Shown here: positions 1 through 64,000 of the stretch, in pieces | Position numbering within the stretch: position 1 is the stretch's first letter | How the letters are laid out: each line of letters begins with the position of its first letter | Assembly (NCBI RefSeq): GCF_026319325.1 | Contig: NZ_JAPDMU010000004.1 | Span: 124,001 to 188,000 of the forward strand | Direction of reading: 5' to 3' | DNA: 64,000 nt | Source of the DNA: Methylophaga sp. OBS3 | GTDB taxonomy: Bacteria; Pseudomonadota; Gammaproteobacteria; Nitrosococcales; Methylophagaceae | Made by a program: the position numbers and the translations under genes | The notes under the pieces: model-generated | What the model was told of the DNA's origin: nothing | Database searches by the model: none | The model's input: only the letters and a program-made list of their open reading frames with translations

Positions 1-799
1 TATCAACATAGTCAAAACGTCGGATGTGGCCGTAATAACGCTCAATCATACGGTCAAGAAAGCCATTTTCTTCGATGTGTTCAAAATAGTTAATGACTTC
101 TCGATATAGACTTACGTCAGGTCCTTTTTTTAAACCCCAAGCCAAAGCCTGAGGATCAGACACATCAAAGGCAACGCGTAGTTCTGGATATAGACCACGG
201 GTGGCCGACATTTCATTCGAGTCGGCAATGGTGTAATCAATAAGTTCTAGTTGCAGCAACTCGAGCAAACCAGTCGTATCAATATCATCATTTTCGATCC
301 AGGTAAGTTCTGGTACTTCTTTCTTTAATGCGACTAAATGCTCGACATGACTACTATCAGCAAGCACTTCTAATTGTCCATTGCCTAATTGTGCAATGTT
401 TCGTGGGCGTCTTGAGCCGTTTCGATAAATTAGTTGTTGGGTAACTTCGTGATAAACCGGACCAAACCGCATGCGTTGCTGTCGTTCGGCGGTGACGGTG
501 AGTCCGGCTGCAGCGATATCGGCCTCACCATGCTCAAGCATACGCAACATATCGCCCAAACTTTCTGGAATGATGATTTTGAGTTTAACGTTCAGTTCAT
601 CAGCAAAATGTTTGACTAGCTCATATTCAAAGCCAGCCATTTCATGTGCCGTTCTTTGATAAAAAGTCGTCAAGCCCTGACGACTCACCACACGAAGTTC
701 ACCACGCTCTAGGATTTGATCCAAATGCGTTCGACTATCGTTACAGGCACTCAGCGTCAGTACTGTTAAAACTAAAAGTAAAACTAAGCGTTTTTTCAA
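1..799 (-). CDS. mltF: Membrane-bound lytic transglycosylase MltF, N-terminal part (cut by window edge)
   Basis: The visible part is a lipoprotein signal (KKR, a run of leucines and valines, then LSAC) followed by an extracellular solute-binding family 3-like domain. It contains LRVVSRQGLTTFY, GFEYELVKHFADEL and a stretch ending near RRFDYVD, the pattern of MltF/YfhD. In the family this domain precedes a C-terminal lysozyme-like domain that cleaves peptidoglycan; that catalytic half lies outside the window. The start is taken as TTG at 799 because it gives a normal lipoprotein signal; no good ribosome-binding site and no in-frame ATG were found upstream. The protein would be anchored to the inner face of the outer membrane. 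Confidence 0.85.
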   Translation of the reverse strand, partial: MKKRLVLLLVLTVLTLSACNDSRTHLDQILERGELRVVSRQGLTTFYQRTAHEMAGFEYELVKHFADELNVKLKIIIPESLGDMLRMLEHGEADIAAAGLTVTAERQQRMRFGPVYHEVTQQLIYRNGSRRPRNIAQLGNGQLEVLADSSHVEHLVALKKEVPELTWIENDDIDTTGLLELLQLELIDYTIADSNEMSATRGLYPELRVAFDVSDPQALAWGLKKGPDVSLYREVINYFEHIEENGFLDRMIERYYGHIRRFDYVD

Positions 800-930
800 A
801 ATAATACTTTGTCGTTGGCGATGATAAATTATCACCTGATAAAGACAGATTTGCACCCTTTAAAGTTTAGGCCACAACCATTAAATACGACTAGCTAAAG
901 GTCGATATTTCTTGTTAGTAGATACTCGTT

Positions 931-1380
931 TTAACGGCGTTGACGAAAAAAATCACGCAATAATTGGCTGCTTTGCTCAGCAAGAACGCCTGACTCACAG
1001 TTAACACGGTGATTAATATTTGGGAGTGTGAATACATCAAGCAGGCTACCCGCTGCGCCAGTTTTGGGTTCGCTTGCAGCATAGACGAGCCGTTCAATAC
1101 GCGCATGCACTAAAGCGCCTGCACACATAATGCAGGGTTCAAGCGTTACGTACATTGTTGTACCCGGCAGCCGGTAATTTTGCAGCTTTTGGCATGCAGT
1201 GTGTAAAGCCATGATCTCGGCATGTGCTGTCGCATCATGCTGAGAAATTGGCTGGTTATATCCTTCTGCAATCAATTCATCGTTTTGAACGATTACAGCG
1301 CCAACCGGTACTTCTCCTGCTGCTTGTGCTTTTTCTGCTAATTGCAGAGCGTGCTGCATCCAATAAACGTCATCAGGCAT
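931..1380 (-). CDS. tadA: tRNA-specific adenosine deaminase TadA
   Basis: 149 residues, the normal length for TadA, which deaminates A34 of tRNA-Arg(ACG) to inosine in the cytoplasm. The zinc-binding cytidine/deoxycytidylate deaminase signature is intact: HAE at residues 53-55 (zinc histidine and proton-shuttling glutamate) and PCIMC at about 82-86 (two zinc cysteines). The VPVGAVIV segment is also typical. Its start overlaps the end of waaA by 8 bases, so the two are probably co-transcribed. An alternative guanine or cytosine deaminase assignment is unlikely given length and motifs. Confidence 0.93.
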   Translation of the reverse strand: MPDDVYWMQHALQLAEKAQAAGEVPVGAVIVQNDELIAEGYNQPISQHDATAHAEIMALHTACQKLQNYRLPGTTMYVTLEPCIMCAGALVHARIERLVYAASEPKTGAAGSLLDVFTLPNINHRVNCESGVLAEQSSQLLRDFFRQRR

Positions 1381-2641
1381 GGTGAATATGTCGTTGTATG
1401 AGGTTTAATAATCTTGCGCTGGCGCCTTTACTTTGATTTATCAAATCAAGACCAGCTTCGCCCATTTCTGCCCGTCGTTTGGGATCGGCTAATAACTGCG
1501 ATACAGCTTGAGCAAGCTCAACACTATTGTTCACTTTGACAACAGCGCCAAACTGTAAAAAGCGCTCGGTAATTTCTGTAAAGTTAAAGTAATGAGGACC
1601 TGTAATAACGGCTCTTCCCAAGGCGGCTGGCTCAAGTAGGTTATGGCCGCCATGAGGCACCATACTTCCACCAATCAAACTTAAATCCGCTGCTGCATAA
1701 AACAGTGGTAATTCGCCCATGGTATCAACGACAAGCACTTGGGTTGTTGACGGGCAGGGTTTGTTTTCACTGCGCCGTAAAGTTTTTAAGCCGCTTTTTC
1801 GGCAAAGACCAGCAACTCGATCAAAACGTTCTGGATGGCGGGGGACGATGACAAGTAATAAGTCATTAAACTTGGCACGAACTTGTTTAGCCGCATTGAG
1901 AATAATCTCTTCTTCACCCTCATGAGTGCTTGCTGCAATCCAAACTGGGCGATTCCCCCACATCGAACGCATTGCTTCTGCTTGTTCATGCAAACTGGCG
2001 GGTAAGTTAATTTCGTATTTGAGATTACCTACAGCATGTACTCGCTCAGCAGGCGCACCGAGTGCCTGAAAGCGTTGTCTATCAGCTTGAGTTTGCGTGG
2101 CAATTAGAGGCAAACTTTGTAGCATTTGGCGACTAAACTTAGCGAAACGTTGGTAACCTTTGGCGCTACGTTCTGATAAGCGGGCGTTAGCAATGACCAG
2201 CGGAATGTGTTGTTTATGACAGGTTAATAATAAGTTTGGCCATAACTCTGTTTCCATAATAATGCCAAATTGCGGGCGCATCGCCTTTAGGAAACGTTTA
2301 ATAGCAAACGGCATGTCATAGGGTAGATAGACATGTAGCACTTTCTGACCAAATAGCCGTTTGACACGTTCACTACCTGTTGGCGTCATGGTGGTAATTA
2401 ACAGTTGATGCTGAGGATAGTTTTCCTGCAAACCTTTAACTAATGGACGGCTAGCTTCAACTTCCCCGACAGATACAGCATGTACCCAGATTAAAGGGCT
2501 TTGACTTGTTCTCGATGAAATAAAGCCAAACCTTTCAGGCCAACGTTTTAAATAGTCGGGTGCTCGAAACCCACGCCAAATAAGGCGTAATAATAGAAAC
2601 GGAATCGCAAGGTAAAACAACAAGGTATAAATAAACTTCAA
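1373..2641 (-). CDS. waaA: 3-deoxy-D-manno-octulosonic acid transferase (Kdo transferase)
   Basis: Transfers Kdo from CMP-Kdo to lipid IVA at the inner membrane (glycosyltransferase family 30). The frame is open further upstream, but the TTG at 2641 gives a 422-residue protein beginning MKFIYTLLFYL, a standard N-terminal membrane anchor. It also places the catalytic glutamate of the HAVSVGE motif at residue 60, as in E. coli WaaA. An ATG near 2695 would add 18 residues and run into the divergent acyltransferase's leader. The C-terminal donor-binding motif PHGGHNLLEPAALG is present. It is divergent from the lipid A acyltransferase gene and overlaps tadA. Confidence 0.93.
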   Translation of the reverse strand: MKFIYTLLFYLAIPFLLLRLIWRGFRAPDYLKRWPERFGFISSRTSQSPLIWVHAVSVGEVEASRPLVKGLQENYPQHQLLITTMTPTGSERVKRLFGQKVLHVYLPYDMPFAIKRFLKAMRPQFGIIMETELWPNLLLTCHKQHIPLVIANARLSERSAKGYQRFAKFSRQMLQSLPLIATQTQADRQRFQALGAPAERVHAVGNLKYEINLPASLHEQAEAMRSMWGNRPVWIAASTHEGEEEIILNAAKQVRAKFNDLLLVIVPRHPERFDRVAGLCRKSGLKTLRRSENKPCPSTTQVLVVDTMGELPLFYAAADLSLIGGSMVPHGGHNLLEPAALGRAVITGPHYFNFTEITERFLQFGAVVKVNNSVELAQAVSQLLADPKRRAEMGEAGLDLINQSKGASARLLNLIQRHIHHA

Positions 2642-2723
2642 ATTAGGCTCGCTGCATCGTGTAATTGGGCGGTTAATGCCCGAGGATGATAGCATAGGCG
2701 CAATTTTCCAGCTGACAGGCAAA

Positions 2724-3632
2724 ATGAAAGTTTTACAAAAACAGTTTTTACATCCTCGGTATTGGCCAAACTGGCTTGGACTCACCCTAATGAGGCTTTC
2801 GGTGACGCTTCCTGCAAGTTGGCAATTGGCGATTGGTAAATGTATTGGTCAGTTGATGTGGTTATTTGCAAAAGACCGTGCGCGTATTGCTAGACGCAAT
2901 TTAGAACTTTGTTTTCCTGAGTTATCAGAGGATGCAAGGCACAATCTACTGCGTCGTAATATGCAGACGATGGGCATGATGCCGCTAGAGACGGCCCTAA
3001 GTTGGTGGGCTTCTGATGCTAGATTAGCAAAGCGTGTTGATTATCGCGGACTTGAACATATTCAAGCGGCGCTGGCAAAAGGTAAAGGCGTGATCTTATT
3101 AACGGGTCACTTTACCAGTATGGAGCTGGGTGGCCGTTTGATTATGTTAAAACAGCCAACGTATGTGATGTTTCGCGAATTAAAAAGCCCACTGTTTAAT
3201 GCCGTAATGTTGAAGTACCGAAATTTTCATAGTGAAGGTACGGTACTTCAGGCTGATATGCGAGGCATGTTACGTGCGTTGAAGAAAAATAAAGTCGTTT
3301 GGTATGCACCTGACCAAGATTTTGGTCGACGCACCAGCGTCTTCGCGAAGTTTTTTGGTGTGCAAGCCGCGACCATTCCAGCGACGGCACGTATTGCCAA
3401 AATGAGTGGGGCGGCAATTGTGCCTTACGTACCAATCCGTCAGCCAGATGGCAGATATTTAATTGATATTGGGCCGGAGCTTGATAATTTCCCAACAGGT
3501 GATGATCTTGCAGATGCGCAGCGCATAAATGATTGGGTGGAATCGCAAGTACGTCGCTCACCTGAGCAATATCTTTGGGTTCACCGTCGTTTTAAAACTC
3601 AGCCAGAAGGTAAGGGTAAGCTCTACAAATAA
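2724..3632 (+). CDS. Lipid A late acyltransferase, LpxL/HtrB family
   Basis: 302 residues, typical of LpxL/LpxM/LpxP enzymes that add a secondary acyl chain to Kdo2-lipid IVA at the inner membrane using acyl-ACP. The HX4(D/E) catalytic motif is visible as H129...E134 in TGHFTSMELGG. An N-terminal hydrophobic segment lies at about residues 16-45. The ATG at 2724 is chosen because an AGG sits just upstream and the protein then starts MKVLQKQFLHPRYW, as in the family; a start at 2676 would overlap the waaA leader. Which secondary acyl position it serves cannot be told from sequence alone. It is divergent from waaA. Confidence 0.87.
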   Translation: MKVLQKQFLHPRYWPNWLGLTLMRLSVTLPASWQLAIGKCIGQLMWLFAKDRARIARRNLELCFPELSEDARHNLLRRNMQTMGMMPLETALSWWASDARLAKRVDYRGLEHIQAALAKGKGVILLTGHFTSMELGGRLIMLKQPTYVMFRELKSPLFNAVMLKYRNFHSEGTVLQADMRGMLRALKKNKVVWYAPDQDFGRRTSVFAKFFGVQAATIPATARIAKMSGAAIVPYVPIRQPDGRYLIDIGPELDNFPTGDDLADAQRINDWVESQVRRSPEQYLWVHRRFKTQPEGKGKLYK

Positions 3633-3636
3633 AACT

Positions 3637-4128
3637 TTAGCGCCAACTATCAGGTGTAAAGCTGTAGCTCACTATCAATGACTCAGAGCCTGGGTTATTT
3701 TTTGCGAGATCTGCATTCGACATATGGTAAAGCGTTACAGAAAGTTTACTGGCATTCGATAGTCGGTAACCCAGCTCGATACCACTTCGAAATAGAAAAC
3801 CACTGCCTAGATCAGTACCACCACCATCTTCGTAACCAACAATGGCTAGTTGGGGAGTCAGGAGAAATTTTTCTCCTAGTTTGAAATCGTAGCGAAGGCC
3901 GGCATGGGTCCAATATCCACCATCACTATTAGCGGAAACCCCAATCGCTGGTACTAAACTCCAAGCTTGTGGTGCAAAGCGATACTCAGCGCCAAATTCG
4001 GCACTATTATCACTTTCAAATACCTCAAATGCGCCAGTTGAAAATGCTATTTCAGGCGAGTCGGCCATTGTTTGGCTAATTGGCATTAATAAAGCAATTA
4101 GTAACCCCGAAAATATGACTGAACGCAT
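3637..4128 (-). CDS. Lipid A 3-O-deacylase, PagL-like acyloxyacyl hydrolase
   Basis: 163 residues with a cleavable signal peptide (cleavage after about A22) and alternating beta-strand segments ending in an aromatic-rich C-terminus (SYSFTPDSWR), which fits a small outer-membrane barrel. The PagL catalytic triad pattern is visible: H135 and S137 in YHMSNAD and E149 in NNPGSES. PagL removes the 3-O-acyl chain of lipid A from the outer leaflet. It sits four bases from the convergent LpxL-type gene and near waaA, forming a small lipid A group. Sequence similarity in PagL proteins is low, so the call rests on the triad, topology and length. Confidence 0.82.
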   Translation of the reverse strand: MRSVIFSGLLIALLMPISQTMADSPEIAFSTGAFEVFESDNSAEFGAEYRFAPQAWSLVPAIGVSANSDGGYWTHAGLRYDFKLGEKFLLTPQLAIVGYEDGGGTDLGSGFLFRSGIELGYRLSNASKLSVTLYHMSNADLAKNNPGSESLIVSYSFTPDSWR

Positions 4129-4199
4129 CTAAACCACTCCTGTTAGTTAAAGTTATTTGAATTTTTATTGTTTCTAGCAGAATTTGTAAAGTCCCAGGC

Positions 4200-4230
4200 A
4201 AAAAAAAACCACCGTAAAGGTGGTTTTTTT
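4200..4230. terminator. Bidirectional intrinsic terminator after rpsI
   Basis: A CCACC/GGTGG stem with a 5-base loop is flanked by nine A on one side and seven T on the other, so it can act in both directions. It lies just downstream of the rpsI stop (minus strand) and ends the rplM-rpsI unit before the pagL-like gene's own upstream region. Confidence 0.85.
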
Positions 4231-4245
4231 CGAATTCCCAACGAA

Positions 4246-4635
4246 TTAACGTTTTGAGAATTGTGGTTTCTTACGTGCTTTATGCAGACCGATTTTCTTA
4301 CGTTCAACGGCACGTGCATCACGTGTAATGAAGCCTGCTTTACGCAGTTCAGTTTTCAATTCACTGTCCAGTTCGACCAATGCACGGCTGATACCGTGAC
4401 GAATGGCACCAGCTTGGCCATTGTTACCACCACCGCGAACAGTGATTTTCAGGTCAACTTTGTCGAGCATTTCAACCAATTCTAATGGTTGGCGTACGAC
4501 CATGCGTGAAGTTTCACGACCAAAGTAATCTTCCAGTGAACGGGTATTGATTGAAATGTTACCAGTGCCTGGTTTCAAGAAAACACGGGCAGTAGAACTT
4601 TTGCGACGGCCGGTTGCGTAATATAAATCTGCCAT
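4246..4635 (-). CDS. rpsI: 30S ribosomal protein S9
   Basis: 129 residues, close to the usual 130. The start reads [20 protein letters not shown] and the end is the very basic tail KKPQFSKR, which reaches the P-site tRNA in the ribosome. The motif [20 protein letters not shown] is characteristic of S9. It follows rplM with an 11-base gap, the standard rplM-rpsI operon, and is followed by a strong terminator. Confidence 0.98.
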
Positions 4636-4646
4636 GACGATATCCG

Positions 4647-5075
4647 TTAAATTTCCAGCATTTGAGGTTGTTGGGCAACGTGAGGGTGCTCACTACCAGC
4701 GTAAACTTTCAGCTTGCTGAACATTGCACGACCCAGTGGGTTTTTCGGCAACATGCCTTTAACCGCAGTTTGGATAACACGCTCAGGTGCTTTATCCAGC
4801 TGTTTTGCCAGAGAGATAGATTTAATACCACCGATATGACCAGTGTGGTGGTAATAGATTTTATCTTGCATCTTGTTACCAGAAACACGCAGTTTCTCAG
4901 CATTGATAACTACGATGTAATCACCGGTATCAACGTGTGGTGTGTAAATCGCTTTATGTTTGCCACGCAGACGGCGGGCAATTTCGGTCGCCATGCGACC
5001 CAGCGTTTTGCCGTTGGCGTCGATGACGAACCAGTCACGACGAACTTCGGCTGGTTTAGCACTAATGGTTTTCAT
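4647..5075 (-). CDS. rplM: 50S ribosomal protein L13
   Basis: 142 residues, exactly the E. coli length, starting [20 protein letters not shown]. The frame extends 13 codons upstream, but the ATG at 5075 is preceded by a GGAG about 11 bases away and matches the family start. The conserved [18 protein letters not shown] and [18 protein letters not shown] motifs are present. L13 is an early-assembling large-subunit protein. It is first gene of the rplM-rpsI unit; the roughly 90 bases between it and uppP must hold its promoter. Confidence 0.98.
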
Positions 5076-5162
5076 TCCGCGGGTTGCTCCTGAAAAAATA
5101 CGCAGGCGGTCCAAATAAAGAGGGAGAATATTACGGATTCAGACTGCCACTGTCAACAGCAT

Positions 5163-5960
5163 TTATAGAAACAGCCAAAGCAATATGCCGCCGAGGATGA
5201 GCCGGTAAATGACAAACGGCCACATGCCAATGCGTTCAAGTAATTTTAGGAACACTACTATACATAAGTAGGCGCTGATTGCCGAGAACAATGCACCGGT
5301 AAATAGTACTGACCAATCCGCTTGTGTTTCAGCGACGATTAATTCGCCGGTTTTTAACATCCCCGCTAAAGTAATTACCGGAATCGCTAATAAAAAAGAA
5401 AAACGTGCAGCAGCTTCGCGCGTTAATCCAAGCATCAGACCTGCGGTCATTGTTACGCCACTGCGAGATGTGCCGGGAATCAGTGCTAAGGCCTGGGCAA
5501 CACCAATAATTAAAATGTCTTGCCAGCGAAGCGTATGTTCATCTCGAACACGTTTACCTTGCCAGTCTGCCCAGCCGAGTAATAAACCAAAGCCAATGGT
5601 TGTTGCGGCAATAACGAGTGGGTCGCGCAAATAAACTTCAATAAAGTCGCCAAAAAGGACACCTGTTAAGCCAACCGGAATGGTGCCAAAAATAATTGCC
5701 CAAGCCAGTCGACTATCACCAACACGCTGGCGTTGGTGTAACGATGCAAACCAATCATAAATTAATGTGCGCAATTGTTTGCGGAAATAGAAAACAATCG
5801 CCGATAAAGTACCAATATGGACTGCAACATCGAAGGCCAAACCTTGATCCTGCCAGTTGGCAATTATGGGCATTAAAATCAGGTGGGCTGAGCTGGAGAT
5901 CGGCAAAAACTCTGTAAGTCCTTGCAAAACAGCAAGAACAAAAATTTGAATAAAATCCAT
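5163..5960 (-). CDS. uppP: Undecaprenyl-diphosphatase UppP (BacA)
   Basis: 265 residues with about eight hydrophobic segments. The two family motifs are visible: GLTEFLPISSSAHL (glutamate 17, serines 22-24, histidine 26) and PGTSRSG at about 163-169 with the phosphate-binding arginine. The enzyme dephosphorylates undecaprenyl pyrophosphate in the inner membrane to recycle the lipid carrier of peptidoglycan and O-antigen, and gives low-level bacitracin resistance. The following intergenic stretch of about 130 bases (5961-6091) separates it from a divergent gene. Confidence 0.95.
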   Translation of the reverse strand: MDFIQIFVLAVLQGLTEFLPISSSAHLILMPIIANWQDQGLAFDVAVHIGTLSAIVFYFRKQLRTLIYDWFASLHQRQRVGDSRLAWAIIFGTIPVGLTGVLFGDFIEVYLRDPLVIAATTIGFGLLLGWADWQGKRVRDEHTLRWQDILIIGVAQALALIPGTSRSGVTMTAGLMLGLTREAAARFSFLLAIPVITLAGMLKTGELIVAETQADWSVLFTGALFSAISAYLCIVVFLKLLERIGMWPFVIYRLILGGILLWLFL

Positions 5961-6091
5961 TGATTTTGGGCTCTATAGTTATTGCCTAATAAAAGGCATG
6001 TTATTTGTAAGCCTTCTATTTATCGGCTTCGTGTTAAAATTGGCGATTAATTATTTTATACCATGATTTAACAAGGATTAGCTAAGCCGCT

Positions 6092-9000
6092 ATGTCAAGC
6101 CGAATACGCGAAATTCCCTATAACTACACCTCATTCTCAGACCGCGAAATCGTTATTCGCTACATGGGTGAGTCGATGTGGGACATTCTGCAGCAATTGC
6201 GTGAACAGCGGAAAACAGGTCGCAGTGCCAAGATGCTTTTCGAAGTGCTTGGCGATATGTGGGTGATTTCTCGCAATCCCTTTATCCAAGATGACCTTGT
6301 TGAAAATAGTAAGCGTTGGCAGTCACTTCGCCATGCGTTACATCACCGTTTAGATCAGATCCGTAATCGTGCTGAACAAAACGATAATCAACTGGCGTTG
6401 ACGTTAGAGCAATCTGCTCGTCAGGCTGTTGAAAAGTTTGAGCGTGACTTATTGGCAACTGCGGAACGTCGTAAACAAGTGATGCGCAAACTGAGCCGTG
6501 TGACCAAAAAGCACAATATTAAATTTGATGGTTTGTCTCGCGTTTCACATGTGACGGATGCGACTGACTGGCGTGTAGAGTTTCCGCTTGCAGTTATTAC
6601 TCCAGATAGTGAAGCCGAAATGGCTGCCATTATTGCGGCGAGTATTGAGCTTGGCTTAACGGTAATCCCGCGTGGTGGTGGTACTGGCTATACCGGTGGT
6701 GCGATTCCATTGTCTGCTGACAGTGTCGTCATTAATACCGAGAAACTAGATGGTATTGATAGTGTTGTGTATCGCCAGCTACCGGGGCGTGATGATCAAG
6801 TTGCTACAGTGCGAGTTGAGGCCGGTGTTGTAACACGTCGTGTTTCTGACTTGGCTGGTAAGCATGGTCTTGTTTTTGCCGTTGACCCGACCTCACAAGA
6901 TGCATCGACTATCGGCGGTAACGTTGCGATGAATGCGGGTGGTAAAAAAGCCGTCATGTGGGGTACTGCACTGGATAACCTTGTCTCATGGAGAATGGTG
7001 ACGCCAGATGCGACATGGATGGAAGTAGAGCGTCTTAACCACAACATGGGCAAAATCCATGATATTGAAACGGCCGAATTTAAAATCAGTCGTTTCCAAC
7101 CTGATGGTAAAACGCTGATTGAAGAGCCAGAAGTTATTCGAATCCCTGCACGCGAACTGCGTAAGTTGGGTTTAGGTAAAGACGTTACCAACAAATTCTT
7201 AGGCGGTCTGCCAGGTATTCAAAAAGAAGGTTGTGATGGTCTGATTACGTCATCAGTCTTCGTTTTGCATCGTATGCCTGACTACATTCGTACAGTGTGT
7301 TTGGAGTTCTTTGGTAACGATTTAAGCAAAGCTGTGCCTGCCATTGTTGAGACGAAAAATTACCTCGACGCCAACAAGAGCATCTTGTTAGCAGGTATGG
7401 AACATCTCGATGAGCGTTATGTAAAGGCGGTTGATTACAGCACCAAAGCACCGCGAAGTGTTGCACCAAAAATGGTATTGCTGATTGATATCGTCGGTGA
7501 CGATGAAAACGCAGTTGCTGAAGCTTGCTCTGAGGTCGTTCGATTATCTAATGCCCGTGATGGCGAAGGTTTTGTTGCGGTAAGTCCTGAAGCGCGTGCT
7601 CGTTTTTGGGCTGATCGTGCGAGAACAGCGGCGATTGCAAAACATACCAACGCGTTCAAAATTAACGAAGACGTTGTTATTCCGCTTGAGCGACTCTCTG
7701 AATACAACGATGGTATCGAGCGTATCAATATTGTTCAGTCAACGCGTAGTAAATTGACGACTGCTGATGCGGTTTTAACCTACCTGCAAAGCCAGCCAAA
7801 AGAGCTGAAGAAAATGGCTAAGCAGATGGATGACTGCGCTGAAAATGATGCGATTTTACAGTCAAAAATCGACACGGCCTGTGAACACTTATTGGTTGTT
7901 AAGGCTCGCTGGCAGCAGGTTTTAGATAGTCTTGATGCACCTGCGGAAAGCTTGGGTGACTTGCTTTCAGAAGATGCCAAAGCTGCTGTTAATGCTGGGG
8001 ATACCTTATTCCGGGTGTTACAGCGTCGGGATCTACGCATTTCATATCGCAATGAAGTTGAGAAGCCATTAAAAGAGCTTTTCCAAGGTCAAGCTTTGGA
8101 AGCGCTGCGTAATAAGCTTGATGACATTCATGCTGAAAAACGTTCTAGCCGTTTGTTTGTTGCAACACACATGCATGCGGGTGACGGTAACGTTCATACC
8201 AATATCCCGGTGAACTCTAATGATTATCAGATGATGCATGAAGCTGAGCTCATCGTTGATCAAGTCATGGCGTTGGCCGACAAATTAGGCGGTGTTATTT
8301 CTGGTGAGCATGGTATAGGTCTTACCAAGATGCAATATCTTGATAAAGCGACGATTGATGCTTTTGCTGGTTATAAACAAAAAGTCGATCCCAATGGTCG
8401 CTTTAATGCCGGTAAATTATTAGCAGGCTCAGGCTTAGATAATGCTTACACGCCGTCATTGAGATTGTTGCAACAAGAAGCGTTGATTTTAGAAGCCAGT
8501 GAACTGGGTGAAATCAATAACGATATTAAAGATTGCTTACGCTGCGGTAAATGTAAGCCTGAATGTACTACTCATGTACCACGGGCAAACTTACTTTACT
8601 CACCGCGTGACAAGATCTTAGGTACCGGTCTTATCATGGAAGCGTTCCTCTACGAGGAGCAAACGCGCCGTGGTATTTCCGTTCGTCACTTTGATGAGAT
8701 GAATGATGTGGCTGATCACTGCACCATCTGTCATCGCTGTGTAAATCCATGCCCAGTTAACATCGACTTTGGTGATGTCACCATGAAGATGCGTGCGGTG
8801 CTGAAAAAACAGGGTAAACGTAATGTGAGCTTGGGTACGATGAGCGCCATGGCGTATCTGAATGCCAAAGATCCATTGACCGTTAATTTGATGCACAAAT
8901 CATTAGTGCAAATGGGGGCAAAAGCCCAGCGTTTGGCACACGGTGCAGCAAAATACCTGGGTGTATTAGCTAATGGTAAGAAGAAACGGCCATTACCTAC

Positions 9001-9949
9001 TACAGGTAAAACACCGATTCGTGAGCAGGTTGTTCATTTTGTGAAAAAACCAATGCCTGGTAATTTACCAACGCAAACTACGCGCGGTATGTTGGGGCTA
9101 GAAGATGACAAGATGGTGCCAATCCTGCGTGATCCGCACAAAGTGAATGAAGATTCGGATGCCGTTTTCTATTTCCCTGGTTGTGGTTCTGAGCGTCTAT
9201 TTAGTCAGGTAGGTTTAGCGACTTTGGCCATGCTCTACGAAGTAGGCGCTGAAACAGTATTGCCACCAGGTTATCTGTGCTGTGGTTATCCGCAAGCCTC
9301 TATCGGTGATGATGCGAAAGCGACGTCGATTTCTACGAGCAACCGCGTACTTTTCCATCGTGTTGCCAATACGCTGAACTATATGGATATCAAGACCGTT
9401 ATCGTATCTTGCGGTACTTGTATGGATCAGTTGTTGAAATATGAATTTGAACAAATCTTCCCAGGTTGCCGGCTGTTAGATATTCACGAATATCTGATGG
9501 AAAAAGGCGTCAAAATGGATGGTGTCGATGGGGTTCAGTATTTGTACCATGAGCCATGTCATACGCCGATGAAAACGTATAAATCAACTAACGTTGCTGG
9601 CACCTTGTTAGGTCAAGATGTCACCTTGAGTGATAGATGTTGTGGTGAGGCGGGTACCTTCGCGGTAGCCAGACCTGATATCGCAACACAGGTACGTTTC
9701 CGTAAGGAAGAAGAAATCACCAAAGGTATTCAGGCGTTAACGGGTGAAGATAAAGCGAAAAATGGCAATGTGAAAATGCTGACCTCATGCCCTGCATGTC
9801 AGCAAGGTCTGTCTCGTTACAGTGAAGATACAGGTATTGAGACGGATTACATTGTGGTTGAGGTTGCCAAACATGTCTTAGGTGACAACTGGCATACCGG
9901 CTTTATTGAAAATGTTAAAGCAGGCGGTATCGAACGCGTTTTACTGTAA
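6092..9949 (+). CDS. Very large FAD-linked oxidase/iron-sulfur fusion protein (DUF3683, D-lactate dehydrogenase-like)
   Basis: 1285 residues. Segments in order: an N-terminal DUF3683-type region (about 1-150); a PCMH-type FAD-binding domain with PRGGGTGYTGGA near 192; an FAD-oxidase C-terminal domain ending near HMHAGDGNVHTNIP (about 693) and SGEHGIGLTKMQYL; two 4Fe-4S clusters, CLRCGKCKPEC (about 815) and CTICHRCVNPCPVN (about 877); then two cysteine-rich CCG modules (CCGYPQA about 1062, SCGTC about 1106, CCGEAGTFA about 1183, SCPACQ). This combines GlcD/Dld-type 2-hydroxyacid oxidation with a GlpC/LldE-type electron relay in one chain. The likely role is oxidation of D-lactate or a similar 2-hydroxyacid into the quinone pool; the substrate is not known. 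The ribosome-binding site is weak (AAGG 16 bases upstream). Confidence 0.85.
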   Translation: MSSRIREIPYNYTSFSDREIVIRYMGESMWDILQQLREQRKTGRSAKMLFEVLGDMWVISRNPFIQDDLVENSKRWQSLRHALHHRLDQIRNRAEQNDNQLALTLEQSARQAVEKFERDLLATAERRKQVMRKLSRVTKKHNIKFDGLSRVSHVTDATDWRVEFPLAVITPDSEAEMAAIIAASIELGLTVIPRGGGTGYTGGAIPLSADSVVINTEKLDGIDSVVYRQLPGRDDQVATVRVEAGVVTRRVSDLAGKHGLVFAVDPTSQDASTIGGNVAMNAGGKKAVMWGTALDNLVSWRMVTPDATWMEVERLNHNMGKIHDIETAEFKISRFQPDGKTLIEEPEVIRIPARELRKLGLGKDVTNKFLGGLPGIQKEGCDGLITSSVFVLHRMPDYIRTVCLEFFGNDLSKAVPAIVETKNYLDANKSILLAGMEHLDERYVKAVDYSTKAPRSVAPKMVLLIDIVGDDENAVAEACSEVVRLSNARDGEGFVAVSPEARARFWADRARTAAIAKHTNAFKINEDVVIPLERLSEYNDGIERINIVQSTRSKLTTADAVLTYLQSQPKELKKMAKQMDDCAENDAILQSKIDTACEHLLVVKARWQQVLDSLDAPAESLGDLLSEDAKAAVNAGDTLFRVLQRRDLRISYRNEVEKPLKELFQGQALEALRNKLDDIHAEKRSSRLFVATHMHAGDGNVHTNIPVNSNDYQMMHEAELIVDQVMALADKLGGVISGEHGIGLTKMQYLDKATIDAFAGYKQKVDPNGRFNAGKLLAGSGLDNAYTPSLRLLQQEALILEASELGEINNDIKDCLRCGKCKPECTTHVPRANLLYSPRDKILGTGLIMEAFLYEEQTRRGISVRHFDEMNDVADHCTICHRCVNPCPVNIDFGDVTMKMRAVLKKQGKRNVSLGTMSAMAYLNAKDPLTVNLMHKSLVQMGAKAQRLAHGAAKYLGVLANGKKKRPLPTTGKTPIREQVVHFVKKPMPGNLPTQTTRGMLGLEDDKMVPILRDPHKVNEDSDAVFYFPGCGSERLFSQVGLATLAMLYEVGAETVLPPGYLCCGYPQASIGDDAKATSISTSNRVLFHRVANTLNYMDIKTVIVSCGTCMDQLLKYEFEQIFPGCRLLDIHEYLMEKGVKMDGVDGVQYLYHEPCHTPMKTYKSTNVAGTLLGQDVTLSDRCCGEAGTFAVARPDIATQVRFRKEEEITKGIQALTGEDKAKNGNVKMLTSCPACQQGLSRYSEDTGIETDYIVVEVAKHVLGDNWHTGFIENVKAGGIERVLL

Positions 9950-9952
9950 AAG

Positions 9953-9990
9953 AAAAAAGGGCAACAGCATGATGCTGTTGCCCATTCTTT
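9953..9990. terminator. Bidirectional intrinsic terminator
   Basis: GGGCAACAGCAT and its exact reverse complement form a 12-base-pair stem at 9959-9983, flanked by an A-rich stretch on the left and ATTCTTTTATTT on the right. It lies between the convergent oxidoreductase and HopJ-like genes and can serve both. Confidence 0.8.
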
Positions 9991-10334
9991 TATTTGGGGC
10001 TTAATGCTTCACCGGCAAAACTAATGCCGTCCCAGCCATGTTTCATAAAGTGGCGAATGTTTTGGTGGTCTTCACCTTTTGGATTTAACAAAACATCCTG
10101 ACGATAATAATCACCAAAACAAGCCAACGTATGGGCTTCGTTCAAATCATGCAGTAATCCAAACGCAAAAATCTTGCATGAGCCATTATTCTGACCAGCT
10201 TGGTTTTCTAAACCTGCATTTTTAAATGCTGTGGGTGAAAAGTCATAATTTTCATCGATGACAGCCATGGTATCGGCGAAGCTAATTTTTGCTGGTGTGT
10301 CATTTAGGGTGTCAAGAAAAGTGTCTAAATCCAT
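9990..10334 (-). CDS. HopJ-type (type III effector HopJ family) protein
   Basis: 114 residues, matching the small HopJ family named after a Pseudomonas protein but widespread in free-living gammaproteobacteria without type III secretion. Recognisable segments are FADTMAVIDENYDFSPTAFKNAG, NGSCKIFAFG, and CFGDYYRQDVL ending in HGWDGISFAG. The ATG at 10334 is chosen because GGAG lies 6 bases upstream; a TTG four codons earlier lacks a site. It is 15 bases downstream of the nitroreductase gene's stop and likely in its operon. The biochemical role is unknown; no secretion signal is visible. Confidence 0.8.
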   Translation of the reverse strand: MDLDTFLDTLNDTPAKISFADTMAVIDENYDFSPTAFKNAGLENQAGQNNGSCKIFAFGLLHDLNEAHTLACFGDYYRQDVLLNPKGEDHQNIRHFMKHGWDGISFAGEALSPK

Positions 10335-10349
10335 TTGGTACTCCAAAAT

Positions 10350-11015
10350 TTAGGTAAAGAACCGAGCAAAAGTATCGATATCAACACGCTCAGTTCGGTA
10401 TTGATTCACTGGTGCATTGGTATCTTCATAACCCAATGCCAGTCCACAGACCAATTGGTTGTCGGTAGGGTAATCTAATGTGGATTTCACAATCTCTGGA
10501 TATTCTGCAAGCGCTGCTTGCGGGCAGGTTGCTAAGCCTTTTTCAGCGGCGGCTAACATCAAGGTTTGTATAAATAACCCAAGATCCAAATAAGAGCCTG
10601 TCTGCATTGGGGCTTCAAGGAAAAACAACAACATGACCGGTGCATCAAAGGCACGATAGTTTGCTGCCCATTGGGCTTGCTGGGCTTCTTTATCACCACG
10701 CTCAATTTTTAAACTACGATAAAGTTGTAAACCACAGGTTCGACGTCTATCAATATAAGGCGCGCGCCACTCAGTTGGATAGTAGGCATAATCTGGTTGA
10801 GATTGCTGGCCTTGTTTAAACGCGAAAACCATTGCATCGGTTAAACGTTGTTTGGTTTCTCCCTGAACAATAGCAACTTGCCATGGCTGTGTATTGGCGC
10901 CAGAGGGAGCCAGTCTGGCAGTATCCAAAAGGTCTTGAATATCTTGTATTGAAACTGCTTTATCGAGAAAAGCACGGCAACTATGCCGCGCTTGCATGAG
11001 TTGTTTAATCGTCAT
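10350..11015 (-). CDS. Nitroreductase family protein (FMN-dependent)
   Basis: 221 residues from the ATG at 11015, which lies inside the last codons of the upstream gene (11-base overlap, suggesting translational coupling). The family start is seen as MTIKQLMQARHSCRAFLDK, followed by LAPSGANTQPWQVAIV for the flavin phosphate-binding region, and GLATCPQAAL. Members reduce nitro-compounds, quinones or flavins with NAD(P)H in the cytoplasm; the substrate cannot be assigned. A longer start at 11048 would sit entirely within the neighbour and is not favoured. Confidence 0.85.
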   Translation of the reverse strand: MTIKQLMQARHSCRAFLDKAVSIQDIQDLLDTARLAPSGANTQPWQVAIVQGETKQRLTDAMVFAFKQGQQSQPDYAYYPTEWRAPYIDRRRTCGLQLYRSLKIERGDKEAQQAQWAANYRAFDAPVMLLFFLEAPMQTGSYLDLGLFIQTLMLAAAEKGLATCPQAALAEYPEIVKSTLDYPTDNQLVCGLALGYEDTNAPVNQYRTERVDIDTFARFFT

Positions 11016-11394
11016 ATTTAGGTTCGGCAACATCCAGTTTGAGCACAAAGCCTATCATGACTGCAGCAATTGATAGTAAGACTAACTGGTAAATCCACTT
11101 GCCCCACAACAAACCAATAGACAAACTGAATGCCATGGCTAGCATGGCGACTGCCTGATATTTGGTGCGTTTACGAACCGTTTTAGTTTGATCCCATTGT
11201 TTTAACGGCGGACCAATCCAACGATTATTAATGAGCATAGCGTGGAAACGTGGAGAGGTTTCAGCAAAACAGGCAACGGCTAAAATCAAAAATGGTGTGG
11301 CTGGCAGAACCGGAAGTAGTGCAGCGATAAATGCGACGACAACACTCAGCCATCCCAACATAAAAATAGCGTAGTGTTTGATTCTGGCTCGCAT
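11005..11394 (-). CDS. YbaN/DUF454 family inner-membrane protein
   Basis: 129 residues with two hydrophobic regions (about 10-45 and 80-118). It has the DUF454 pattern: GWLSVVVAFIAALLPVLPATPFLILAVACFA and SPRFHAMLINNRWIGPPLKQW. Function is unknown in the family; in other bacteria ybaN-type genes are often iron- or stress-linked. It is first in a three-gene minus-strand unit with the nitroreductase and HopJ-like genes. About 240 bases upstream (11395-11632) separate it from the divergent HD-GYP gene; no clear operator was recognised there. Confidence 0.85.
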   Translation of the reverse strand: MRARIKHYAIFMLGWLSVVVAFIAALLPVLPATPFLILAVACFAETSPRFHAMLINNRWIGPPLKQWDQTKTVRKRTKYQAVAMLAMAFSLSIGLLWGKWIYQLVLLSIAAVMIGFVLKLDVAEPKYDD

Positions 11395-11632
11395 CGGATG
11401 CCTGTACCTTTAAAATGAATTGGAAAGAAATGCTTTTAAAAGCCAGCCATCGATGGCGTTATTAAAGGTTCATTATACCGGGTTGAGGTCTGACAATTAA
11501 TGTTGCCGACAAAGAAATGTTTAGCTGGAGTCAGCCATAGCAAGAGACAACGAATTTGTGAACTAGGTCAAGATTGTATTGCACAAGCAAACGCGGTTTA
11601 ATCAATGAAATTCACCAACAGGCGAGGGCGGC

Positions 11633-14600
11633 ATGGCAATTCCAGTTAAAGGGCGAGGATTTAGGATTTCAATCCGTGCCACCGTCATTGCCGGTTTTTT
11701 GATTTCAAGTTTACTGATCGCCTCGGTTGCAATTGGACTTCAGTACTTTTTTAGTAAGACTTTAGCCACCGAATCAACCGCTGCTGTCTATCAACAAACA
11801 GCAACGAGTACCCGTGATTATATTGCGGCAGTTGATAGCCGTGCGTCTGCCACAACCCGAATCGTTGCCCAATTTCCAAACTTAGTTTCTGGTAAGAAAG
11901 TACCGGATGCTACACGTGTTTTATTTTCTGAGATCATGCAAAGAAACACGATGTTTTATGCCATGTACATAGGACATCGAGATGGCGATTTTTATGAACT
12001 AGTAAATTTAGAGGCAAATGAAAATCTGCGGCAACAGTTGCGGGCTAAAGAAAACGACCGGTGGGTGACGATTTCTATTTACGGAAGCGGCGCAGACCGC
12101 ATGCGTAGGTTTGATTATTATGATGCGGACTTTAATTTACGAAACAGTCGGCAACATCCAACTGACTATAACGCCTCAAACCGACCATGGTTTACCAATG
12201 CCAAAGAACATGAAGTTTTTAAAACGGAGCCATACCTTTTTCAACATATTCAGGCGCCAGGCCAAACCTATTCAACAGTCATTCCCGGTACAAACTCTGT
12301 CTTAGCGGTTGATATTGCTTTAGCGTCGTTGTCAGACTTTTTCAAAACCCAAGATTTAGGGGATGAAAGTGAGATTTATCTTTATCAAAAAAGTGGCGAA
12401 ATCATTGCCTCAAATCAAAATGTCGTAGACCGAAATGGTTTGCCAGCAGCAGAACCTTTGACGTTAAGCGATGCTCAGCAAGCCATTGTCGAAAGGAATA
12501 AATATTTATTAGTTTCAAACGAAACCAACTGGCCGCCGGTTAACTTCGCTGTAGCTGGTCAACCCTATGGCTATGCGATAGACACCCTTGAGTACATCGC
12601 GGAAATGACCGGGTTAGAGTTACGGTTTTTGAATGGTCTGACTTGGCGAGAAATGGCCGCGATGTTTGTCAGTGGTGAGTTAGATGTGATTCAGCCGGTA
12701 TATGACAATCCATACCGACGGGCACTAGGCGAAATGACAGAACCTTTCCTTGATTTATCTTATGGACTGGTGACCCAGCAAAATATTCAGGCGAGTAGTC
12801 TCAATGATTTAACGGGTAAAACCGTGGCTATTCCTGAGGGCTGGTCGTTAATTGAAAATGTTCGTGAGAATTTCCCAGAGATTACCGTTATCGAAGTGCC
12901 TTCCGTGAGAGAGGCTATGTTGGCCGTTAGGAATGGTCATGCTGATGCGGCGATGGACAGTACTGCCATTTTGCAATACACCGCGGAACAATATTTCTTT
13001 GGTGATTTGGTTGTTCATACCGATATTGATTTATCGTCTGTAAATTTGCCAACAGCATTACACTTTTTAATTAATAAAGATAAACCGGGGTTAGCTGAGG
13101 TTTTCAATTTAGCATTAGAAAATTTAGGGGATACCCAACGGCAGGCTCTGGCGGAAAAGTGGCTCGCTGCTGATGGCAGTGGTTTGAATGCCGGTGCAGT
13201 GCCTTATGCTGAATTATTAGATGAAGCTAATCTGCAAACCCATACCACGCTGCAGACGATGACGCTGAATGGTGAAGAACATTTTGTTTACATTCAGCCG
13301 ATGACCGACAGCGCTGATGAAACAGAGTTTTTTACTATCATTACTCCCGTTGCAAATGTATTGGCGCCGGCATTAGAAAAAGTACAACAATCGATCTGGG
13401 TGACGGCATCTATCTTATTGTTATTGCTTCCAGTGAGTTGGTTGTTTGCATCACCGATCGTCCATGCTGTGCGTAACCTTGCGCTGGATAGTGAGCGAAT
13501 CAAACAACGTCGATTTAGTGAGGTAGAGCAGGTTAGAAGTAGCATTGTTGAAGTCAGTGATTTGGCGACATCAATGATGGCGATGTCTCATTCCATTGAG
13601 GAACATGAGAAATCTCAAGAGTCTTTAATGGAAGCGTTTATCGAGCTTATCGCACAAGCGATCGACGATAAATCCCCATACACCGCAGGACATTGTGCTC
13701 GGGTACCAGAGCTTGCTTTTATGCTTGCTGAAAAAGCCGAGCAAAATCACGATGGTCCGTTTAATAGCTTCCGATTTAGAGACGAAACGGAATGGCGAGA
13801 GTTTCGTATCGGGGCTTGGTTACACGACTGCGGCAAAATTACCACGCCAGAACATATCGTTGATAAAGGCACCAAGCTAGAAACCATTTATAACCGTATT
13901 CATGAAGTCCGAATGCGCTTTGAAGTGCTTTGGCGTGATGCTGAGATTACGTATCTGGAGCGCTGTGCCGAGATGCCAGAAAAACAACAAGAATTTCTCG
14001 CTGAGCGTGATGCTAAACAGCAACAGTTACAAGCCGATTTTGCCTTTGTTGCACAAAGTAATGTCGGTACCGAGTCGATGAGTGATGAAGCCATTGAGCG
14101 TTTGAAATCTCTGGCATCAATCACTTGGATACGCCATTTTGATGATCGTTTAGGTTTGTCGCCGTTAGAGGAAGACAGCTTTGACACGCCAGCGGCAAGT
14201 CTGCCGGCAACCGAGCAATTATTAATTGATCGGCCTGAGCACTTGATTGCTCATGAACATAGTATCGAGTTCGATCCTGCATTAGGGATCACCATGCAGG
14301 TGCCTGAGTATCGTTATAACCTAGGTGAGCTCCATAACTTAACGGTTCGTGCGGGAACATTAACGCCAGAAGACCGGTTCAAGATCAACGAGCATATTAT
14401 CAGTACCATCAAGATGCTTGAGAATTTACCGTTCCCGCCAGAGCTTTCGCGCGTTCCACGCTATGCTTCAACCCATCATGAAACGATGATCGGGACAGGC
14501 TATCCGCGTGGTTTGACTAAAGATGACTTGTCGATTCCTGAGCGGATTATGGTGCTGGCGGATGTTTTTGAGGCTTTAACAGCAGCAGATCGCCCATATA

Positions 14601-14779
14601 AAAAAGCTAAGCCTGTCAGTGTGGCGGTGGACATCTTATATAAGATGGTTCAACGCGAGCATGTTGATCGTGATGTGTTTGAGTTGTTCTTGAGAAGTGG
14701 TGTCTACTTACAATACGCAAAACGATTTTTGCCACCCGAGCAAATTGATGACGTTGATATCAGCCAGTATTTAAGCTAA
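11633..14779 (+). CDS. Membrane sensor with Cache, family 3 solute-binding and HD-GYP domains (probable c-di-GMP phosphodiesterase)
   Basis: 1048 residues. An N-terminal membrane segment (about 15-38) is followed by a Cache-type extracytoplasmic domain (about 40-280), then a bacterial solute-binding family 3 domain (about 285-510). A second membrane segment lies near 585-605, then a linker and the HD-GYP output. Output motifs: HCARV near 686, HDCGK near 731 and HHETMIGTGYPRG near 947, with LADVFEALTAADRPYK. HD-GYP enzymes hydrolyse c-di-GMP through a two- or three-metal centre. Between HDCGK and the HH/GYP half there is an insertion of roughly 130 residues, seen in a subset of these enzymes. 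AGGCGAGGGCGG precedes the ATG. Confidence 0.87.
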   Translation: MAIPVKGRGFRISIRATVIAGFLISSLLIASVAIGLQYFFSKTLATESTAAVYQQTATSTRDYIAAVDSRASATTRIVAQFPNLVSGKKVPDATRVLFSEIMQRNTMFYAMYIGHRDGDFYELVNLEANENLRQQLRAKENDRWVTISIYGSGADRMRRFDYYDADFNLRNSRQHPTDYNASNRPWFTNAKEHEVFKTEPYLFQHIQAPGQTYSTVIPGTNSVLAVDIALASLSDFFKTQDLGDESEIYLYQKSGEIIASNQNVVDRNGLPAAEPLTLSDAQQAIVERNKYLLVSNETNWPPVNFAVAGQPYGYAIDTLEYIAEMTGLELRFLNGLTWREMAAMFVSGELDVIQPVYDNPYRRALGEMTEPFLDLSYGLVTQQNIQASSLNDLTGKTVAIPEGWSLIENVRENFPEITVIEVPSVREAMLAVRNGHADAAMDSTAILQYTAEQYFFGDLVVHTDIDLSSVNLPTALHFLINKDKPGLAEVFNLALENLGDTQRQALAEKWLAADGSGLNAGAVPYAELLDEANLQTHTTLQTMTLNGEEHFVYIQPMTDSADETEFFTIITPVANVLAPALEKVQQSIWVTASILLLLLPVSWLFASPIVHAVRNLALDSERIKQRRFSEVEQVRSSIVEVSDLATSMMAMSHSIEEHEKSQESLMEAFIELIAQAIDDKSPYTAGHCARVPELAFMLAEKAEQNHDGPFNSFRFRDETEWREFRIGAWLHDCGKITTPEHIVDKGTKLETIYNRIHEVRMRFEVLWRDAEITYLERCAEMPEKQQEFLAERDAKQQQLQADFAFVAQSNVGTESMSDEAIERLKSLASITWIRHFDDRLGLSPLEEDSFDTPAASLPATEQLLIDRPEHLIAHEHSIEFDPALGITMQVPEYRYNLGELHNLTVRAGTLTPEDRFKINEHIISTIKMLENLPFPPELSRVPRYASTHHETMIGTGYPRGLTKDDLSIPERIMVLADVFEALTAADRPYKKAKPVSVAVDILYKMVQREHVDRDVFELFLRSGVYLQYAKRFLPPEQIDDVDISQYLS

Positions 14780-14831
14780 TTACTGCCAGCACCGTATAAT
14801 AAACCATGATTTACGTATTACAGGTTTAGGC

Positions 14832-15746
14832 ATGGCAATTCAGTGGTTTCCCGGACATATGCATAAAGCCGGGCTGGAAATTAAAAAGAAGCTTCCGGAA
14901 ATCGATTTAGTTATCGAAGTCCTTGATGCGCGTATTCCGTTTAGCAGTGCCAACCCCATGCTAAGTAAGCTGCGTGGTGATAAACCTTGCATCAAACTGC
15001 TGAATAAAACGGATTTGGCTGATCCAGAAATGACGGCTACTTGGCAGCAATACCTTGAACAAGAGCAAGGTGTGAAAACACTGGCAATTAGTGCACAGCA
15101 ACACGACTGCCGTCAGGTAATTTTACAGTTGGTCACGGAAATGCTGCCCGATGTGACTAGTAGCGTTAGAAAAATTCAGGCAATGATTATGGGTATACCG
15201 AATGTAGGTAAATCCACATTAATTAATACGCTGGCAGAGCGCCAAATTGCCAAAACAGGTAACGAGCCAGCCATTACCAAAATGCAGCAACGTATTAAAA
15301 TCGACAATGTCATGGTGCTTCACGATACCCCGGGGGTGTTATGGGGCAACCTTGAAAATCCTGGTACTGGTTATCGTTTGGCAGTATCTGGTGCGATTAA
15401 AGAAACTGCATTTGAGAATGAAGATATTGCCCTCTACGCAGCAGCTTATTTATTAAAACAATATCCAGAAGCACTGCAACAACGCTTTAACCTAGATACC
15501 TTGCCTGAGAATGAAACAGCGCTTTTAGAAACACTTGCGGTTAAACGCGGTTGTTTGCGTGCTGGCGGTATGCCGGACTTAGAACGTATTAGTAAAATTT
15601 TATTGACCGAACTGCGAGCTGGTAAATTAGCGCCAATTACGCTGGAAACACCACAAATGATGGAAACAGAGTTAGTGGAATTGGAACAAATTCGTGCAGA
15701 AAAGGCCGAAAAGAAAGCACTACGTAAGCAAAAGAAAAATCGTTAA
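14832..15746 (+). CDS. rbgA: Circularly permuted GTPase, RbgA/YlqF family (ribosome biogenesis)
   Basis: 304 residues with the permuted G-motif order of the YlqF/RbgA family: NKTD (G4) comes before GIPNVGKST (G1, about residue 120) and DTPGVL (G3). The start WFPGHMHKAG and the segment DLVIEVLDARIPFSSANPM are diagnostic. In Bacillus RbgA completes 50S assembly; in gammaproteobacteria the role is inferred from homology. The C-terminus is lysine-rich (EKAEKKALRKQKKNR), suited to RNA binding. It lies 52 bases after the HD-GYP gene. Confidence 0.92.
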   Translation: MAIQWFPGHMHKAGLEIKKKLPEIDLVIEVLDARIPFSSANPMLSKLRGDKPCIKLLNKTDLADPEMTATWQQYLEQEQGVKTLAISAQQHDCRQVILQLVTEMLPDVTSSVRKIQAMIMGIPNVGKSTLINTLAERQIAKTGNEPAITKMQQRIKIDNVMVLHDTPGVLWGNLENPGTGYRLAVSGAIKETAFENEDIALYAAAYLLKQYPEALQQRFNLDTLPENETALLETLAVKRGCLRAGGMPDLERISKILLTELRAGKLAPITLETPQMMETELVELEQIRAEKAEKKALRKQKKNR

Positions 15747-15780
15747 TCATCATTAACGTCACCAAATAAGGGGAGTCGCG

Positions 15781-16296
15781 ATGAGATTCATGTTATTGCT
15801 GATGTTGGCGGTATTGTCGGGCTGTACTGTTAATACAACGTCTATTCATCACTCACCAACACCCGATATTCAGTTAACACAGGTAATCAGTGCGCCGGAT
15901 AGCTATGTTGGCCAGCAAATTCGCTGGGGTGGCATGGTTGCTGAAGTACGCAACCTTGAACAGCAATCTGAGCTGACCTTAGTCCAATTTCCACTGACAC
16001 GATATGGTAATCCCATAACCACAGGCCGAAGTGTCGGTCGATTTGTGGTCACAACGAAAAACTTTTTGGATCCGTTAATTTACCAAGAAGGTGTTTTAGT
16101 AACCGTTGTTGGTACGATTGAGGATGTGATTACACGACAGATCGATCAAAAATCCTTGCCTATTCCCGTTGTGAACATGACTGATAGTCAAGTGTGGCCA
16201 GACAAGTATGGTGATCGTCTGTATCCATATAATCCTAAACACGATGCGCCATTTCGTGGTTATGGCTATTACGGCACAGGCTCATATTCGCCTTAA
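15781..16296 (+). CDS. Slp-family outer-membrane lipoprotein
   Basis: 171 residues. A short signal ends in the lipobox LSGC with lipidated C15. The mature part matches the Slp family (starvation/stationary-phase lipoprotein): VISAPDSYVGQQIRWGGMVAEVRN and GRFVVTTKNFLDPLIYQEG..VTVVGTIE, with a glycine/tyrosine-rich tail. These proteins form an OB-like fold at the outer membrane; function is poorly defined, with links to acid or starvation stress. GGGGAG lies 7 bases before the ATG. It is 34 bases downstream of the GTPase gene. Confidence 0.87.
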   Translation: MRFMLLLMLAVLSGCTVNTTSIHHSPTPDIQLTQVISAPDSYVGQQIRWGGMVAEVRNLEQQSELTLVQFPLTRYGNPITTGRSVGRFVVTTKNFLDPLIYQEGVLVTVVGTIEDVITRQIDQKSLPIPVVNMTDSQVWPDKYGDRLYPYNPKHDAPFRGYGYYGTGSYSP

Positions 16297-16333
16297 CTCT
16301 TAGCATCTTCCTTCTATATCTTCATTTCTAAAT

Positions 16334-16372
16334 GAAAATGATTTGCATTTAGATTAAGTAATTACTATACTG
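16334..16372 (+). promoter_or_regulatory. Fur-box-like site overlapping a sigma-70 promoter
   Basis: GAAAATGATTTGCATTTAG at 16334-16352 matches 12 of 19 positions of the classical Fur box (hand count) and lies inside an inverted repeat TAAATG...CATTTA. A -35-like TTGCAT (16343-16348) and a -10-like TATACT (16367-16372) are 18 bases apart, so a bound repressor would block the promoter. It sits in front of three small genes and a FecA-like receptor, which supports iron control. Confidence 0.6.
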
Positions 16373-16409
16373 CATCTCAGCTGATTGCTGACCGTTGAGG
16401 TGACGCCCG

Positions 16410-16595
16410 ATGCAGTTCAACAAACCGACTTCTCACAGCCAGGTAATTCACCTGGCATTTAGCCAAGACCGGCTGGAAATGCTGATCCGTCAGGGTAAAT
16501 TGCACGCCGCAGATTTCAATTGTCTCGATTCTTCTTCCAAACACAGTGTATGGAGCATGTTGTTAGCCGCTGCGGCTAGTCGCATGAAAAAGTAA
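16410..16595 (+). CDS. Small protein of unknown function, first gene of the iron-locus cassette
   Basis: 61 residues, no recognised domain. It contains a single cysteine in the segment GKLHAADFNCLDSSSKHSVWSML and ends with a basic MKK. No signal peptide. TGAGGTGA lies about 12 bases before the ATG. It follows a Fur-like promoter and its stop codon overlaps the next start by one base, so translation is probably coupled. The tight packing with two other small genes and the receptor supports it being a real gene. It is not HemP/HmuP by motif. Confidence 0.65.
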   Translation: MQFNKPTSHSQVIHLAFSQDRLEMLIRQGKLHAADFNCLDSSSKHSVWSMLLAAAASRMKK

Positions 16596-16852
16596 TGATG
16601 ACATCAACCAATCAAGATAATTGGGCTGCACAGCTATTACTGAGTGCAAATGCCCAGCTAGAAAATCATTATCGCCAACAAGCTAGTGCCTGTCTGGCAT
16701 TACAGATTGCGCGTAATTATCGATTACTGACCGAACAGGATGAGCATCCGCTTAAACAACAATTATGGGAGTCATTAGCAAAACGCTGGTGGCTTAGTTA
16801 CCAACTTCATCGTGGGCATTTGGCCCATTGCGATGTAAGCGATTTAATCTGA
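16595..16852 (+). CDS. Small protein of unknown function, second gene of the iron-locus cassette
   Basis: 85 residues, start overlapping the preceding stop by one base (an ATGATG pair gives two possible starts three bases apart). The composition is rich in glutamine, leucine, tryptophan and histidine and it is likely alpha-helical: QLLLSANAQLENHYRQQASA, then QQLWESLAKRWWLSYQLHRG. No signal peptide, no membrane segment and no known motif. Function unknown; context suggests a role with the FecA-like receptor under iron limitation. Confidence 0.6.
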   Translation: MMTSTNQDNWAAQLLLSANAQLENHYRQQASACLALQIARNYRLLTEQDEHPLKQQLWESLAKRWWLSYQLHRGHLAHCDVSDLI

Positions 16853-16864
16853 AGAGGTGTTTTT

Positions 16865-17086
16865 ATGGAACAGAATAATACTTGCCAGCCAGAGACCATT
16901 TTTAGCTCGCCAGGCTGCGATGTGCAGTATTGTCCAGACTGTCAGATGGTGCATTTAAACATGGGCGCATTAACACTGCGTATGACGGAGCAACAATTTG
17001 CCAACTATGCCATTGATATCAGCAAAGCGATGTTTTCAATGCGCCAACGTGAGTCTGGCATGCAGGGCATGCGGGTGATGATGTAA
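16865..17086 (+). CDS. Small cysteine-containing protein of unknown function, third gene of the iron-locus cassette
   Basis: 73 residues with four cysteines at about 7, 18, 23 and 26, including YCPDCQMVHLNMGALTLRM, which resembles a small metal-binding knuckle followed by a beta hairpin. The C-terminus is methionine-rich. GAAGAGGTG lies upstream of the ATG. Twelve bases separate it from the preceding gene. Whether the cysteines bind zinc or iron cannot be told. A second Fur-like promoter follows before the receptor gene. Confidence 0.65.
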   Translation: MEQNNTCQPETIFSSPGCDVQYCPDCQMVHLNMGALTLRMTEQQFANYAIDISKAMFSMRQRESGMQGMRVMM

Positions 17087-17114
17087 AACGGTTAACGTAA
17101 TTTAACAATCTAGA

Positions 17115-17143
17115 TTGTAGTGATAACGATTATTATTTAGAAT
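17115..17143 (+). promoter_or_regulatory. Second Fur-box-like site and promoter, in front of the FecA-like receptor
   Basis: GATAACGATTATTATTTAG at 17122-17140 matches 13 of 19 positions of the classical Fur box (hand count). It fills the spacer between TTGTAG (17115-17120) and TAGAAT (17138-17143), which are 17 bases apart. The receptor start codon lies 35 bases downstream. Iron-dependent repression of the receptor is the likely effect. Confidence 0.65.
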
Positions 17144-17177
17144 ATGCTTTTTTTGTCTTATTCCGGCAGGCGAAACC

Positions 17178-19319
17178 ATGATCCAAAAGAAACTTGTTGC
17201 AGCTATGGCAGCTGTTACACTCAGCAGTGTTGCTTTCTCAGTTAGTGCTAATGATGTCCAAGCTCTTGATTCTGTGACTGTAATAGGTAGTGGCGAGGCA
17301 GCCAGAAGCCTGCCTGGCTCAGCTTATTATGTTGGTAACGAACAGTTAACAACAGAAGCAACAACCGATATTAATCAGGTAATGAAAACCGTTCCTGGTG
17401 TTTACATCATGGAAGAGGATGGCTTAGGTTTACGTCCTAATATCGGTATTCGTGCTGCTGCGCCAGAGCGTAGTTCAAATATCACCTTGATGGAAGATGG
17501 TGTTTTGATTGCGCCAGCACCCTATTCGAATCCTGCAGCATATTACTTCCCGACCGCAATGCGTATGCACTCTATTGATATTCTTAAAGGTGCACCGTTA
17601 CTTCGTTATGGGCCTCAAACGGTTGGTGGTGTTGTTAACTTAGTTTCTACACCAATTCCAGATCATCACAGTGGTCGAGCTATGTTTATGCTCAGTGATG
17701 AAGGTTCATTTGATACGCATGCCTATTATGGTGGTAAAGAAGGCGGTTTTGGTTATTTACTAGAAACGGTTCAGCGCAATAACGAAGGCTTCAAAGATAT
17801 TGATCGTAGTGGTCGAGATTCTGGTTTCGAAATCCAAGATTATGTCGGTAAGTTATCTTGGGAAGATGAGCGTAACAAAGTGTTGTTTAAGTTTCAGCGT
17901 TCTTTTGAAGATTCAAATGAAACTTATGCTGGTTTGACTGATGCAGACTTTCGCCGTGATGAAAATCGTCGTTATGGTCTGACATCTATCGACAACATGG
18001 ATAATGACCACACCGGTGTAAATCTAAGTCATACATTCAAGTGGAGTGATAGCTTCAGTTCAAATGTGACTTTGTATCACAACGAGTTTAATAGAAACTG
18101 GTTTAAGTTTAACAACACGGGTAACTTAATTGATGCAGCTAACAATGGCGATGCCAATGCGCAGGCAGTTTTAGATGGCACTCAAGATTACGCAGGTCTC
18201 CAGTACAAAAATAATAACCGCGAATATGATTCATACGGTGCCCAATTAAATTTCAATTGGTTAGTTGGTGCGCATGACTTTAACTTTGGTGTGCGTCAGC
18301 ATTTTGATGAAACTGATCGTTTTCAACCTGTTGATACCTATGATCAAATTAATGGTCAGTTAGTTTACCAAGGCACAAATGCCAGCACTGTCAGTGGTGG
18401 TGACAACCGTCTTGAAGAAGCTCAGGCATTGAGTATGTGGATTACGGATAACTTCCAAGTTACCGAGCGTTTATTATTAAGTGCTTCGTTGCGAATGGAA
18501 GATGTTGAAACAAAAGAACGTCGCTACACAGATCCAAGCCGTTCAGAAGTTGTTGAGGGTAGCCGAATTGATAATGATTATCGTGAGTTCTTGCCGGGTA
18601 TTTCAGCAACCTATGATCTGACTGATAACTGGCAAGTTTTGGCTGGTTATCACGAAGGTATGATTCCATTAAGCGCTGGCTCAACTGATGGTGATAAGCC
18701 AGGCTTAAGTGATAACTACGAGCTTGGTCTTCGTTTCCAACAGGGCGTTTTCTATAGTGAAGCGATTGGCTTCTATTCGGACTTCAGTAACTTTGTCGAA
18801 CAATGTTCAGTTGCCTCACCATGCAGCAATGGTAATGACTCAGGTTCATTCAGTGTTGGTGGTGCCAAAGTCAAAGGTCTTGAGCTGCAAGTTGGTACAT
18901 TATTTACAGCCGGTAACTTCCTGATCCCTGTTGATTTGTCTTATACCTACACTGATGCTGAAACAACCTCTGGTGATGAGTATGTTAGTGGACAGGATCT
19001 GCAAAATATCCCAGAAAATATTTTCAGTGCTCGTATTGGTCTAGAGCATAGCAGTGGTTGGAATAACTATGCTGTTGCTAAATATATCGACGAAACCTGT
19101 GTTTCTATCGGTTGTAACGATACTAATAGTCGCTTTGACCGGACTGACGCACTATTTACGATGGATCTCATTAGCCGCTATCAATTTTCTGGTGGTCCAG
19201 AAGTATTTGTTAAAGTTGAAAATGTATTCGATCGTCAGGAAATCATTGCTCGTCAGCCATTTGGTGCGCGTCCAAACATTGAACGCACAGTTTATGCCGG
19301 TGTCATTGTCGACTTTTAA
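17178..19319 (+). CDS. TonB-dependent receptor, FecA-like (probable ferric-chelate uptake)
   Basis: 713 residues. Signal peptide to about A24, then a TonB-box-like LDSVTVIG at the mature N-terminus, a plug domain (PGVYIMEEDGLGLRPNIGIRAAAPERSSNITLMEDGV; YGPQTVGGVVNLVSTPIP) and a 22-strand-type barrel ending in aromatic VIVDF. The plug is closest in pattern to FecA-type ferric citrate receptors, but there is no N-terminal signalling domain and no fecIR nearby. Preceded by a Fur-like promoter and followed by a strong terminator. The ferric ligand is inferred from control and family, not shown. Confidence 0.88.
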   Translation: MIQKKLVAAMAAVTLSSVAFSVSANDVQALDSVTVIGSGEAARSLPGSAYYVGNEQLTTEATTDINQVMKTVPGVYIMEEDGLGLRPNIGIRAAAPERSSNITLMEDGVLIAPAPYSNPAAYYFPTAMRMHSIDILKGAPLLRYGPQTVGGVVNLVSTPIPDHHSGRAMFMLSDEGSFDTHAYYGGKEGGFGYLLETVQRNNEGFKDIDRSGRDSGFEIQDYVGKLSWEDERNKVLFKFQRSFEDSNETYAGLTDADFRRDENRRYGLTSIDNMDNDHTGVNLSHTFKWSDSFSSNVTLYHNEFNRNWFKFNNTGNLIDAANNGDANAQAVLDGTQDYAGLQYKNNNREYDSYGAQLNFNWLVGAHDFNFGVRQHFDETDRFQPVDTYDQINGQLVYQGTNASTVSGGDNRLEEAQALSMWITDNFQVTERLLLSASLRMEDVETKERRYTDPSRSEVVEGSRIDNDYREFLPGISATYDLTDNWQVLAGYHEGMIPLSAGSTDGDKPGLSDNYELGLRFQQGVFYSEAIGFYSDFSNFVEQCSVASPCSNGNDSGSFSVGGAKVKGLELQVGTLFTAGNFLIPVDLSYTYTDAETTSGDEYVSGQDLQNIPENIFSARIGLEHSSGWNNYAVAKYIDETCVSIGCNDTNSRFDRTDALFTMDLISRYQFSGGPEVFVKVENVFDRQEIIARQPFGARPNIERTVYAGVIVDF

Positions 19320-19340
19320 TAAAAAGATATTAAATGTTTG

Positions 19341-19369
19341 AAAAAAGGGGAGCTTGCTCCCCTTTTTTT
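19341..19369 (+). terminator. Intrinsic terminator after the FecA-like receptor gene
   Basis: A GGGGAG/CTCCCC stem with a CTTG loop, preceded by six A and followed by seven T. It is 21 bases past the receptor stop. Confidence 0.9.
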
Positions 19370-19428
19370 ATGCCTGGATCCGGTAAGATTGCAGGGCAAA
19401 TTTAGGATGTTTGTTTAGTAAGGGCTTT

Positions 19429-20151
19429 ATGAGATTGTTAGCGAATCGTTTGCTGGTAAGACTACTGCAAGTATTGATTGCAATAGCCGTGCTGTTTTGG
19501 CTTGGCTCAGCTATTTTGCTGAATCATGAAAAAACACTAGGTTTAGATAAAATGAAAGTCAGCTCAACTTGGCTGAAAAAACATTACCAGATCGGCGAAT
19601 TGCAAAGTGACCAAGCCTTTATTCTTGAGGGGCATGTGATTGTTGCCGTTGAGCAGCAGTTGTATATCAATGCCAAGCCATTAATGAGTTTGCCAAGACC
19701 GCTTATTGGTGCCGTTGCCTTAGAACATATTCTGGCTTTAGCTACCGATGATGCGCTCATTCTTATCAGTAAGGATGGAGAATATATTGATACATTAGGT
19801 GCAGCTGCTGGAATTCCACCTGAAATCCAAAATATTGGTGTTCACTATAATGAGCCTGTTCTTCAAACGCGTAATGGCATGTGGCGAGGCAATTTCCTCT
19901 TAGACCGTTGGGAGCTTATGTCTTTACAAGGCGTCAGTTGGAGTCAACCTGAAACCATGCCAGCTGCAAGTCGAAAAGCAATGGAAGTGCAGCTTTATGG
20001 TGATGGTGTGTCTGTCGGTCAGATTTTACGAGATATGCATAACGGTGATTTGTTGGGCTATCTTGGACCCTGGTTACTAGATATTTGGCTGATAGTGTTG
20101 TTAGTCCTTGCATTGCGGGGTATCTTTGGAATACTAGGCAAGTCACATTAA
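19429..20151 (+). CDS. PepSY-type inner-membrane protein
   Basis: 240 residues from the ATG at 19429, chosen because AAGG lies 6 bases upstream; a TTG at 19411 has no site. One membrane helix near the N-terminus (about 7-30) is followed by LNHEKTLGLDKMKVSSTWL, a periplasmic PepSY-like region, then DMHNGDLLGYLGPWLLDIWLIVLLVLALRG as a second helix. This is the layout of shortened PepSY-associated membrane proteins found beside TonB receptors, some acting as ferric-siderophore reductases. It lacks the extra helices and haem histidines of full-length members, so reductase activity is uncertain. A terminator separates it from the receptor. Confidence 0.72.
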   Translation: MRLLANRLLVRLLQVLIAIAVLFWLGSAILLNHEKTLGLDKMKVSSTWLKKHYQIGELQSDQAFILEGHVIVAVEQQLYINAKPLMSLPRPLIGAVALEHILALATDDALILISKDGEYIDTLGAAAGIPPEIQNIGVHYNEPVLQTRNGMWRGNFLLDRWELMSLQGVSWSQPETMPAASRKAMEVQLYGDGVSVGQILRDMHNGDLLGYLGPWLLDIWLIVLLVLALRGIFGILGKSH

Positions 20152-20180
20152 GGAGACTGTGGCATGATGCAGGAGTATTC

Positions 20181-20186
20181 AGGAGG
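20181..20186 (+). promoter_or_regulatory. Consensus ribosome-binding site that fixes a TTG start
   Basis: AGGAGG lies 5 bases before the TTG at 20192. An optimal site paired with a weak start codon suggests tuned translation of the nucleotidyltransferase. Upstream ATGs at 20164 and 20167 lead to no sensible frame. Confidence 0.8.
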
Positions 20187-20191
20187 AAACC

Positions 20192-21148
20192 TTGCGCACT
20201 GCTGATTTTCCATTTCTACCCAAAGATTTTATTGAGACAGCAGAAGGTCTGATCTTCGCTGTTATCTCGTATCATCCCCACGATAATAAAGTAGGTGCTT
20301 TCCTGCGTTATGTTAAGACCGATGGTCGTTGGCAGAAAATTGATACTGATGCTGCCAACCGATTACTAACGCGTCACTACCCACAATATATCTACCACTC
20401 TGGACAATTTGATGCCGCATTTCATGCCGTACCAGCCCAAGCTATTCTTGTTCACCACCAACCTGAAAATAAACTACAAAAGCTCTTGGATGTAGAGCCT
20501 GCAGACCTGCTGACTGAAAAGCTGCATCAGTTAGTCAATATCCTCACAGAATCAGGTGTTGAACTTCAACATTTAGGTATTACTGGCTCGATGCTGATAA
20601 GTCAGCAGCGCAATGATTCAGATATTGATTTGGTGGTGTATGGCCGAAAAGCATTTCATGATGTGAGAGAGGCGGTTAAAAAAGCTATCGATGCTGACAA
20701 GTTGCAGCCACTTGATGAAATCTTGATGCAGGATAATTTCCAACGCCGCAGTAGCAGCCTGGATTTCGGGACTTTTGCCTGGCATGAACAGAGAAAATAT
20801 AACAAAGCTGTCATTGATGGCAGCAAATTCGATATTGGTATGGTCTGCTTAAGTGATGAGCTTGAAGTAGAACATCGACATTTTATGAAAAGAGGCAGTC
20901 AAGTCACTAAAGCCCAAGTGATTGATGATCAATATGCCTTCGACTTCCCTGCGCGTTACTTAATCGATCATCCGCGTACACCGGAAGTGATTTGTTTTAC
21001 GCATACCTATGTGGGACAAGCGTTTAAGGGTGAAATGATAGAAGTCGCCGGTGCTGTTGAGTGTGATAACGCCGGTTCTTGTCGAATTGTCGTGGGGTCA
21101 TCCCGTGAAGCGACTGGTGAATATATAAAGGTGTATAAAGAATCATGA
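20192..21148 (+). CDS. Predicted nucleotidyltransferase (pol-beta superfamily), coupled to gnd
   Basis: 318 residues. The central domain carries the nucleotidyltransferase signature [23 protein letters not shown], with the GS motif and two metal-binding aspartates (DID). The N-terminal 120 residues and the C-terminal ~70 residues match nothing I recognise; the C-terminal part ([11 protein letters not shown]..) could be a small beta-barrel. The start is TTG at 20192, supported by a perfect AGGAGG at 20181-20186, 5 bases upstream. The stop overlaps the gnd start by 4 bases (ATGA). The substrate is unknown. Similar stand-alone proteins are familiar from archaea. Confidence 0.75.
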
Positions 21149-22608
21149 CAGCGATCGAAAAGAAGCAGGCCGATATCGGTTTGGTTGGCTTGGCCGTAAT
21201 GGGCCAGAATTTAGTGCTTAACATGAATGATCATGGCTTTACCGTTTCGGTTTATAACCGAACAGCAAGTAAAGTCGATGATTTTATGGAGGGGCCAGCC
21301 AAAGGCACTAATATTCTAGGCTTTCGTGATCTCAAACCTTTTGTTGAGTCGTTAAAACCTCCACGTCGTGTCATGTTGATGGTAAAAGCCGGTCCAGTTG
21401 TTGATCAATTTATTGAGCAGCTTGTACCGTATTTGGATAAAGGCGACATCATTATTGATGGTGGTAATTCACTGTTTAATGATAGTGACCGTCGTACCCA
21501 CGAGCTTCATAAAAAAGGCATTTTGTTTATCGGCAGTGGTGTCTCTGGTGGTGAAGAGGGTGCGCGTTTTGGACCATCATTAATGCCTGGCGGTAACCAT
21601 GCAGCTTGGCCGGCGGTTAAACCGATTTTTCAGGCAATTGCTGCGAGTGTTGATGATGAGCCTTGCTGTGATTGGGTTGGTAATGACGGTGCGGGTCACT
21701 ACGTCAAAATGGTTCATAACGGCATTGAATATGGTGATATGCAGCTTATCTGCGAAGCCTACCAAATGATGCGTGAAGGTCTTGGAATGTCAGGTGATGA
21801 CATTCAGCAAGTGTTTGCTGAATGGAATGAAGGCGTACTGGATTCATATCTGATTGAAATTACCCGCGACATTCTGAAGGTTAAATCAGCAGACGGTAAT
21901 TTACTGATCGACAATATTCTTGATACTGCAGGGCAAAAAGGCACCGGCAAGTGGACGGGTATGAATGCCCTAGACTTAGGCATTCCATTAACTCTGATTG
22001 GTGAAGCCGTATTTGCACGTTGCTTGTCAGCTCGTAAAGATGAGCGCGTTACCGCATCGAAAAAACTACCTGCGCTAGCGAATAAATTCGATGGCAATAC
22101 CCAAGAAATGGTCGATGCTATTCGTGATGCTCTATACGCGTCAAAAATTATCTCTTACGCACAAGGTTATATGTTGATGCGTGAGGCTGCCGCTACTTAT
22201 GGCTGGGAGCTAAATTACGGTGGTATTGCTTTAATGTGGCGTGGTGGTTGTATTATCCGTAGCCGATTCTTGGGCAATATTCGTGATGCCTTTGCACGAG
22301 ATCCTGAGCTTGAAAATCTGCTGCTAGATGACTTCTTCGTTGAAGCGATTACCGATGCCTTACCAGGCTGGCGTAAAGCAGTTGGTTTGGCGATTAGCCT
22401 CGGCGTTCCTGTGCCGACCTTTAGCAGTGCATTATCATTTTATGATGGCTATCGTAGTGAACGTTTGCCAGCAAACTTATTGCAAGCACAACGTGACTTC
22501 TTTGGTGCCCACACATATGAGCGTCTTGATAAACCACGTGGTGAATTTTTCCATACTAACTGGACTGGTCGAGGTGGAGACGTATCAGCATCAACATATG
22601 ATGTCTGA
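21145..22608 (+). CDS. gnd: 6-phosphogluconate dehydrogenase, decarboxylating
   Basis: 487 residues, the long dimeric type. The N-terminal Rossmann motif [20 protein letters not shown] is followed by YNRT (typical for NADP). Substrate motifs [32 protein letters not shown] and GTGKWT are intact, and the C-terminal tail has [21 protein letters not shown]. It oxidises 6-phosphogluconate to ribulose 5-phosphate and CO2 in the pentose phosphate route, which in ribulose monophosphate methylotrophs can also serve as a formaldehyde-dissimilation cycle. It is coupled by a 4-base overlap to the upstream nucleotidyltransferase and followed by a terminator. Confidence 0.97.
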
Positions 22609-22627
22609 TTGTCTGAAATAAGTTTTA

Positions 22628-22650
22628 GGGCGCTTCGGCGCCCTTTTTTA
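22628..22650 (+). terminator. Intrinsic terminator after gnd
   Basis: GGGCGC/GCGCCC stem with a stable TTCG tetraloop and a run of seven T, 19 bases past the gnd stop. Confidence 0.92.
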
Positions 22651-22670
22651 TTAAGGAATTTCAGCGAGAG

Positions 22671-23201
22671 ATGACTGACAGTAGAAAGCTAATATTGCTC
22701 CGTCATGGTAAAGCCACGTGGTTATCAGAATTTGATGACTTTGAGCGTCCATTAACCACGACAGGAGAAAAGCAATCTAGGCTTGTGGGGGATTGGTTGA
22801 GGGGACAGGGCATACAACCCAATTATTGGTTAGTGTCTGCGGCAAGAAGAACGCTCCAGACAGCTGATATTGTTCGTTTAAGAATTGGTCAGCGGAAGCC
22901 TTTAAATCGTGTTACTGAAGGTTTGTATCTTGCTGAAGCTGAGTATCTTGAACAAGCCATTAGGGAAGTGCCTGATACGGTTTATTGTTTGATTCTGGTG
23001 GGGCACAACCCAGGAATTGGTGAGTTGTTATTAGAGATGGCGGGGGAGCAGTTGAACCAATTTTCACTTTCCCCTGAATTAATGTGGCCAGCGACGTTTG
23101 CTATGTTCGACGTCGCTGGCCCGTGGTCATCTTTTAAGGAGAATACCTTAACGCTTACTGAGCTTGTTCACGGTAAGGTATTAGCCGAAAAACAACCTTA
23201 A
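22671..23201 (+). CDS. sixA: Phosphohistidine phosphatase SixA
   Basis: 176 residues of the histidine phosphatase superfamily. The RHG motif is at residues 11-13 (LLRHGKATW), with arginine in AARRTLQTADI and the second histidine in LVGHNPGIGELL. SixA removes phosphate from phosphohistidine in phosphotransfer (HPt) domains and on PTS-Ntr proteins. GCGAGAG precedes the ATG. Its stop codon abuts the stop of the convergent psiE-like gene with no spacer. Confidence 0.88.
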   Translation: MTDSRKLILLRHGKATWLSEFDDFERPLTTTGEKQSRLVGDWLRGQGIQPNYWLVSAARRTLQTADIVRLRIGQRKPLNRVTEGLYLAEAEYLEQAIREVPDTVYCLILVGHNPGIGELLLEMAGEQLNQFSLSPELMWPATFAMFDVAGPWSSFKENTLTLTELVHGKVLAEKQP

Positions 23202-23609
23202 CTATTCAGCGTGTTTGTCCGCTTTTTTATCAATTAAATTGGTTTTGCAATAATGGATCACGATGATTGATAAACCCAGCAGCAAGATCGCTGAAGAAAT
23301 ACCCAAAATCCGCCACGTATCGATATTCTTCATATCTAGAATCAAGTAGCGTGCTAAGGCAACAATACCGATGTAAAGCGGTATCTTAATAGGCAGTTCG
23401 CCTGACTCGTAATACACCGCCACCATGGTCAGTACTTCAAGGTAAATAAACAGTAACAATAAGTCAGTTAGTAATACGGTGCCGTTATCAATCATAAAGT
23501 TGATTTCAATACCCACAGCTACTAACGTTGCAATCGCTACAATGATCAAGCCGATATCCTGGGCTATAGCCAAACAATGGCTTACCCATGTTTTAATTTT
23601 ATGTGTCAT
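23202..23609 (-). CDS. PsiE-family membrane protein
   Basis: 135 residues with four hydrophobic segments and the PsiE pattern: LLLLFIYLEVLTMVAVYYESGELPIKIPLYIGIVALARYLILD. PsiE is a phosphate-starvation-inducible inner-membrane protein of unknown function. No convincing Pho box was found upstream (23610-23717), so phosphate control is not supported here, unlike the 37350 locus. Confidence 0.85.
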   Translation of the reverse strand: MTHKIKTWVSHCLAIAQDIGLIIVAIATLVAVGIEINFMIDNGTVLLTDLLLLFIYLEVLTMVAVYYESGELPIKIPLYIGIVALARYLILDMKNIDTWRILGISSAILLLGLSIIVIHYCKTNLIDKKADKHAE

Positions 23610-23717
23610 GAAATTTATAACCAGAATTGTAAAGCGGAGCTGAATAGTAGCAGCTATTTTTGGCAGTGAGTAGTCTCAGAATCCAGAAGAAATTAAGCCA
23701 AAAAATTCTGGTGATAG

Positions 23718-24146
23718 TTACTCATCGACGTCATCGACGTCAGTTTGACCCGACAAACGACGACGAATATGTGACCAAGACATGCCAACCGCAAGTACTG
23801 CAGAGGTTAAAAATAAGACGATATAAGTTAAAACAGAGAAGCGGTCGATACCTAATAAACCAAGGTCAACCAGCCACCAGATGATGATGGCAAAAAAGGT
23901 AAATGCGAGGATTAGACCGAAGCCACCTAATGAACGTAAAGTCGCACGAAGGTAGATTGTCCAACCAATCAGCAAAATGACACTAATCAGGGCGAATGGT
24001 GGGCTGACAGATAAGTCTGCACGAGAGAAAATCTCGCTAGCCCAGTGGTAATAGCTCAAACCACTTGGATTGTAGGTGACAAATACCAGCAATAACGCAA
24101 AGATAAATCTCAGTAAGAAACCCTGACTATTAAATTTTTGCGCCAT
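23718..24146 (-). CDS. DUF6524-type four-helix membrane protein
   Basis: 142 residues from the ATG at 24146, chosen for a GGAG 6 bases upstream; a longer frame to 24176 would overlap acyP. It has four membrane helices and a charged tail ending in DVDDVDE. The segments FIFALLLVFVTYNPSGLSYYHW and LRATLRSLGGFGLILAFTFFAIIIWWLVDLG are typical of DUF6524. Function unknown. It follows acyP by 16 bases in a minus-strand series guaA-acyP-this gene. Confidence 0.75.
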   Translation of the reverse strand: MAQKFNSQGFLLRFIFALLLVFVTYNPSGLSYYHWASEIFSRADLSVSPPFALISVILLIGWTIYLRATLRSLGGFGLILAFTFFAIIIWWLVDLGLLGIDRFSVLTYIVLFLTSAVLAVGMSWSHIRRRLSGQTDVDDVDE

Positions 24147-24162
24147 CTTCTGCTCCGTTGCT

Positions 24163-24438
24163 TTAGCGAATCTCAAATCCGGTCAGGTTACTATTCATCG
24201 CAACCGGTTGAGCGATAACTTTGCTGACAGCAGCATGCTCTGGACCTTGTTCTGTCCAATTTTGTAAATTTTGCAAGGCAGTATCTTCGCCTTGAGCAAG
24301 GATCTCTACTCGACCATCTGGCAGGTTTCTGACCCAGCCCTGTAATTGCAGTGCTTTGGCTTGCTGTTCAGTTGCTGCGCGGTAACCAACGCCTTGGACT
24401 TCCCCATACACTAATAGGTGTTTACTGCTTATTCCCAT
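24163..24438 (-). CDS. acyP: Acylphosphatase
   Basis: 91 residues, the standard length. The catalytic arginine is in GEVQGVGYR and the asparagine in [13 protein letters not shown]. It hydrolyses acyl phosphates such as 1,3-bisphosphoglycerate and carbamoyl phosphate in the cytoplasm. Its ATG overlaps the last codons of guaA by 10 bases, indicating translational coupling. Confidence 0.93.
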
Positions 24439-26006
24439 TCAATGGTACCTGGTGGTTTACCGGTGATGTCATAAACAACACGAGAGATGCCGGTCACTTC
24501 ATTCACGATACGACGACAAACATGATCAAGGAAGTCATATGGCAAATGTGCCCAACGAGCGGTCATAAAGTCGATAGTTTCGACTGCGCGTAAAGCAACC
24601 ACCCATTCATAACGACGGCCGTCACCAGTAACACCTACTGATTTAACCGGCAGGAATACGGTAAATGCCTGAGAGGTTTTGTTATAGAGGTCGTGCTTGC
24701 GTAATTCTTCAATAAAGATGTTATCGGCTAAACGCAGAACGTCAGCGTATTCTTTTTTGACTTCACCCAAAATACGAACGCCAAGACCAGGACCTGGGAA
24801 TGGATGACGATAGACCATGTCATGCGGTAAGCCGAGCTCAACACCTAGTTTGCGAACTTCATCTTTGAAAAGCTCACGTAGCGGCTCAAGCAGTTCTAGC
24901 TTCATGTAATCAGGCAGACCACCCACATTGTGGTGTGACTTGATGACGTGCGCTTTACCGGTTTTTGAACCTGCAGACTCGATAACATCTGGGTAAATGG
25001 TGCCTTGTGCTAACCATTTAGCTGAACTTAGTTTGTTAGACTCTTCTTCGAAGATATCAACAAATAAATTACCAATGATTTTGCGTTTTTTCTCTGGATC
25101 GTTTTCACCAGCAAGCGCGTCCAAGAAACGTTGCTCAGCATCAACACGGATAACTTTAACGCCCATGTGTTCAGCAAACGTCGCCATGACTTGATCGCCT
25201 TCTTGGTAACGGAGCAAACCGTTATCAACAAAGACGCAGGTTAACTGTTCACCGATCGCTTTATGTAACAGGGCCGCAACTACCGATGAGTCAACACCAC
25301 CTGACAGGCCTAAGATGACTTCATCAGTGCCGACTTTTTCACGAATAGTATTAATGGCATCTTCAGCGATATTGCCTGGCGTCCAATCTGCTGAACAACC
25401 ACAAATTTCGTGAACAAAACGTTCGATAATTCGCTGACCTTGGCGTGTATGGGTGACTTCTGGATGGAACTGAACGCCATAGAAACGCATGTCTTCATTA
25501 GCGATACCCGCAACAGGGCATGAGTCTGTTGAAGCCATCAACTTAAAGCCTTCCGGCATATCGACAACACGGTCACCATGACTCATCCAGACATCTAACA
25601 TGCCAAAACCTTCTTCGGTGACATGATCTTCAATATCTTTTAGCAGGTTACTGTGGCCGCGCGCTCTTACTTGCGCATAGCCATATTCATGGTGGTCTGA
25701 GTTTTCAACTTTACCGCCCAATTGAGCTGTCATGGTTTGCATGCCGTAACAAATACCTAATACCGGCAAACTCATTTCAAAAACGCATTGTGGGGCAACT
25801 GGTGCTGCTTCGCCAGTTGTGGAATCAGGGCCACCAGATAAGATAATACCTTTAGGATCAAACTCACGAATCTCGGCTTCTGATATTTCTGGATCACGCA
25901 GTTCACAGTAAACACCAGCTTCGCGAATACGGCGGGCGATTAATTGTGTGTACTGCGAACCAAAATCTAGGATCAGAATGCGGTGGTCGTGAATATTGCT
26001 GCTCAT
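24429..26006 (-). CDS. guaA: GMP synthase (glutamine-hydrolysing)
   Basis: 525 residues, the E. coli length. N-terminal class I glutamine amidotransferase with nucleophile C86 (VLGICYGMQ) and HPEVTHT; ATP-pyrophosphatase P-loop [10 protein letters not shown]-terminal dimerisation domain ending in PPGTIEWE. It converts XMP to GMP. It lies downstream of guaB, with a terminator-like hairpin in the 52-base gap, and upstream-overlaps acyP. Confidence 0.98.
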
Positions 26007-26025
26007 AGCGCTCTCTTACAAACAA

Positions 26026-26049
26026 TAAAAACGGCTCCTTGCGGAGCCG
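26026..26049 (-). terminator. Terminator-like hairpin between guaB and guaA
   Basis: Read on the minus strand, CGGCTCC/GGAGCCG forms a 7-base-pair stem with a 4-base loop followed by GTTTTTATTG. It lies 10 bases past the guaB stop and 20-25 bases before the guaA start, so it may be a partial terminator that reduces guaA relative to guaB, or end guaB with guaA having its own promoter. Confidence 0.7.
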
Positions 26050-26058
26050 AAACAAGTC

Positions 26059-27561
<1,503 letters not shown>

Positions 27562-27584
27562 TTATATCAGGAACTTGGGGACTT

Positions 27585-29051
27585 ATGGCAGCACTTGTCT
27601 CATCAGATCCACAGTCAAAATTAGCTCAGCGTAGCGTCAAAGATATCTATCCCGTTTCCCGTTTAGTCAAGGAAGTCAGGCTGTTACTGGATGGAAGCTT
27701 TCCGTTGCTATGGGTTGAAGGTGAAATTTCCAATCTGGCAATGCCCGGGTCAGGGCATATTTATTTCACTCTAAAAGATGCCGCAGCGCAGGTTCGTTGC
27801 GCAATGTTTCGTGGTCGCAATCAGCAGCTAAGATTTACACCTGAAAATGGCATGCAAGTGCTATTGCGCGTCAAAGTCACTATGTATGAAGGACGCGGTG
27901 AATTTCAACTCATTGTTGAACATATGGAGCCTGCTGGTAGTGGCGCACTACAACGTGCTTATGAGGCCTTAAAAAATCGACTGGGCCAAGAAGGTCTATT
28001 TGATAACGCACATAAAAAATCACTACCTTTAATGCCCCAAACAATCGGGATTGTTTCATCTCCCGATGGTGCCGCTGTTCACGATATTTTGAGTGTTTTA
28101 AAACGTAGATTCCCGGCTGCCAATATCATTCTTTACCCCGTACCAGTTCAAGGTGAAACGGCGCCTGCTTTGATAGCGGACGCCATTAAGTTAGCCAATC
28201 AACGTCATGAATGTGATGTGATGATTGTTGGTCGTGGTGGTGGCTCACTTGAAGATTTGTGGGCATTTAATGACGAACGAGTTGCCCGAGCAATTTTTGC
28301 CAGTAAGTTACCCGTCATTAGTGCTGTTGGCCATGAGATTGATTTTAGTATTGCTGATTTTGTTGCCGATGTGAGAGCGCCAACTCCCTCGGCTGCGGCA
28401 GAGCTGGCGGTGCCGGATGCAAATCAATTGAAACGTCATTTGCAACAACTTTCACAGCGGTTAAATTTAAGATTAACCGGATGGTTGGCACAACAACATC
28501 GACATTTGCGTTATTTGACACAACGTTTGCCGAAGCCCCAGCAGCAGATTCGCATGCAGCAACAGTTGTTGGCACGGATCATTAGGCAAAAAAATAGTGC
28601 GATGCAACGTATTTTGCAGGCCAAACAACAGCAAACAGATTATCTCGCTGCACGTTTGCAACATCCTCAGGCACAAATCGAAAGACAACAGCGACGTTTG
28701 GATGAGCGTCAACGTCAATTAATGGCGGCTTGGCAGCGTGTTTTGCAGCGACATTCAAGCCAAATCAATCAGCAAACACAACAGTTACAACTATTGCAAA
28801 ATCAACTGCATAAAACGGTGCAAGCTCGTATTCAAAATCATCGGCTTAATTTGGCTCAGCAAGTTCGGACATTGGCTGCGGTTAGTCCGTTAAATACACT
28901 AGATCGTGGCTACAGTATTACATCCGACTTAGTCACAGGTAGCGTAGTGACTAGCAGTCAAAATGTGGAAATAGATCAGACTTTAAATATTCGCCTTCAC
29001 CAAGGGCAAATACAGTGTCTTGTAACGGGAAAGCAAGAGGGTGAAAAGTAA
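27585..29051 (+). CDS. xseA: Exodeoxyribonuclease VII large subunit
   Basis: 488 residues. N-terminal OB-fold (PVSRLVKEVRLLLDGSFPLLWVEGEISNL), catalytic core motifs GIVSSPDGAAVHDIL and GRGGGSLEDLWAFNDE..VISAVGHEIDFSIADFVADVRAPTPSAAAE, then a long glutamine-rich coiled coil (about 280-440). It degrades single-stranded DNA together with small subunit XseB, which is not in this window. Divergent from guaB. Confidence 0.96.
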   Translation: MAALVSSDPQSKLAQRSVKDIYPVSRLVKEVRLLLDGSFPLLWVEGEISNLAMPGSGHIYFTLKDAAAQVRCAMFRGRNQQLRFTPENGMQVLLRVKVTMYEGRGEFQLIVEHMEPAGSGALQRAYEALKNRLGQEGLFDNAHKKSLPLMPQTIGIVSSPDGAAVHDILSVLKRRFPAANIILYPVPVQGETAPALIADAIKLANQRHECDVMIVGRGGGSLEDLWAFNDERVARAIFASKLPVISAVGHEIDFSIADFVADVRAPTPSAAAELAVPDANQLKRHLQQLSQRLNLRLTGWLAQQHRHLRYLTQRLPKPQQQIRMQQQLLARIIRQKNSAMQRILQAKQQQTDYLAARLQHPQAQIERQQRRLDERQRQLMAAWQRVLQRHSSQINQQTQQLQLLQNQLHKTVQARIQNHRLNLAQQVRTLAAVSPLNTLDRGYSITSDLVTGSVVTSSQNVEIDQTLNIRLHQGQIQCLVTGKQEGEK

Positions 29052-29058
29052 GCTTTAG

Positions 29059-30849
29059 CTACAATGTCTCGAGTGATAATAGCCGATGAAGCTGTTTTTC
29101 GAGCTCATCAAAATTTAGGGGTTTGGTGAGATAAGCATCAAAAACATTCTCAGCACGCTCTTGATCGTATGCCATGGCGGCAGCCGTAATGGCAATCACC
29201 GGAATAGACTGCATTTCGGGCATTTGATGAATATGTTTCGTGGCTTCTATGCCATTCATTCCCGGTAAATTGACATCCATTAACACTAAATCAGGATGTA
29301 ACGATTCCATTACTTGCAGTCCTGTTTCTGCCATTTTGCAACTGTGTAGTTCCAGATTTGGGTGCCGACGAAAATAAGCTTGCATGAGCTTTATGTTGGC
29401 AGGATTATCTTCGATATAAAGTACTTTTTTGATGGCTTTGTTTGTCGGTTTTGACGTCTCTTTATCTGATAAATTAATATTTGAAACGGGTAAGTTTTCA
29501 GGTCGGTTTGTTAAGGGGATTTCAACCCAAAATCGGCTTCCCTCATCTTCTCTACTATCAAAGCCAATAACACCGTGCATCGCCTTAATCAAACGCTCGG
29601 TGACAACTAATCCCACCCCAGATCCTTCAACACCAGAGTTTTCCCTGCCCAGGCGATCGAAAGCAGTAAATAGTTGAGGCTGTCGGTCGGCTGGAATGCC
29701 AATGCCACTATCCGTAATATTAATTCGTAATCGACGCAAATCAGAAATGACTTCACAGCTTATACTGACCATACCTCGAGGTTGATTATATTTGATGGCA
29801 TTACTTAATAAATTAATGAGTACTTGTTTGAGGCGTGTACTGTCGGCGATGACCCAGTGCTCAGTCAGTGGGGCAACATCTACATAGATTTCATTTTCAT
29901 TAGCAAGCGACTCAAGTAAGGGTAAACAGCTGTGGATGACTTGTGTTGCATCAACTGGCTCTAATGAAACCTCAATATTGCCGCCCTCAATTTTTGATAA
30001 CTCCAACACATCATTGATGAGCTTAAGTAAGTGTTCGCCGCTTTGTTGGATGATGGCAATATTACTTTGTTGCTCATTATTGAGAGGGGCGCTTGGATCG
30101 TTTTGTAGCAATTGGGCAAAGCCTAATATGGCATTAAGCGGCGTCCGCAGTTCATGACTCATCGATGAGAGAAACTCAGACTTGGCTTGATTCGCTTTTT
30201 CTGCTTCTTCTTTGGCAGCAACTAGCGCTTGATGCTCAGCATTTCGTAAAGAAATGTCGCGAGCAATACCTGTAAAAAAGTAACTGTCTTCCCACTGGAA
30301 CGCACTAAGTGTTAGTTCAATAGGAATCACTTGGCCACTTTTATGTAAGCCCTCAACCTGAACTGCTTGGCCGATTATTTTAGATTCACTGGTTTCTAAA
30401 AATTTTGCCATGCCCTGGCTATGCATAGAGCGGTATTGGGCTGGCATCAGTTGCGTGATGTTGTGACCAATAATTTCTTCTGGCTGATAGCCATATAACT
30501 CAGTAGAAGCTTGATTGAAGTGTTGAATGGTGCCAGTAGCATCAATAGTAATGACACTTTCTAGCGTATGGTCCAACAGTGTTTGGAGTCTGTCGCTTTC
30601 ACGCTTTGCCATGCGACTAAGTTGTTCACTGTTGGCTAACTCAGCTTCAAGTTCATTAGTTTTTTCTAAGACTAATGCTTGAATTTGAGATTGGTAATGG
30701 CGTTTGAGCAAAAATGCCAGTAAGCCGCAGAAGGTGAGGGTAATACTAATAAATAAAATAATTAGCCAGTCGTTACTGCTAAATAGCTGCGGTGTTTCCG
30801 CAAGGGCAACACTGCTGTAGAACATGAAGGTAAACAGCAAACAACGCAT
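29059..30849 (-). CDS. Hybrid sensor histidine kinase (PAS - HisKA - HATPase - receiver)
   Basis: 596 residues from the ATG at 30849, giving signal-like MRCLLFTFMFYSSVALA; a GTG five codons earlier is possible. A membrane helix at about 27-48, coiled coil, PAS domain (about 90-200, DHTLESVITIDATGTIQHFNQAS), HisKA with phosphorylatable histidine near 232 in MSHELRTPLN, HATPase with DSGIGIPAD and GSGVGLVV, and a C-terminal receiver with aspartate in LVLMDVNLPG and lysine in YLTKPL. No HPt or separate response regulator lies next to it, so its partner is unknown. It follows lptB by 81 bases on the same strand, at the place rpoN occupies in E. coli. Confidence 0.92.
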   Translation of the reverse strand: MRCLLFTFMFYSSVALAETPQLFSSNDWLIILFISITLTFCGLLAFLLKRHYQSQIQALVLEKTNELEAELANSEQLSRMAKRESDRLQTLLDHTLESVITIDATGTIQHFNQASTELYGYQPEEIIGHNITQLMPAQYRSMHSQGMAKFLETSESKIIGQAVQVEGLHKSGQVIPIELTLSAFQWEDSYFFTGIARDISLRNAEHQALVAAKEEAEKANQAKSEFLSSMSHELRTPLNAILGFAQLLQNDPSAPLNNEQQSNIAIIQQSGEHLLKLINDVLELSKIEGGNIEVSLEPVDATQVIHSCLPLLESLANENEIYVDVAPLTEHWVIADSTRLKQVLINLLSNAIKYNQPRGMVSISCEVISDLRRLRINITDSGIGIPADRQPQLFTAFDRLGRENSGVEGSGVGLVVTERLIKAMHGVIGFDSREDEGSRFWVEIPLTNRPENLPVSNINLSDKETSKPTNKAIKKVLYIEDNPANIKLMQAYFRRHPNLELHSCKMAETGLQVMESLHPDLVLMDVNLPGMNGIEATKHIHQMPEMQSIPVIAITAAAMAYDQERAENVFDAYLTKPLNFDELEKQLHRLLSLETL

Positions 30850-30930
30850 AATGTGAATCAACACGTATCTCGTTAGGTTGATTCCATCTTAACCCGCGTA
30901 TTGTGAACGCGCTAGCAGTAATTACGTTGT

Positions 30931-31656
30931 TTAAAGGCGGAATTCTTTGCCCAAATAAACACTCAGTACTTTTTTGTCTTTGAGGATGTCTTCAGGCGTA
31001 CCACGCGCTATAACTTCACCTTCATTAAAGATATAGGCACGTTGGCAAACGCTCAGCGTTTCACGGACATTATGGTCGGTAATCAAAATGCCGATACCAC
31101 GACTGGCAAGCTCTTTGATAATGCCTTGGATATCCAATACCGAGATGGGGTCAACGCCGGCAAATGGCTCATCAAGCAAGATGAATTTAGGTTCCATTGC
31201 CAGTGCTCTGGCAATTTCAACTCGTCGACGTTCACCACCAGATAGCGCCATACCGAGAGATGCTCTGATATGACCAATATGAAAATCATCAAGCAAACGC
31301 TCGAGCAAATCCAATTGTGATGCTTTCGATAAGTCTTTTCGGGTTTCGATGATCGCCATCAGGTTGTCTTCAACACTGAGCTTACGAAACACAGAAGCTT
31401 CTTGCGGCAAATAGCCAATGCCTAATTGTGCACGTTGGTGGATGGGGGCGTTGGTTAACTCTTGTTGATCTAAAAACACGTGTCCCTGATCAACAGGTAC
31501 CAGTCCAACAATCATATAAAAGCTGGTTGTTTTACCCGCACCATTGGGCCCTAACAGGCCAACAATTTCACCGCTATTCACTTCCAGTGAAATATTTTTG
31601 ACAACCTGACGAGTGCCAAACTGCTTGGCAAGTTGGCTTGCAGAAAGTTTGCTCAT
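30931..31656 (-). CDS. lptB: LPS export ABC transporter ATP-binding protein LptB
   Basis: 241 residues. Walker [11 protein letters not shown], signature [15 protein letters not shown], Walker [15 protein letters not shown]-loop [10 protein letters not shown]. LptB powers LptFG extraction of LPS from the inner membrane. It is the last of the kdsD-kdsC-lptC-lptA-lptB series, 15 bases after lptA. Length and the VREAL/DHNVRE region identify LptB rather than a generic ATPase. Confidence 0.96.
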
Positions 31657-31671
31657 ATAGCGATATCGAGA

Positions 31672-32460
31672 TTAATTTTCTTTGATGTAACGCTGATTAA
31701 TCCAACCGATGACGGCTTCGCCATTAATAAAGCCTTTCACCTGTGCCCAGTCATTTTGTCTGGTCAGAATTAATACTTCGGTATTGGCCGCAAAAGTCGA
31801 CAGTTTTTCGTATTGCACTCCAGGACCGGTACGGACATTTAAGGCTGTTTCAATTACGCCCTTAGGATAAGTAGTTTCACTTGTTTGCTCTGGGGCTGAA
31901 ATTGGTTCAGCGGGTGTTGGGTTGTTTGCTGGTGCTGGTTGTTTTTCGCGTTGACCCGGTGGCTGAATTGTTACATGCACACGGCCACTAGTTTGTTTTT
32001 GACCATCTACTTCAACAGGTGCTGAATTGGCAAATACAACATTTTTAGCAATATCGTATTCGATGCGATTACCTTTAAACTCATCGCCATTTTGCCAGAC
32101 ATAACCTTGGCCGATAAGGTAAATCTTTTCATCACCAGCGTAGTAATCCATTCTTAATGCACGGGCACGGACAGGTTCTTCACCGGGTTTATGAACTTGT
32201 TTGTAGGTTGCTAACTTACCTTCCGCAACAGCTTTTTTGAGTTCTTTATTTTCATCGTAGTAGAAAGTGATAATGTCACCTTCGATACGCAATGTACCTT
32301 GCGTCAGAATGGCATCACCTTTGTACTGTGCGACACCTGACGCATCATCCATTTGTGCGTGATCTGCTTCAATATTGATAGGTTTCTCGCGATCACTTGG
32401 AAGCGCCCAAGCCGAAATCGGTAACCAAAATAACAGCAGACTAGTTTGCAGCAGGCGCAT
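31672..32460 (-). CDS. lptA: LPS transport periplasmic protein LptA with a C-terminal SH3-like domain
   Basis: 262 residues, about 75 longer than E. coli LptA. Signal peptide to about A19; OstA/LptA beta-jellyroll domain at about 27-165 (INIEADHAQMDDASGVAQYKGDA; YDIAKNVVFA); proline-rich linker at about 167-198; then a bacterial SH3 domain at about 200-262 (TALNVRTGPGVQYEKLSTF, ending IGWINQRYI). LptA forms the periplasmic bridge carrying LPS to LptDE. The SH3 extension could bind peptidoglycan or block end-to-end assembly. The start overlaps lptC by 20 bases. Confidence 0.94.
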   Translation of the reverse strand: MRLLQTSLLLFWLPISAWALPSDREKPINIEADHAQMDDASGVAQYKGDAILTQGTLRIEGDIITFYYDENKELKKAVAEGKLATYKQVHKPGEEPVRARALRMDYYAGDEKIYLIGQGYVWQNGDEFKGNRIEYDIAKNVVFANSAPVEVDGQKQTSGRVHVTIQPPGQREKQPAPANNPTPAEPISAPEQTSETTYPKGVIETALNVRTGPGVQYEKLSTFAANTEVLILTRQNDWAQVKGFINGEAVIGWINQRYIKEN

Positions 32461-33019
32461 TGTATTGTCCTCGTACCCTAGAGTGTAGGTTTATTGTTTG
32501 TTCTTTTAATGCCGCATGAAGCCCGACAGAGTGGGTATCACCATTGGGCGAACGCATTAAAACCGGTTCATCGGTATATGCCGTGTTGTTAATTGTATCC
32601 AGATGTAACAACTCGGTCAGCAATTGAATTTCTGGCTCATCTTTATTGGTAATAATAACATTGCCAGTTAGCACAATGTTTTCACCTTTACCCGATGTAT
32701 CGGCACGGTCTGACTGTAATATCCAGTCATCATCATCCATCACAATATGCAGGACAATAGGATCAATAATCTCTGTTCTATCACCCTCAGGAAAATGAGC
32801 AGCTTCACGGCCTTCAATCACACGTTGGGGCTGACCATTAAGATCCATCACCGTCATAGTGAAGTCCGTCATAGCATAGTCACTGGTACGAGCAACCAGC
32901 GGGTCGCCTGCATTCTTTGAGGTCGGGCTATCGTCAGTAAAAAAAAGCCAAAAAGTTAGCAAAACCACTGCAATGAGCAGTAGTCGCATTGGCCATGACA
33001 AATTAAAAATGGCGTTCAA
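32441..33019 (-). CDS. lptC: LPS export protein LptC
   Basis: 192 residues with a single N-terminal membrane helix (about 8-26, MRLLLIAVVLLTFWLFF) and a periplasmic beta-jellyroll with DYAMTDFTMTVMDLNGQPQRVIEGREAAHFPEGDRTEI, the LptC pattern. It receives LPS from LptB2FG and passes it to LptA. It overlaps kdsC by 17 bases and lptA by 20, indicating strong coupling. Confidence 0.94.
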   Translation of the reverse strand: MNAIFNLSWPMRLLLIAVVLLTFWLFFTDDSPTSKNAGDPLVARTSDYAMTDFTMTVMDLNGQPQRVIEGREAAHFPEGDRTEIIDPIVLHIVMDDDDWILQSDRADTSGKGENIVLTGNVIITNKDEPEIQLLTELLHLDTINNTAYTDEPVLMRSPNGDTHSVGLHAALKEQTINLHSRVRGQYNAPAAN

Positions 33020-33524
33020 ATTGATCCTGTAAGCTTCCTTGTGCTTCCATAATCAGTTCGCAAACTTCGCGAGCTGCGCCTTGACCACCGCCTGATGGGG
33101 TCATCCAATGTGCATGTTGTTTAACGCGTGCATCAGCATCTTGAACTGCGATGGCTAAACCGACACGACTCATGATGGCTAAATCTACCCAGTCATCGCC
33201 AACATAAGCGCATTGTTCTGGAGTGAGATTCAATTTGGCAATCAGATCTTCAAAAGCTGGTAACTTCACTCGTTGACCTTGATAGACATGATTGATGCTG
33301 AGACCGTTCATGCGGTGCTCAACCGTTTTTGATGTGCGTCCCGTGATGATAGCGATTTCAACACCGGTATATTGCAATAACTTCATGCCATGGCCATCAC
33401 GAGAATGAAAGGCTTTATATTCCTGACCATCATCACCAATGATAATGCGACCATCAGTGAGTACACCATCGACATCAAAAATGAGCAGTTTAATTTGTTT
33501 GGCGCGGGCGTGAATGTCTTGCAT
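33003..33524 (-). CDS. kdsC: 3-deoxy-D-manno-octulosonate 8-phosphate phosphatase
   Basis: 173 residues from the ATG at 33524, preceded by GGAAATTAC; a frame open to 33584 overlaps kdsD and is not needed. HAD-family motif DVDGVLTDG (nucleophile D16, D18), TGRTSKTVEHR and GDDWVDLAIM are present. It hydrolyses Kdo-8-phosphate to Kdo. Compact type with no cap domain, as for tetrameric KdsC. Confidence 0.95.
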   Translation of the reverse strand: MQDIHARAKQIKLLIFDVDGVLTDGRIIIGDDGQEYKAFHSRDGHGMKLLQYTGVEIAIITGRTSKTVEHRMNGLSINHVYQGQRVKLPAFEDLIAKLNLTPEQCAYVGDDWVDLAIMSRVGLAIAVQDADARVKQHAHWMTPSGGGQGAAREVCELIMEAQGSLQDQFERHF

Positions 33525-33537
33525 GTAATTTCCTGAA

Positions 33538-34515
33538 TTAAACAACACCGGCGCGTAGCAGATCATGCATGTTGAGTGCGCCAACTAATTGTTGTTCTGA
33601 GTTAATAATAAGCAGACCATTGATTTTGTGTTTTTCCATCAAGGCAAGCGCTTCGGCTGCCAACATATCAGGCTGACCTGTTTTACAGTTTTTCGTCATA
33701 TGCTCACTGAGCTTGGCTGTGCGAATATCAACGGTTTGCGACAAAACGCGACGTAAATCACCATCTGTAAAGATGCCGGTGAGTTGGTCGGAATCATTAA
33801 CGACGGCTGTCATACCCAAACTCTTGTTGCTCATTTCAATTAAAGCATCGCCGAGCAAAGCACTCTCATGAATTTTGGGAATCGCGGCATCTTTATGCAT
33901 GATGTCTCGAACATGCAATAACAAGCGACGACCAAGGTTGCCACCCGGATGTGACAAAGCAAAATCTTCCGCTGTAAAACCTTTTGCCTCAAGCAAGGCA
34001 ATAGCTAAAGCATCACCCATAACCAACGTAGCTGTTGTACTAGAAGTCGGTGCTAAACCAAGCGGACAAGCTTCTTTTTCGACACTGACATCAATATGCG
34101 CACTCGCACATTCGGCTAGCGTGGAATGTGGGCGACCAGTTAAGGCAATCAATGGCACACCCAGTCGTTTAATCAGTGGCAGGATAGTGAGGATTTCGCT
34201 GGTTTCGCCAGAATTGGATAGGGCAATAACCACGTCATTGCTTGTGATCATGCCAAGATCACCATGGCTTGCTTCACCTGGGTGAACAAAAAAAGCAGGG
34301 CTCCCGGTGCTTGCCAATGTGGCAGCTAATTTACCGCCGATATGGCCAGACTTCCCCATACCGATAACAACGATGCGTCCTTCACAAGCGAGTAGGTATT
34401 CGCAGGCTTTGACAAATGTGGCGTCGATGCGGTCTCGCAGTGCATTAACGGCATTGATTTCAGTATCAATGACGGCTGTTGCGAGAGAAATTAACTTGTC
34501 AGCTTCCAAGGTCAT
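33538..34515 (-). CDS. kdsD: D-arabinose 5-phosphate isomerase
   Basis: 325 residues: a sugar-isomerase (SIS) domain (about 40-175; GMGKSGHIGGKLAATLASTGSPAFFVHPGEASHGDLGMI) followed by two CBS motifs (about 205-325). It converts ribulose 5-phosphate to arabinose 5-phosphate, the first step to Kdo. First gene in the Kdo/Lpt series, with kdsC 13 bases on. A terminator for mlaA lies about 100 bases upstream, so the promoter should be within 34516-34611. Confidence 0.95.
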   Translation of the reverse strand: MTLEADKLISLATAVIDTEINAVNALRDRIDATFVKACEYLLACEGRIVVIGMGKSGHIGGKLAATLASTGSPAFFVHPGEASHGDLGMITSNDVVIALSNSGETSEILTILPLIKRLGVPLIALTGRPHSTLAECASAHIDVSVEKEACPLGLAPTSSTTATLVMGDALAIALLEAKGFTAEDFALSHPGGNLGRRLLLHVRDIMHKDAAIPKIHESALLGDALIEMSNKSLGMTAVVNDSDQLTGIFTDGDLRRVLSQTVDIRTAKLSEHMTKNCKTGQPDMLAAEALALMEKHKINGLLIINSEQQLVGALNMHDLLRAGVV

Positions 34516-34611
34516 TCTTTTATAAATGCCAGCTTAAGTTGCAAAACAGGCAGTATACCTGAGCGAGTCGAGTTATCGACCATGAAACAGCAATAATCCT
34601 AAGTTAGATGT

Positions 34612-34641
34612 AAAAAAAACCGGACAGTGTCCGGTTTTTTT
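34612..34641. terminator. Intrinsic terminator between mlaA and kdsD
   Basis: ACCGGACA/TGTCCGGT stem with almost no loop, flanked by eight A and eight T, so usable in both directions. It ends mlaA on the minus strand, 15 bases past the stop. Confidence 0.88.
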
Positions 34642-34656
34642 GTCATGCGATGTTAT

Positions 34657-35388
34657 TTACATATCATCGAATAAATCGAAGTCTTCATCGCCATCATTAG
34701 GTGGGTTACCGTCGTAAACCAAATATTGACGTCTTTGTAGGTAAGCATCACGAATATAAGCATATTCGTCATCACTCGCTTCAGAGACAACTTTACTGGC
34801 TTTTAGCAGGCTTGCACGGGTATCGATAACACGTGTTGCAGCTAGGGCAATTTGCGTTTCATCGTGGTTAACGTACGTGACAGGATCAGTCAGGATATCG
34901 CCCACTAAACCAAAGGTGTCGCGAACAGTGCTAGGGCCAAAGAAAGGTAATACGACATAGGCACCTGGTTCAGCCCCCCAAACGCCGAGTGTTTGACCAA
35001 AGTCTTCGTTATTCTTGGCGTAACCAGCATGACCAGCAACATCAAAAATACCGAACACACCGACAGTGGTGTTCAAAGCAAAACGACCAGTGTCATGTGC
35101 TGCTTGTTCAAACTTGCCTTGTAACAAGCCGTTGATGATGACCGTAATTTCATTCAGGTTGCTGAAGAAATTACTGATACCCCAGCTGATAGGTTCTGGT
35201 ACAACTGTGTCATAACCTTTAGCAACGGGTTTAAGAACCGCTTTATCCAGCGTGTCATTAAACTTGTACATGGCTCGGTTATAGCCCTCATAAGGATCTT
35301 GAGGATTATCATAAGTGGAAGCACAGCCACTCATTAGAGCGAGCACGGCAACCATTGCCAATGCACGAGCAGAATTAAAATAGTTCAT
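34657..35388 (-). CDS. mlaA: Phospholipid-binding lipoprotein MlaA (VacJ)
   Basis: 243 residues from the ATG at 35388; the frame is open to 35436 but this start gives a clean lipoprotein signal with lipobox LMSGC (C22). MlaA motifs DPYEGYNRAMYKFNDTLDKAVLKPVAKGY, NFFSNLNE, DFGQTLGVWG, GAYVVLPFFGPSTVRD and DPVTYV are intact. It removes surface-exposed phospholipids from the outer membrane outer leaflet with OmpC-type porins. The C-terminus is very acidic (DGDEDFDLFDDM). The mlaFEDCB genes are not in this window. Confidence 0.95.
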   Translation of the reverse strand: MNYFNSARALAMVAVLALMSGCASTYDNPQDPYEGYNRAMYKFNDTLDKAVLKPVAKGYDTVVPEPISWGISNFFSNLNEITVIINGLLQGKFEQAAHDTGRFALNTTVGVFGIFDVAGHAGYAKNNEDFGQTLGVWGAEPGAYVVLPFFGPSTVRDTFGLVGDILTDPVTYVNHDETQIALAATRVIDTRASLLKASKVVSEASDDEYAYIRDAYLQRRQYLVYDGNPPNDGDEDFDLFDDM

Positions 35389-35517
35389 CGAGCCATTCCC
35401 TGAAAATTGCACAATAGAATAAATAATCTCACGCAAACTTAGACGTGATCAAGTAATTCTGTTGTTTTGATGCCATCAGGAATGGCAGGTTGTTGTGTGG
35501 AAACAACGTAGCCGTGT

Positions 35518-36555
35518 TTAGCCTGCGACGTCAGCAGTCATCAAACCGGTTGTTTGCGGGGCATTATCAAACATCATCGACTCAAAAACACGACTACAGG
35601 CTGTCCAACTATTAAGCTTGGCGTAATGGATACAATCAGCAGGGTTTAACTTGCTAGCTTCTAAGGCTGCAACTTGTAAATTGTCATGGGTGATGCCGGT
35701 ACTGCCGTTTTCGATAATATCCATTGGCCCTGTTACGGGATAAGCTGCAACTGGCAGACCACAAGCCATGGCTTCAAGAATGACTAAGCCAAAGGTATCA
35801 GTTTTGCTTGGGAATACAAACACATCGCAAGCCGCTAACCAACTAGCAAGTTCATCACCAAACTTAGCACCAGCAAAAGTGACATTGGGATAACGCTTTT
35901 GAAGCATTGCTAAATCAGGGCCATCACCAATCACTAGCTTGCTACCTGGCAAATCGAGATTGAGGAAAGCTTCAATATTTTTCTCAACCGCAACCCTTCC
36001 CATATTGACGTAAATAGGTCTTGGTAAATCCAACTTAATGGGATTGTCAGCCTTAAAAATTTCGGTATCAACGCCACGTCCCCAAACCGCTATGCCCTCA
36101 AAGCCTCGCTCAACTAACCGTTGTTTTTGTGAAGCTGTTGGTACCAACGTTCGAACGGCAGGCTTATGGAAACGACGAAAAAAAGCGTAGCTCCAACTGA
36201 GTGGAATTGGTGCACGTAACCGCAAATATTCTGGAAACTGGGTGTGATAAGACGTGGTAAAACGAACATTGTGACGTAAACACCAGCGGCGAGCGGCCTG
36301 ACCTAATGGGCCTTCTGTTGCGATATGTACGGCATTGGCATCAAACTCTTTGAGGAGTTTGGCGACGCGGCGATATGGAAACAAAGCGAGTCGAATACTT
36401 GGGTAGGAGGGGCAGGGAACGGTTTTGAAAAGCTGTGGCGTAATGAGTTTTACCTCATGACCAAAACTTTCCAGATAATTCCTTGTGATACCCAGCGTGC
36501 GAACCACGCCGTTAACCTGCGGTTCCCAAGCATCGGTCACAATGATGATTTTCAT
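35518..36555 (-). CDS. Family 4 glycosyltransferase, candidate glycolipid synthase (Agt-like)
   Basis: 345 residues. The GT-B fold is seen from VTDAWEPQVNGVVRTLGI at the start, donor-binding GRVAVEKNIEAFL and the EX7E-type DTFGLVILEAMACGLPVAA. It has no membrane helix. Its start directly abuts the stop of the metallophosphoesterase gene (PlcP-like), the pairing of plcP and agt in bacteria that replace phospholipids by glycolipids when phosphate is scarce. In that system Agt glycosylates diacylglycerol. Another role such as a mannosyltransferase for phosphatidylinositol-type lipids cannot be excluded from sequence. Confidence 0.8.
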   Translation of the reverse strand: MKIIIVTDAWEPQVNGVVRTLGITRNYLESFGHEVKLITPQLFKTVPCPSYPSIRLALFPYRRVAKLLKEFDANAVHIATEGPLGQAARRWCLRHNVRFTTSYHTQFPEYLRLRAPIPLSWSYAFFRRFHKPAVRTLVPTASQKQRLVERGFEGIAVWGRGVDTEIFKADNPIKLDLPRPIYVNMGRVAVEKNIEAFLNLDLPGSKLVIGDGPDLAMLQKRYPNVTFAGAKFGDELASWLAACDVFVFPSKTDTFGLVILEAMACGLPVAAYPVTGPMDIIENGSTGITHDNLQVAALEASKLNPADCIHYAKLNSWTACSRVFESMMFDNAPQTTGLMTADVAG

Positions 36556-37350
36556 TTAGGCAGCCTGTGCGATAGCCTTGGATTCAGTCATTAACTCTGT
36601 CCAAGTCAGAATTTCCATTTGACCATTAGGGTGTTCTACCAGTGCAGTACAACTTTCTACCCAGTCACCGCAGTTGTAATAGTCAATGCCATGTAATTCA
36701 CTGATTTCAGCGCGGTGAATATGACCACAAACCACACCATCTACGCCCTGACGTGCAGCTTCATGTGCTACGGCTTCTTCAAAGTTACTGATGTATTGCA
36801 CAGCATTTTTAACTTTATGCTTCAAAAATGCAGCCAATGACCAGTATGAAAAGCCCATTTTGCGACGCACTAAATTGACATAGCGATTTGCTCTGAGTAA
36901 GAACTCATACAAACGACTGCCTATTTTGGCCAACATCGGCGAGATTTTGACCACGCTATCAAATTCATCACCATGCAAAATGAGCAGCTTCTTGCCTTCT
37001 GCAGTGGTGTGCACTGCCTCGTGTTTGATTTCAACGTTACCAAACACCATGCCATCGTAATCACGGAATACTTCGTCATGATTGCCTGGTATATAAACCA
37101 CTTTGGTATTGTGTTTGGCTTTACCGAGAAGGGTGCGAATCACATTATTGTGTTCTTGTGGCCAGAACATACGTTTTTTCATTTCCCAAACGTCAATAAT
37201 GTCACCGACCAGATATAAGTATTCGCATTCGGTATGATGCAAGAAGTCCAGAAGTAACTCGGCACTACAGCCGCGAAAGCCCAAATGGATGTCAGAAATC
37301 CATACACTACGAACTTTGAGTTTTTGTTTAGGACTGACTTGTGTTTGCAT
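36556..37350 (-). CDS. Metallophosphoesterase, PlcP-like (LpxH-related)
   Basis: 264 residues of the calcineurin-like family. Metal-binding motifs: SDIHLG, GDIIDVW, PGNHDE, LHGDEFD and GHIHRAE. Databases often label this family UDP-2,3-diacylglucosamine diphosphatase, but it is longer than LpxH. The pairing with a family 4 glycosyltransferase and the upstream Pho-box-like repeats fit PlcP, a phospholipase C-like enzyme that yields diacylglycerol under phosphate starvation. AAGG lies 9 bases before the ATG. A true lpxH role is the main alternative. Confidence 0.82.
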   Translation of the reverse strand: MQTQVSPKQKLKVRSVWISDIHLGFRGCSAELLLDFLHHTECEYLYLVGDIIDVWEMKKRMFWPQEHNNVIRTLLGKAKHNTKVVYIPGNHDEVFRDYDGMVFGNVEIKHEAVHTTAEGKKLLILHGDEFDSVVKISPMLAKIGSRLYEFLLRANRYVNLVRRKMGFSYWSLAAFLKHKVKNAVQYISNFEEAVAHEAARQGVDGVVCGHIHRAEISELHGIDYYNCGDWVESCTALVEHPNGQMEILTWTELMTESKAIAQAA

Positions 37351-37394
37351 AATGCGCCCTTATCTTTAACTTGAGCGCACACTAACGAAAGACT

Positions 37395-37434
37395 ATTGCA
37401 GCGATGTGACCTTTTGATTGCAGAAATATGACGC
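37395..37434 (-). promoter_or_regulatory. Four Pho-box-like direct repeats in front of the plcP/agt-like pair
   Basis: On the minus strand four 7-base units, GCGTCAT, CTGCAAT, AGGTCAC and CTGCAAT, begin exactly 11 bases apart (4-base spacers). This is the geometry of PhoB half-sites; each matches CTGTCAT at 4-5 of 7 positions (hand count). The array ends 45 bases before the plcP-like start codon. Confidence 0.6.
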
Positions 37435-37479
37435 AAACAAGTGTAATCGCCGTCAATATGACGAAAACATAGGAACTGG

Positions 37480-39525
37480 ATGGCTATGAGTAACCCATTA
37501 CTAGAACACGAATTTTTACCGCCTTTTTCTAAGATAAAGGCTGAACACGTTGAGCCTGCGGTCGATCATGTGCTGAATCAAGCGCGTCAAATGGTGAAAG
37601 ATACCTTGGCTGATTTACAGCAACCAACATGGGAAAGTCTGGTTGAGCCAATGGAAGAGCTGGATGTCATGATCGACAAAGTATGGTCCCCAGTCAGCCA
37701 TTTAAACTCGGTGATGAATTCTGATGAATTACGTCAGGCTTACAATGCTTGTTTACCAAAATTAAGTGATTTTGGCACGGAGCTGGGACAAAACGAAGAT
37801 TTGTACCAAGCCTATAAAACTTTGCAGCAAAGTGATGAATACAACCAATTAAATACTGCGCAGAAAAAAGTTGTTGATAACGCGGTTCGTGATTTTCGAT
37901 TATCTGGCGTCGAATTAAATCAGCAAGATCGTGATCGTTTTAAACAGCTTTCACAGCAAATGACTGAGCGTTGTGCGAAGTTCGAAGAAAATTTGTTGGA
38001 TGCAACACACGCCTGGAAAAAACATATTACGGATGAGTCATTGCTCGCAGGATTACCGCCGTCGACTATCGCTATGGCTGAGCAAATGGCAAAGCGTGAA
38101 AACCTCGATGGTTGGTTATTTACCCTGGATTTTCCATCTTATATGCCAGTTATGAGTTACGCCGATAATCGTGAATTTCGAGAAGAGATATACACGGCGT
38201 TTGCTACCAAAGCCTCAGATCAAGGCCCCAATGCTGGTCAATGGGATAACACTGAAGTCATGCAAGATATTTTGCAGTTACGACATGACTTAGCACAGTT
38301 ACTTGGCTTTACCAATCATGCTGAACGCTCACTGGCGACAAAAATGGCGCAAAGCCCACAACAAGTTCTGGATTTCTTGGGTGATTTAGCTACCCGGAGT
38401 AAGCCTATTGCTGAACAAGAGTTTGCAGAGTTACGTGAATTTGCCAAGCAAGAATCTGGATTGGAAACGCTGGAAGCTTGGGATATTACCTATTTTGCAG
38501 AGAAACTTCGCCAACAACGTTATGCGATTTCACAAGAAGAGTTAAAGCCGTACTTCCCACAAAACCGTGTTGTTGACGGTTTATTTGCGGTGGTCAATCG
38601 TCTTTATGGCCTAGATATTCGTGAAAATACCGATGTTGATGTTTGGCATCCTGATGTTAGATTTTTTGAGATCGTCGGTGATGACGGCAATGTCAGAGCG
38701 CAATTCTATTTAGATATGTATGCCCGTCAGCATAAACGGGGCGGAGCATGGATGGATGAATGCAAAGTTCGTCGTAAAACCAAAAATGGCATCCAGATCC
38801 CTGTGGCATTTTTGACCTGTAATTTTTCTGAACCTGTTGGTGATAAACCTGCTTTATTTACCCATGATGAAGTCACCACCTTGTTCCATGAGTTTGGTCA
38901 TGGTTTACATCATATGTTGACCAAGATTGAAGCTGCTGGCGTATCTGGTATTAATGGCGTTGCATGGGATGCCGTCGAATTGCCAAGTCAGTTTATGGAA
39001 AACTGGTGTTGGGAGCGTGAAGCGCTGGATTTGATTTCTGGTCATTATCAAACTGGCGACAAACTGCCGGATGATTTATTTGAAAAAATGATTGCTGCGC
39101 GTAACTTCCAGTCAGCCATGATGATGTTACGTCAGCTTGAATTTTCATTGTTCGACTTCCGCTTACATTTGGAATTTGATCCAAATGAATCGAATCAAGT
39201 CGATAAAATTTTGGCGCAAGTTCGTGACGAAGTTGCGGTTGTAAAACCGCCTAAATTTAATCGCTTTGCGCATAGTTTTTCGCATATTTTTGCTGGCGGT
39301 TATGCTGCAGGTTATTACAGTTATAAATGGGCGGAAGTGCTATCAGCCGATGCTTTTTCGAAATTTGAAGAAAATGGCATTTTTGATCGCCAAACGGGTT
39401 TGGACTTTTTACAAGCTATTTTGGAACAGGGCGGTAGCCGTGAGCCGATGGAGTTGTTTATTGAGTTTCGAGGTCGTGAGCCGCAAATTGATGCCTTGTT
39501 GAGGCATTCAGGCATTGCCGCATAA
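37480..39525 (+). CDS. prlC: Oligopeptidase A (M3 metallopeptidase)
   Basis: 681 residues, as in E. coli PrlC/OpdA. The zinc motif HEFGHGLHH lies near residue 470, with NFSEPVGDKPALFTHDEVTTLFHEFGH and SHIFAGGYAAGYYSYKWAEVLSADAF at the C-terminal side. It degrades signal peptides and short peptides in the cytoplasm. The ATG at 37480 is used because AGGA lies 5 bases upstream; a second ATG two codons on is less well placed. Followed by a terminator. Confidence 0.97.
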   Translation: MAMSNPLLEHEFLPPFSKIKAEHVEPAVDHVLNQARQMVKDTLADLQQPTWESLVEPMEELDVMIDKVWSPVSHLNSVMNSDELRQAYNACLPKLSDFGTELGQNEDLYQAYKTLQQSDEYNQLNTAQKKVVDNAVRDFRLSGVELNQQDRDRFKQLSQQMTERCAKFEENLLDATHAWKKHITDESLLAGLPPSTIAMAEQMAKRENLDGWLFTLDFPSYMPVMSYADNREFREEIYTAFATKASDQGPNAGQWDNTEVMQDILQLRHDLAQLLGFTNHAERSLATKMAQSPQQVLDFLGDLATRSKPIAEQEFAELREFAKQESGLETLEAWDITYFAEKLRQQRYAISQEELKPYFPQNRVVDGLFAVVNRLYGLDIRENTDVDVWHPDVRFFEIVGDDGNVRAQFYLDMYARQHKRGGAWMDECKVRRKTKNGIQIPVAFLTCNFSEPVGDKPALFTHDEVTTLFHEFGHGLHHMLTKIEAAGVSGINGVAWDAVELPSQFMENWCWEREALDLISGHYQTGDKLPDDLFEKMIAARNFQSAMMMLRQLEFSLFDFRLHLEFDPNESNQVDKILAQVRDEVAVVKPPKFNRFAHSFSHIFAGGYAAGYYSYKWAEVLSADAFSKFEENGIFDRQTGLDFLQAILEQGGSREPMELFIEFRGREPQIDALLRHSGIAA

Positions 39526-39550
39526 AAAAGGGCCGAAAGGCCCTTTTTTT
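39524..39550 (+). terminator. Intrinsic terminator after prlC
   Basis: GGGCC/GGCCC stem with a GAAA tetraloop, six A before and seven T after, a few bases past the prlC stop. It can also serve the convergent gene ending at 39567. Confidence 0.92.
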
Positions 39551-39566
39551 GCTTTTGAAATCAGCA

Positions 39567-39989
39567 TTAACCTTTGTTATTCAAACAAATTTGCACGGTT
39601 TCCTGTGCATTTTGAATTAGCAAGGTAGCAGCGTCTTTAGAGATCGTACCGGCTTCAATGTCTTTAATCATTTCAGCATTTAAAGCTTGTGTGGTCGCAC
39701 TTAAGTCAGCGCCTTGGGCGACAGGCAAAATGGCTTTTTCTTGGTAGTTTTCAGGAAACAGCTTTAAACCTTTTAATTGGCAGCTTGCCATCTTGGCGAC
39801 GTATGCGTTTGCTTCCATTTCTACTGCGGCTGCTGTCATTTCTGGACGATCAGCACTTAGTTGTTTTACCACCAGTGGTTTTAATTGCGCTTGATAGTTT
39901 TGCGTATAGTTTTTTTCATCTTCAGCGCTGATTGCCATAACGGTTGATGTCATTAATACCAATGGCAGGGTCATGAGTAATTTTTTCAT
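39567..39989 (-). CDS. Small secreted protein of unknown function
   Basis: 140 residues from the ATG at 39989 (GAGAGAAAT upstream), giving signal peptide MKKLLMTLPLVLMTSTVMA with cleavage after about A19. The mature part is helical and alanine/glutamine-rich, with two cysteines (SCQLKG and QICLNN near the end) that may form a disulfide. No domain recognised. Monocistronic; a periplasmic location is inferred. Confidence 0.7.
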   Translation of the reverse strand: MKKLLMTLPLVLMTSTVMAISAEDEKNYTQNYQAQLKPLVVKQLSADRPEMTAAAVEMEANAYVAKMASCQLKGLKLFPENYQEKAILPVAQGADLSATTQALNAEMIKDIEAGTISKDAATLLIQNAQETVQICLNNKG

Positions 39990-40128
39990 TATATTTCTCT
40001 CTTTCAATCGGGCTTTGGCCGGCCAACTTGGATGTTGTTGGTCCTGGTGAACTGTAACGGGTTCGCTCAGATGTTACTAGTCACCCACGTGAGATTAATC
40101 GTGCCGATATGAAGATTTTGTCAATTGA

Positions 40129-40395
40129 CTAGCGAAGCTGACTATCTTTACTGCCACGGCGATTAAACAGGCCTGCCGCTTTATTTTCTTTATCGACAAT
40201 TTCCTGACATTTCACGCAAAGACGAACACCAGGAATTGCCTGACGACGCGCTTCGGGAATTGGTTTATCACATTCTTCACAATGGCTGAGACTTTCACCT
40301 TTGGGCAATTGTGAACGTGCCTGACTTATCGCATCTTCAACACTGGCATCGATTTGATCTTGCACCGCACCATCACGGGACCATCCTCCAGCCAT
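40129..40395 (-). CDS. DksA/TraR-type C4 zinc-finger protein (YbiI-like)
   Basis: 88 residues, the length of E. coli YbiI. Start MAGGWSRDGAVQDQIDASVEDAI is diagnostic, followed by a C4 zinc finger CEECDKPIPEARRQAIPGVRLCVKCQ. The ATG at 40395 has GGAG 6 bases upstream. It lacks the coiled-coil tip aspartates of DksA, so direct effects on RNA polymerase with ppGpp are uncertain. Confidence 0.88.
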   Translation of the reverse strand: MAGGWSRDGAVQDQIDASVEDAISQARSQLPKGESLSHCEECDKPIPEARRQAIPGVRLCVKCQEIVDKENKAAGLFNRRGSKDSQLR

Positions 40396-40479
40396 AACCA
40401 TCTCCTCATGATGAGTTAATAGATTGTTTTCATTGTACTAAATCATCAATATGGCGGCGTAAGTTTTAAATGCAAGAGG

Positions 40480-40959
40480 TTAATCTTTAACCGCTTGAAA
40501 GGTCACGATGCTACGTGTCATCGCATCAGGCCAATTCGGCATCATGCGCCATGGCGTTAATATCCGAAGCGTGTCACCCTCTAATTGAAAGTTTCGTGCT
40601 TGCTCTGTGCCAACCCAGGCTGGGTTCCAAGCAACTTCAACGCTGGTAATAAATTGGTTATTTTCGATGCGATAGGTGCCTGAGTAGGCAATCAAGGTAT
40701 CTAATAGTTTTGCTTTATCTTCAATAGATTTTGCTGGTTTGCGGTTATCAGCAGTCAGTACAAACGAAATACGATTATCGGCGGTAAGAATGACGTAACC
40801 CGTCGGATTTTTGCCCATCGGTGTGAAAATATCGCCAGTTTCTTGTGACTCAACTTCATAAGAGACTAATTGCCATATACCAACGGGACTATTGTGGTCA
40901 TCTGCAAAGCTTAAAGTGGAAAAGAATAGGGCGAGTCCAGTGAAGAAAATTTTTAACAT
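40480..40959 (-). CDS. Secreted lipocalin-like protein
   Basis: 159 residues. Signal peptide to about A19 (FFSTLSFADD), then a lipocalin-like pattern: PVGIWQLVSYEVESQETGDIFTPMGKNPTGYVILTADNRISFVLTADNR and YSGTYRIENNQFITSVEVAWNPAWVGTEQ. The family has about eight strands and an unknown ligand. It stands alone with about 165 bases to the divergent ubiD gene. Confidence 0.78.
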   Translation of the reverse strand: MLKIFFTGLALFFSTLSFADDHNSPVGIWQLVSYEVESQETGDIFTPMGKNPTGYVILTADNRISFVLTADNRKPAKSIEDKAKLLDTLIAYSGTYRIENNQFITSVEVAWNPAWVGTEQARNFQLEGDTLRILTPWRMMPNWPDAMTRSIVTFQAVKD

Positions 40960-41126
40960 TTGCTATCGCTTTTGGTTTTTAAAAAAGGTTGTACTTAGCT
41001 TCGGACGATTTATTGCCCTTAAAAATCCTTAAAGCCAAAATTTAATTTAATAACGGCATCTAGGTTATCGATTGTTGATGGCAAACTGTTAAGCTACGTA
41101 TCACGAATAGAAAAACTTGAGATGGC

Positions 41127-42590
41127 ATGAAATATACCGATTTACGTGACTTTATCAGTGGTCTAGAAAAACAAGGTGAGCTGAAACGCATCACGGCTGA
41201 AATTGATCCTTATCTGGAAATGACAGAGATCTGTGACAGAGTGTTACGTGCAGGTGGTCCGGCGATTTTGTTTGAAAATCCGAAAGGTAGTAATGTCCCC
41301 GTTCTTGCTAATTTATTTGGCACACCAAAACGTGTGGCAATGGGTATGGGGGAGGACTCGGTAGAAGCCTTACGTGAAGTTGGAAAATTACTGGCCTTTT
41401 TGAAAGAACCAGAGCCACCTAAAGGTATGAAAGATGCTTGGGAAAAATTACCGATTTTTCGCCAAGTCATGAATATGGGGCCGAAAGTCGTTAAAAAAGC
41501 GGCCTGTCAGGAAACCATTATTGAAGGTGATGATGTCGATCTTAGCCAATACCCCATTCAGCATTGTTGGCCAGAAGATGCCGCACCATTAATTACTTGG
41601 GGATTAGTAGTCACAAGGGGGCCACATAAGACTCGCCAGAATTTGGGTATTTATCGTCAACAGGTCATCGGCAAAAATCGCGTCATCATGCGTTGGTTAT
41701 CTCACCGCGGTGGTGCGTTAGATTTTAAAGAATGGCAGCAAACGCATCCGGGGGAACCTTTTCCTGTCGCCGTGGTGTTAGGTTGTGACCCTGCAACGAT
41801 TTTGGGCGCTGTGACTCCGGTGCCTGATACTTTATCCGAGTATGCGTTTGCCGGTTTACTGCGTGGTAGTAAAACCGAGTTAGTCAGTTGTATTGGCAAT
41901 GATTTACAAGTGCCAGCCAATGCGGAAATTATTCTCGAAGGTGTGATTCATCCTGATGATATGGCACCTGAAGGGCCGTATGGTGACCATACTGGTTATT
42001 ACAACGAAGTCGATATTTTTCCGGTATTTACCGTTGAGCGAATTACCCAACGAAAACAGCCCATCTATCACAGCACATACACGGGCCGCCCACCAGATGA
42101 GCCAGCCGTATTAGGTGTCGCCTTAAACGAAGTGTTTGTGCCGATTTTGCAAAAACAGTTTCCGGAAATTACTGATTTTTACTTGCCTCCAGAAGGTTGC
42201 TCATATCGAATGGCGGTCGTCAGTATGAAGAAACAATATGCCGGACACGCCAAGCGCGTCATGATGGGCGTCTGGTCATTTCTACGTCAGTTTATGTACA
42301 CCAAGTTTGTCATAGTCGTTGATGATGATGTCAACGTACGTGATTGGCAGGATGTGATTTGGGCGATCACTACCCGAATGGATCCAGCGCGCGATACCGT
42401 ACTGGTTGAAAATACCCCAATTGATTATTTGGACTTTGCTTCACCAGTCTCTGGTTTAGGATCCAAAATGGGTATGGATGCCACGAATAAACTACCCGGT
42501 GAGACGGATAGAGAATGGGGCCGACCTATCGAAAAAGATCCTGCTGTGGTTGAGCGAATTGACGAGATTTGGGCTTCGTTAGATCTATGA
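41127..42590 (+). CDS. ubiD: 4-hydroxy-3-octaprenylbenzoate decarboxylase UbiD
   Basis: 487 residues, as in E. coli UbiD (ubiquinone biosynthesis). Family features: [18 protein letters not shown] at the start, [24 protein letters not shown] near the end, and the prenylated-FMN site region with [13 protein letters not shown]. The cofactor is supplied by UbiX, not in this window. Converges on fdhD. Confidence 0.97.
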
Positions 42591-42629
42591 TGCTGATGTA
42601 TCGATATCAGATGTGGACATAAACTCTGA

Positions 42630-43499
42630 CTAAATAGCCTGCTGCAAACGTTCTGCTGCAGTAAGCGGTTGATGATAAATAATGTGCCTTTGATTTCGGG
42701 CAAATCCTACCAGTAATAAATCTGCTTGTTGTGCCATATCAATGGCAAGCGAGGTTGGTGCTGAAATAGCGACCAAGGCTCCGATACCCGCCTGACAGGT
42801 TTTTTGCACCATTTCATAGCTAGCGCGACTACTCACTAAAACAAAACCTTGGCTAACATCGACCTGCTGGCGTTGCAGGTGACCAATCAGTTTATCGAGT
42901 GCGTTGTGACGCCCAACATCTTCACGGCAAACCAATATTTGACCAGACAAATCACACCATGCGGCTGCATGAGTGGCACCAGTTAATGCGTTGATTGGCT
43001 GTTGGCTTCGCAATGCTGATAAGGCGTGCTCGATGACTTCTGCCGATAAGTCGGGTGCTATGACTTGAGGTACTGGACGAATGGCTTGCTTTAGGGTTTC
43101 TGTTCCACACAGACCACAGCCTGTTCGGCCAACCAAGTTTCGGCGTTGCTTTAATTCAGCAAAGCGTTCTTCATGGATGCGAACACGTAAGGTGATGCCT
43201 TGCTCATTTTGTAAGACATGGACTGACTCTATCTCATCAACGTTTTTAACGATTTCTTCACTTAAGCTAAAACCATAAGCAAAGTCTTCAAGGTCGGATG
43301 GTGATGCCATCATGACTGCATGAGAGACACAGTTATAGACCAGTGCAACCGGTATTTCGGTGGCAATGTCATCAGTCATAACTTCGACAAAGGGCTTATC
43401 GTTGTGGCGAGCGTTAACGATCTTGTTAACACTGACAGCGGGTAAATTTCGCATTACTGAGTTATCAGCCATATTTTCGTGGCGAGTTGGTTTTGCCAT
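42630..43499 (-). CDS. fdhD: Formate dehydrogenase accessory sulfurtransferase FdhD
   Basis: 289 residues from the ATG at 43499, supported by GAG 7 bases upstream; a TTG at 43511 is the alternative. The sulfur-relay cysteines are in GRTGCGLCGTE. Other motifs: ALVYNCVSHAVMMASPSDLEDFAYGF, REDVGRHNALDKLIG and SSRASYEMVQK. FdhD passes sulfur from IscS to the Mo/W-bis-PGD cofactor of formate dehydrogenase, so the cell should carry such an enzyme. It sits one gene group from moaDE/moaC and near the oxyanion region. Confidence 0.95.
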   Translation of the reverse strand: MAKPTRHENMADNSVMRNLPAVSVNKIVNARHNDKPFVEVMTDDIATEIPVALVYNCVSHAVMMASPSDLEDFAYGFSLSEEIVKNVDEIESVHVLQNEQGITLRVRIHEERFAELKQRRNLVGRTGCGLCGTETLKQAIRPVPQVIAPDLSAEVIEHALSALRSQQPINALTGATHAAAWCDLSGQILVCREDVGRHNALDKLIGHLQRQQVDVSQGFVLVSSRASYEMVQKTCQAGIGALVAISAPTSLAIDMAQQADLLLVGFARNQRHIIYHQPLTAAERLQQAI

Positions 43500-43510
43500 T
43501 CTGTTACTCA

Positions 43511-43530
43511 ATATGCATTTAACTGCATAT
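43511..43530 (-). promoter_or_regulatory. Inverted repeat at the fdhD start
   Basis: ATATGCA and TGCATAT are perfect 7-base arms around a 6-base spacer, 11 bases before the fdhD ATG. Possibly an operator or a leader hairpin; it does not fit the ModE-type pattern well. Confidence 0.45.
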
Positions 43531-43653
43531 GTTTCAGTTTAAGTAATTGATAGCAAAAGCTAACACAGTCAATCTGTGCGAAAAATATGATATTTACGTC
43601 ATAAGGGAGTGATTTGAGTATACCGTCGCTCGCTAACCTAATCGTGTCCGAGA

Positions 43654-43667
43654 GGGGGGGGGGGGGG
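43654..43667 (+). repeat. Homopolymer tract of 14 G
   Basis: Fourteen consecutive G, 4 bases beyond the stop of the MAPEG-family gene and about 155 bases upstream of the fdhD start. Tracts of this length can slip in replication or be misread in sequencing. Confidence 0.95.
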
Positions 43668-43671
43668 AGAA

Positions 43672-44073
43672 TTAAACGTTGGACCAGACGCTAAAGTAAC
43701 CCATTGCTAGGTAAGCAATATTTAACACTGCAAGCGCGATAATAAGGAACAAGGTGACTTTCATGCCCAGTACACGTTTGCTGAGGTCATTATTTTTTAG
43801 ACCCATCACATGTAAAACGCGGCCAATAATAAGAATGATACCGACAAGGTGAATGAGCCAGACTGAGATATTCATCATCTCCAGAAGCAAAATGAGAATA
43901 AGGGCAATAGGAATATATTCGGTGGCATTCGCTTGAAGACGAATCGCAGTTTGCAGCTCTGGCACATTGCCATCACCAAGGGGGACTTTGTGTTTGCGTC
44001 GTAACGCAATAACACTTAATGACAGTTTAACGATTAATAAAGCACATAATCCGGCATATAAGGCGGTGATCAT
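43672..44073 (-). CDS. MAPEG-family membrane protein
   Basis: 133 residues with four membrane helices and the MAPEG signature (RRKHKVPLGDGNVPELQTAIRLQANATEYIPIALILILLLE, then GRVLHVMG). Bacterial members are glutathione S-transferase/peroxidase-like membrane proteins of unclear substrate. It follows moaE by 12 bases and so is last in a moaD-moaE-MAPEG unit; a G14 tract follows its stop. Confidence 0.88.
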   Translation of the reverse strand: MITALYAGLCALLIVKLSLSVIALRRKHKVPLGDGNVPELQTAIRLQANATEYIPIALILILLLEMMNISVWLIHLVGIILIIGRVLHVMGLKNNDLSKRVLGMKVTLFLIIALAVLNIAYLAMGYFSVWSNV

Positions 44074-44085
44074 GATTTGCTCCTT

Positions 44086-44523
44086 TTATTCATTTCCGTC
44101 CGTATTTTCACTGACCCAGCGACTGCCATCCTGACGTTGTTCTTTTTTCCAGAATGGGGCGTTAAATTTTAATTCCTCAATCAGCCAGTCACAGGCATCT
44201 AATGCCGCTCTGCGATGTGCTGACCAGCAGCCTATTAGTACAATGGCATCACCAGGCTGAATGTCACCGACGCGATGGACAATCAGACAAGATGCTAGCG
44301 GCCAACGTTCACAAGCTCGTTTTTCGAGATCTTGAAGATACTTCTCAGTCATTGCGGGGTAATGTTCTAGCGTCATATGACTGACGTTTTCATTGTCATT
44401 CATATCGCGCATGGTGCCGATAAAACTGGCTGAGGCACCACACTGCCCGACAGGTAAACGCTGATTAAATTCGGTTAACCATTGATAAGGCAGAAAATCG
44501 CAATCCAATATTTGCGTGGCCAT
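44086..44523 (-). CDS. moaE: Molybdopterin synthase catalytic subunit MoaE
   Basis: 145 residues. Conserved MoaE segments GASASFIGTMRD, MTLEHYPAMTEKYL, VHRVGDIQPGDAIVLIGCWSAHRRAALDACDWLIEELKFNAPFWKKE, including the catalytic lysines. With MoaD it converts cyclic pyranopterin monophosphate to molybdopterin. It follows moaD with a 1-base gap. Confidence 0.96.
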   Translation of the reverse strand: MATQILDCDFLPYQWLTEFNQRLPVGQCGASASFIGTMRDMNDNENVSHMTLEHYPAMTEKYLQDLEKRACERWPLASCLIVHRVGDIQPGDAIVLIGCWSAHRRAALDACDWLIEELKFNAPFWKKEQRQDGSRWVSENTDGNE

Positions 44524-44524
44524 A

Positions 44525-44752
44525 TTATCCTCCGGTCACCGGTGGAAAAAAGGCAACTTCGTCACCGTCTGAAACACTCGTATCTAAGGTAGCGTAGTCG
44601 AGGTTGACCGCAACCAGTATTCGCTCTGGTAAGGCTTCTCCCGACGTTGCTTTTTGCCATACTTCGGCCACAGTTGTGACGTCTGAGACTTCTGTTTCAG
44701 CAAGGTTAAGTTGTTCGCGTAAACTGGCAAAAAATTTGACTTGAATAGACAT
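44525..44752 (-). CDS. moaD: Molybdopterin synthase sulfur carrier subunit MoaD
   Basis: 75 residues of ubiquitin-like fold, ending in the FFPPVTGG tail whose terminal glycine carries the thiocarboxylate. Start MSIQVKFFASLREQLNL is typical. First gene of the moaD-moaE-MAPEG unit; divergent from moaC with a 45-base gap. Confidence 0.95.
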   Translation of the reverse strand: MSIQVKFFASLREQLNLAETEVSDVTTVAEVWQKATSGEALPERILVAVNLDYATLDTSVSDGDEVAFFPPVTGG

Positions 44753-44797
44753 CGGTTTATTGTTGCGGTTACTGAAAGTTAAAGGATAACACTGACT

Positions 44798-45280
44798 ATG
44801 TCGGAATTAACGCATTTTAATCAAGCCGGTGAAGCTCATATGGTTGATGTTGGCGCAAAGGATATTACTCAGCGCCGAGCAATAGCTACGGGGCAAATTA
44901 AGATGTTACCCGACACCTTAGCATTAATTACCCAAGGCAATCATAAGAAAGGTGATGTGTTGGGTATCGCTCGAATTGCAGGCATCATGGCTGCGAAAAA
45001 GACCAGTGATTTAATTCCGTTATGTCATCCATTGGCATTAACTAAAGTCAGTGTCGACTTTGAGATTGATGCGCAAAATCATGCTGTGAAATGTCTGGCA
45101 ACCGTGGCAACGGCTGGGCAAACGGGGGTTGAGATGGAAGCCTTGACTGCAGTACAAGTGAGTTTATTGACGATTTACGATATGTGTAAAGCGGTCGATC
45201 GAGGCATGGTCATGACAGATATTCAATTGCACGAAAAGGCCGGTGGTAAATCAGGCCTTTGGCAGCGCCACCCCTCCTAA
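44798..45280 (+). CDS. moaC: Cyclic pyranopterin monophosphate synthase MoaC
   Basis: 160 residues. Motifs: [40 protein letters not shown] (active-site histidine), [13 protein letters not shown] and [11 protein letters not shown], ending HEKAGGKSG. It makes cyclic pyranopterin monophosphate after MoaA; moaA is not in this window. Divergent from moaDE. Confidence 0.97.
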
Positions 45281-45335
45281 ATTTAACAATTCAAAAATTT
45301 CAGTTTTAATTAAGGCTGCATTCATTACCCTACGC

Positions 45336-45352
45336 ATAGGAAAAATTCCTAT
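45336..45352 (+). promoter_or_regulatory. Perfect 7-3-7 inverted repeat before the porin gene
   Basis: ATAGGAA-AAA-TTCCTAT, 17 bases before the porin ATG. It could be an operator, or a weak hairpin over the leader that affects translation. It does not resemble the ModE-like sites elsewhere in this region. Confidence 0.5.
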
Positions 45353-45369
45353 AAGAACCAGGGAAGATT

Positions 45370-46785
45370 ATGAGTGCACTAAAAAGACTGGCGATGGTGA
45401 TATTGATCGGCATGGCGAGTTTGCCTGCTTCAGCATCAGAGTTAAAACTGCTGGTGGACATGCTCTATGAAAATGGCATGGTCAGTGATGAGCAGTACCA
45501 AAAATTACTGTCTGAACTTAATCAAACTAAGCAACAGCAAACTGCTGAAGTCGAATCATTAAAAGCGGAATTGTCTGAAGTCAGACAACAAGCAGCCGAT
45601 AGTCAGGCAGAACTGGCGCAGCTTAAACAGCAAGCTGCAACAGACCAGCAAACATTAGCCGAAGTAAAACAACAAGCTGAGCGGGGCGTAGAGGTCACAA
45701 CACGAGGCGGTATTCAGGTAAAAAGTCGTGATGGTATGTTTGAAACCCGTCTTCGAGGTCGTTTGATGGTCGATATGGCCAACTATACGGGCAACCCTGA
45801 TATCGATGATGGTGCCAGAATTCGTCGCGCGCGACTTGCATGGACAGGCCGTATTTATCGTGATTGGGGCTTTCAGCTTGATTATGACTTTGCGGATGGT
45901 GGCAAGATCCGAGATTCTTATGTTTCTTATTTAGGCTGGGATAAAGCACGGTTTCGTGTCGGTTTGATGGAGATCCCATTAGGGCTGCAATACCGCTCTA
46001 GTTCAAGCGACTCTCAGTTAATAGAACGTAGTTTACTCGGTGCATTTGGTGGTGATCGTTATATCGGCTTTATGGGCGATACCAAGCGTCAACATTGGAG
46101 TTTTGCTGCCGGCGTATTTGGTGATGATGAGAATGAGCAATCTGATGCCAATGGTGAAGGTTGGGGCTATGGTGGCCGTTTAACGCTGGCACCTATCAAT
46201 GCTGATAGACGTTTACTACATTTTGGTTTGGCATCGTTTTATCGTGAATTAAACGATGATGCGACGCTACGTTTTCGTGAGCGTCCTGAAGCTAGGGTGA
46301 CCAGTTTTAATATCGTAGATACTGGCATTATTCCAAATGCTGAAACCTTTACACGAACCGGTGTTGAGTGGGCGGCAGTGCGTGGGCGCTGGTCTGCACA
46401 AGCCGAGTATATGCAGACAAATGTCACGAGAGTCGATCAACCTGACGTGACCTTTGCAGGTTGGCATGTACAAAGTGGCTTCTTCCTAACCGATGATTCG
46501 CTGAATTACGATAATGGTGACTTTGATAGTCCAGTGCCGACCAAACATTTTGATGATGGTGGATTGGGTGCATGGGAGTTAGCGGTCCGATATAGCAGTC
46601 TTGATTTGACCGATAGAGATATCTTTGGTGGTGAGATCCAAAGTATGACTTTTGGTGTGAATTGGTATCCGGTACCAATGCTAAGGTTTTCAGCAAATTA
46701 CATCAACGTACTGGATGTCAATGGTGGGCCTAATGATGGACAAACACCACGGATATTTTTGATGCGCAGCCAGTGGGCGTTTTAG
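45370..46785 (+). CDS. OprO/OprP-type porin with an N-terminal coiled coil
   Basis: 471 residues. Signal peptide to about A23 (ASLPASASE), then a short helix (LKLLVDMLYENGMVSDEQYQKLL) and a coiled coil at about 52-105 rich in Q, E and L, which would extend into the periplasm. Then a 16-strand-type barrel (GIQVKSRDGMFETRLRGRLMVDMA; IRRARLAWTGRIYRDWGFQLDYDF) ending in aromatic QWAF. OprO/P porins pass phosphate or polyphosphate. Next to molybdate/tungstate genes an oxyanion role is plausible, but the specificity is not readable. Its stop overlaps the stop of the convergent regulator gene. Confidence 0.87.
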   Translation: MSALKRLAMVILIGMASLPASASELKLLVDMLYENGMVSDEQYQKLLSELNQTKQQQTAEVESLKAELSEVRQQAADSQAELAQLKQQAATDQQTLAEVKQQAERGVEVTTRGGIQVKSRDGMFETRLRGRLMVDMANYTGNPDIDDGARIRRARLAWTGRIYRDWGFQLDYDFADGGKIRDSYVSYLGWDKARFRVGLMEIPLGLQYRSSSSDSQLIERSLLGAFGGDRYIGFMGDTKRQHWSFAAGVFGDDENEQSDANGEGWGYGGRLTLAPINADRRLLHFGLASFYRELNDDATLRFRERPEARVTSFNIVDTGIIPNAETFTRTGVEWAAVRGRWSAQAEYMQTNVTRVDQPDVTFAGWHVQSGFFLTDDSLNYDNGDFDSPVPTKHFDDGGLGAWELAVRYSSLDLTDRDIFGGEIQSMTFGVNWYPVPMLRFSANYINVLDVNGGPNDGQTPRIFLMRSQWAF

Positions 46786-47861
46786 CGACCTTCAAAAGTA
46801 TCTGCAAATGATACGAATTGACCTGATTGGCTTACATCATAGCCCGGTACATCGGCCTGTGATGTATGCCAATCATCTGATTTGAGAAATGCTAAAATTG
46901 ACTGGATCCGAGGATCCTCAAGGTAACTTTTCGGAATTGCCAAACAATAATGCTCTTCACAAAGTGGCAGAAAATCGAGATTAAATTTAGCCGCTACTGC
47001 CGCAATCCCAAAACCACAATCCGCTACACCACTAGCAACCATTGCCGCCACCGCCATATGGGTAAACTCTTCTTGGTTATAGCCTTGAATATCAGAGCCG
47101 TTTAATTGCTCTGAAAGCAGCATCTGATCAAGCAGTAGCCGAGTTCCAGAGCCACGTTGACGGTTTATAAAACGCACGTCGGGGCGTGTTAAATCAGTCA
47201 TTTTTTGAATGTAGAGCGGATTACCATTGGCAATCATGATCCCTTGTTGCCGTTTTACGAGATAACAAAGTTGTGTCGTTTCTGGATCTATCAATGACAG
47301 ATAATCCGGCGCTAATTGTTTACCGAGAGGGCCGGTTGGAATGTGAAATCCAGCGATATCACATTGTTGTTGCTGGAGTGCCAATAAGCTTTCCAAACTG
47401 CCATGAAAGTGTAGATCAACGGCTATTTGTTGCTGATTTAACTCATCTCTCAAAGCACTCACGGCTAAACCATGACTAGCGAAAACTTTGAGTCTCGCTG
47501 GCGTTTGTGCGGTTCGAAGTTGCTGAATTTGTTGTCTTAACTGTGTTGCCTGATTACTTAATTGTGGCAGTAGTCTTGCCTGCAAGTGTTGATGAGCTTG
47601 CAAGAGATGCTGACCAGCAGGTGCAAGGCGTGTTCCTCTGCCGCGATGTTTTTCGATCAAAGGTAATTGGAATCGCTCTCGCCATTTTTCCATTAAACCC
47701 CAAGCATGTCGGTAGGAGACATCGTTATCGCGGGCAGCACTTTGCAGAGAGCCATGTTTATCAATGGCTGATAGCAGATTTAATAAGAGGGGATCGACTG
47801 GCCAGTTTTCGTTGTTACTTTGAATTTGCCAGTTAAAATCAATATGAAATTCCATTGGCAT
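46782..47861 (-). CDS. ModE-type HTH regulator fused to a periplasmic-binding-protein-like domain
   Basis: 359 residues. The N-terminal winged helix (about 20-85; LLNLLSAIDKHGSLQSAARDNDVSYRHAWGLMEKWRERF, then RGTRLAPAG) is that of ModE/LysR-type molybdate regulators. From about 120 to 345 a PBP-like domain follows (LKVFASHGLAVSALRDEL; HFHGSLESLLALQQQQCDIAGFHIP; FINRQRGSGTRLLLDQ), the kind used by HTH regulators for molybdate/tungstate-related signals instead of the TOBE-type domain of E. coli ModE. Cytoplasmic. A ModE-like site lies 50 bases upstream of its start. A second ATG two codons on is possible. Confidence 0.85.
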   Translation of the reverse strand: MPMEFHIDFNWQIQSNNENWPVDPLLLNLLSAIDKHGSLQSAARDNDVSYRHAWGLMEKWRERFQLPLIEKHRGRGTRLAPAGQHLLQAHQHLQARLLPQLSNQATQLRQQIQQLRTAQTPARLKVFASHGLAVSALRDELNQQQIAVDLHFHGSLESLLALQQQQCDIAGFHIPTGPLGKQLAPDYLSLIDPETTQLCYLVKRQQGIMIANGNPLYIQKMTDLTRPDVRFINRQRGSGTRLLLDQMLLSEQLNGSDIQGYNQEEFTHMAVAAMVASGVADCGFGIAAVAAKFNLDFLPLCEEHYCLAIPKSYLEDPRIQSILAFLKSDDWHTSQADVPGYDVSQSGQFVSFADTFEGR

Positions 47862-47880
47862 ATTAAATCATATATTTAAT
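47862..47880 (-). promoter_or_regulatory. Inverted repeat abutting the regulator start codon
   Basis: ATTAAAT-CATAT-ATTTAAT, perfect 7-base arms, immediately upstream of the regulator ATG. A repressor here would block translation start or transcription; its relation to the ModE-like site at 47911 is unknown, and AT-rich DNA makes such repeats common. Confidence 0.35.
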
Positions 47881-47910
47881 GGTAAGTGGTTATTTTATAT
47901 GGGTATTTAT

Positions 47911-47938
47911 ATCTTTATATATGTTTGTTTATACATAT
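47911..47938 (-). promoter_or_regulatory. ModE-like operator in front of the ModE-type regulator
   Basis: Arms ATCTTTATATA and TTTATACATAT are separated by 6 bases. Against the E. coli ModE site as I recall it (arms ATCGTTATATA and TATATAACGAT, 6-base spacer) the match is 10/11 and 7/11. It lies in the leader of the regulator gene, so autoregulation is likely. Confidence 0.6.
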
Positions 47939-47996
47939 TTATGCGCATAAAACTACATAAATAACTGTTGCTGATGACAATATGATGAAAAAAGAA

Positions 47997-48809
47997 TTAG
48001 GGGTGGTAAAAACCGAATTTTTTTAAACGATGTTGTGCGGATTCGCTATTAAGGTAAGTAGCGAAAGTCTCGGTTATTGTTGGTGCGTCAAAACGCACAA
48101 TAAACCCATAACTTGCGCCAACAGCTAGTGAGGGAGGGGGAAGTACTACTTTTAAATCGGGAAATGTTCGCTGAGCCAAAATACCGTTGGTGCAATAGGT
48201 GAGAAAAATATCAACTTTGTCTTGGTTTAATAACCAGCCGTAGGCATTTTCACCAGCGGGTATTTCAGGACTGTTCGGTGCGCCAGTAAGCATGTTGGCT
48301 TTTTGACTCAATACCTGAAAACTTCCTGGTAACAAATGATCTGCACGTTGAAATAATTTCCAAGCGTAGTCACCACTGGGATCATATTCTGGTGTTGAGG
48401 TGCCAATGCGGGTGTCGTCATCTAACAGTGCCGTTAAAAAATTACGCTTGCTGATAACGGTGTCTGCTTGGGCAATGGCACATAATTGATTTTGAGTAAA
48501 TGAGGTGACATGTTGCCCCCATCTCATGGTTGCTAGTTTTTGAGGATGAGTTAGGTTGGCTGAGATAAAAATATCAGCATCATCACCAGATTCAATCGCT
48601 TCGCGTAACAAACCACTAGGACCAAAGCGGGTGTGAATTGTCACATCATGTTGCTGTTGAAACTCAGCAATTAATTCATTTAAAACAGTTTTTAAACTAC
48701 CCGCAGCGAACACAGTAAATTCATTCGCGCTGACGGTATTGGCTGAAATCATGATGAGTAGGCCTAAGCTGTAGACGATCTTTCTTAACTTGATAAACGG
48801 TCTCATCAT
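47997..48809 (-). CDS. ModA-like molybdate-type substrate-binding protein
   Basis: 270 residues. Signal peptide to about A28, then FTVFAAGSLKTVLNELIAEF, FGPSGLLREAIESGDDADIFISAN, LCAIAQADT and GTSTPEYDPSGDYAWKLFQRA, the pattern of ModA-type (family 1 oxyanion) periplasmic binding proteins. No modB or modC permease/ATPase follows. It is the last gene of the four-gene receptor operon, 10 bases after the di-heme protein. Molybdate, tungstate or a related oxyanion is likely. Confidence 0.83.
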   Translation of the reverse strand: MMRPFIKLRKIVYSLGLLIMISANTVSANEFTVFAAGSLKTVLNELIAEFQQQHDVTIHTRFGPSGLLREAIESGDDADIFISANLTHPQKLATMRWGQHVTSFTQNQLCAIAQADTVISKRNFLTALLDDDTRIGTSTPEYDPSGDYAWKLFQRADHLLPGSFQVLSQKANMLTGAPNSPEIPAGENAYGWLLNQDKVDIFLTYCTNGILAQRTFPDLKVVLPPPSLAVGASYGFIVRFDAPTITETFATYLNSESAQHRLKKFGFYHP

Positions 48810-48819
48810 TTAGTTTACG

Positions 48820-50169
48820 CTATAGTGATTTTAGAAACGTGATTAATGCATCACGATGTTGCTTAGGCATATTAATCACCGCATCTCGACTTTTTTGGGC
48901 TTCACCGCCATGCCATAAAATCGCTTCGAGCAAATTTCTGGCACGTCCATCATGCAAATATCCGACTTCATCCCCAACGGTATCAGCAAGGCCAATCCCC
49001 CATAATGGTGCTGTTCGCCACTCTGTGCCGGTTGCACCATTATCTGGACGATGATCTGCAAGTTGTTCACCCATATCGTGCAATAAAAAATCGCTGTAGG
49101 GTGAAAGTAAACGATTAGCAAAAGCTGCCGGTTTTGCATGAGCGGATGTTTTAATTTGTGGGCGATGACAAGCCGCACAGCCAGCTTCAGAAAAGATCGT
49201 TTTGCCTTTAATGACAGTAGGGTGCGCTGGATCTCGCTGACTTGGAATGGCTAAAAACTGTAGATAAAAATTAACCGCATCAAGTTGCTTTTCAGCTAAT
49301 TCTGGCGCGCCGCCTGACTCAGCTTGCTGGCAATCTGTTTGTTGCGAACTGCAATTTTCGACTGGAAATATCGCTGAGGTTAAACCTAAGTCTTCTTGAA
49401 ACGCACTGGCTGTTTGTTCGGCTAATGACGCAATATTTGCTTTGTAACCAAAGCGTCCAATTTGCGGTTGATGTGTTGCCTCATTAGTTAACCAATTAGC
49501 TCGGCCAGAAATACCATCATTGTTGGCATCATCAGGATCATGCCATTCAAGAATGGCTTGTTCATCAATCGCCTCAATGAGTCCCATACCAACAAGGGCA
49601 GGTCCAATCCGTGCTGAGGTTAATATGTCACCAAACTCGCCATAGCCTGGCTCGACAAGTTTAATCATTGGCTTACGTAAGCTGACGATTTCACCATCAC
49701 TTAAGGTGATATTGGCGTTTTCATAATGTACTTCAGCGCGTCCCTCTGCTGGTACATTTGGAACAGCAAACTCTTGTAATTGACCGCCATAAACAGGATG
49801 CGGCTTAGCATAAAACAGATTATCTGAAGGCGCGCTTAACCTCACTAACATCGCGCGCATTTTCTCATCAGGACCATTAGGTGCGCTGCCACGACCATTG
49901 CCGGGATGGCAGGCTAAACAAGAAATACTGTTGTAGAGAGGGCCAAGGCCATCAATATCATCATCTTGTGATGGCGCAATAACCCACATTTGATTAAACA
50001 GGCTGCGACCAGCGGCAAACTCAATTAATTGGCTTTGCTCTGTCAGTAATGGCATTGGTTGAGCTAATGCTCGACGGTGCGTTGCAGATGTCTCAAGTGC
50101 TATTTCTGCATGACTAAAGCTTACTAATGTGAAGCTCAACATTAGCAAGCTAAATGTTTTCCAAATCAT
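48820..50169 (-). CDS. Di-heme oxidoreductase family protein (DHOR)
   Basis: 449 residues. Signal peptide to about A21, two c-type haem motifs CLACH (about 83-87) and CAACH (about 337-341) and the DHOR pattern: GLGPLYNSISCLACHPGNGRG, HDPDDANNDGISGRANW, GRFGYKANIASL and RTAPLWGIGL..YLHDGRARNLLEAILWHGGEA. It is periplasmic. Family members are di-haem cytochromes, in part linked to thiol oxidation or metal uptake loci; the reaction is unknown. Its start overlaps the upstream binding-protein gene by 4 bases. Confidence 0.88.
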   Translation of the reverse strand: MIWKTFSLLMLSFTLVSFSHAEIALETSATHRRALAQPMPLLTEQSQLIEFAAGRSLFNQMWVIAPSQDDDIDGLGPLYNSISCLACHPGNGRGSAPNGPDEKMRAMLVRLSAPSDNLFYAKPHPVYGGQLQEFAVPNVPAEGRAEVHYENANITLSDGEIVSLRKPMIKLVEPGYGEFGDILTSARIGPALVGMGLIEAIDEQAILEWHDPDDANNDGISGRANWLTNEATHQPQIGRFGYKANIASLAEQTASAFQEDLGLTSAIFPVENCSSQQTDCQQAESGGAPELAEKQLDAVNFYLQFLAIPSQRDPAHPTVIKGKTIFSEAGCAACHRPQIKTSAHAKPAAFANRLLSPYSDFLLHDMGEQLADHRPDNGATGTEWRTAPLWGIGLADTVGDEVGYLHDGRARNLLEAILWHGGEAQKSRDAVINMPKQHRDALITFLKSL

Positions 50170-51446
50170 TGTTTTTGAGAAAGCTTCGCTAATTTAGCCA
50201 ACGCTTGGTCATATTGCTGCTCAAAGATCTGGCTGATCTCTGCTTGATACGCTTCGCAGTTTTGGCGTTTTACATCGTCATCATGACGCTGAGCACAAGC
50301 TAAAACGATTTCATCATCAAGCTTAGGTTCTGAAACCGGCCAGTTGAGTAGCATTTTCTTAATTTCTGCCAATTCCTCGGAGGAGGCTATTGCTTGTAAT
50401 GCATACCATTGCTGCCAAGCATTTTTGAGCTTGTCATGGTGCGCGGTAATCGAAGCATCAAACACCACCGCATTAAATTCACGTCTGCTAAAGCCAAGCG
50501 GATAATCATAATTTGCATGATGGTCACTGCTAAATGGATTTTGCATTGTGGAGGTTGCTTGATAAACACTTGGTCTTATCGGCAACTTACGGACATCTGG
50601 GTGAAGTAATGCTTTTTGGCCTGATTCAGATACGAGAAATGCAGCAAAAGTATTGGCGGCTTCAGTTTGTTTTGTTCTCGACAAAATAGCGACATGGGCA
50701 GGATTAAATGCTGTTTTTTCAGGATAGATAAAGCGACCCTCAACCCCATTAGCGATACTCGTTGCTGCAAAGAAATCCATTGTAAAAGCGATTTTGGCGA
50801 CGCCTGTCGATACTGCTTCAGTAGTAAACATCGTGCCACGACCCATCAACTGACTATTGGCGGCAATTTGTTGCCATTGCTGCCAACCAATTTGCCAACC
50901 CTCAGTTTGCAACAGTTGATCGATCAGCATATGGGCAAAATTAACCTCAGAGGGAATAGGTAAAGCAACATGACTTTGCCATTGAGGGTGTTGTAAATCT
51001 TGCCAAGTAGTCGGAACAGCTAGTGAATTTTTACTCAGCGTTTCAGGCTCGAAAAATAGGCCATATCCAGCGATCTCAGTGGCCATAAAATAACCATCTG
51101 CATCGGATATTGAAGCGTTACCAATCTCGTTTGGAAGGCCTGTTTCATCAATATTTAACGGCGTTAATTGATTATCATCTTTGAGGGTGTAAAACACTCT
51201 CGGTGAAGGCAGCCAAATCACATCCACGGCCTCATCTGGCTGATTGGTTAAGGTCATTAACGCATCATGAGGTCGACGCCAAAGGATGTTTAATGAAATA
51301 TCAGGATGCGACTTTTCAAAGGCTTGTTGGATGACGGCCACCACGGGCTGCGGATAGCTCGTTATCACGTTAAGTGTGGAGGCCTGAGCCACCACTGATA
51401 TCAATAATAGGCAGATAAAACCGCCAAGTAGTTTTAGTTGTGTCAT
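50166..51446 (-). CDS. ABC-type periplasmic substrate-binding protein with C-terminal extension
   Basis: 426 residues. Signal peptide to about A22, then LNVITSYPQPVVAVIQQAFEKSHPDISLNILW, VDVIWLPSPRVFYTLKDD, PTTWQDLQHPQWQSHVALPIPSE and AFLVSESGQKALLHPDVRKLPIRPSVY, typical of family 1/8 iron- or thiamine-type binding proteins. A helical C-terminal extension of about 90 residues (from about 335) carries two cysteines. No cognate permease is present. It is second in the receptor operon, overlapping both neighbours. Confidence 0.82.
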   Translation of the reverse strand: MTQLKLLGGFICLLLISVVAQASTLNVITSYPQPVVAVIQQAFEKSHPDISLNILWRRPHDALMTLTNQPDEAVDVIWLPSPRVFYTLKDDNQLTPLNIDETGLPNEIGNASISDADGYFMATEIAGYGLFFEPETLSKNSLAVPTTWQDLQHPQWQSHVALPIPSEVNFAHMLIDQLLQTEGWQIGWQQWQQIAANSQLMGRGTMFTTEAVSTGVAKIAFTMDFFAATSIANGVEGRFIYPEKTAFNPAHVAILSRTKQTEAANTFAAFLVSESGQKALLHPDVRKLPIRPSVYQATSTMQNPFSSDHHANYDYPLGFSRREFNAVVFDASITAHHDKLKNAWQQWYALQAIASSEELAEIKKMLLNWPVSEPKLDDEIVLACAQRHDDDVKRQNCEAYQAEISQIFEQQYDQALAKLAKLSQKQ

Positions 51447-53407
51447 TAGAATTGGTAGCTCAGGTTAGCGTAGTAAGTACGACCTGCTTCTGGAAAGCCT
51501 TCTTGATATTCGTAATTTTTATCAAATAGGTTTTCAACACCAAGTCTTGCTGTCACGCCTTTATCAAATTGGTATTTGGCACGAACACCGGCGATGGTAA
51601 ATGCATCTGCGATTCTGTCACCTTCGGTTGTGGTGTAACGTTTACTCTCATATTGCGCTGTGGCTGAAATGCTCAATGGCTGTGAAATATGCCACGTAGC
51701 GTAGGTAAAGAGTTTATGACTTGGCACGTCGGTAAGTTTGAGATCCGAGCTTTTATTTACACGGTCTAAATAGGTGTAATTACCGCCAAACTCCCATTTA
51801 CCTAGCCAAAAGTCACTGCCAAGCTCAATACCTCTAGCGCTAACTTCACCCACGTTTTGAAATTGGAATATGTTAGGCGTGATGCTGACTTCTTGAATCA
51901 GATCTTTTATATCGCTGTAAAAAAAGGCAACGTCAAAGCGTGCTGTAGTGCCAACACGGTGAACCCAACCGGCCTCGATGGTTTTTGACTGCTCTGCATC
52001 TAAACCTGGGTTCGGCAGTGCGCTTCCAAATCGATATGAATAGCGATCTTTTATGGTCGGGAAGCGTGTTTTCTTCGATAAAGTTAAGCGGGCTTCATTA
52101 CTGTCATCAAGTTCTACAAAGTAACCAATCTGAGGATTCCATGAATCCGCATCATTGGTATCAAATGGTTGCCCAGTGTCAATATCATCGGCTTGTTCAC
52201 TGCGACGTTTATCGTAGCTAATACCAGCAACAAGATATTGTTTATCGGTCAGACGAATAGTGTCTTCGATGGCTAACGAGGTTGTGATGTCCTGAAAGGT
52301 TCTGACGGGTTCATCAAGATCATTTTCTTTATGTTCATCAAACTTATAGTGCGCAGCTAGTTTGACATCATGTCGTCCTAAAGTTTTGCCATATTCAACA
52401 CTGGCGCCATAGGTTTCATCATCATAAAAACTATCAAAGGCATAACCGCGCGTTTGACTTGAGTATGTATCGTCATCAAAGCTAGACAACAAGTTATCAA
52501 AGCTGTCGTAGTAAAAGCGGGTTTTGATATAGCTATCATCGCTTAGTGCAGTATTTGTTAATAAATAAACGCTTTCTTTATCCCAATATGGCCATTGCCA
52601 ATAGCGTGTTCGGACGTCTGGATTATCGCCAGCATAGGGTGGCGTATTTTTCTCACCATCTTGTTTGACATAACCAATTGCATATTCATCAGTCGCGTTG
52701 GGTGTCAGTCCAAGTTTGATATTGATTTTGGTGTCTTTGCGATCTGCATTATTTCGTAAACCATTGTTTTGTGATGCAACCGGATCAAAGTCATCAGAAA
52801 GCGAAAAACTATCTTGTTGGCGGTAACTTGCACCAAACTGCGCATACCAAAGGCCTTGGTTGCTGCCGAGGTTGAGCCAAGTTCTTTTGCCTTCACTGCC
52901 ACTGCGATCACCGACGTTATAACCTGCACCGATTTCACCTTCGAGTTTTTCCGTGGGTTTTCGGCTAACTAGGTTAATGGCACCGCCCATCACGTTTGGG
53001 CCATATAAAACAGAACTAAAGCTTTTTGAAACATCAATGCCAGCTAAGTCGAACGTGGTGAAGCGTCCCAAATCAACATAACCATCATAGGGCACATAGA
53101 TGGGAATGCCATCCACAAAGACCGGTACTTGTCTTAGGTCAAAGCCCCGTAACTGCACGATTTGTTCACTTCGCGCACCGATATTTGTGACAGTGATACC
53201 GGGTATGCGATCTAGTGCTTCGGTTACGTTTTCTCTATTTTCATCACGTAATGTTTCAGCATCTACAGTGGATGAGCCTAAGGCTGGCAAAGGTTTTTCG
53301 GCATTAACCTCAATACGACCTAATTCAAAAGTCGTATCAGCATATGAAAAAGAACTGCTAGCAAGTGCCAACATGAAAGTGGTGTAGCTTAATTTTTTAG
53401 TCATCAT
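51446..53407 (-). CDS. TonB-dependent receptor in the ModE-linked operon
   Basis: 653 residues from ATGATG at 53407; an upstream extension to 53485 would read through the operator and is rejected. Signal peptide MMTKKLSYTTFMLALASSSFSYA, TonB-box-like FELGRIEVNAEKP, plug domain (IPGITVTNIGARSEQIVQLRGFDLRQVPVFVDGIPIY; SSVLYGPNVMGGAINLVSRKP) and a 22-strand-type barrel ending YYANLSYQF. First gene of the receptor-SBP-DHOR-ModA operon. The substrate is unknown; an oxyanion or metal chelate is inferred from neighbours. No cobalamin riboswitch fits in the short leader. Confidence 0.88.
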   Translation of the reverse strand: MMTKKLSYTTFMLALASSSFSYADTTFELGRIEVNAEKPLPALGSSTVDAETLRDENRENVTEALDRIPGITVTNIGARSEQIVQLRGFDLRQVPVFVDGIPIYVPYDGYVDLGRFTTFDLAGIDVSKSFSSVLYGPNVMGGAINLVSRKPTEKLEGEIGAGYNVGDRSGSEGKRTWLNLGSNQGLWYAQFGASYRQQDSFSLSDDFDPVASQNNGLRNNADRKDTKINIKLGLTPNATDEYAIGYVKQDGEKNTPPYAGDNPDVRTRYWQWPYWDKESVYLLTNTALSDDSYIKTRFYYDSFDNLLSSFDDDTYSSQTRGYAFDSFYDDETYGASVEYGKTLGRHDVKLAAHYKFDEHKENDLDEPVRTFQDITTSLAIEDTIRLTDKQYLVAGISYDKRRSEQADDIDTGQPFDTNDADSWNPQIGYFVELDDSNEARLTLSKKTRFPTIKDRYSYRFGSALPNPGLDAEQSKTIEAGWVHRVGTTARFDVAFFYSDIKDLIQEVSITPNIFQFQNVGEVSARGIELGSDFWLGKWEFGGNYTYLDRVNKSSDLKLTDVPSHKLFTYATWHISQPLSISATAQYESKRYTTTEGDRIADAFTIAGVRAKYQFDKGVTARLGVENLFDKNYEYQEGFPEAGRTYYANLSYQF

Positions 53408-53426
53408 TTTATTTTTGCGAGTAGGT

Positions 53427-53454
53427 TTCGATGTATATATTGGTATATTTCGAT
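53427..53454 (-). promoter_or_regulatory. ModE-like operator in front of the TonB-receptor operon
   Basis: Arms TTCGATGTATA and TATATTTCGAT around a 6-base spacer. Against the ModE site recalled from E. coli (ATCGTTATATA, 6 bases, TATATAACGAT) the hand count is 8/11 and 9/11. It ends 19 bases before the receptor ATG, a position that fits repression. Confidence 0.65.
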
Positions 53455-53492
53455 AGGCAGACTTGTTCCTTGATGGAACAAGCAAATTAAAA

Positions 53493-54299
53493 TTATTCTT
53501 TAGGGGGTAATGAGGTGAAAAATAATTGCTGACCGTTAACGGTGAAGTTATCGATTAACTTCTTGCCAGCTTCACTGGTCATAAAATCCATATAAGCTTT
53601 GGCTAAGGTCACATTGGCATGTGGATGCTTTTCGGGATTAACAGCCATAATATGGTATGGATTTGACAGACTCGCACCGCCTTCAAAGACGAGTTTGAGC
53701 TGCATTTTGTCTTCATAAGCGATTTTGGTGCCACGGTCGGTTAATGCATAACCTGACATTTCATCTGCGATCTTAAGCACTGCGCCCATGCCTTGGCCTG
53801 CTGGGACATACCAGCTTCCTGACGGACTAATGCCTGCAGCTTCCCATAATTGCATTTCTTTTTTATGGGTACCAGAGTCATCACCACGAGACACGAAGCG
53901 AATTTGGCTGTTGGCAATTTTTTGCATGGCTTCGCTGATGGTTTTGGCGGTTTTAACACCTGCGGGATCGGCATCAGGACCTACTAATACAAAGTCGTTG
54001 TACATGACATATTGGCGGTCAATAAAGGCGCCTTTTTCGACATATTCAAGTTCTGCTTTAGGGGCATGAACAAGGGCAACATCAACGTCGCCATTATCGC
54101 CAAGCTGTAATGCTTGTCCTGTTCCCACAGCGATAACAGCAACTTTAATATCCGTTGCCTCTGTGAATGCGGTATTAAGTTCTTTCAATAAACCGGTATT
54201 GTCTGTGCTGGTGGTGGTGGATAAGCGGAGTAGGGTTTCCGCCTGTACCGGTAATGCAATTAATAAGCTTAAAACGAGTAAATGGCGAAGTTTTGTCAT
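53493..54299 (-). CDS. TupA-like tungstate-binding periplasmic protein
   Basis: 268 residues from the ATG at 54299; an 11-codon longer frame gives a poorer signal peptide. Signal peptide to about A20, then LLRLSTTTSTDNTGLLKELN, the TTTS motif of TupA/WtpA-like tungstate binders, VAVGTGQALQLGDNGDVDVALVHAP, and RFVSRGDDSGTHKKE. TupA proteins bind tungstate very tightly. No TupB/TupC permease or ATPase is adjacent. It lies on the same strand upstream of the receptor operon, with its own weak ModE-like repeat. Confidence 0.85.
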   Translation of the reverse strand: MTKLRHLLVLSLLIALPVQAETLLRLSTTTSTDNTGLLKELNTAFTEATDIKVAVIAVGTGQALQLGDNGDVDVALVHAPKAELEYVEKGAFIDRQYVMYNDFVLVGPDADPAGVKTAKTISEAMQKIANSQIRFVSRGDDSGTHKKEMQLWEAAGISPSGSWYVPAGQGMGAVLKIADEMSGYALTDRGTKIAYEDKMQLKLVFEGGASLSNPYHIMAVNPEKHPHANVTLAKAYMDFMTSEAGKKLIDNFTVNGQQLFFTSLPPKE

Positions 54300-54329
54300 G
54301 ATGTCATCTTCAGTTGAGATGTGAAATTT

Positions 54330-54353
54330 CAATATATGTAACTATATATATTG
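54330..54353 (-). promoter_or_regulatory. Weak ModE-like inverted repeat in front of the TupA-like gene
   Basis: CAATATATG...TATATATTG at 54330-54353 includes two TATATA-like cores about 6 bases apart. It lacks the CG of the outer arms and matches about 13 of 22 recalled positions. AT-rich context lowers the value of the match. Confidence 0.35.
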
Positions 54354-54411
54354 GTAGATGTAAATTTTTTGATAGTAAATTAACAATGCCTTGTTAGCTA
54401 TTGATGAACTG

Positions 54412-55473
54412 TTAACCCTGTTCCAATAGACGGCGTAAATCGATCATGGCGGCATTTGCTCGAGCAACATAAGACGCCATTACAAGCGAGTGGTTAGCTA
54501 ACACACCAAAACCACTGCCATTTAAGATCACTGGACTCCAGACGGTTTTTTGAGTGGCTTCGAGTTCACGAATGATTTGTCTTAAGCTGACCAAGGCATT
54601 TTTATCTTGTAAGACATCGGCAAAATCCACTTCGGTGGCTTTAAGTAAATGGATTAATGCCCAAACACTACCTCTAGATTCATAAAAAACATCATCGAGT
54701 TGTAACCAAGGTGTTTTGCGATATTTGGTTAAGTCCGTCACGTTCGATTGGTGATCGCTTGGATCAACGGTGAGTGTCGTATTAATACGAACTTGTCCAA
54801 CACTGGCGGATAGTCTTTGTGACAGGCTACCTAAACGTTTTTCTGCGATTGATAACCATGCGGTGAGGTTGTCAGCCCGTGCATAAAATTGTGCTTCGTT
54901 AGTGGGATCGCTTAACCGTGCCATATAGCTATTTAACGCTTTAATGGCTTTGCGATACTCACCTTCTGTCGATGGAAATAACCATGAATCAGAGTCAAAG
55001 TTAAATAATGGCTCAGCAATGATGAGATCTTCGTCTTCTGTTGACTGTGATTGTGAGCGACTAATGTCATTTCTTAGTGCGCGGGTGTAATCACGAATTT
55101 GAACTAAAACACCGAACTCCCAATTTGGCATGTTGTCCATCCAAACCGAAGGCGGTGTGACATCGTTACTCAAATAACCACCTGGTTTATCAAGTAATGT
55201 TTCGGCCAAGGTGATAAGGGTGGCTGTGCTGGTATAACCCGTAACGATTTCATGTTGATAGTGATTGGCTTTGTCGCGCGCGGCAATTTCAGGGGAAAAG
55301 GCTGTTGGTGTAGCACTCCACCACAGCATCAAAATCAACATGACGCTTGCGATGACACCAATGATCACACCAATAAAAAGTGCGAGTCGGCTGCGGGTAG
55401 CATGGTCTCTAAGCTTATCTTTTAGATCGAAAAGATACAGGCTTAGGGATTGAAATTTGCTCGAAATGGTCAT
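54412..55473 (-). CDS. DUF2333 family membrane protein
   Basis: 353 residues with one N-terminal membrane helix (about 33-54) and a long alpha-helical periplasmic part. DUF2333 segments: ETLLDKPGGYLSNDVTPPSVWMDNMPNWEFGVLVQIRDYTRALRNDISRSQSQS, RGSVWALIHLLKA and WSPVILNGSGFGVLANHSLVMASYVARANAAMIDLR. No function is known. It stands alone on the minus strand, divergent from the ABC operon. Confidence 0.85.
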   Translation of the reverse strand: MTISSKFQSLSLYLFDLKDKLRDHATRSRLALFIGVIIGVIASVMLILMLWWSATPTAFSPEIAARDKANHYQHEIVTGYTSTATLITLAETLLDKPGGYLSNDVTPPSVWMDNMPNWEFGVLVQIRDYTRALRNDISRSQSQSTEDEDLIIAEPLFNFDSDSWLFPSTEGEYRKAIKALNSYMARLSDPTNEAQFYARADNLTAWLSIAEKRLGSLSQRLSASVGQVRINTTLTVDPSDHQSNVTDLTKYRKTPWLQLDDVFYESRGSVWALIHLLKATEVDFADVLQDKNALVSLRQIIRELEATQKTVWSPVILNGSGFGVLANHSLVMASYVARANAAMIDLRRLLEQG

Positions 55474-55572
55474 AAGTCCGACTCATAAAAATTAAACGCA
55501 GTATCTAGCTTAAGCGTAGCAAGTTAGTTAGACAAATTATGTCGATAAAAAGTGACAAAAAGTTAATCTGAC

Positions 55573-55602
55573 TTGACGTAAATTGAGTTGGGTCTGAATA
55601 AT
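55573..55602 (+). promoter_or_regulatory. Possible sigma-70 promoter for the GldA-type operon
   Basis: TTGACG at 55573-55578 and AATAAT at 55597-55602, 18 bases apart, about 46 bases before the ATG of the ATP-binding protein. Proposed only from the -35 match. Confidence 0.35.
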
Positions 55603-55648
55603 GGACGGTTTACGAAAAACCTTTTAAAAAGCGGGGGACGCTTTAGGT

Positions 55649-56599
55649 ATGACATTAGCAATAGAGATTGTTGATTTAGCCAAACATTTTGGCGATATCA
55701 AAGCCGTTGATGGCATCAATTTTTCAGTGAAGAAAGGCGAAGTTCTAGGTTTTTTAGGTCCTAACGGCGCCGGTAAATCAACGACGATGAAGATGGTAAC
55801 GGGCTTTTTGACACCAACAAAAGGCACTGCTCGCGTCTGTGGTCATGATGTATTGGAAAATCCAATCGCTGCCAAAGCAAGTATTGGCTATTTGCCTGAG
55901 GGCGCACCAGCTTATGCGGATATGACGCCTGATAGTTTCTTGAAATTTATCGCTGATATTCGTGGCTTTTCTGGCAAAGCAAAACGTAATGCCGTTGCTG
56001 AAGCTGCCGAAAGAGCACGCGTAACAGAAGTGATGTTCCAGCCTATCGAAACCTTGTCTAAAGGTTACAAACGTCGCGTTGGTTTAGCGCAATCTATTTT
56101 GCATAACCCACCCGTTTTGATCATGGACGAACCAACTGATGGTCTGGATCCAAATCAAAAATACGAAGTGCGTACGTTGATCAATGAAATGGCACACGAC
56201 AAAGCCATCATTATTTCGACGCATATCCTTGAAGAAGTTCATGCCCTGTGCACTCGTAACGTCTTAATCTCACGTGGTAAGGTCGAATTTGATGGCACAC
56301 CATTTGAGCTTGAAGCCATGTCGCGTTATCACAATGCCGTGGTGCTAAGTGTGAATGGTGTTGATAACACAACGCTTAGCAATTTCATTGAGACGTTAGA
56401 TTTTGTTGACCATACCGAACAGCTAAGTGCTGAACAGGGAATTCGTGTGTTCCCGAAAGGTGGTCAACACATCACTGTGATTTTGTCTGAAAAAGTCAGA
56501 GAACAAGGGTGGGAAATTGCTTCTTTGTTTGCTGAAAATGGCCGTCTGGACGAAGTATTTCGTGCCATTACAACAAAAAATACCGCGGGAGCTAAATGA
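55649..56599 (+). CDS. ABC transporter ATP-binding protein, GldA type
   Basis: 316 residues. Walker A GPNGAGKSTTMK, signature LSKGYKRRVGLAQSIL, Walker B VLIMDEPTDGLDP, H-loop IIISTHILEEV, and a C-terminal regulatory extension. It is first of four co-directional genes matching GldA/GldF/GldG plus DUF4340, overlapping the permease by 4 bases. In Bacteroidetes GldAFG serves gliding; in proteobacteria the same trio is common without gliding and its cargo is unknown. Confidence 0.88.
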   Translation: MTLAIEIVDLAKHFGDIKAVDGINFSVKKGEVLGFLGPNGAGKSTTMKMVTGFLTPTKGTARVCGHDVLENPIAAKASIGYLPEGAPAYADMTPDSFLKFIADIRGFSGKAKRNAVAEAAERARVTEVMFQPIETLSKGYKRRVGLAQSILHNPPVLIMDEPTDGLDPNQKYEVRTLINEMAHDKAIIISTHILEEVHALCTRNVLISRGKVEFDGTPFELEAMSRYHNAVVLSVNGVDNTTLSNFIETLDFVDHTEQLSAEQGIRVFPKGGQHITVILSEKVREQGWEIASLFAENGRLDEVFRAITTKNTAGAK

Positions 56600-57339
56600 T
56601 GAATATGCGTAATATTTGGTTCATCATGAAACGTGAGTTTAACGGCTATTTCGCAACGCCCGTCGCTTACGTTTTCATCATTATCTTTTTGTTATTAGCC
56701 GGCTTTTCGACCTTTTACGTGGGTAACTTTTTTGCCCGTGGTGAAGCCGATCTCTATCCATTCTTTTCCATGCATCCTTGGTTGTATGTCCTACTTATCC
56801 CTGCGATTTCCATGCGTTTATGGGCGGAAGAACGTAAGAGTGGTTCCATCGAATTATTGATGACATTACCTATTTCGGTTTTCGAAGCGGTTATCGGTAA
56901 ATTCTTAGCAGCATGGGCTTTTACTGGACTTGCCCTGATTTTGAATTTCCCGTTATGGATCACAGTTAATATCTTAGGTAACCCGGATAACGGTGTTATT
57001 TTTACCGGCTTTATCGGTAGTTTATTAATGGCGGGTGGCTTCTTAGCCATTGGTTCATGTATTTCAGCAACCACCAAAAATCAGGTTATCGCCTTTGTTA
57101 TCAGCCTGATCATCAGTCTGATTTTTGTGTTGGCTGGTTTCGGTATCGTCTTGGACTTCTTTAGTAGCTGGGCACCACAAACGTTGGTAAACGCCATCAG
57201 CTCATTTAGTTTCCTGACGCATTTTGACGCCATTTCTAAAGGCGTTATTGATATGCGTGACATGCTGTATTTTGTGGCGTTAATTGCGATTTGGCTGTTT
57301 GCCAATGCGTTGATCGTATTCGCCCGTAAGGCCGATTAG
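56596..57339 (+). CDS. ABC transporter permease, GldF type
   Basis: 247 residues with six membrane helices. ABC-2 pattern: IMKREFNGYFATPVAYVFIIIFLLLAGFSTFYVGNFF, RLWAEERKSGSIELLMTLPISVFEAVIGKFLAAW, then DAISKGVIDMRDMLYFVALIAIWLFANAL. Overlaps gldA-type gene by 4 bases and precedes the GldG-type gene by 14. Confidence 0.88.
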   Translation: MMNMRNIWFIMKREFNGYFATPVAYVFIIIFLLLAGFSTFYVGNFFARGEADLYPFFSMHPWLYVLLIPAISMRLWAEERKSGSIELLMTLPISVFEAVIGKFLAAWAFTGLALILNFPLWITVNILGNPDNGVIFTGFIGSLLMAGGFLAIGSCISATTKNQVIAFVISLIISLIFVLAGFGIVLDFFSSWAPQTLVNAISSFSFLTHFDAISKGVIDMRDMLYFVALIAIWLFANALIVFARKAD

Positions 57340-57353
57340 GAGTAGCAAGCTAG

Positions 57354-59258
57354 ATGAATAAACAACTGCTATCAAAAACAGGGCTGATTCTAGCCATCGT
57401 GCTGTTTGTGTCCTTTATTATTGTTGTAAACAATAACTTGCGTTCAGCGCGTGTGGATTTAACACAAGATCAGCTTTACACCTTATCTGACGGCACACTC
57501 AATATTCTTTCTGAATTACAGGCGCCGTTAACACTTCGTCTTTATTACTCAGAAGAAGTGGCACAAGCTTTACCGTCCTTGAAAAGCTACGCCCAGCGGG
57601 TGCAGGAATTACTGCAAGAGTATGAGCGTGCCTCAGGCGGTATGGTTAAGCTAAGAATCATTAACCCTAAACCTTATTCAGACCATGAAAACCGTGCTGA
57701 GCAATATGGTCTGCAATCTATTCCTATCGAAGGTGAGCAAGATCCACTTTATTTCGGTTTGGCAGGTACGAACCAATTAGACGGTTTGGAGTTAATCAAA
57801 TTTTTCCAGCCTGAGAAAGAAGATACGTTGGAATACGATCTGACTCGTCTGGTTTATCAGTTATCTGATGCTGAACGTAAAAGCATTGGTGTGATTAGTT
57901 CTCTGCCAATCGATGGCGAAGAATATGACCCATTAAAAGGCGAAGTTATTAGCGATGAGGGTAACCAGCCATGGCCTATCATGCGTCAGTTACGCATGAT
58001 GTTTGATGTAGCAACATTGCCTGCTGATATTCGTCGTATTCCTTCATCTTTAGATGTTTTGATGGTTGTTCACCCTAAAGATTTATCGAAAGGTACGCTC
58101 TACGCTATCGAACAGTTTGTCCTGAAAGGCGGCAAATTAATCAGCTTTGTTGATCCTTATGCTGAAGTCGATGTGCCAAAGAAAGATCCAGATAATCCGA
58201 TGGCTGCGTTAACAGCGGTGCGTAGTTCGAACCTACCTGAGCTTTTTGAGGCTTGGGGGTTTGAGCGTGACAACAAAGATGTTGTTGCTGACCGTAAAGC
58301 AGCACGTAAAGTCGACTTTGGTAACGGTGAGCCAATTGATTACGTATTGTGGTTAGGTCTAGATGAAAGCAATTTCAGCCAAGAAGACCCGATTACCCAA
58401 AGATTACGTCGTATCAACTTGGCAAGTGCCGGCCATTTCAGGCAATTAGATGGGGCAAGCACAACGTTCACACCGCTAATCAGTTCTGCTGATGAAGCGA
58501 TGTTAGTGGATAAGCGTGTGGTCCAATTCCGTAATGATCCAGTTGCACTGTTAACCAAATATCAGGCAGGTACGATTAGTTATCCAATGGCCGTTCGTGT
58601 GACGGGGGATGTTCAATCTGTCTTCCCTGATGGTGCGCCAGATAACATGGGTAAAATGCAAAAAATGCCGGATCATTTAGATGCCTCGGCACAGCCTATC
58701 GATGTGATTGCGATTGCCGATGTGGATATGCTGGATGATCGATTCTGGGTGCAAACGCAGGACTTCTTCGGTGAAGACTTAGCCTTTAATACCTCAAACA
58801 ATTTGGATTTTATCTTCAATGCTGTTGAGGACCTGACGGGGACCGATGGCCTTATCAGTGTTCGTTCTCGTTCTGGCTTTTCACGTCCATTCACATTAGT
58901 AGACCAAATTGAACGTGATGCTGAGCGGCGTTACCGTGCGAAAGAGCGTGAGCTTGAGCGTCGCTTGCAAGAAACTGAGCAGCAGATTGCTCGGATGCAA
59001 GTAGAACGCACTGGTAGTGGTGAAATGATTCTGACGCCAGAGCAACAAAAAGAAATTAATGAAGCACGTTTGCTGGCAGATCGTACTGAACTTGAGTTAC
59101 GTGAAGTTAAAGGCAATCTGCGTCGTGATATTGATGTGCTGGAAACCACGGTGAAATTCGTCAATATTGGTGCTGTACCGATTTTGGTGGCAATTTTGGC
59201 CGTGATTACCGGTTGGCTTAGGGTTCGCAAGCGCAGTAAAGGCCGAGTTAAGGTCTAA
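57354..59258 (+). CDS. GldG-type ABC accessory protein
   Basis: 634 residues. N-terminal membrane helix (about 8-27), large extracytoplasmic ABC_transp_aux domain (DLTQDQLYTLSDGTLNILSELQAPLTLRLYYSEE; VLMVVHPKDLSKGTLYAIEQFVLKGGKLISFVDPY), a coiled coil near 520-600 (EREL, RLQETEQQIARMQ) and a C-terminal helix VGAVPILVAILAVITGWLRVRKR. It sits between permease and DUF4340 genes and likely forms the periplasmic part of the transporter. Confidence 0.86.
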   Translation: MNKQLLSKTGLILAIVLFVSFIIVVNNNLRSARVDLTQDQLYTLSDGTLNILSELQAPLTLRLYYSEEVAQALPSLKSYAQRVQELLQEYERASGGMVKLRIINPKPYSDHENRAEQYGLQSIPIEGEQDPLYFGLAGTNQLDGLELIKFFQPEKEDTLEYDLTRLVYQLSDAERKSIGVISSLPIDGEEYDPLKGEVISDEGNQPWPIMRQLRMMFDVATLPADIRRIPSSLDVLMVVHPKDLSKGTLYAIEQFVLKGGKLISFVDPYAEVDVPKKDPDNPMAALTAVRSSNLPELFEAWGFERDNKDVVADRKAARKVDFGNGEPIDYVLWLGLDESNFSQEDPITQRLRRINLASAGHFRQLDGASTTFTPLISSADEAMLVDKRVVQFRNDPVALLTKYQAGTISYPMAVRVTGDVQSVFPDGAPDNMGKMQKMPDHLDASAQPIDVIAIADVDMLDDRFWVQTQDFFGEDLAFNTSNNLDFIFNAVEDLTGTDGLISVRSRSGFSRPFTLVDQIERDAERRYRAKERELERRLQETEQQIARMQVERTGSGEMILTPEQQKEINEARLLADRTELELREVKGNLRRDIDVLETTVKFVNIGAVPILVAILAVITGWLRVRKRSKGRVKV

Positions 59259-59305
59259 GCGCTAGGCGCTGTGTTTAAGTCTTTTCAAGATACAGGTTTC
59301 AACCG

Positions 59306-60442
59306 ATGCTAAAAAAATTAAACAGTCTGACCATTCTTGCCATCCTGACAGGCGTCATGGTGCTTTTGATGCTAATCACGATTTATCAGAGTACTGATGA
59401 TACCGATGATTTTGCTTTGTTATATCCCGACCTATTCGAACAGCTTGCTGATGTCGATAAGCTGACTTTTGAAGGTCGTGAAGGCAAATTTACGCTGCTT
59501 CGTGACGGTGATGAAGATTGGGTCGTTAAAGAGTACTACAACTATCCAGCCGACTTTGACCTTGTTAAACGTATGCTGATTGATATTGCTGATGCCAAGA
59601 TCCTCGAAGATAAAACCGATGATCCTGAAGAGCATTATATCCTAGGTGTCGATACCAATGAATTGGGTAGCAGTGATGCTTTAGAAATCAAAATGTACAA
59701 CGGTGATGATGAAATTGCCGGTGTGGTTTTGGGTAATACTCGTGATGTCACTGTTCAAACCGGGCCTCGCCAAACTTATGTTCGTCGTTCTGGTGAGCAA
59801 GAATCTTGGTTGGCCGAGGGGTATCTGCAAATTAGTCCAGTTATGTTGAACTGGATTAATGGTCAGATCGTTGATATTGCCCGTGAACGTATTGCCCAAG
59901 TTGATATTACGCAGCCAAACGGTGAGTCAGTCACACTGATTAATCTGGGACAGAAAGATAAGTTTGGTACACCTGAAGACCTTGATAAAACTATCTTCAA
60001 ATACGAACAATTAGGCTATGACATTGCCGGCTCATTGTTCCAGCTTCGTCTTGAAGATGTCACACCGATTGCTGAGTTTGATCGTGGTGAGGCTGATGTC
60101 GTGACTGCAGAGTTTTTGACTTACGATGGTTTAAAGATCACCACTAAAACATCTTTCATTGATGGTTTTTACTACACCACACTGAATGCATCATTTGATG
60201 CAGCGGCAACGCAAAATGTGCCTGCAAGCATCGCAGAGTTGGATGTATTGAAAGATCGCCAAGCAGTTGAGCAAGAAATTGCAGAGCTTAACGAGCGATT
60301 TGCAGATTGGGCATATCGTGTTGGTGGTTTTGTGGGTACCAACCTAATGCGTGCGCGAGCAGATGTTGTTACTGAGCGTGAGCGTCAAATCCCAATGCCA
60401 ATGATGCCTGGCGGTGGTCAAGGGCCGCTAATGCCACAATAA
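59306..60442 (+). CDS. DUF4340 domain protein, partner of the GldA/F/G-type transporter
   Basis: 378 residues. N-terminal membrane helix (about 9-28), then the DUF4340 repeats (LFEQLADVDKLTFEGREGKFTLLRDGDEDWVVKEYYNYPADFDLVKRMLIDIADAKILE). C-terminus methionine/proline/glycine-rich (MPMMPGGGQGPLMPQ). It commonly follows gldG-like genes; probable periplasmic lipid- or envelope-linked role, not defined. Followed by a strong terminator. Confidence 0.84.
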   Translation: MLKKLNSLTILAILTGVMVLLMLITIYQSTDDTDDFALLYPDLFEQLADVDKLTFEGREGKFTLLRDGDEDWVVKEYYNYPADFDLVKRMLIDIADAKILEDKTDDPEEHYILGVDTNELGSSDALEIKMYNGDDEIAGVVLGNTRDVTVQTGPRQTYVRRSGEQESWLAEGYLQISPVMLNWINGQIVDIARERIAQVDITQPNGESVTLINLGQKDKFGTPEDLDKTIFKYEQLGYDIAGSLFQLRLEDVTPIAEFDRGEADVVTAEFLTYDGLKITTKTSFIDGFYYTTLNASFDAAATQNVPASIAELDVLKDRQAVEQEIAELNERFADWAYRVGGFVGTNLMRARADVVTERERQIPMPMMPGGGQGPLMPQ

Positions 60443-60448
60443 ATAGAA

Positions 60449-60475
60449 AGGCGCCGAAAGGCGCCTTTTTTATTT
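60449..60475. terminator. Intrinsic terminator after the DUF4340 gene
   Basis: GGCGCC/GGCGCC stem with a GAAA tetraloop followed by six T. It abuts the cheV stop on the other strand and may also help end cheV. Confidence 0.9.
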
Positions 60476-61396
60476 CACATCCAGCATTTCCTGCACGGTG
60501 ACGGCTAAATCATCTGGCGCAAACTTGGCGATAAATTTATCTGCGCCCACCTTCTCAACTAATGCGTTATTAAATGTGCCACTCATCGAGGTGTGTAATA
60601 AGATTTTGACACCGGCTAATGCTGGGGTTTGTCGAATAGATGTGGTGAGTGTGTAACCATCCATTTCTGGCATTTCGATATCTGAAATAAGCAAGTCGAT
60701 ATGTTGGGTGACCTCAATGCCTTGAGATACCCAGCTTTTGAGCAAATCGAGCGCTTCACGACCATTATTGACTATCGTGCAATCGACACCAATTTGGTTA
60801 AGAGTTCGCTTAATTTGGTTTCGCGCCACACTAGAGTCATCAGCAACCAAGACATGTAATTTTTGGCTGGCATTACGACGACTAAACTCTGCCACGATAT
60901 CTTCAGACACGGTGTCATCCATGCCCAGCACTTCGACCATGACTTTTTCAACATCAATGATTTGTATTAGCTCATCATCAATTTTCGTCACTGCCGTCAT
61001 GTAGTGGTTACTGCCGGTTGCTGTTGGTGGGGGTAAGATATCGGTCCAACTTACATTCACAATACGATCAACCTGACTAACTAAAAAACCCTGAATAGTA
61101 CGGTTGTATTCAGTGATGATGACAAAGCTTTGTGTTAAATCTTGGATAGGGCGTCTGCCAATACCTTGGGCTAAATCAAAGATACTGACCGTTTGGCCAC
61201 GAATTTTGGCAATACCTTTAACGACAGAATTATTATTAGGCAGTTGAGTGAGGTTAGGGCAAGAAATAGCTTCTCTAACTTTAAAGACATTAATCCCATA
61301 ACGTTGACGACCACCTAAACTAAATAGCAGTAACTCAAGTCGGTTTTGTCCCGCTAAACGGGTACGCTGATTTACGCCATCAATCAAACTTGCCAT
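60470..61396 (-). CDS. Chemotaxis coupling protein CheV (CheW-receiver fusion)
   Basis: 308 residues. CheW-like domain (about 15-160; LFSLGGRQRYGINVFKVREAISCPNLTQLPNNN; GIAKIRGQTVSIFDLAQGIG) followed by a receiver domain (about 175-305) with phospho-acceptor aspartate in DLLISDIEMPEMDG and lysine in DKFIAKF. CheV links chemoreceptors to CheA and may act as phosphate sink. A GTCGATAA element lies upstream, possibly a sigma-28 promoter. Next to flgA-flgM-flgN, as in polar-flagellated gammaproteobacteria. Confidence 0.93.
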   Translation of the reverse strand: MASLIDGVNQRTRLAGQNRLELLLFSLGGRQRYGINVFKVREAISCPNLTQLPNNNSVVKGIAKIRGQTVSIFDLAQGIGRRPIQDLTQSFVIITEYNRTIQGFLVSQVDRIVNVSWTDILPPPTATGSNHYMTAVTKIDDELIQIIDVEKVMVEVLGMDDTVSEDIVAEFSRRNASQKLHVLVADDSSVARNQIKRTLNQIGVDCTIVNNGREALDLLKSWVSQGIEVTQHIDLLISDIEMPEMDGYTLTTSIRQTPALAGVKILLHTSMSGTFNNALVEKVGADKFIAKFAPDDLAVTVQEMLDVK

Positions 61397-61420
61397 GGAT
61401 ATTCCTCACACTTTTATCGT

Positions 61421-61447
61421 TTATCGACGGCTAACTAGTTTTCTATA
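61421..61447 (-). promoter_or_regulatory. Possible sigma-28 promoter for cheV
   Basis: On the minus strand GTCGATAA (7/8 to GCCGATAA) with an 11-base spacer to a weak -35, TATAGAAA (4/8 to TAAAGTTT). It lies about 25 bases before the cheV ATG. The -35 half is poor. Confidence 0.4.
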
Positions 61448-61458
61448 GCAAAAAATCT

Positions 61459-61474
61459 GGGTATGACTTTTGCA
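61459..61474 (+). promoter_or_regulatory. Possible sigma-54 promoter for flgA
   Basis: GG and GC dinucleotides are 10 bases apart, in GGGTATGACTTTTGCA, which matches the sigma-54 pattern TGGCACG-N4-TTGCW at about 9 of 12 fixed positions. It is about 50 bases before the flgA start. Confidence 0.4.
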
Positions 61475-61526
61475 GGCCGTTTAGTAGTTTAGGTTGCAAC
61501 GGTGAATTACCGTGGGATCATGTCAT

Positions 61527-62234
61527 ATGTCACGTCAAATATTAACTTTTATACTGTCATTCAGTGCCATATTTTTGACATTGCCTGCTCAGGCAACGTC
61601 ATTACATGCACTGCATGAGGTGGAACATGCGGCTTATATGTACGCGCTCAGTGAAGCCCAGGCACGTTTTATTAACCCACAAGTAAGCATCAATTCGCTC
61701 GATAACCGTTTGCGGTTACAAAGCTGTCAGGTGCCATTAGAGACGTTTTCAAATACAGAGCAAATTCGTGCCGGTCAATTAACCATTGGTGTGAAGTGTC
61801 ATGCTCCGGTGAGTTGGACAGTGTATGTTTCAGCGCAAGTACAGGTGATGCAGGATATTTTGGTCACAAAACGTGCTTTATCTGCTGATCACATCTTATC
61901 TGCCGCAGATGTGGAGTTGGCACCTCGAGACATTATTGGTTTACGCAAAGGTTATTTGACCGATTCAGGCGCAGTGATTGGCCAGCAATTAAAATCGCCG
62001 ATGCCGATGGGCGGTATCTTGCAAGCGAATCAATTTAAAGAACAAACCCTTGTGCATCGTGGTGAGCTGATTACCCTTGTTGCCGCAGTAGGTAATATGG
62101 AAGTCAGAGTCCGGGGTGAAGCACTTTCTAATGCCAGCTTGGGGCAACGGGTCAAAGTGAAAAATAGTAACTCTGAAAGAATTGTTGAGGGTGTCGTTGA
62201 TGCAGCAGGGATTGTGCGCATCGAAACAATGTAA
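61527..62234 (+). CDS. flgA: Flagellar basal body P-ring formation protein FlgA
   Basis: 235 residues from the ATG at 61527, giving signal peptide MSRQILTFILSFSAIFLTLPAQA; a GTG at 61512 is possible. C-terminal SAF domain (VTKRALSADHILSAADVELAPRDIIGL, then VKNSNSERIVEGVVDAAGIVRIE) is as in FlgA. It is a periplasmic chaperone for the flagellar P ring (FlgI). Followed by flgM and flgN, the standard order. Confidence 0.93.
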   Translation: MSRQILTFILSFSAIFLTLPAQATSLHALHEVEHAAYMYALSEAQARFINPQVSINSLDNRLRLQSCQVPLETFSNTEQIRAGQLTIGVKCHAPVSWTVYVSAQVQVMQDILVTKRALSADHILSAADVELAPRDIIGLRKGYLTDSGAVIGQQLKSPMPMGGILQANQFKEQTLVHRGELITLVAAVGNMEVRVRGEALSNASLGQRVKVKNSNSERIVEGVVDAAGIVRIETM

Positions 62235-62246
62235 GTAAAAAAGTAT

Positions 62247-62273
62247 TTAAGTTTATTAAGTCATTGCCGATAA
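62247..62273 (+). promoter_or_regulatory. Sigma-28 (FliA) promoter for flgM
   Basis: TTAAGTTT, an 11-base spacer and GCCGATAA, against the consensus TAAAGTTT-N11-GCCGATAA: 7/8 and 8/8. It lies 28 bases before the flgM ATG, so flgM is likely made from a sigma-28 promoter, which would give feedback on its own partner. Confidence 0.82.
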
Positions 62274-62300
62274 TATAAATAAGCTTAACTGGAGACAGAA

Positions 62301-62615
62301 ATGTCAGACATTAATAACATCAAACCAAATTCGCCGGGCGGTATTAGTCATCCGCGCAGCAATGCCGTTGATGATAAATCAAGCACAGGAAAAACCAGTG
62401 CTAGCACTAGCAGTAATGCCGCGCCATCCTCAGACACTTTTAGCCTGACTGATGATGCCAACCAACTGCAAGCATTACAGCAAGTGATTTCAGCTATGCC
62501 TGAAGTCGATCAGCAACGCATTGCCGAATTGCGACAAGCAATTGAAAACGGTGACTACGAAGTCGATTCACAAAAACTGGCACGAAATATGATTGATTTT
62601 GAGGGTCAATTTTAA
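62301..62615 (+). CDS. flgM: Anti-sigma-28 factor FlgM
   Basis: 104 residues. N-terminal disordered part (INNIKPNSPG.., serine-rich) and C-terminal sigma-binding helices (QQVISAMPEVDQQRIAELRQAIENGDYEVDSQKLARNMIDFE). It holds FliA until the hook is finished and is then exported. GGAG lies 9 bases before the ATG. It follows flgA and precedes flgN by 13 bases. Confidence 0.93.
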   Translation: MSDINNIKPNSPGGISHPRSNAVDDKSSTGKTSASTSSNAAPSSDTFSLTDDANQLQALQQVISAMPEVDQQRIAELRQAIENGDYEVDSQKLARNMIDFEGQF

Positions 62616-62628
62616 CTAGGACATTGCC

Positions 62629-63117
62629 ATGTCTATGACCCTGCCACAACAATTGTACTCAACCTTAATGGGAGAGCTGCAATTAGCCCAACAATTGGGC
62701 GTTATTCTCGATACTGAACGAAAAGCCTTAACCCAAGCCGATGGCGAAGCATTAGATAAATGCGTCAGAGCTAAACAACCGCTAATTAAGCAGCTTGAGC
62801 AGTTGGGCCGTCAAAGAGACTTAATTTTGAAAACTGCCGGTTTTCCAACAGGAAAACAGGGGATGGAGGCATTTATTGCCAATCAGCCCGATGCTGAGGC
62901 TGCCGCTATCAACAAAATATTGGGGCAGTTAAAAGTTCAGGCAACACAATGTCGTGACAACAATCAAATCAATGGCGGTATTGTGAACGTGAACCGTCAA
63001 TATTTGCAGCGTGCATTAAGCATTATGCGTGGTCGTGACCCAGAGTTAAGTGCTTATGGACCAGGTGGTGAATACACCAGTGCCGTGGTCCGCCAGCCAT
63101 TAATTGGTCGTGTGTAA
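62629..63117 (+). CDS. flgN: Flagellar chaperone FlgN
   Basis: 162 residues, alpha-helical throughout, with the FlgN pattern (LMGELQLAQQLGVILDTERKALTQADGEALDKCVRAKQPLIKQLEQLGRQRDLIL). It guides the hook-filament junction proteins FlgK and FlgL to the export gate. Its position after flgM supports the call despite low sequence conservation. Its stop is one base from the stop of hemH on the other strand. Confidence 0.88.
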   Translation: MSMTLPQQLYSTLMGELQLAQQLGVILDTERKALTQADGEALDKCVRAKQPLIKQLEQLGRQRDLILKTAGFPTGKQGMEAFIANQPDAEAAAINKILGQLKVQATQCRDNNQINGGIVNVNRQYLQRALSIMRGRDPELSAYGPGGEYTSAVVRQPLIGRV

Positions 63118-63118
63118 C

Positions 63119-64000
63119 TTACTTAACTGACCAATCAGCCAATACATCTACCCATGCGGGGTGATCGTTTAAACATGGAATGAGTGTCAAAGACTCGCCG
63201 CCAGCAGCAATGAACACTTCTTCCCCTCGCATGGCAATTTCTTCCAGCGTTTCTAAGCAGTCAGTCACGAATGCTGGACACACCACCATCACCTTTTTGA
63301 CGCCTTTTTGGGCTAACGAAACCAATACATCTTCGGTATTGGGGCCAAGCCATATTTGTCTTCCTAAGCGAGACTGAAACGCCACCGAATATTTGTCTTC
63401 AGTCAGACCTAATTTTTCCGTTAATGCTTTGGTGGTCATCATGACTTGATGACGATAGCAAGTCGCGTGAGCCTCATGAGGCTGTTGGCAACAATTGGCT
63501 TGTTTTAGACAGTGTTGGCCCGATGGGTCACGCTTAGTGATATGTGACTCAGGCAAGCCATGGTAACTAAAAACCAAATGGTCAAAACCGCCATCTAGAT
63601 GCGGCAAAGATTGCTGGTATAAGGCATCTATATACTGCGGATCTTGATAAAAAGGCGGCAAGACGTTGAGTTTGAAAGACAGTTTGTGCTTGTTGATAAC
63701 ACGTTCTGCTTCGACGATTGACGTTGTCACAGTACTGTCAGCGAAATGTGGATACATTGGCATGTACAGTACTTCATCAATGCTTGGATCTGTCGCGATC
63801 TTTAACAATGCTGACTCAATGCTAGGATTGCCATAACGCATCGCTAAATAGACGGGTAAATCAATTTTGGCTTGCAGTGCTTTTTGTAATTTTTCTGACA
63901 AGACAATTAACGGCGAACCTTCTGGCAACCAAACGCTGCGATACGCCTCAGCAGAGTCTTTTGGCCGTTTGGGTAACACAAACAGACTGACAATCATTCG
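63119..64000 (-). CDS. hemH: Ferrochelatase, N-terminus beyond the window edge
   Basis: 294 residues visible; the frame is still open at 64000 (codon CGA precedes the internal methionine at 63997), so the usual N-terminal strand (LLVNLGTP) lies outside. Family motifs: LPKRPKDSAEAYRSVWLPEGSPL, the catalytic histidine in FSYHGLPESH, and CCQQPHEAHATCYRHQ, with late E in VVCPAFVTDCLETLEEI. It inserts Fe2+ into protoporphyrin IX to make haem. Ends convergently with flgN. Confidence 0.95.
   Translation of the reverse strand, partial: RMIVSLFVLPKRPKDSAEAYRSVWLPEGSPLIVLSEKLQKALQAKIDLPVYLAMRYGNPSIESALLKIATDPSIDEVLYMPMYPHFADSTVTTSIVEAERVINKHKLSFKLNVLPPFYQDPQYIDALYQQSLPHLDGGFDHLVFSYHGLPESHITKRDPSGQHCLKQANCCQQPHEAHATCYRHQVMMTTKALTEKLGLTEDKYSVAFQSRLGRQIWLGPNTEDVLVSLAQKGVKKVMVVCPAFVTDCLETLEEIAMRGEEVFIAAGGESLTLIPCLNDHPAWVDVLADWSVK

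Follow-up and report, generated by a model that had tools for sequence, protein, structure and literature searches.

The gene cassette found in a 64-kb stretch of Methylophaga DNA (the window, that is, the whole stretch analysed) is probably a molybdenum and tungsten (Mo/W) acquisition module, in which a predicted ModE-controlled TonB receptor route would feed the permeases TupBC and ModBC. Judging from its sequence, this gene set of a marine, methanol-consuming Methylophaga probably pulls scarce molybdenum or tungsten via an energy-driven receptor through the outer membrane, which molybdate and tungstate are usually assumed to pass via porins.

Gene content and predicted operators of the locus

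The tupA gene, the receptor operon and the regulator gene are all located on the minus strand, and genes for an OprO/P porin, moaCDE and fdhD adjoin them. The features are as follows:

42630..43511, minus strand: fdhD, assigned by domain/profile scan
44086..44523, minus strand: moaE, named by eye, a conserved neighbour
44525..44752, minus strand: moaD, named from its length and GG terminus
44798..45280, plus strand: moaC, named by eye, a conserved neighbour
45370..46785, plus strand: an OprO/P-type porin from the older block of tupA and moa genes (domain scan and neighbourhood comparison)
46782..47861, minus strand: ModE-type HTH regulator with a PBP_like effector domain (PF00126, PF12727)
47899..47938, no strand: a pair of overlapping ModE-like sites, scoring 15/20 and 16/20, in the gap between the modA and regulator genes and upstream of the regulator gene
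47997..48809, minus strand: ModA-like periplasmic binding protein (NF002917, TIGR01256), for which the cassette has no permease of its own
48820..50169, minus strand: DHOR di-haem protein (PF06537, 1.6e-89) with two CxxCH motifs
50166..51446, minus strand: SBP_bac_6-type periplasmic binding protein (SBP6), likewise lacking its own permease in the cassette
51446..53407, minus strand: TonB-dependent receptor with plug and barrel (PF07715, PF00593), of the ModE-linked receptor family
53427..53454, no strand: ModE-like operator scoring 17/20, 19 bases upstream of the likely ATG of the receptor
53493..54332, minus strand: TupA-like tungstate-binding protein (NF041772 score; nearest solved chain 3lr1)
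54328..54355, no strand: ModE-like site (15/20) upstream of the likely ATG of tupA

The gene set named in the preliminary description was thereby confirmed by domain and profile scans, with the moa genes recognised by eye or by length. The receptor and SBP6 genes overlap by 1 base and the SBP6 and DHOR genes by 4 bases, with modA following 10 bases further on. The receptor most likely starts with the ATG at 53407, while the mechanical ORF reaches the TTG at 53485, and the likely start of tupA is the ATG at 54299. At its gathering threshold Rfam gave no match in the window, and the scans of the window for promoters (13 found vs 16.9 in shuffles) and terminators (11 vs 7.8) were uninformative.

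The regulator scores 46.1 bits with TIGR00637, which is under the cut-off of 98.5, and possesses PBP_like (PF12727) in place of TOBE, thus differing from a full-length E. coli-type ModE (HTH plus TOBE); its relatives (49-55%) lie near tupA/moa in other Methylophaga. The ModA-like protein passes the ModA cut-offs (NF002917, 280.5 with a cut-off of 264; TIGR01256, 62.9 with a cut-off of 62.5), and its best-scoring solved chains are ModAs. The TupA-like protein, with 246.7 bits for NF041772, is under the TupA equivalog cut-off of 400, and its nearest solved chain is 3lr1, a “periplasmic tungstate-binding protein” (2.5e-74). Genes for TupB-like (183.4 bits, cut-off 320) and TupC-like (148.9 bits, cut-off 400) proteins adjoin each other on the contig that carries tupA, at a distance of about 155 kb from it. 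Among solved structures, SBP6 best matches a protein that binds pyridoxal phosphate and binding proteins of the Fe3+ type. The receptor passes both the plug and the barrel cut-offs of TonB-dependent receptors, its best curated models being haem, siderophore and B12 receptors. The DHOR protein combines PF06537 with two CxxCH motifs that are invariant in six aligned orthologues. In PHROGs the families matched by the receptor and SBP6 have no known function and DHOR has no match; the AlphaFold models of the receptor (pLDDT 33.5) and SBP6 (pLDDT 52.6) were too poor for use.

Operators were scored over 20 positions of the pattern ATCGNTATATA-N6-TATATANCGAT, the E. coli ModE consensus printed in PMC545781. 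The top four places in the 64 kb are 53427 (17/20), 47911 (16) and 47899 and 54328 (15 each), and it is with these that the three ModE-like inverted repeats reported earlier coincide. Four sites score at least 15, two at least 16 and one at least 17, against first-order Markov expectations per 64 kb (40 simulations) of 0.35, 0.075 and 0.0, respectively, and 100 shuffles produced none of at least 17/20. The site at the receptor is the only one of at least 17/20 found in the 2.3-Mb assembly, and this predicted upstream operator would make the receptor gene a member of the ModE regulon. In the two weaker regions the core fits the consensus better than the flanks. No site of at least 14/20 is found in this genome ahead of modABC, tupBC or the FDH genes.

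Distribution of the cassette and its components

Receptor, SBP6 and DHOR genes occur together in all six Methylophaga genomes possessing SBP6 (24 searched), with modA next in five of them. Nine further Methylophaga carry tupA in the same moaC/moaE-OprO/P-DUF2333 block, with the cassette absent from the fetched neighbourhoods. One of the six, G020, has no TupA match, and its cassette adjoins a ModE-HTH gene; in G003 (locus L003) a frame change divides tupA, and its pieces were compared separately, unmended. A ModE-like site of at least 14/20 is located at the receptor start in five of the six, the sixth scoring 13. The 24 genomes contain 11 distinct sites of at least 17/20, compared with 2 for the backward pattern, and nine of the 11 lie at tupA, the cassette receptor, a second ModE-receptor operon or modA; at two Methylophaga loci, L140 and L142, the locus-level sites are within chance by simulation (p 0.08).

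The FDH alpha of the window's genome scores 1265 bits with 7vw6/8j83, which are tungsten-containing FDH according to their depositions, the next kind of chain reaching 594. A tungsten-type FDH pair/locus is present in 13 of the 15 Methylophaga with TupA vs none of the nine without it (p 4e-5), and TupB-like matches are found in 13 of the same 15 vs 0/9.

With SBP6 as the anchor, 10 of 369 genomes of the class match at E <= 1e-25. Besides the window's, two of them (G300 and G392) pair SBP6 with the receptor in the fetched stretch; the remaining seven show no such pairing there, and three adjoin ABC-like genes. SBP6 also matches 57 plasmid records, six of which were examined: Azospirillum argentinense p4 has it together with DHOR and a receptor, and the other five with iron-type ABC genes, which accompany its more distant relatives. 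The preliminary description, which proposed the combination with a di-haem protein as one system, is corrected in two points: the exact gene set is one variant within a broader receptor family, and DHOR is optional.

Other DHOR (PF06537) proteins share the domain and the two c-haem motifs. Among the best 80 of 586 DHOR loci, which were kept, 77 differ in that their surroundings lack TupA, a family receptor and, except for a 38-bit match at L031, SBP6, and DHOR by itself is therefore uninformative about the metal. A weak ModA-like match (28%, 76 bits) was seen at L024, and L023 and L050 have receptors of other kinds.

The receptor family outside Methylophaga and the nature of the cargo

Thirteen family receptors from outside Methylophaga were compared with 20 other TonB receptors from the same genomes; three of the 13 loci had served to build the receptor profile, and the ModE, ModD and Mop query sequences came from three test loci. 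In unrelated genomes, too, the family is accompanied by ModE-like sites and Mo/W genes. Genes for tup, mod, modE, modD or mop are present in the fetched stretch for 7/13 family receptors vs 1/20 controls (Fisher p 0.003; 0.008 for the six clear loci only, L199 being weak), and for 6/10 once the profile loci are removed (p 0.002; five clear, p 0.009). A site of at least 14/20 is found at the receptor start in 7/13 vs 0/20 controls, the largest of which is 11 (p 4e-4), and in 6/10 without the profile loci (p 4e-4). With spacings of 5-8, a range picked after single loci had been viewed, the best site of the locus is found upstream of the receptor, no more than 150 bases away, in 8/13 vs 0/20 (p 9e-5). 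In three more of the 13 it lies at the first gene of the receptor's operon, a criterion left out of the statistics since it allows no fair scoring of the controls. Locus maxima of at least 15 were observed in 9/13 vs 2/20 (p 7e-4) and of at least 16 in 5/13 vs 2/20 (p 0.066). Of the two 16/20 control sites, that of L213 precedes a same-strand gene run whose last member, across a gap of 425 bases, is the receptor gene, and that of L206 is inside a gene.

As to individual loci, L169 has tupABC, the receptor and SBP6 within one stretch, although its ModE-like site is not above chance (simulation p 0.93); modE adjoins the receptor in L197 and L200 and accompanies it with modABC in L201. L205 has modD (TIGR01334, 389.6 bits), the ModD query having been taken from this very locus, and in L196 modB/modD/mop lie 7-9 kb from the receptor and the best site lies at a second receptor gene. 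Homologous loci lacking Mo genes or the ModE-type regulator, named in the preliminary description as part of the case against a Mo/W system, do exist: L168, L177, L198, L202, L203 and L204 have no Mo/W gene in the fetched stretch, but in all six a ModE-like site accompanies the receptor gene or the leading gene of its operon, that of L202 being within chance by simulation (p 0.066). The counts of genes and sites against the controls support the proposal of a Mo/W system under ModE-type control.

Import of a ferric (catecholate-type) siderophore, with iron as the main cargo and ModE control as cross-talk since such chelators also bind molybdate, is an unlikely alternative. It is in line with the curated haem and siderophore models of the receptor, the Fe3+-binding relatives of SBP6 and the wide occurrence of DHOR elsewhere, and five family receptors adjoin Peripla_BP_2-type binding proteins and ABC genes, type-II partners that resemble siderophore/B12 systems; the Azotobacter receptors whose induction occurs when Mo and V are lacking also bear siderophore-receptor annotations in the available part of PMC9542535. 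Nevertheless, ModE-like sites and tup/mod/modD/mop neighbours set the family apart from receptors of the same genomes, and the arrangement in L169 likewise argues against iron. Another oxyanion or organophosphate (vanadate, phosphate, sugar phosphate) as the cargo, with molybdate merely the regulatory signal, is quite improbable: the adjoining OprO/P porin and the pyridoxal-phosphate-binding relative of SBP6 would fit it, but the porin is a component of the older tupA-moa block, which also occurs where the cassette is absent, and the ModA-like and TupA-like proteins with tupABC/modABC neighbours indicate group-6 oxyanions. It is very improbable that an unrelated uptake cassette was inserted by chance beside the Methylophaga Mo genes, an explanation largely excluded by the control comparison: of the 14 tupA neighbourhoods viewed, counting that of the window, 9 lack the cassette, yet in G020 it is located elsewhere and again by a ModE gene, with a 16/20 site, and the link is repeated in other lineages.

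Proposed route and relation to known systems

In the Mo/W acquisition reading, ModE-type proteins would occupy the operators at tupA, the receptor operon and the regulator gene when Mo/W is plentiful, repressing them, and scarcity would lift this repression. The receptor would then actively bring molybdate or tungstate into the periplasm, more likely chelator-bound than free, where SBP6, the ModA-like protein and TupA may capture the oxyanion, the di-haem DHOR perhaps helping to strip it off its carrier beforehand. The binding proteins would hand it to TupBC and ModBC, inner-membrane permeases whose genes lie elsewhere, and the metal would supply FdhD-dependent formate dehydrogenases, including the tungsten-type FDH1.

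As with the TupABC importer found alongside W-FDH1 in Methylorubrum extorquens, Methylophaga has a TupA-like protein, TupB/TupC-like genes and a W-type FDH1 locus, but its tupA lies away from tupBC and adjoins a cassette with a TonB receptor, whereas ABC importers stop at the inner membrane. The ModE-type HTH, ModE-like operators and ModA-like protein recall the ModE regulon and ModABC, from which the window differs in the PBP_like domain instead of TOBE and in the target, an outer-membrane receptor. Haemophilus MolABC, a type-II molybdate/tungstate importer with no receptor partner named in the available text of PMC4031551, is of the same class as the importers beside five family receptors, while the window's cassette carries SBP6 and DHOR instead. 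Zur-regulated zinc receptors and LutH (lanthanides), as far as the available descriptions go, share the design of a TonB receptor for a scarce metal, the metal here being putatively Mo/W and the regulator ModE. In Azotobacter, according to the available part of PMC9542535, TonB receptors with ABC genes are tied to metal limitation including Mo; unlike the present family, they are driven by the activator VnfA1 and called siderophore receptors. Among the papers listed, the literature search found no description of a ModE-controlled TonB receptor for Mo/W.

More tentatively, the ModE-repressed receptor family could be a dedicated entry for Mo/W chelates (molybdo- or tungstophores) in Gamma- and Alphaproteobacteria, possibly with two designs: the receptor with a type-II ABC importer, or the receptor with SBP6 and DHOR, in which the chelate would undergo redox stripping in the periplasm and TupBC/ModBC would receive the oxyanion alone.

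If the Mo/W reading is true, the ModE-controlled family would extend TonB-dependent transport to a further class of substrates and offer a candidate receptor for the reported molybdophores; it would also explain how Mo- and W-dependent formate dehydrogenases are loaded in marine and methylotrophic bacteria under metal scarcity.

The receptor cassette and its surroundings

The genes named in the preliminary description, namely a regulator, a receptor-SBP-DHOR-ModA operon, a TupA-like gene, an OprO/P porin gene, moaCDE and fdhD, are all in place.

Genes of the cassette and its flanks in the window
53493-54332, minus strand: tupA, predicted TupA-like protein
51446-53407, minus strand: TonB receptor
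50166-51446, minus strand: SBP6, SBP_bac_6-type periplasmic binding protein
48820-50169, minus strand: DHOR, di-haem protein (PF06537)
47997-48809, minus strand: modA-like
46782-47861, minus strand: ModE-HTH/PBP regulator

The receptor and SBP6 genes, as well as the SBP6 and DHOR genes, share a few bases each and modA follows after a 10-base gap, which makes all four look like one transcript. tupA is located upstream of this operon with a ModE-like site of its own, and the OprO/P porin gene, moaC, moaD, moaE and fdhD adjoin. The closest named relatives of the DHOR gene among the matches listed come from Methylophaga sp. UBA3192, UBA2689 and M. lonarensis. No ABC permease gene is found in the cassette. 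The strain's own assembly (2.30 Mb, 8 contigs, completeness 94.7%) harbors a canonical modABC on contig 6, with modB exceeding the TIGR02141 cut-off (230 bits) and ModA matching TIGR01256 at 121 bits, whereas the TupB/TupC-like genes are on contig 8. They are some 155 kb away from tupA and flanked by metF-like and rpoN-like genes (both named by eye).

Several Methylophaga genomes carry a tandem pair of OprO/P-type porin genes adjoining moaC (loci L001, L002, L147, L148), and in the M. lonarensis draft assembly tupA occupies two overlapping frames (L003:3925-4721 / G003:C15:44742-45532).

ModE-like sites and the cassette within Methylophaga

Sites were scored out of 20 against the E. coli ModE consensus halves at the standard N6 spacing, the consensus being that of an excerpt of PMC545781. 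The three ModE-like regions claimed initially coincide with the four top-scoring places in the 64 kb. The receptor's site scores 17/20, ends 19 bases ahead of the likely ATG and is the only one in the assembly with at most three mismatches and standard spacing; in this genome no site of 14/20 or more is located ahead of the modABC, tupBC or formate dehydrogenase (FDH) genes. At most three mismatches were found for 11 distinct sites in the 24 Methylophaga genomes and for two sites with the backward pattern. Nine of the 11 are at tupA (four, two of them at tupA copies that score equally and sit on different contigs of genome G010), the window-type receptor (one), a second ModE-linked receptor operon (three) and modA (one, in G019), and the remaining two (G010:C2, G015:C2) are in or at genes without a visible link.

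The second operon, located outside the window at G000:C8:109.2-113.9 kb (L146:256-4902) and also present in L238, L240 and L242, comprises genes for a short ModE-HTH protein, a protein that weakly resembles methanogenesis marker protein 11 (44.7 bits to TIGR03280, under the cut-off), an unknown protein of about 190 aa and a different TonB receptor, with a ModE-like site of 16-17/20. At L146 and L242 it includes a TupA-like binding protein.

SBP6 is present in six of the 24 genomes, accompanied by the receptor and DHOR in each of them and then by modA in five. Nine other fetched tupA neighbourhoods contain the same block (moaC and/or moaE, OprO/P, DUF2333) and no cassette, so the latter would have been either inserted beside tupA into a pre-existing block or lost several times over. 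G020 has no TupA match, yet it has the cassette, at another place and adjoining a ModE-HTH gene and a 16/20 site, so the cassette does not depend on TupA.

The receptor family outside the genus

Profile A5, built from seven receptors (four from Methylophaga plus those of L168, L169 and L177), matched at E <= 1e-100 at least 7 of 369 class genomes and at least 9 of 398 phylum genomes, including the window's own genome in both; genomes were scored by their best three candidates at most, which makes these counts lower bounds. The three profile loci from outside the genus were chosen via SBP6, and the tup genes of L169 were already known before it entered the profile. Outside Methylophaga there are 13 loci, from 12 distinct genomes and one Azospirillum plasmid.

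Partners of the family receptors
SBP6 and DHOR: L168, L177, L202, L204 and all six Methylophaga
Peripla_BP_2-type binding protein and ABC genes: L197, L198, L199, L203, L205
tupABC-receptor-SBP6: L169
modE and receptor: L200
modE/modABC and receptor: L201
Two receptors, with modB/modD/mop at a distance of 7-9 kb: L196

According to ORF lists and blastp, SBP6 with DHOR and the type-II ABC partners were not found together in any one locus. The Peripla_BP_2 binding proteins come from domain scans of all five loci, the FecCD domain from a scan of L198. DUF2478 (PF10649) genes are located between the receptor and type-II ABC genes (L197:10402-11049, L203:7988-8563 and, similar by eye, L199:11309-11857), a SulP/STAS anion transporter gene follows receptor-SBP6-DHOR at L202:4307-5950, and the type-II ABC-receptor operon of L205 starts with an 18/20 ModE-like site and includes ModD (TIGR01334, 389.6 bits) and a methyltransferase (11121-12775).

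As controls, 20 other TonB receptors were taken at about every seventh row of the PF00593 matches listed for the same 12 genomes; they come from seven of these, and L210 and L212 are near-copies. Mo/W marker genes (E <= 1e-5) accompany 7 of 13 family loci, counting L199 on a 26% TupA-like match alone, versus one of 20 controls (L222, TOBE/ModE), and 6 of 10 family loci without the three profile loci.

The ModE-like motif was found with a score of at least 14/20 between -350 and +150 of the receptor start in 7/13 family loci and 0/20 controls (largest 11; p 4e-4), in 6/10 without the profile loci, and in 5/6 Methylophaga, the sixth scoring 13. With arm spacings of 5-8 bases, a range widened after inspecting L177, L199 and L204, the highest-scoring site in the 12-19.5 kb fetched per locus lies no more than 150 bases ahead of the receptor gene in 8/13 versus 0/20 (nearest control 485 bases; p 9e-5), controls being treated alike save for operon starts. 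It precedes the first gene of the receptor operon in three more family loci (L177, L204, L205), operon starts being scored in family loci only, while control L213 could count loosely; in L196 it is at the second receptor gene and in L169 elsewhere, at chance level. Locus maxima differ between family and controls (p 2e-4), with 9/13 versus 2/20 at 15 or more and 5/13 versus 2/20 at 16 or more (p 0.066).

In the tree all 19 family receptors group together (100/99), apart from the 20 controls, as expected since they were selected as family. The independent point is that TBDR2, a second Methylophaga receptor group that is 23% identical and adjoins ModE genes, is the first to join them (99/97; rows sampled).

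Tungsten, formate dehydrogenases and the putative uptake route

Close TupA relatives are present in 15 of the 24 Methylophaga genomes. Of these 15, 13 also have a TupB-like match (scoring 91-102 bits against the ModB model, with the gene context viewed in three genomes), which none of the nine others has. The same proportions, 13/15 versus 0/9 (p 4e-5), hold for a PF00384 gene pair 7.1-7.3 kb apart on one contig, counted from the match table with gene context viewed in G000 and G009. One gene of the strain's own pair codes for a twin-arginine FDH and the other for a 933-aa FDH, which matches chain 7vw6/8j83, deposited as the alpha subunit of a tungsten-containing FDH, with a score of 1265 bits, double that of the next FDH. 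We take this chain to be M. extorquens FDH1. MeFDH1 is described in part of PMC13197769 as W-dependent, with a moeA1-mobB-tupBCA cluster. The enzymes in Methylophaga may likewise use W. At locus L234:6271-15812, which has such a gene pair, the gene for a tungsten-type (7vw6-like) FDH accompanies that for a twin-arginine FDH, and G020, which lacks TupA, has a 958-aa FDH alpha gene adjoining fdhD.

No TonB receptor for molybdate or tungstate is described among the matches listed in the open literature (titles and abstract starts), and in the 1980s Mo-repressible outer-membrane proteins were reported from Azotobacter, so novelty is claimed for the searched, mostly open-access literature only. The stems molybd, tungst, oxyanion and vanad are absent from the main text of PMC11658791, a review on TonB-dependent substrates from 2024. 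Molybdophores are a recognised metallophore class according to the excerpted PMC11317620, and the cited part of PMC9542535 reports Azotobacter TonB receptors, termed siderophore receptors, that VnfA1 activates only without Mo and V.

From the genes and sites we infer that Mo/W scarcity would lift a ModE-type repression, that the receptor would carry the oxyanion, either free or as a chelate, and that the binding proteins, having no permeases of their own, would hand the oxyanion over to TupBC/ModBC. The separation of SBP6 and DHOR from type-II ABC genes suggests, as a hypothesis, that where no whole-chelate importer is present the metal may be stripped in the periplasm by DHOR and SBP6.
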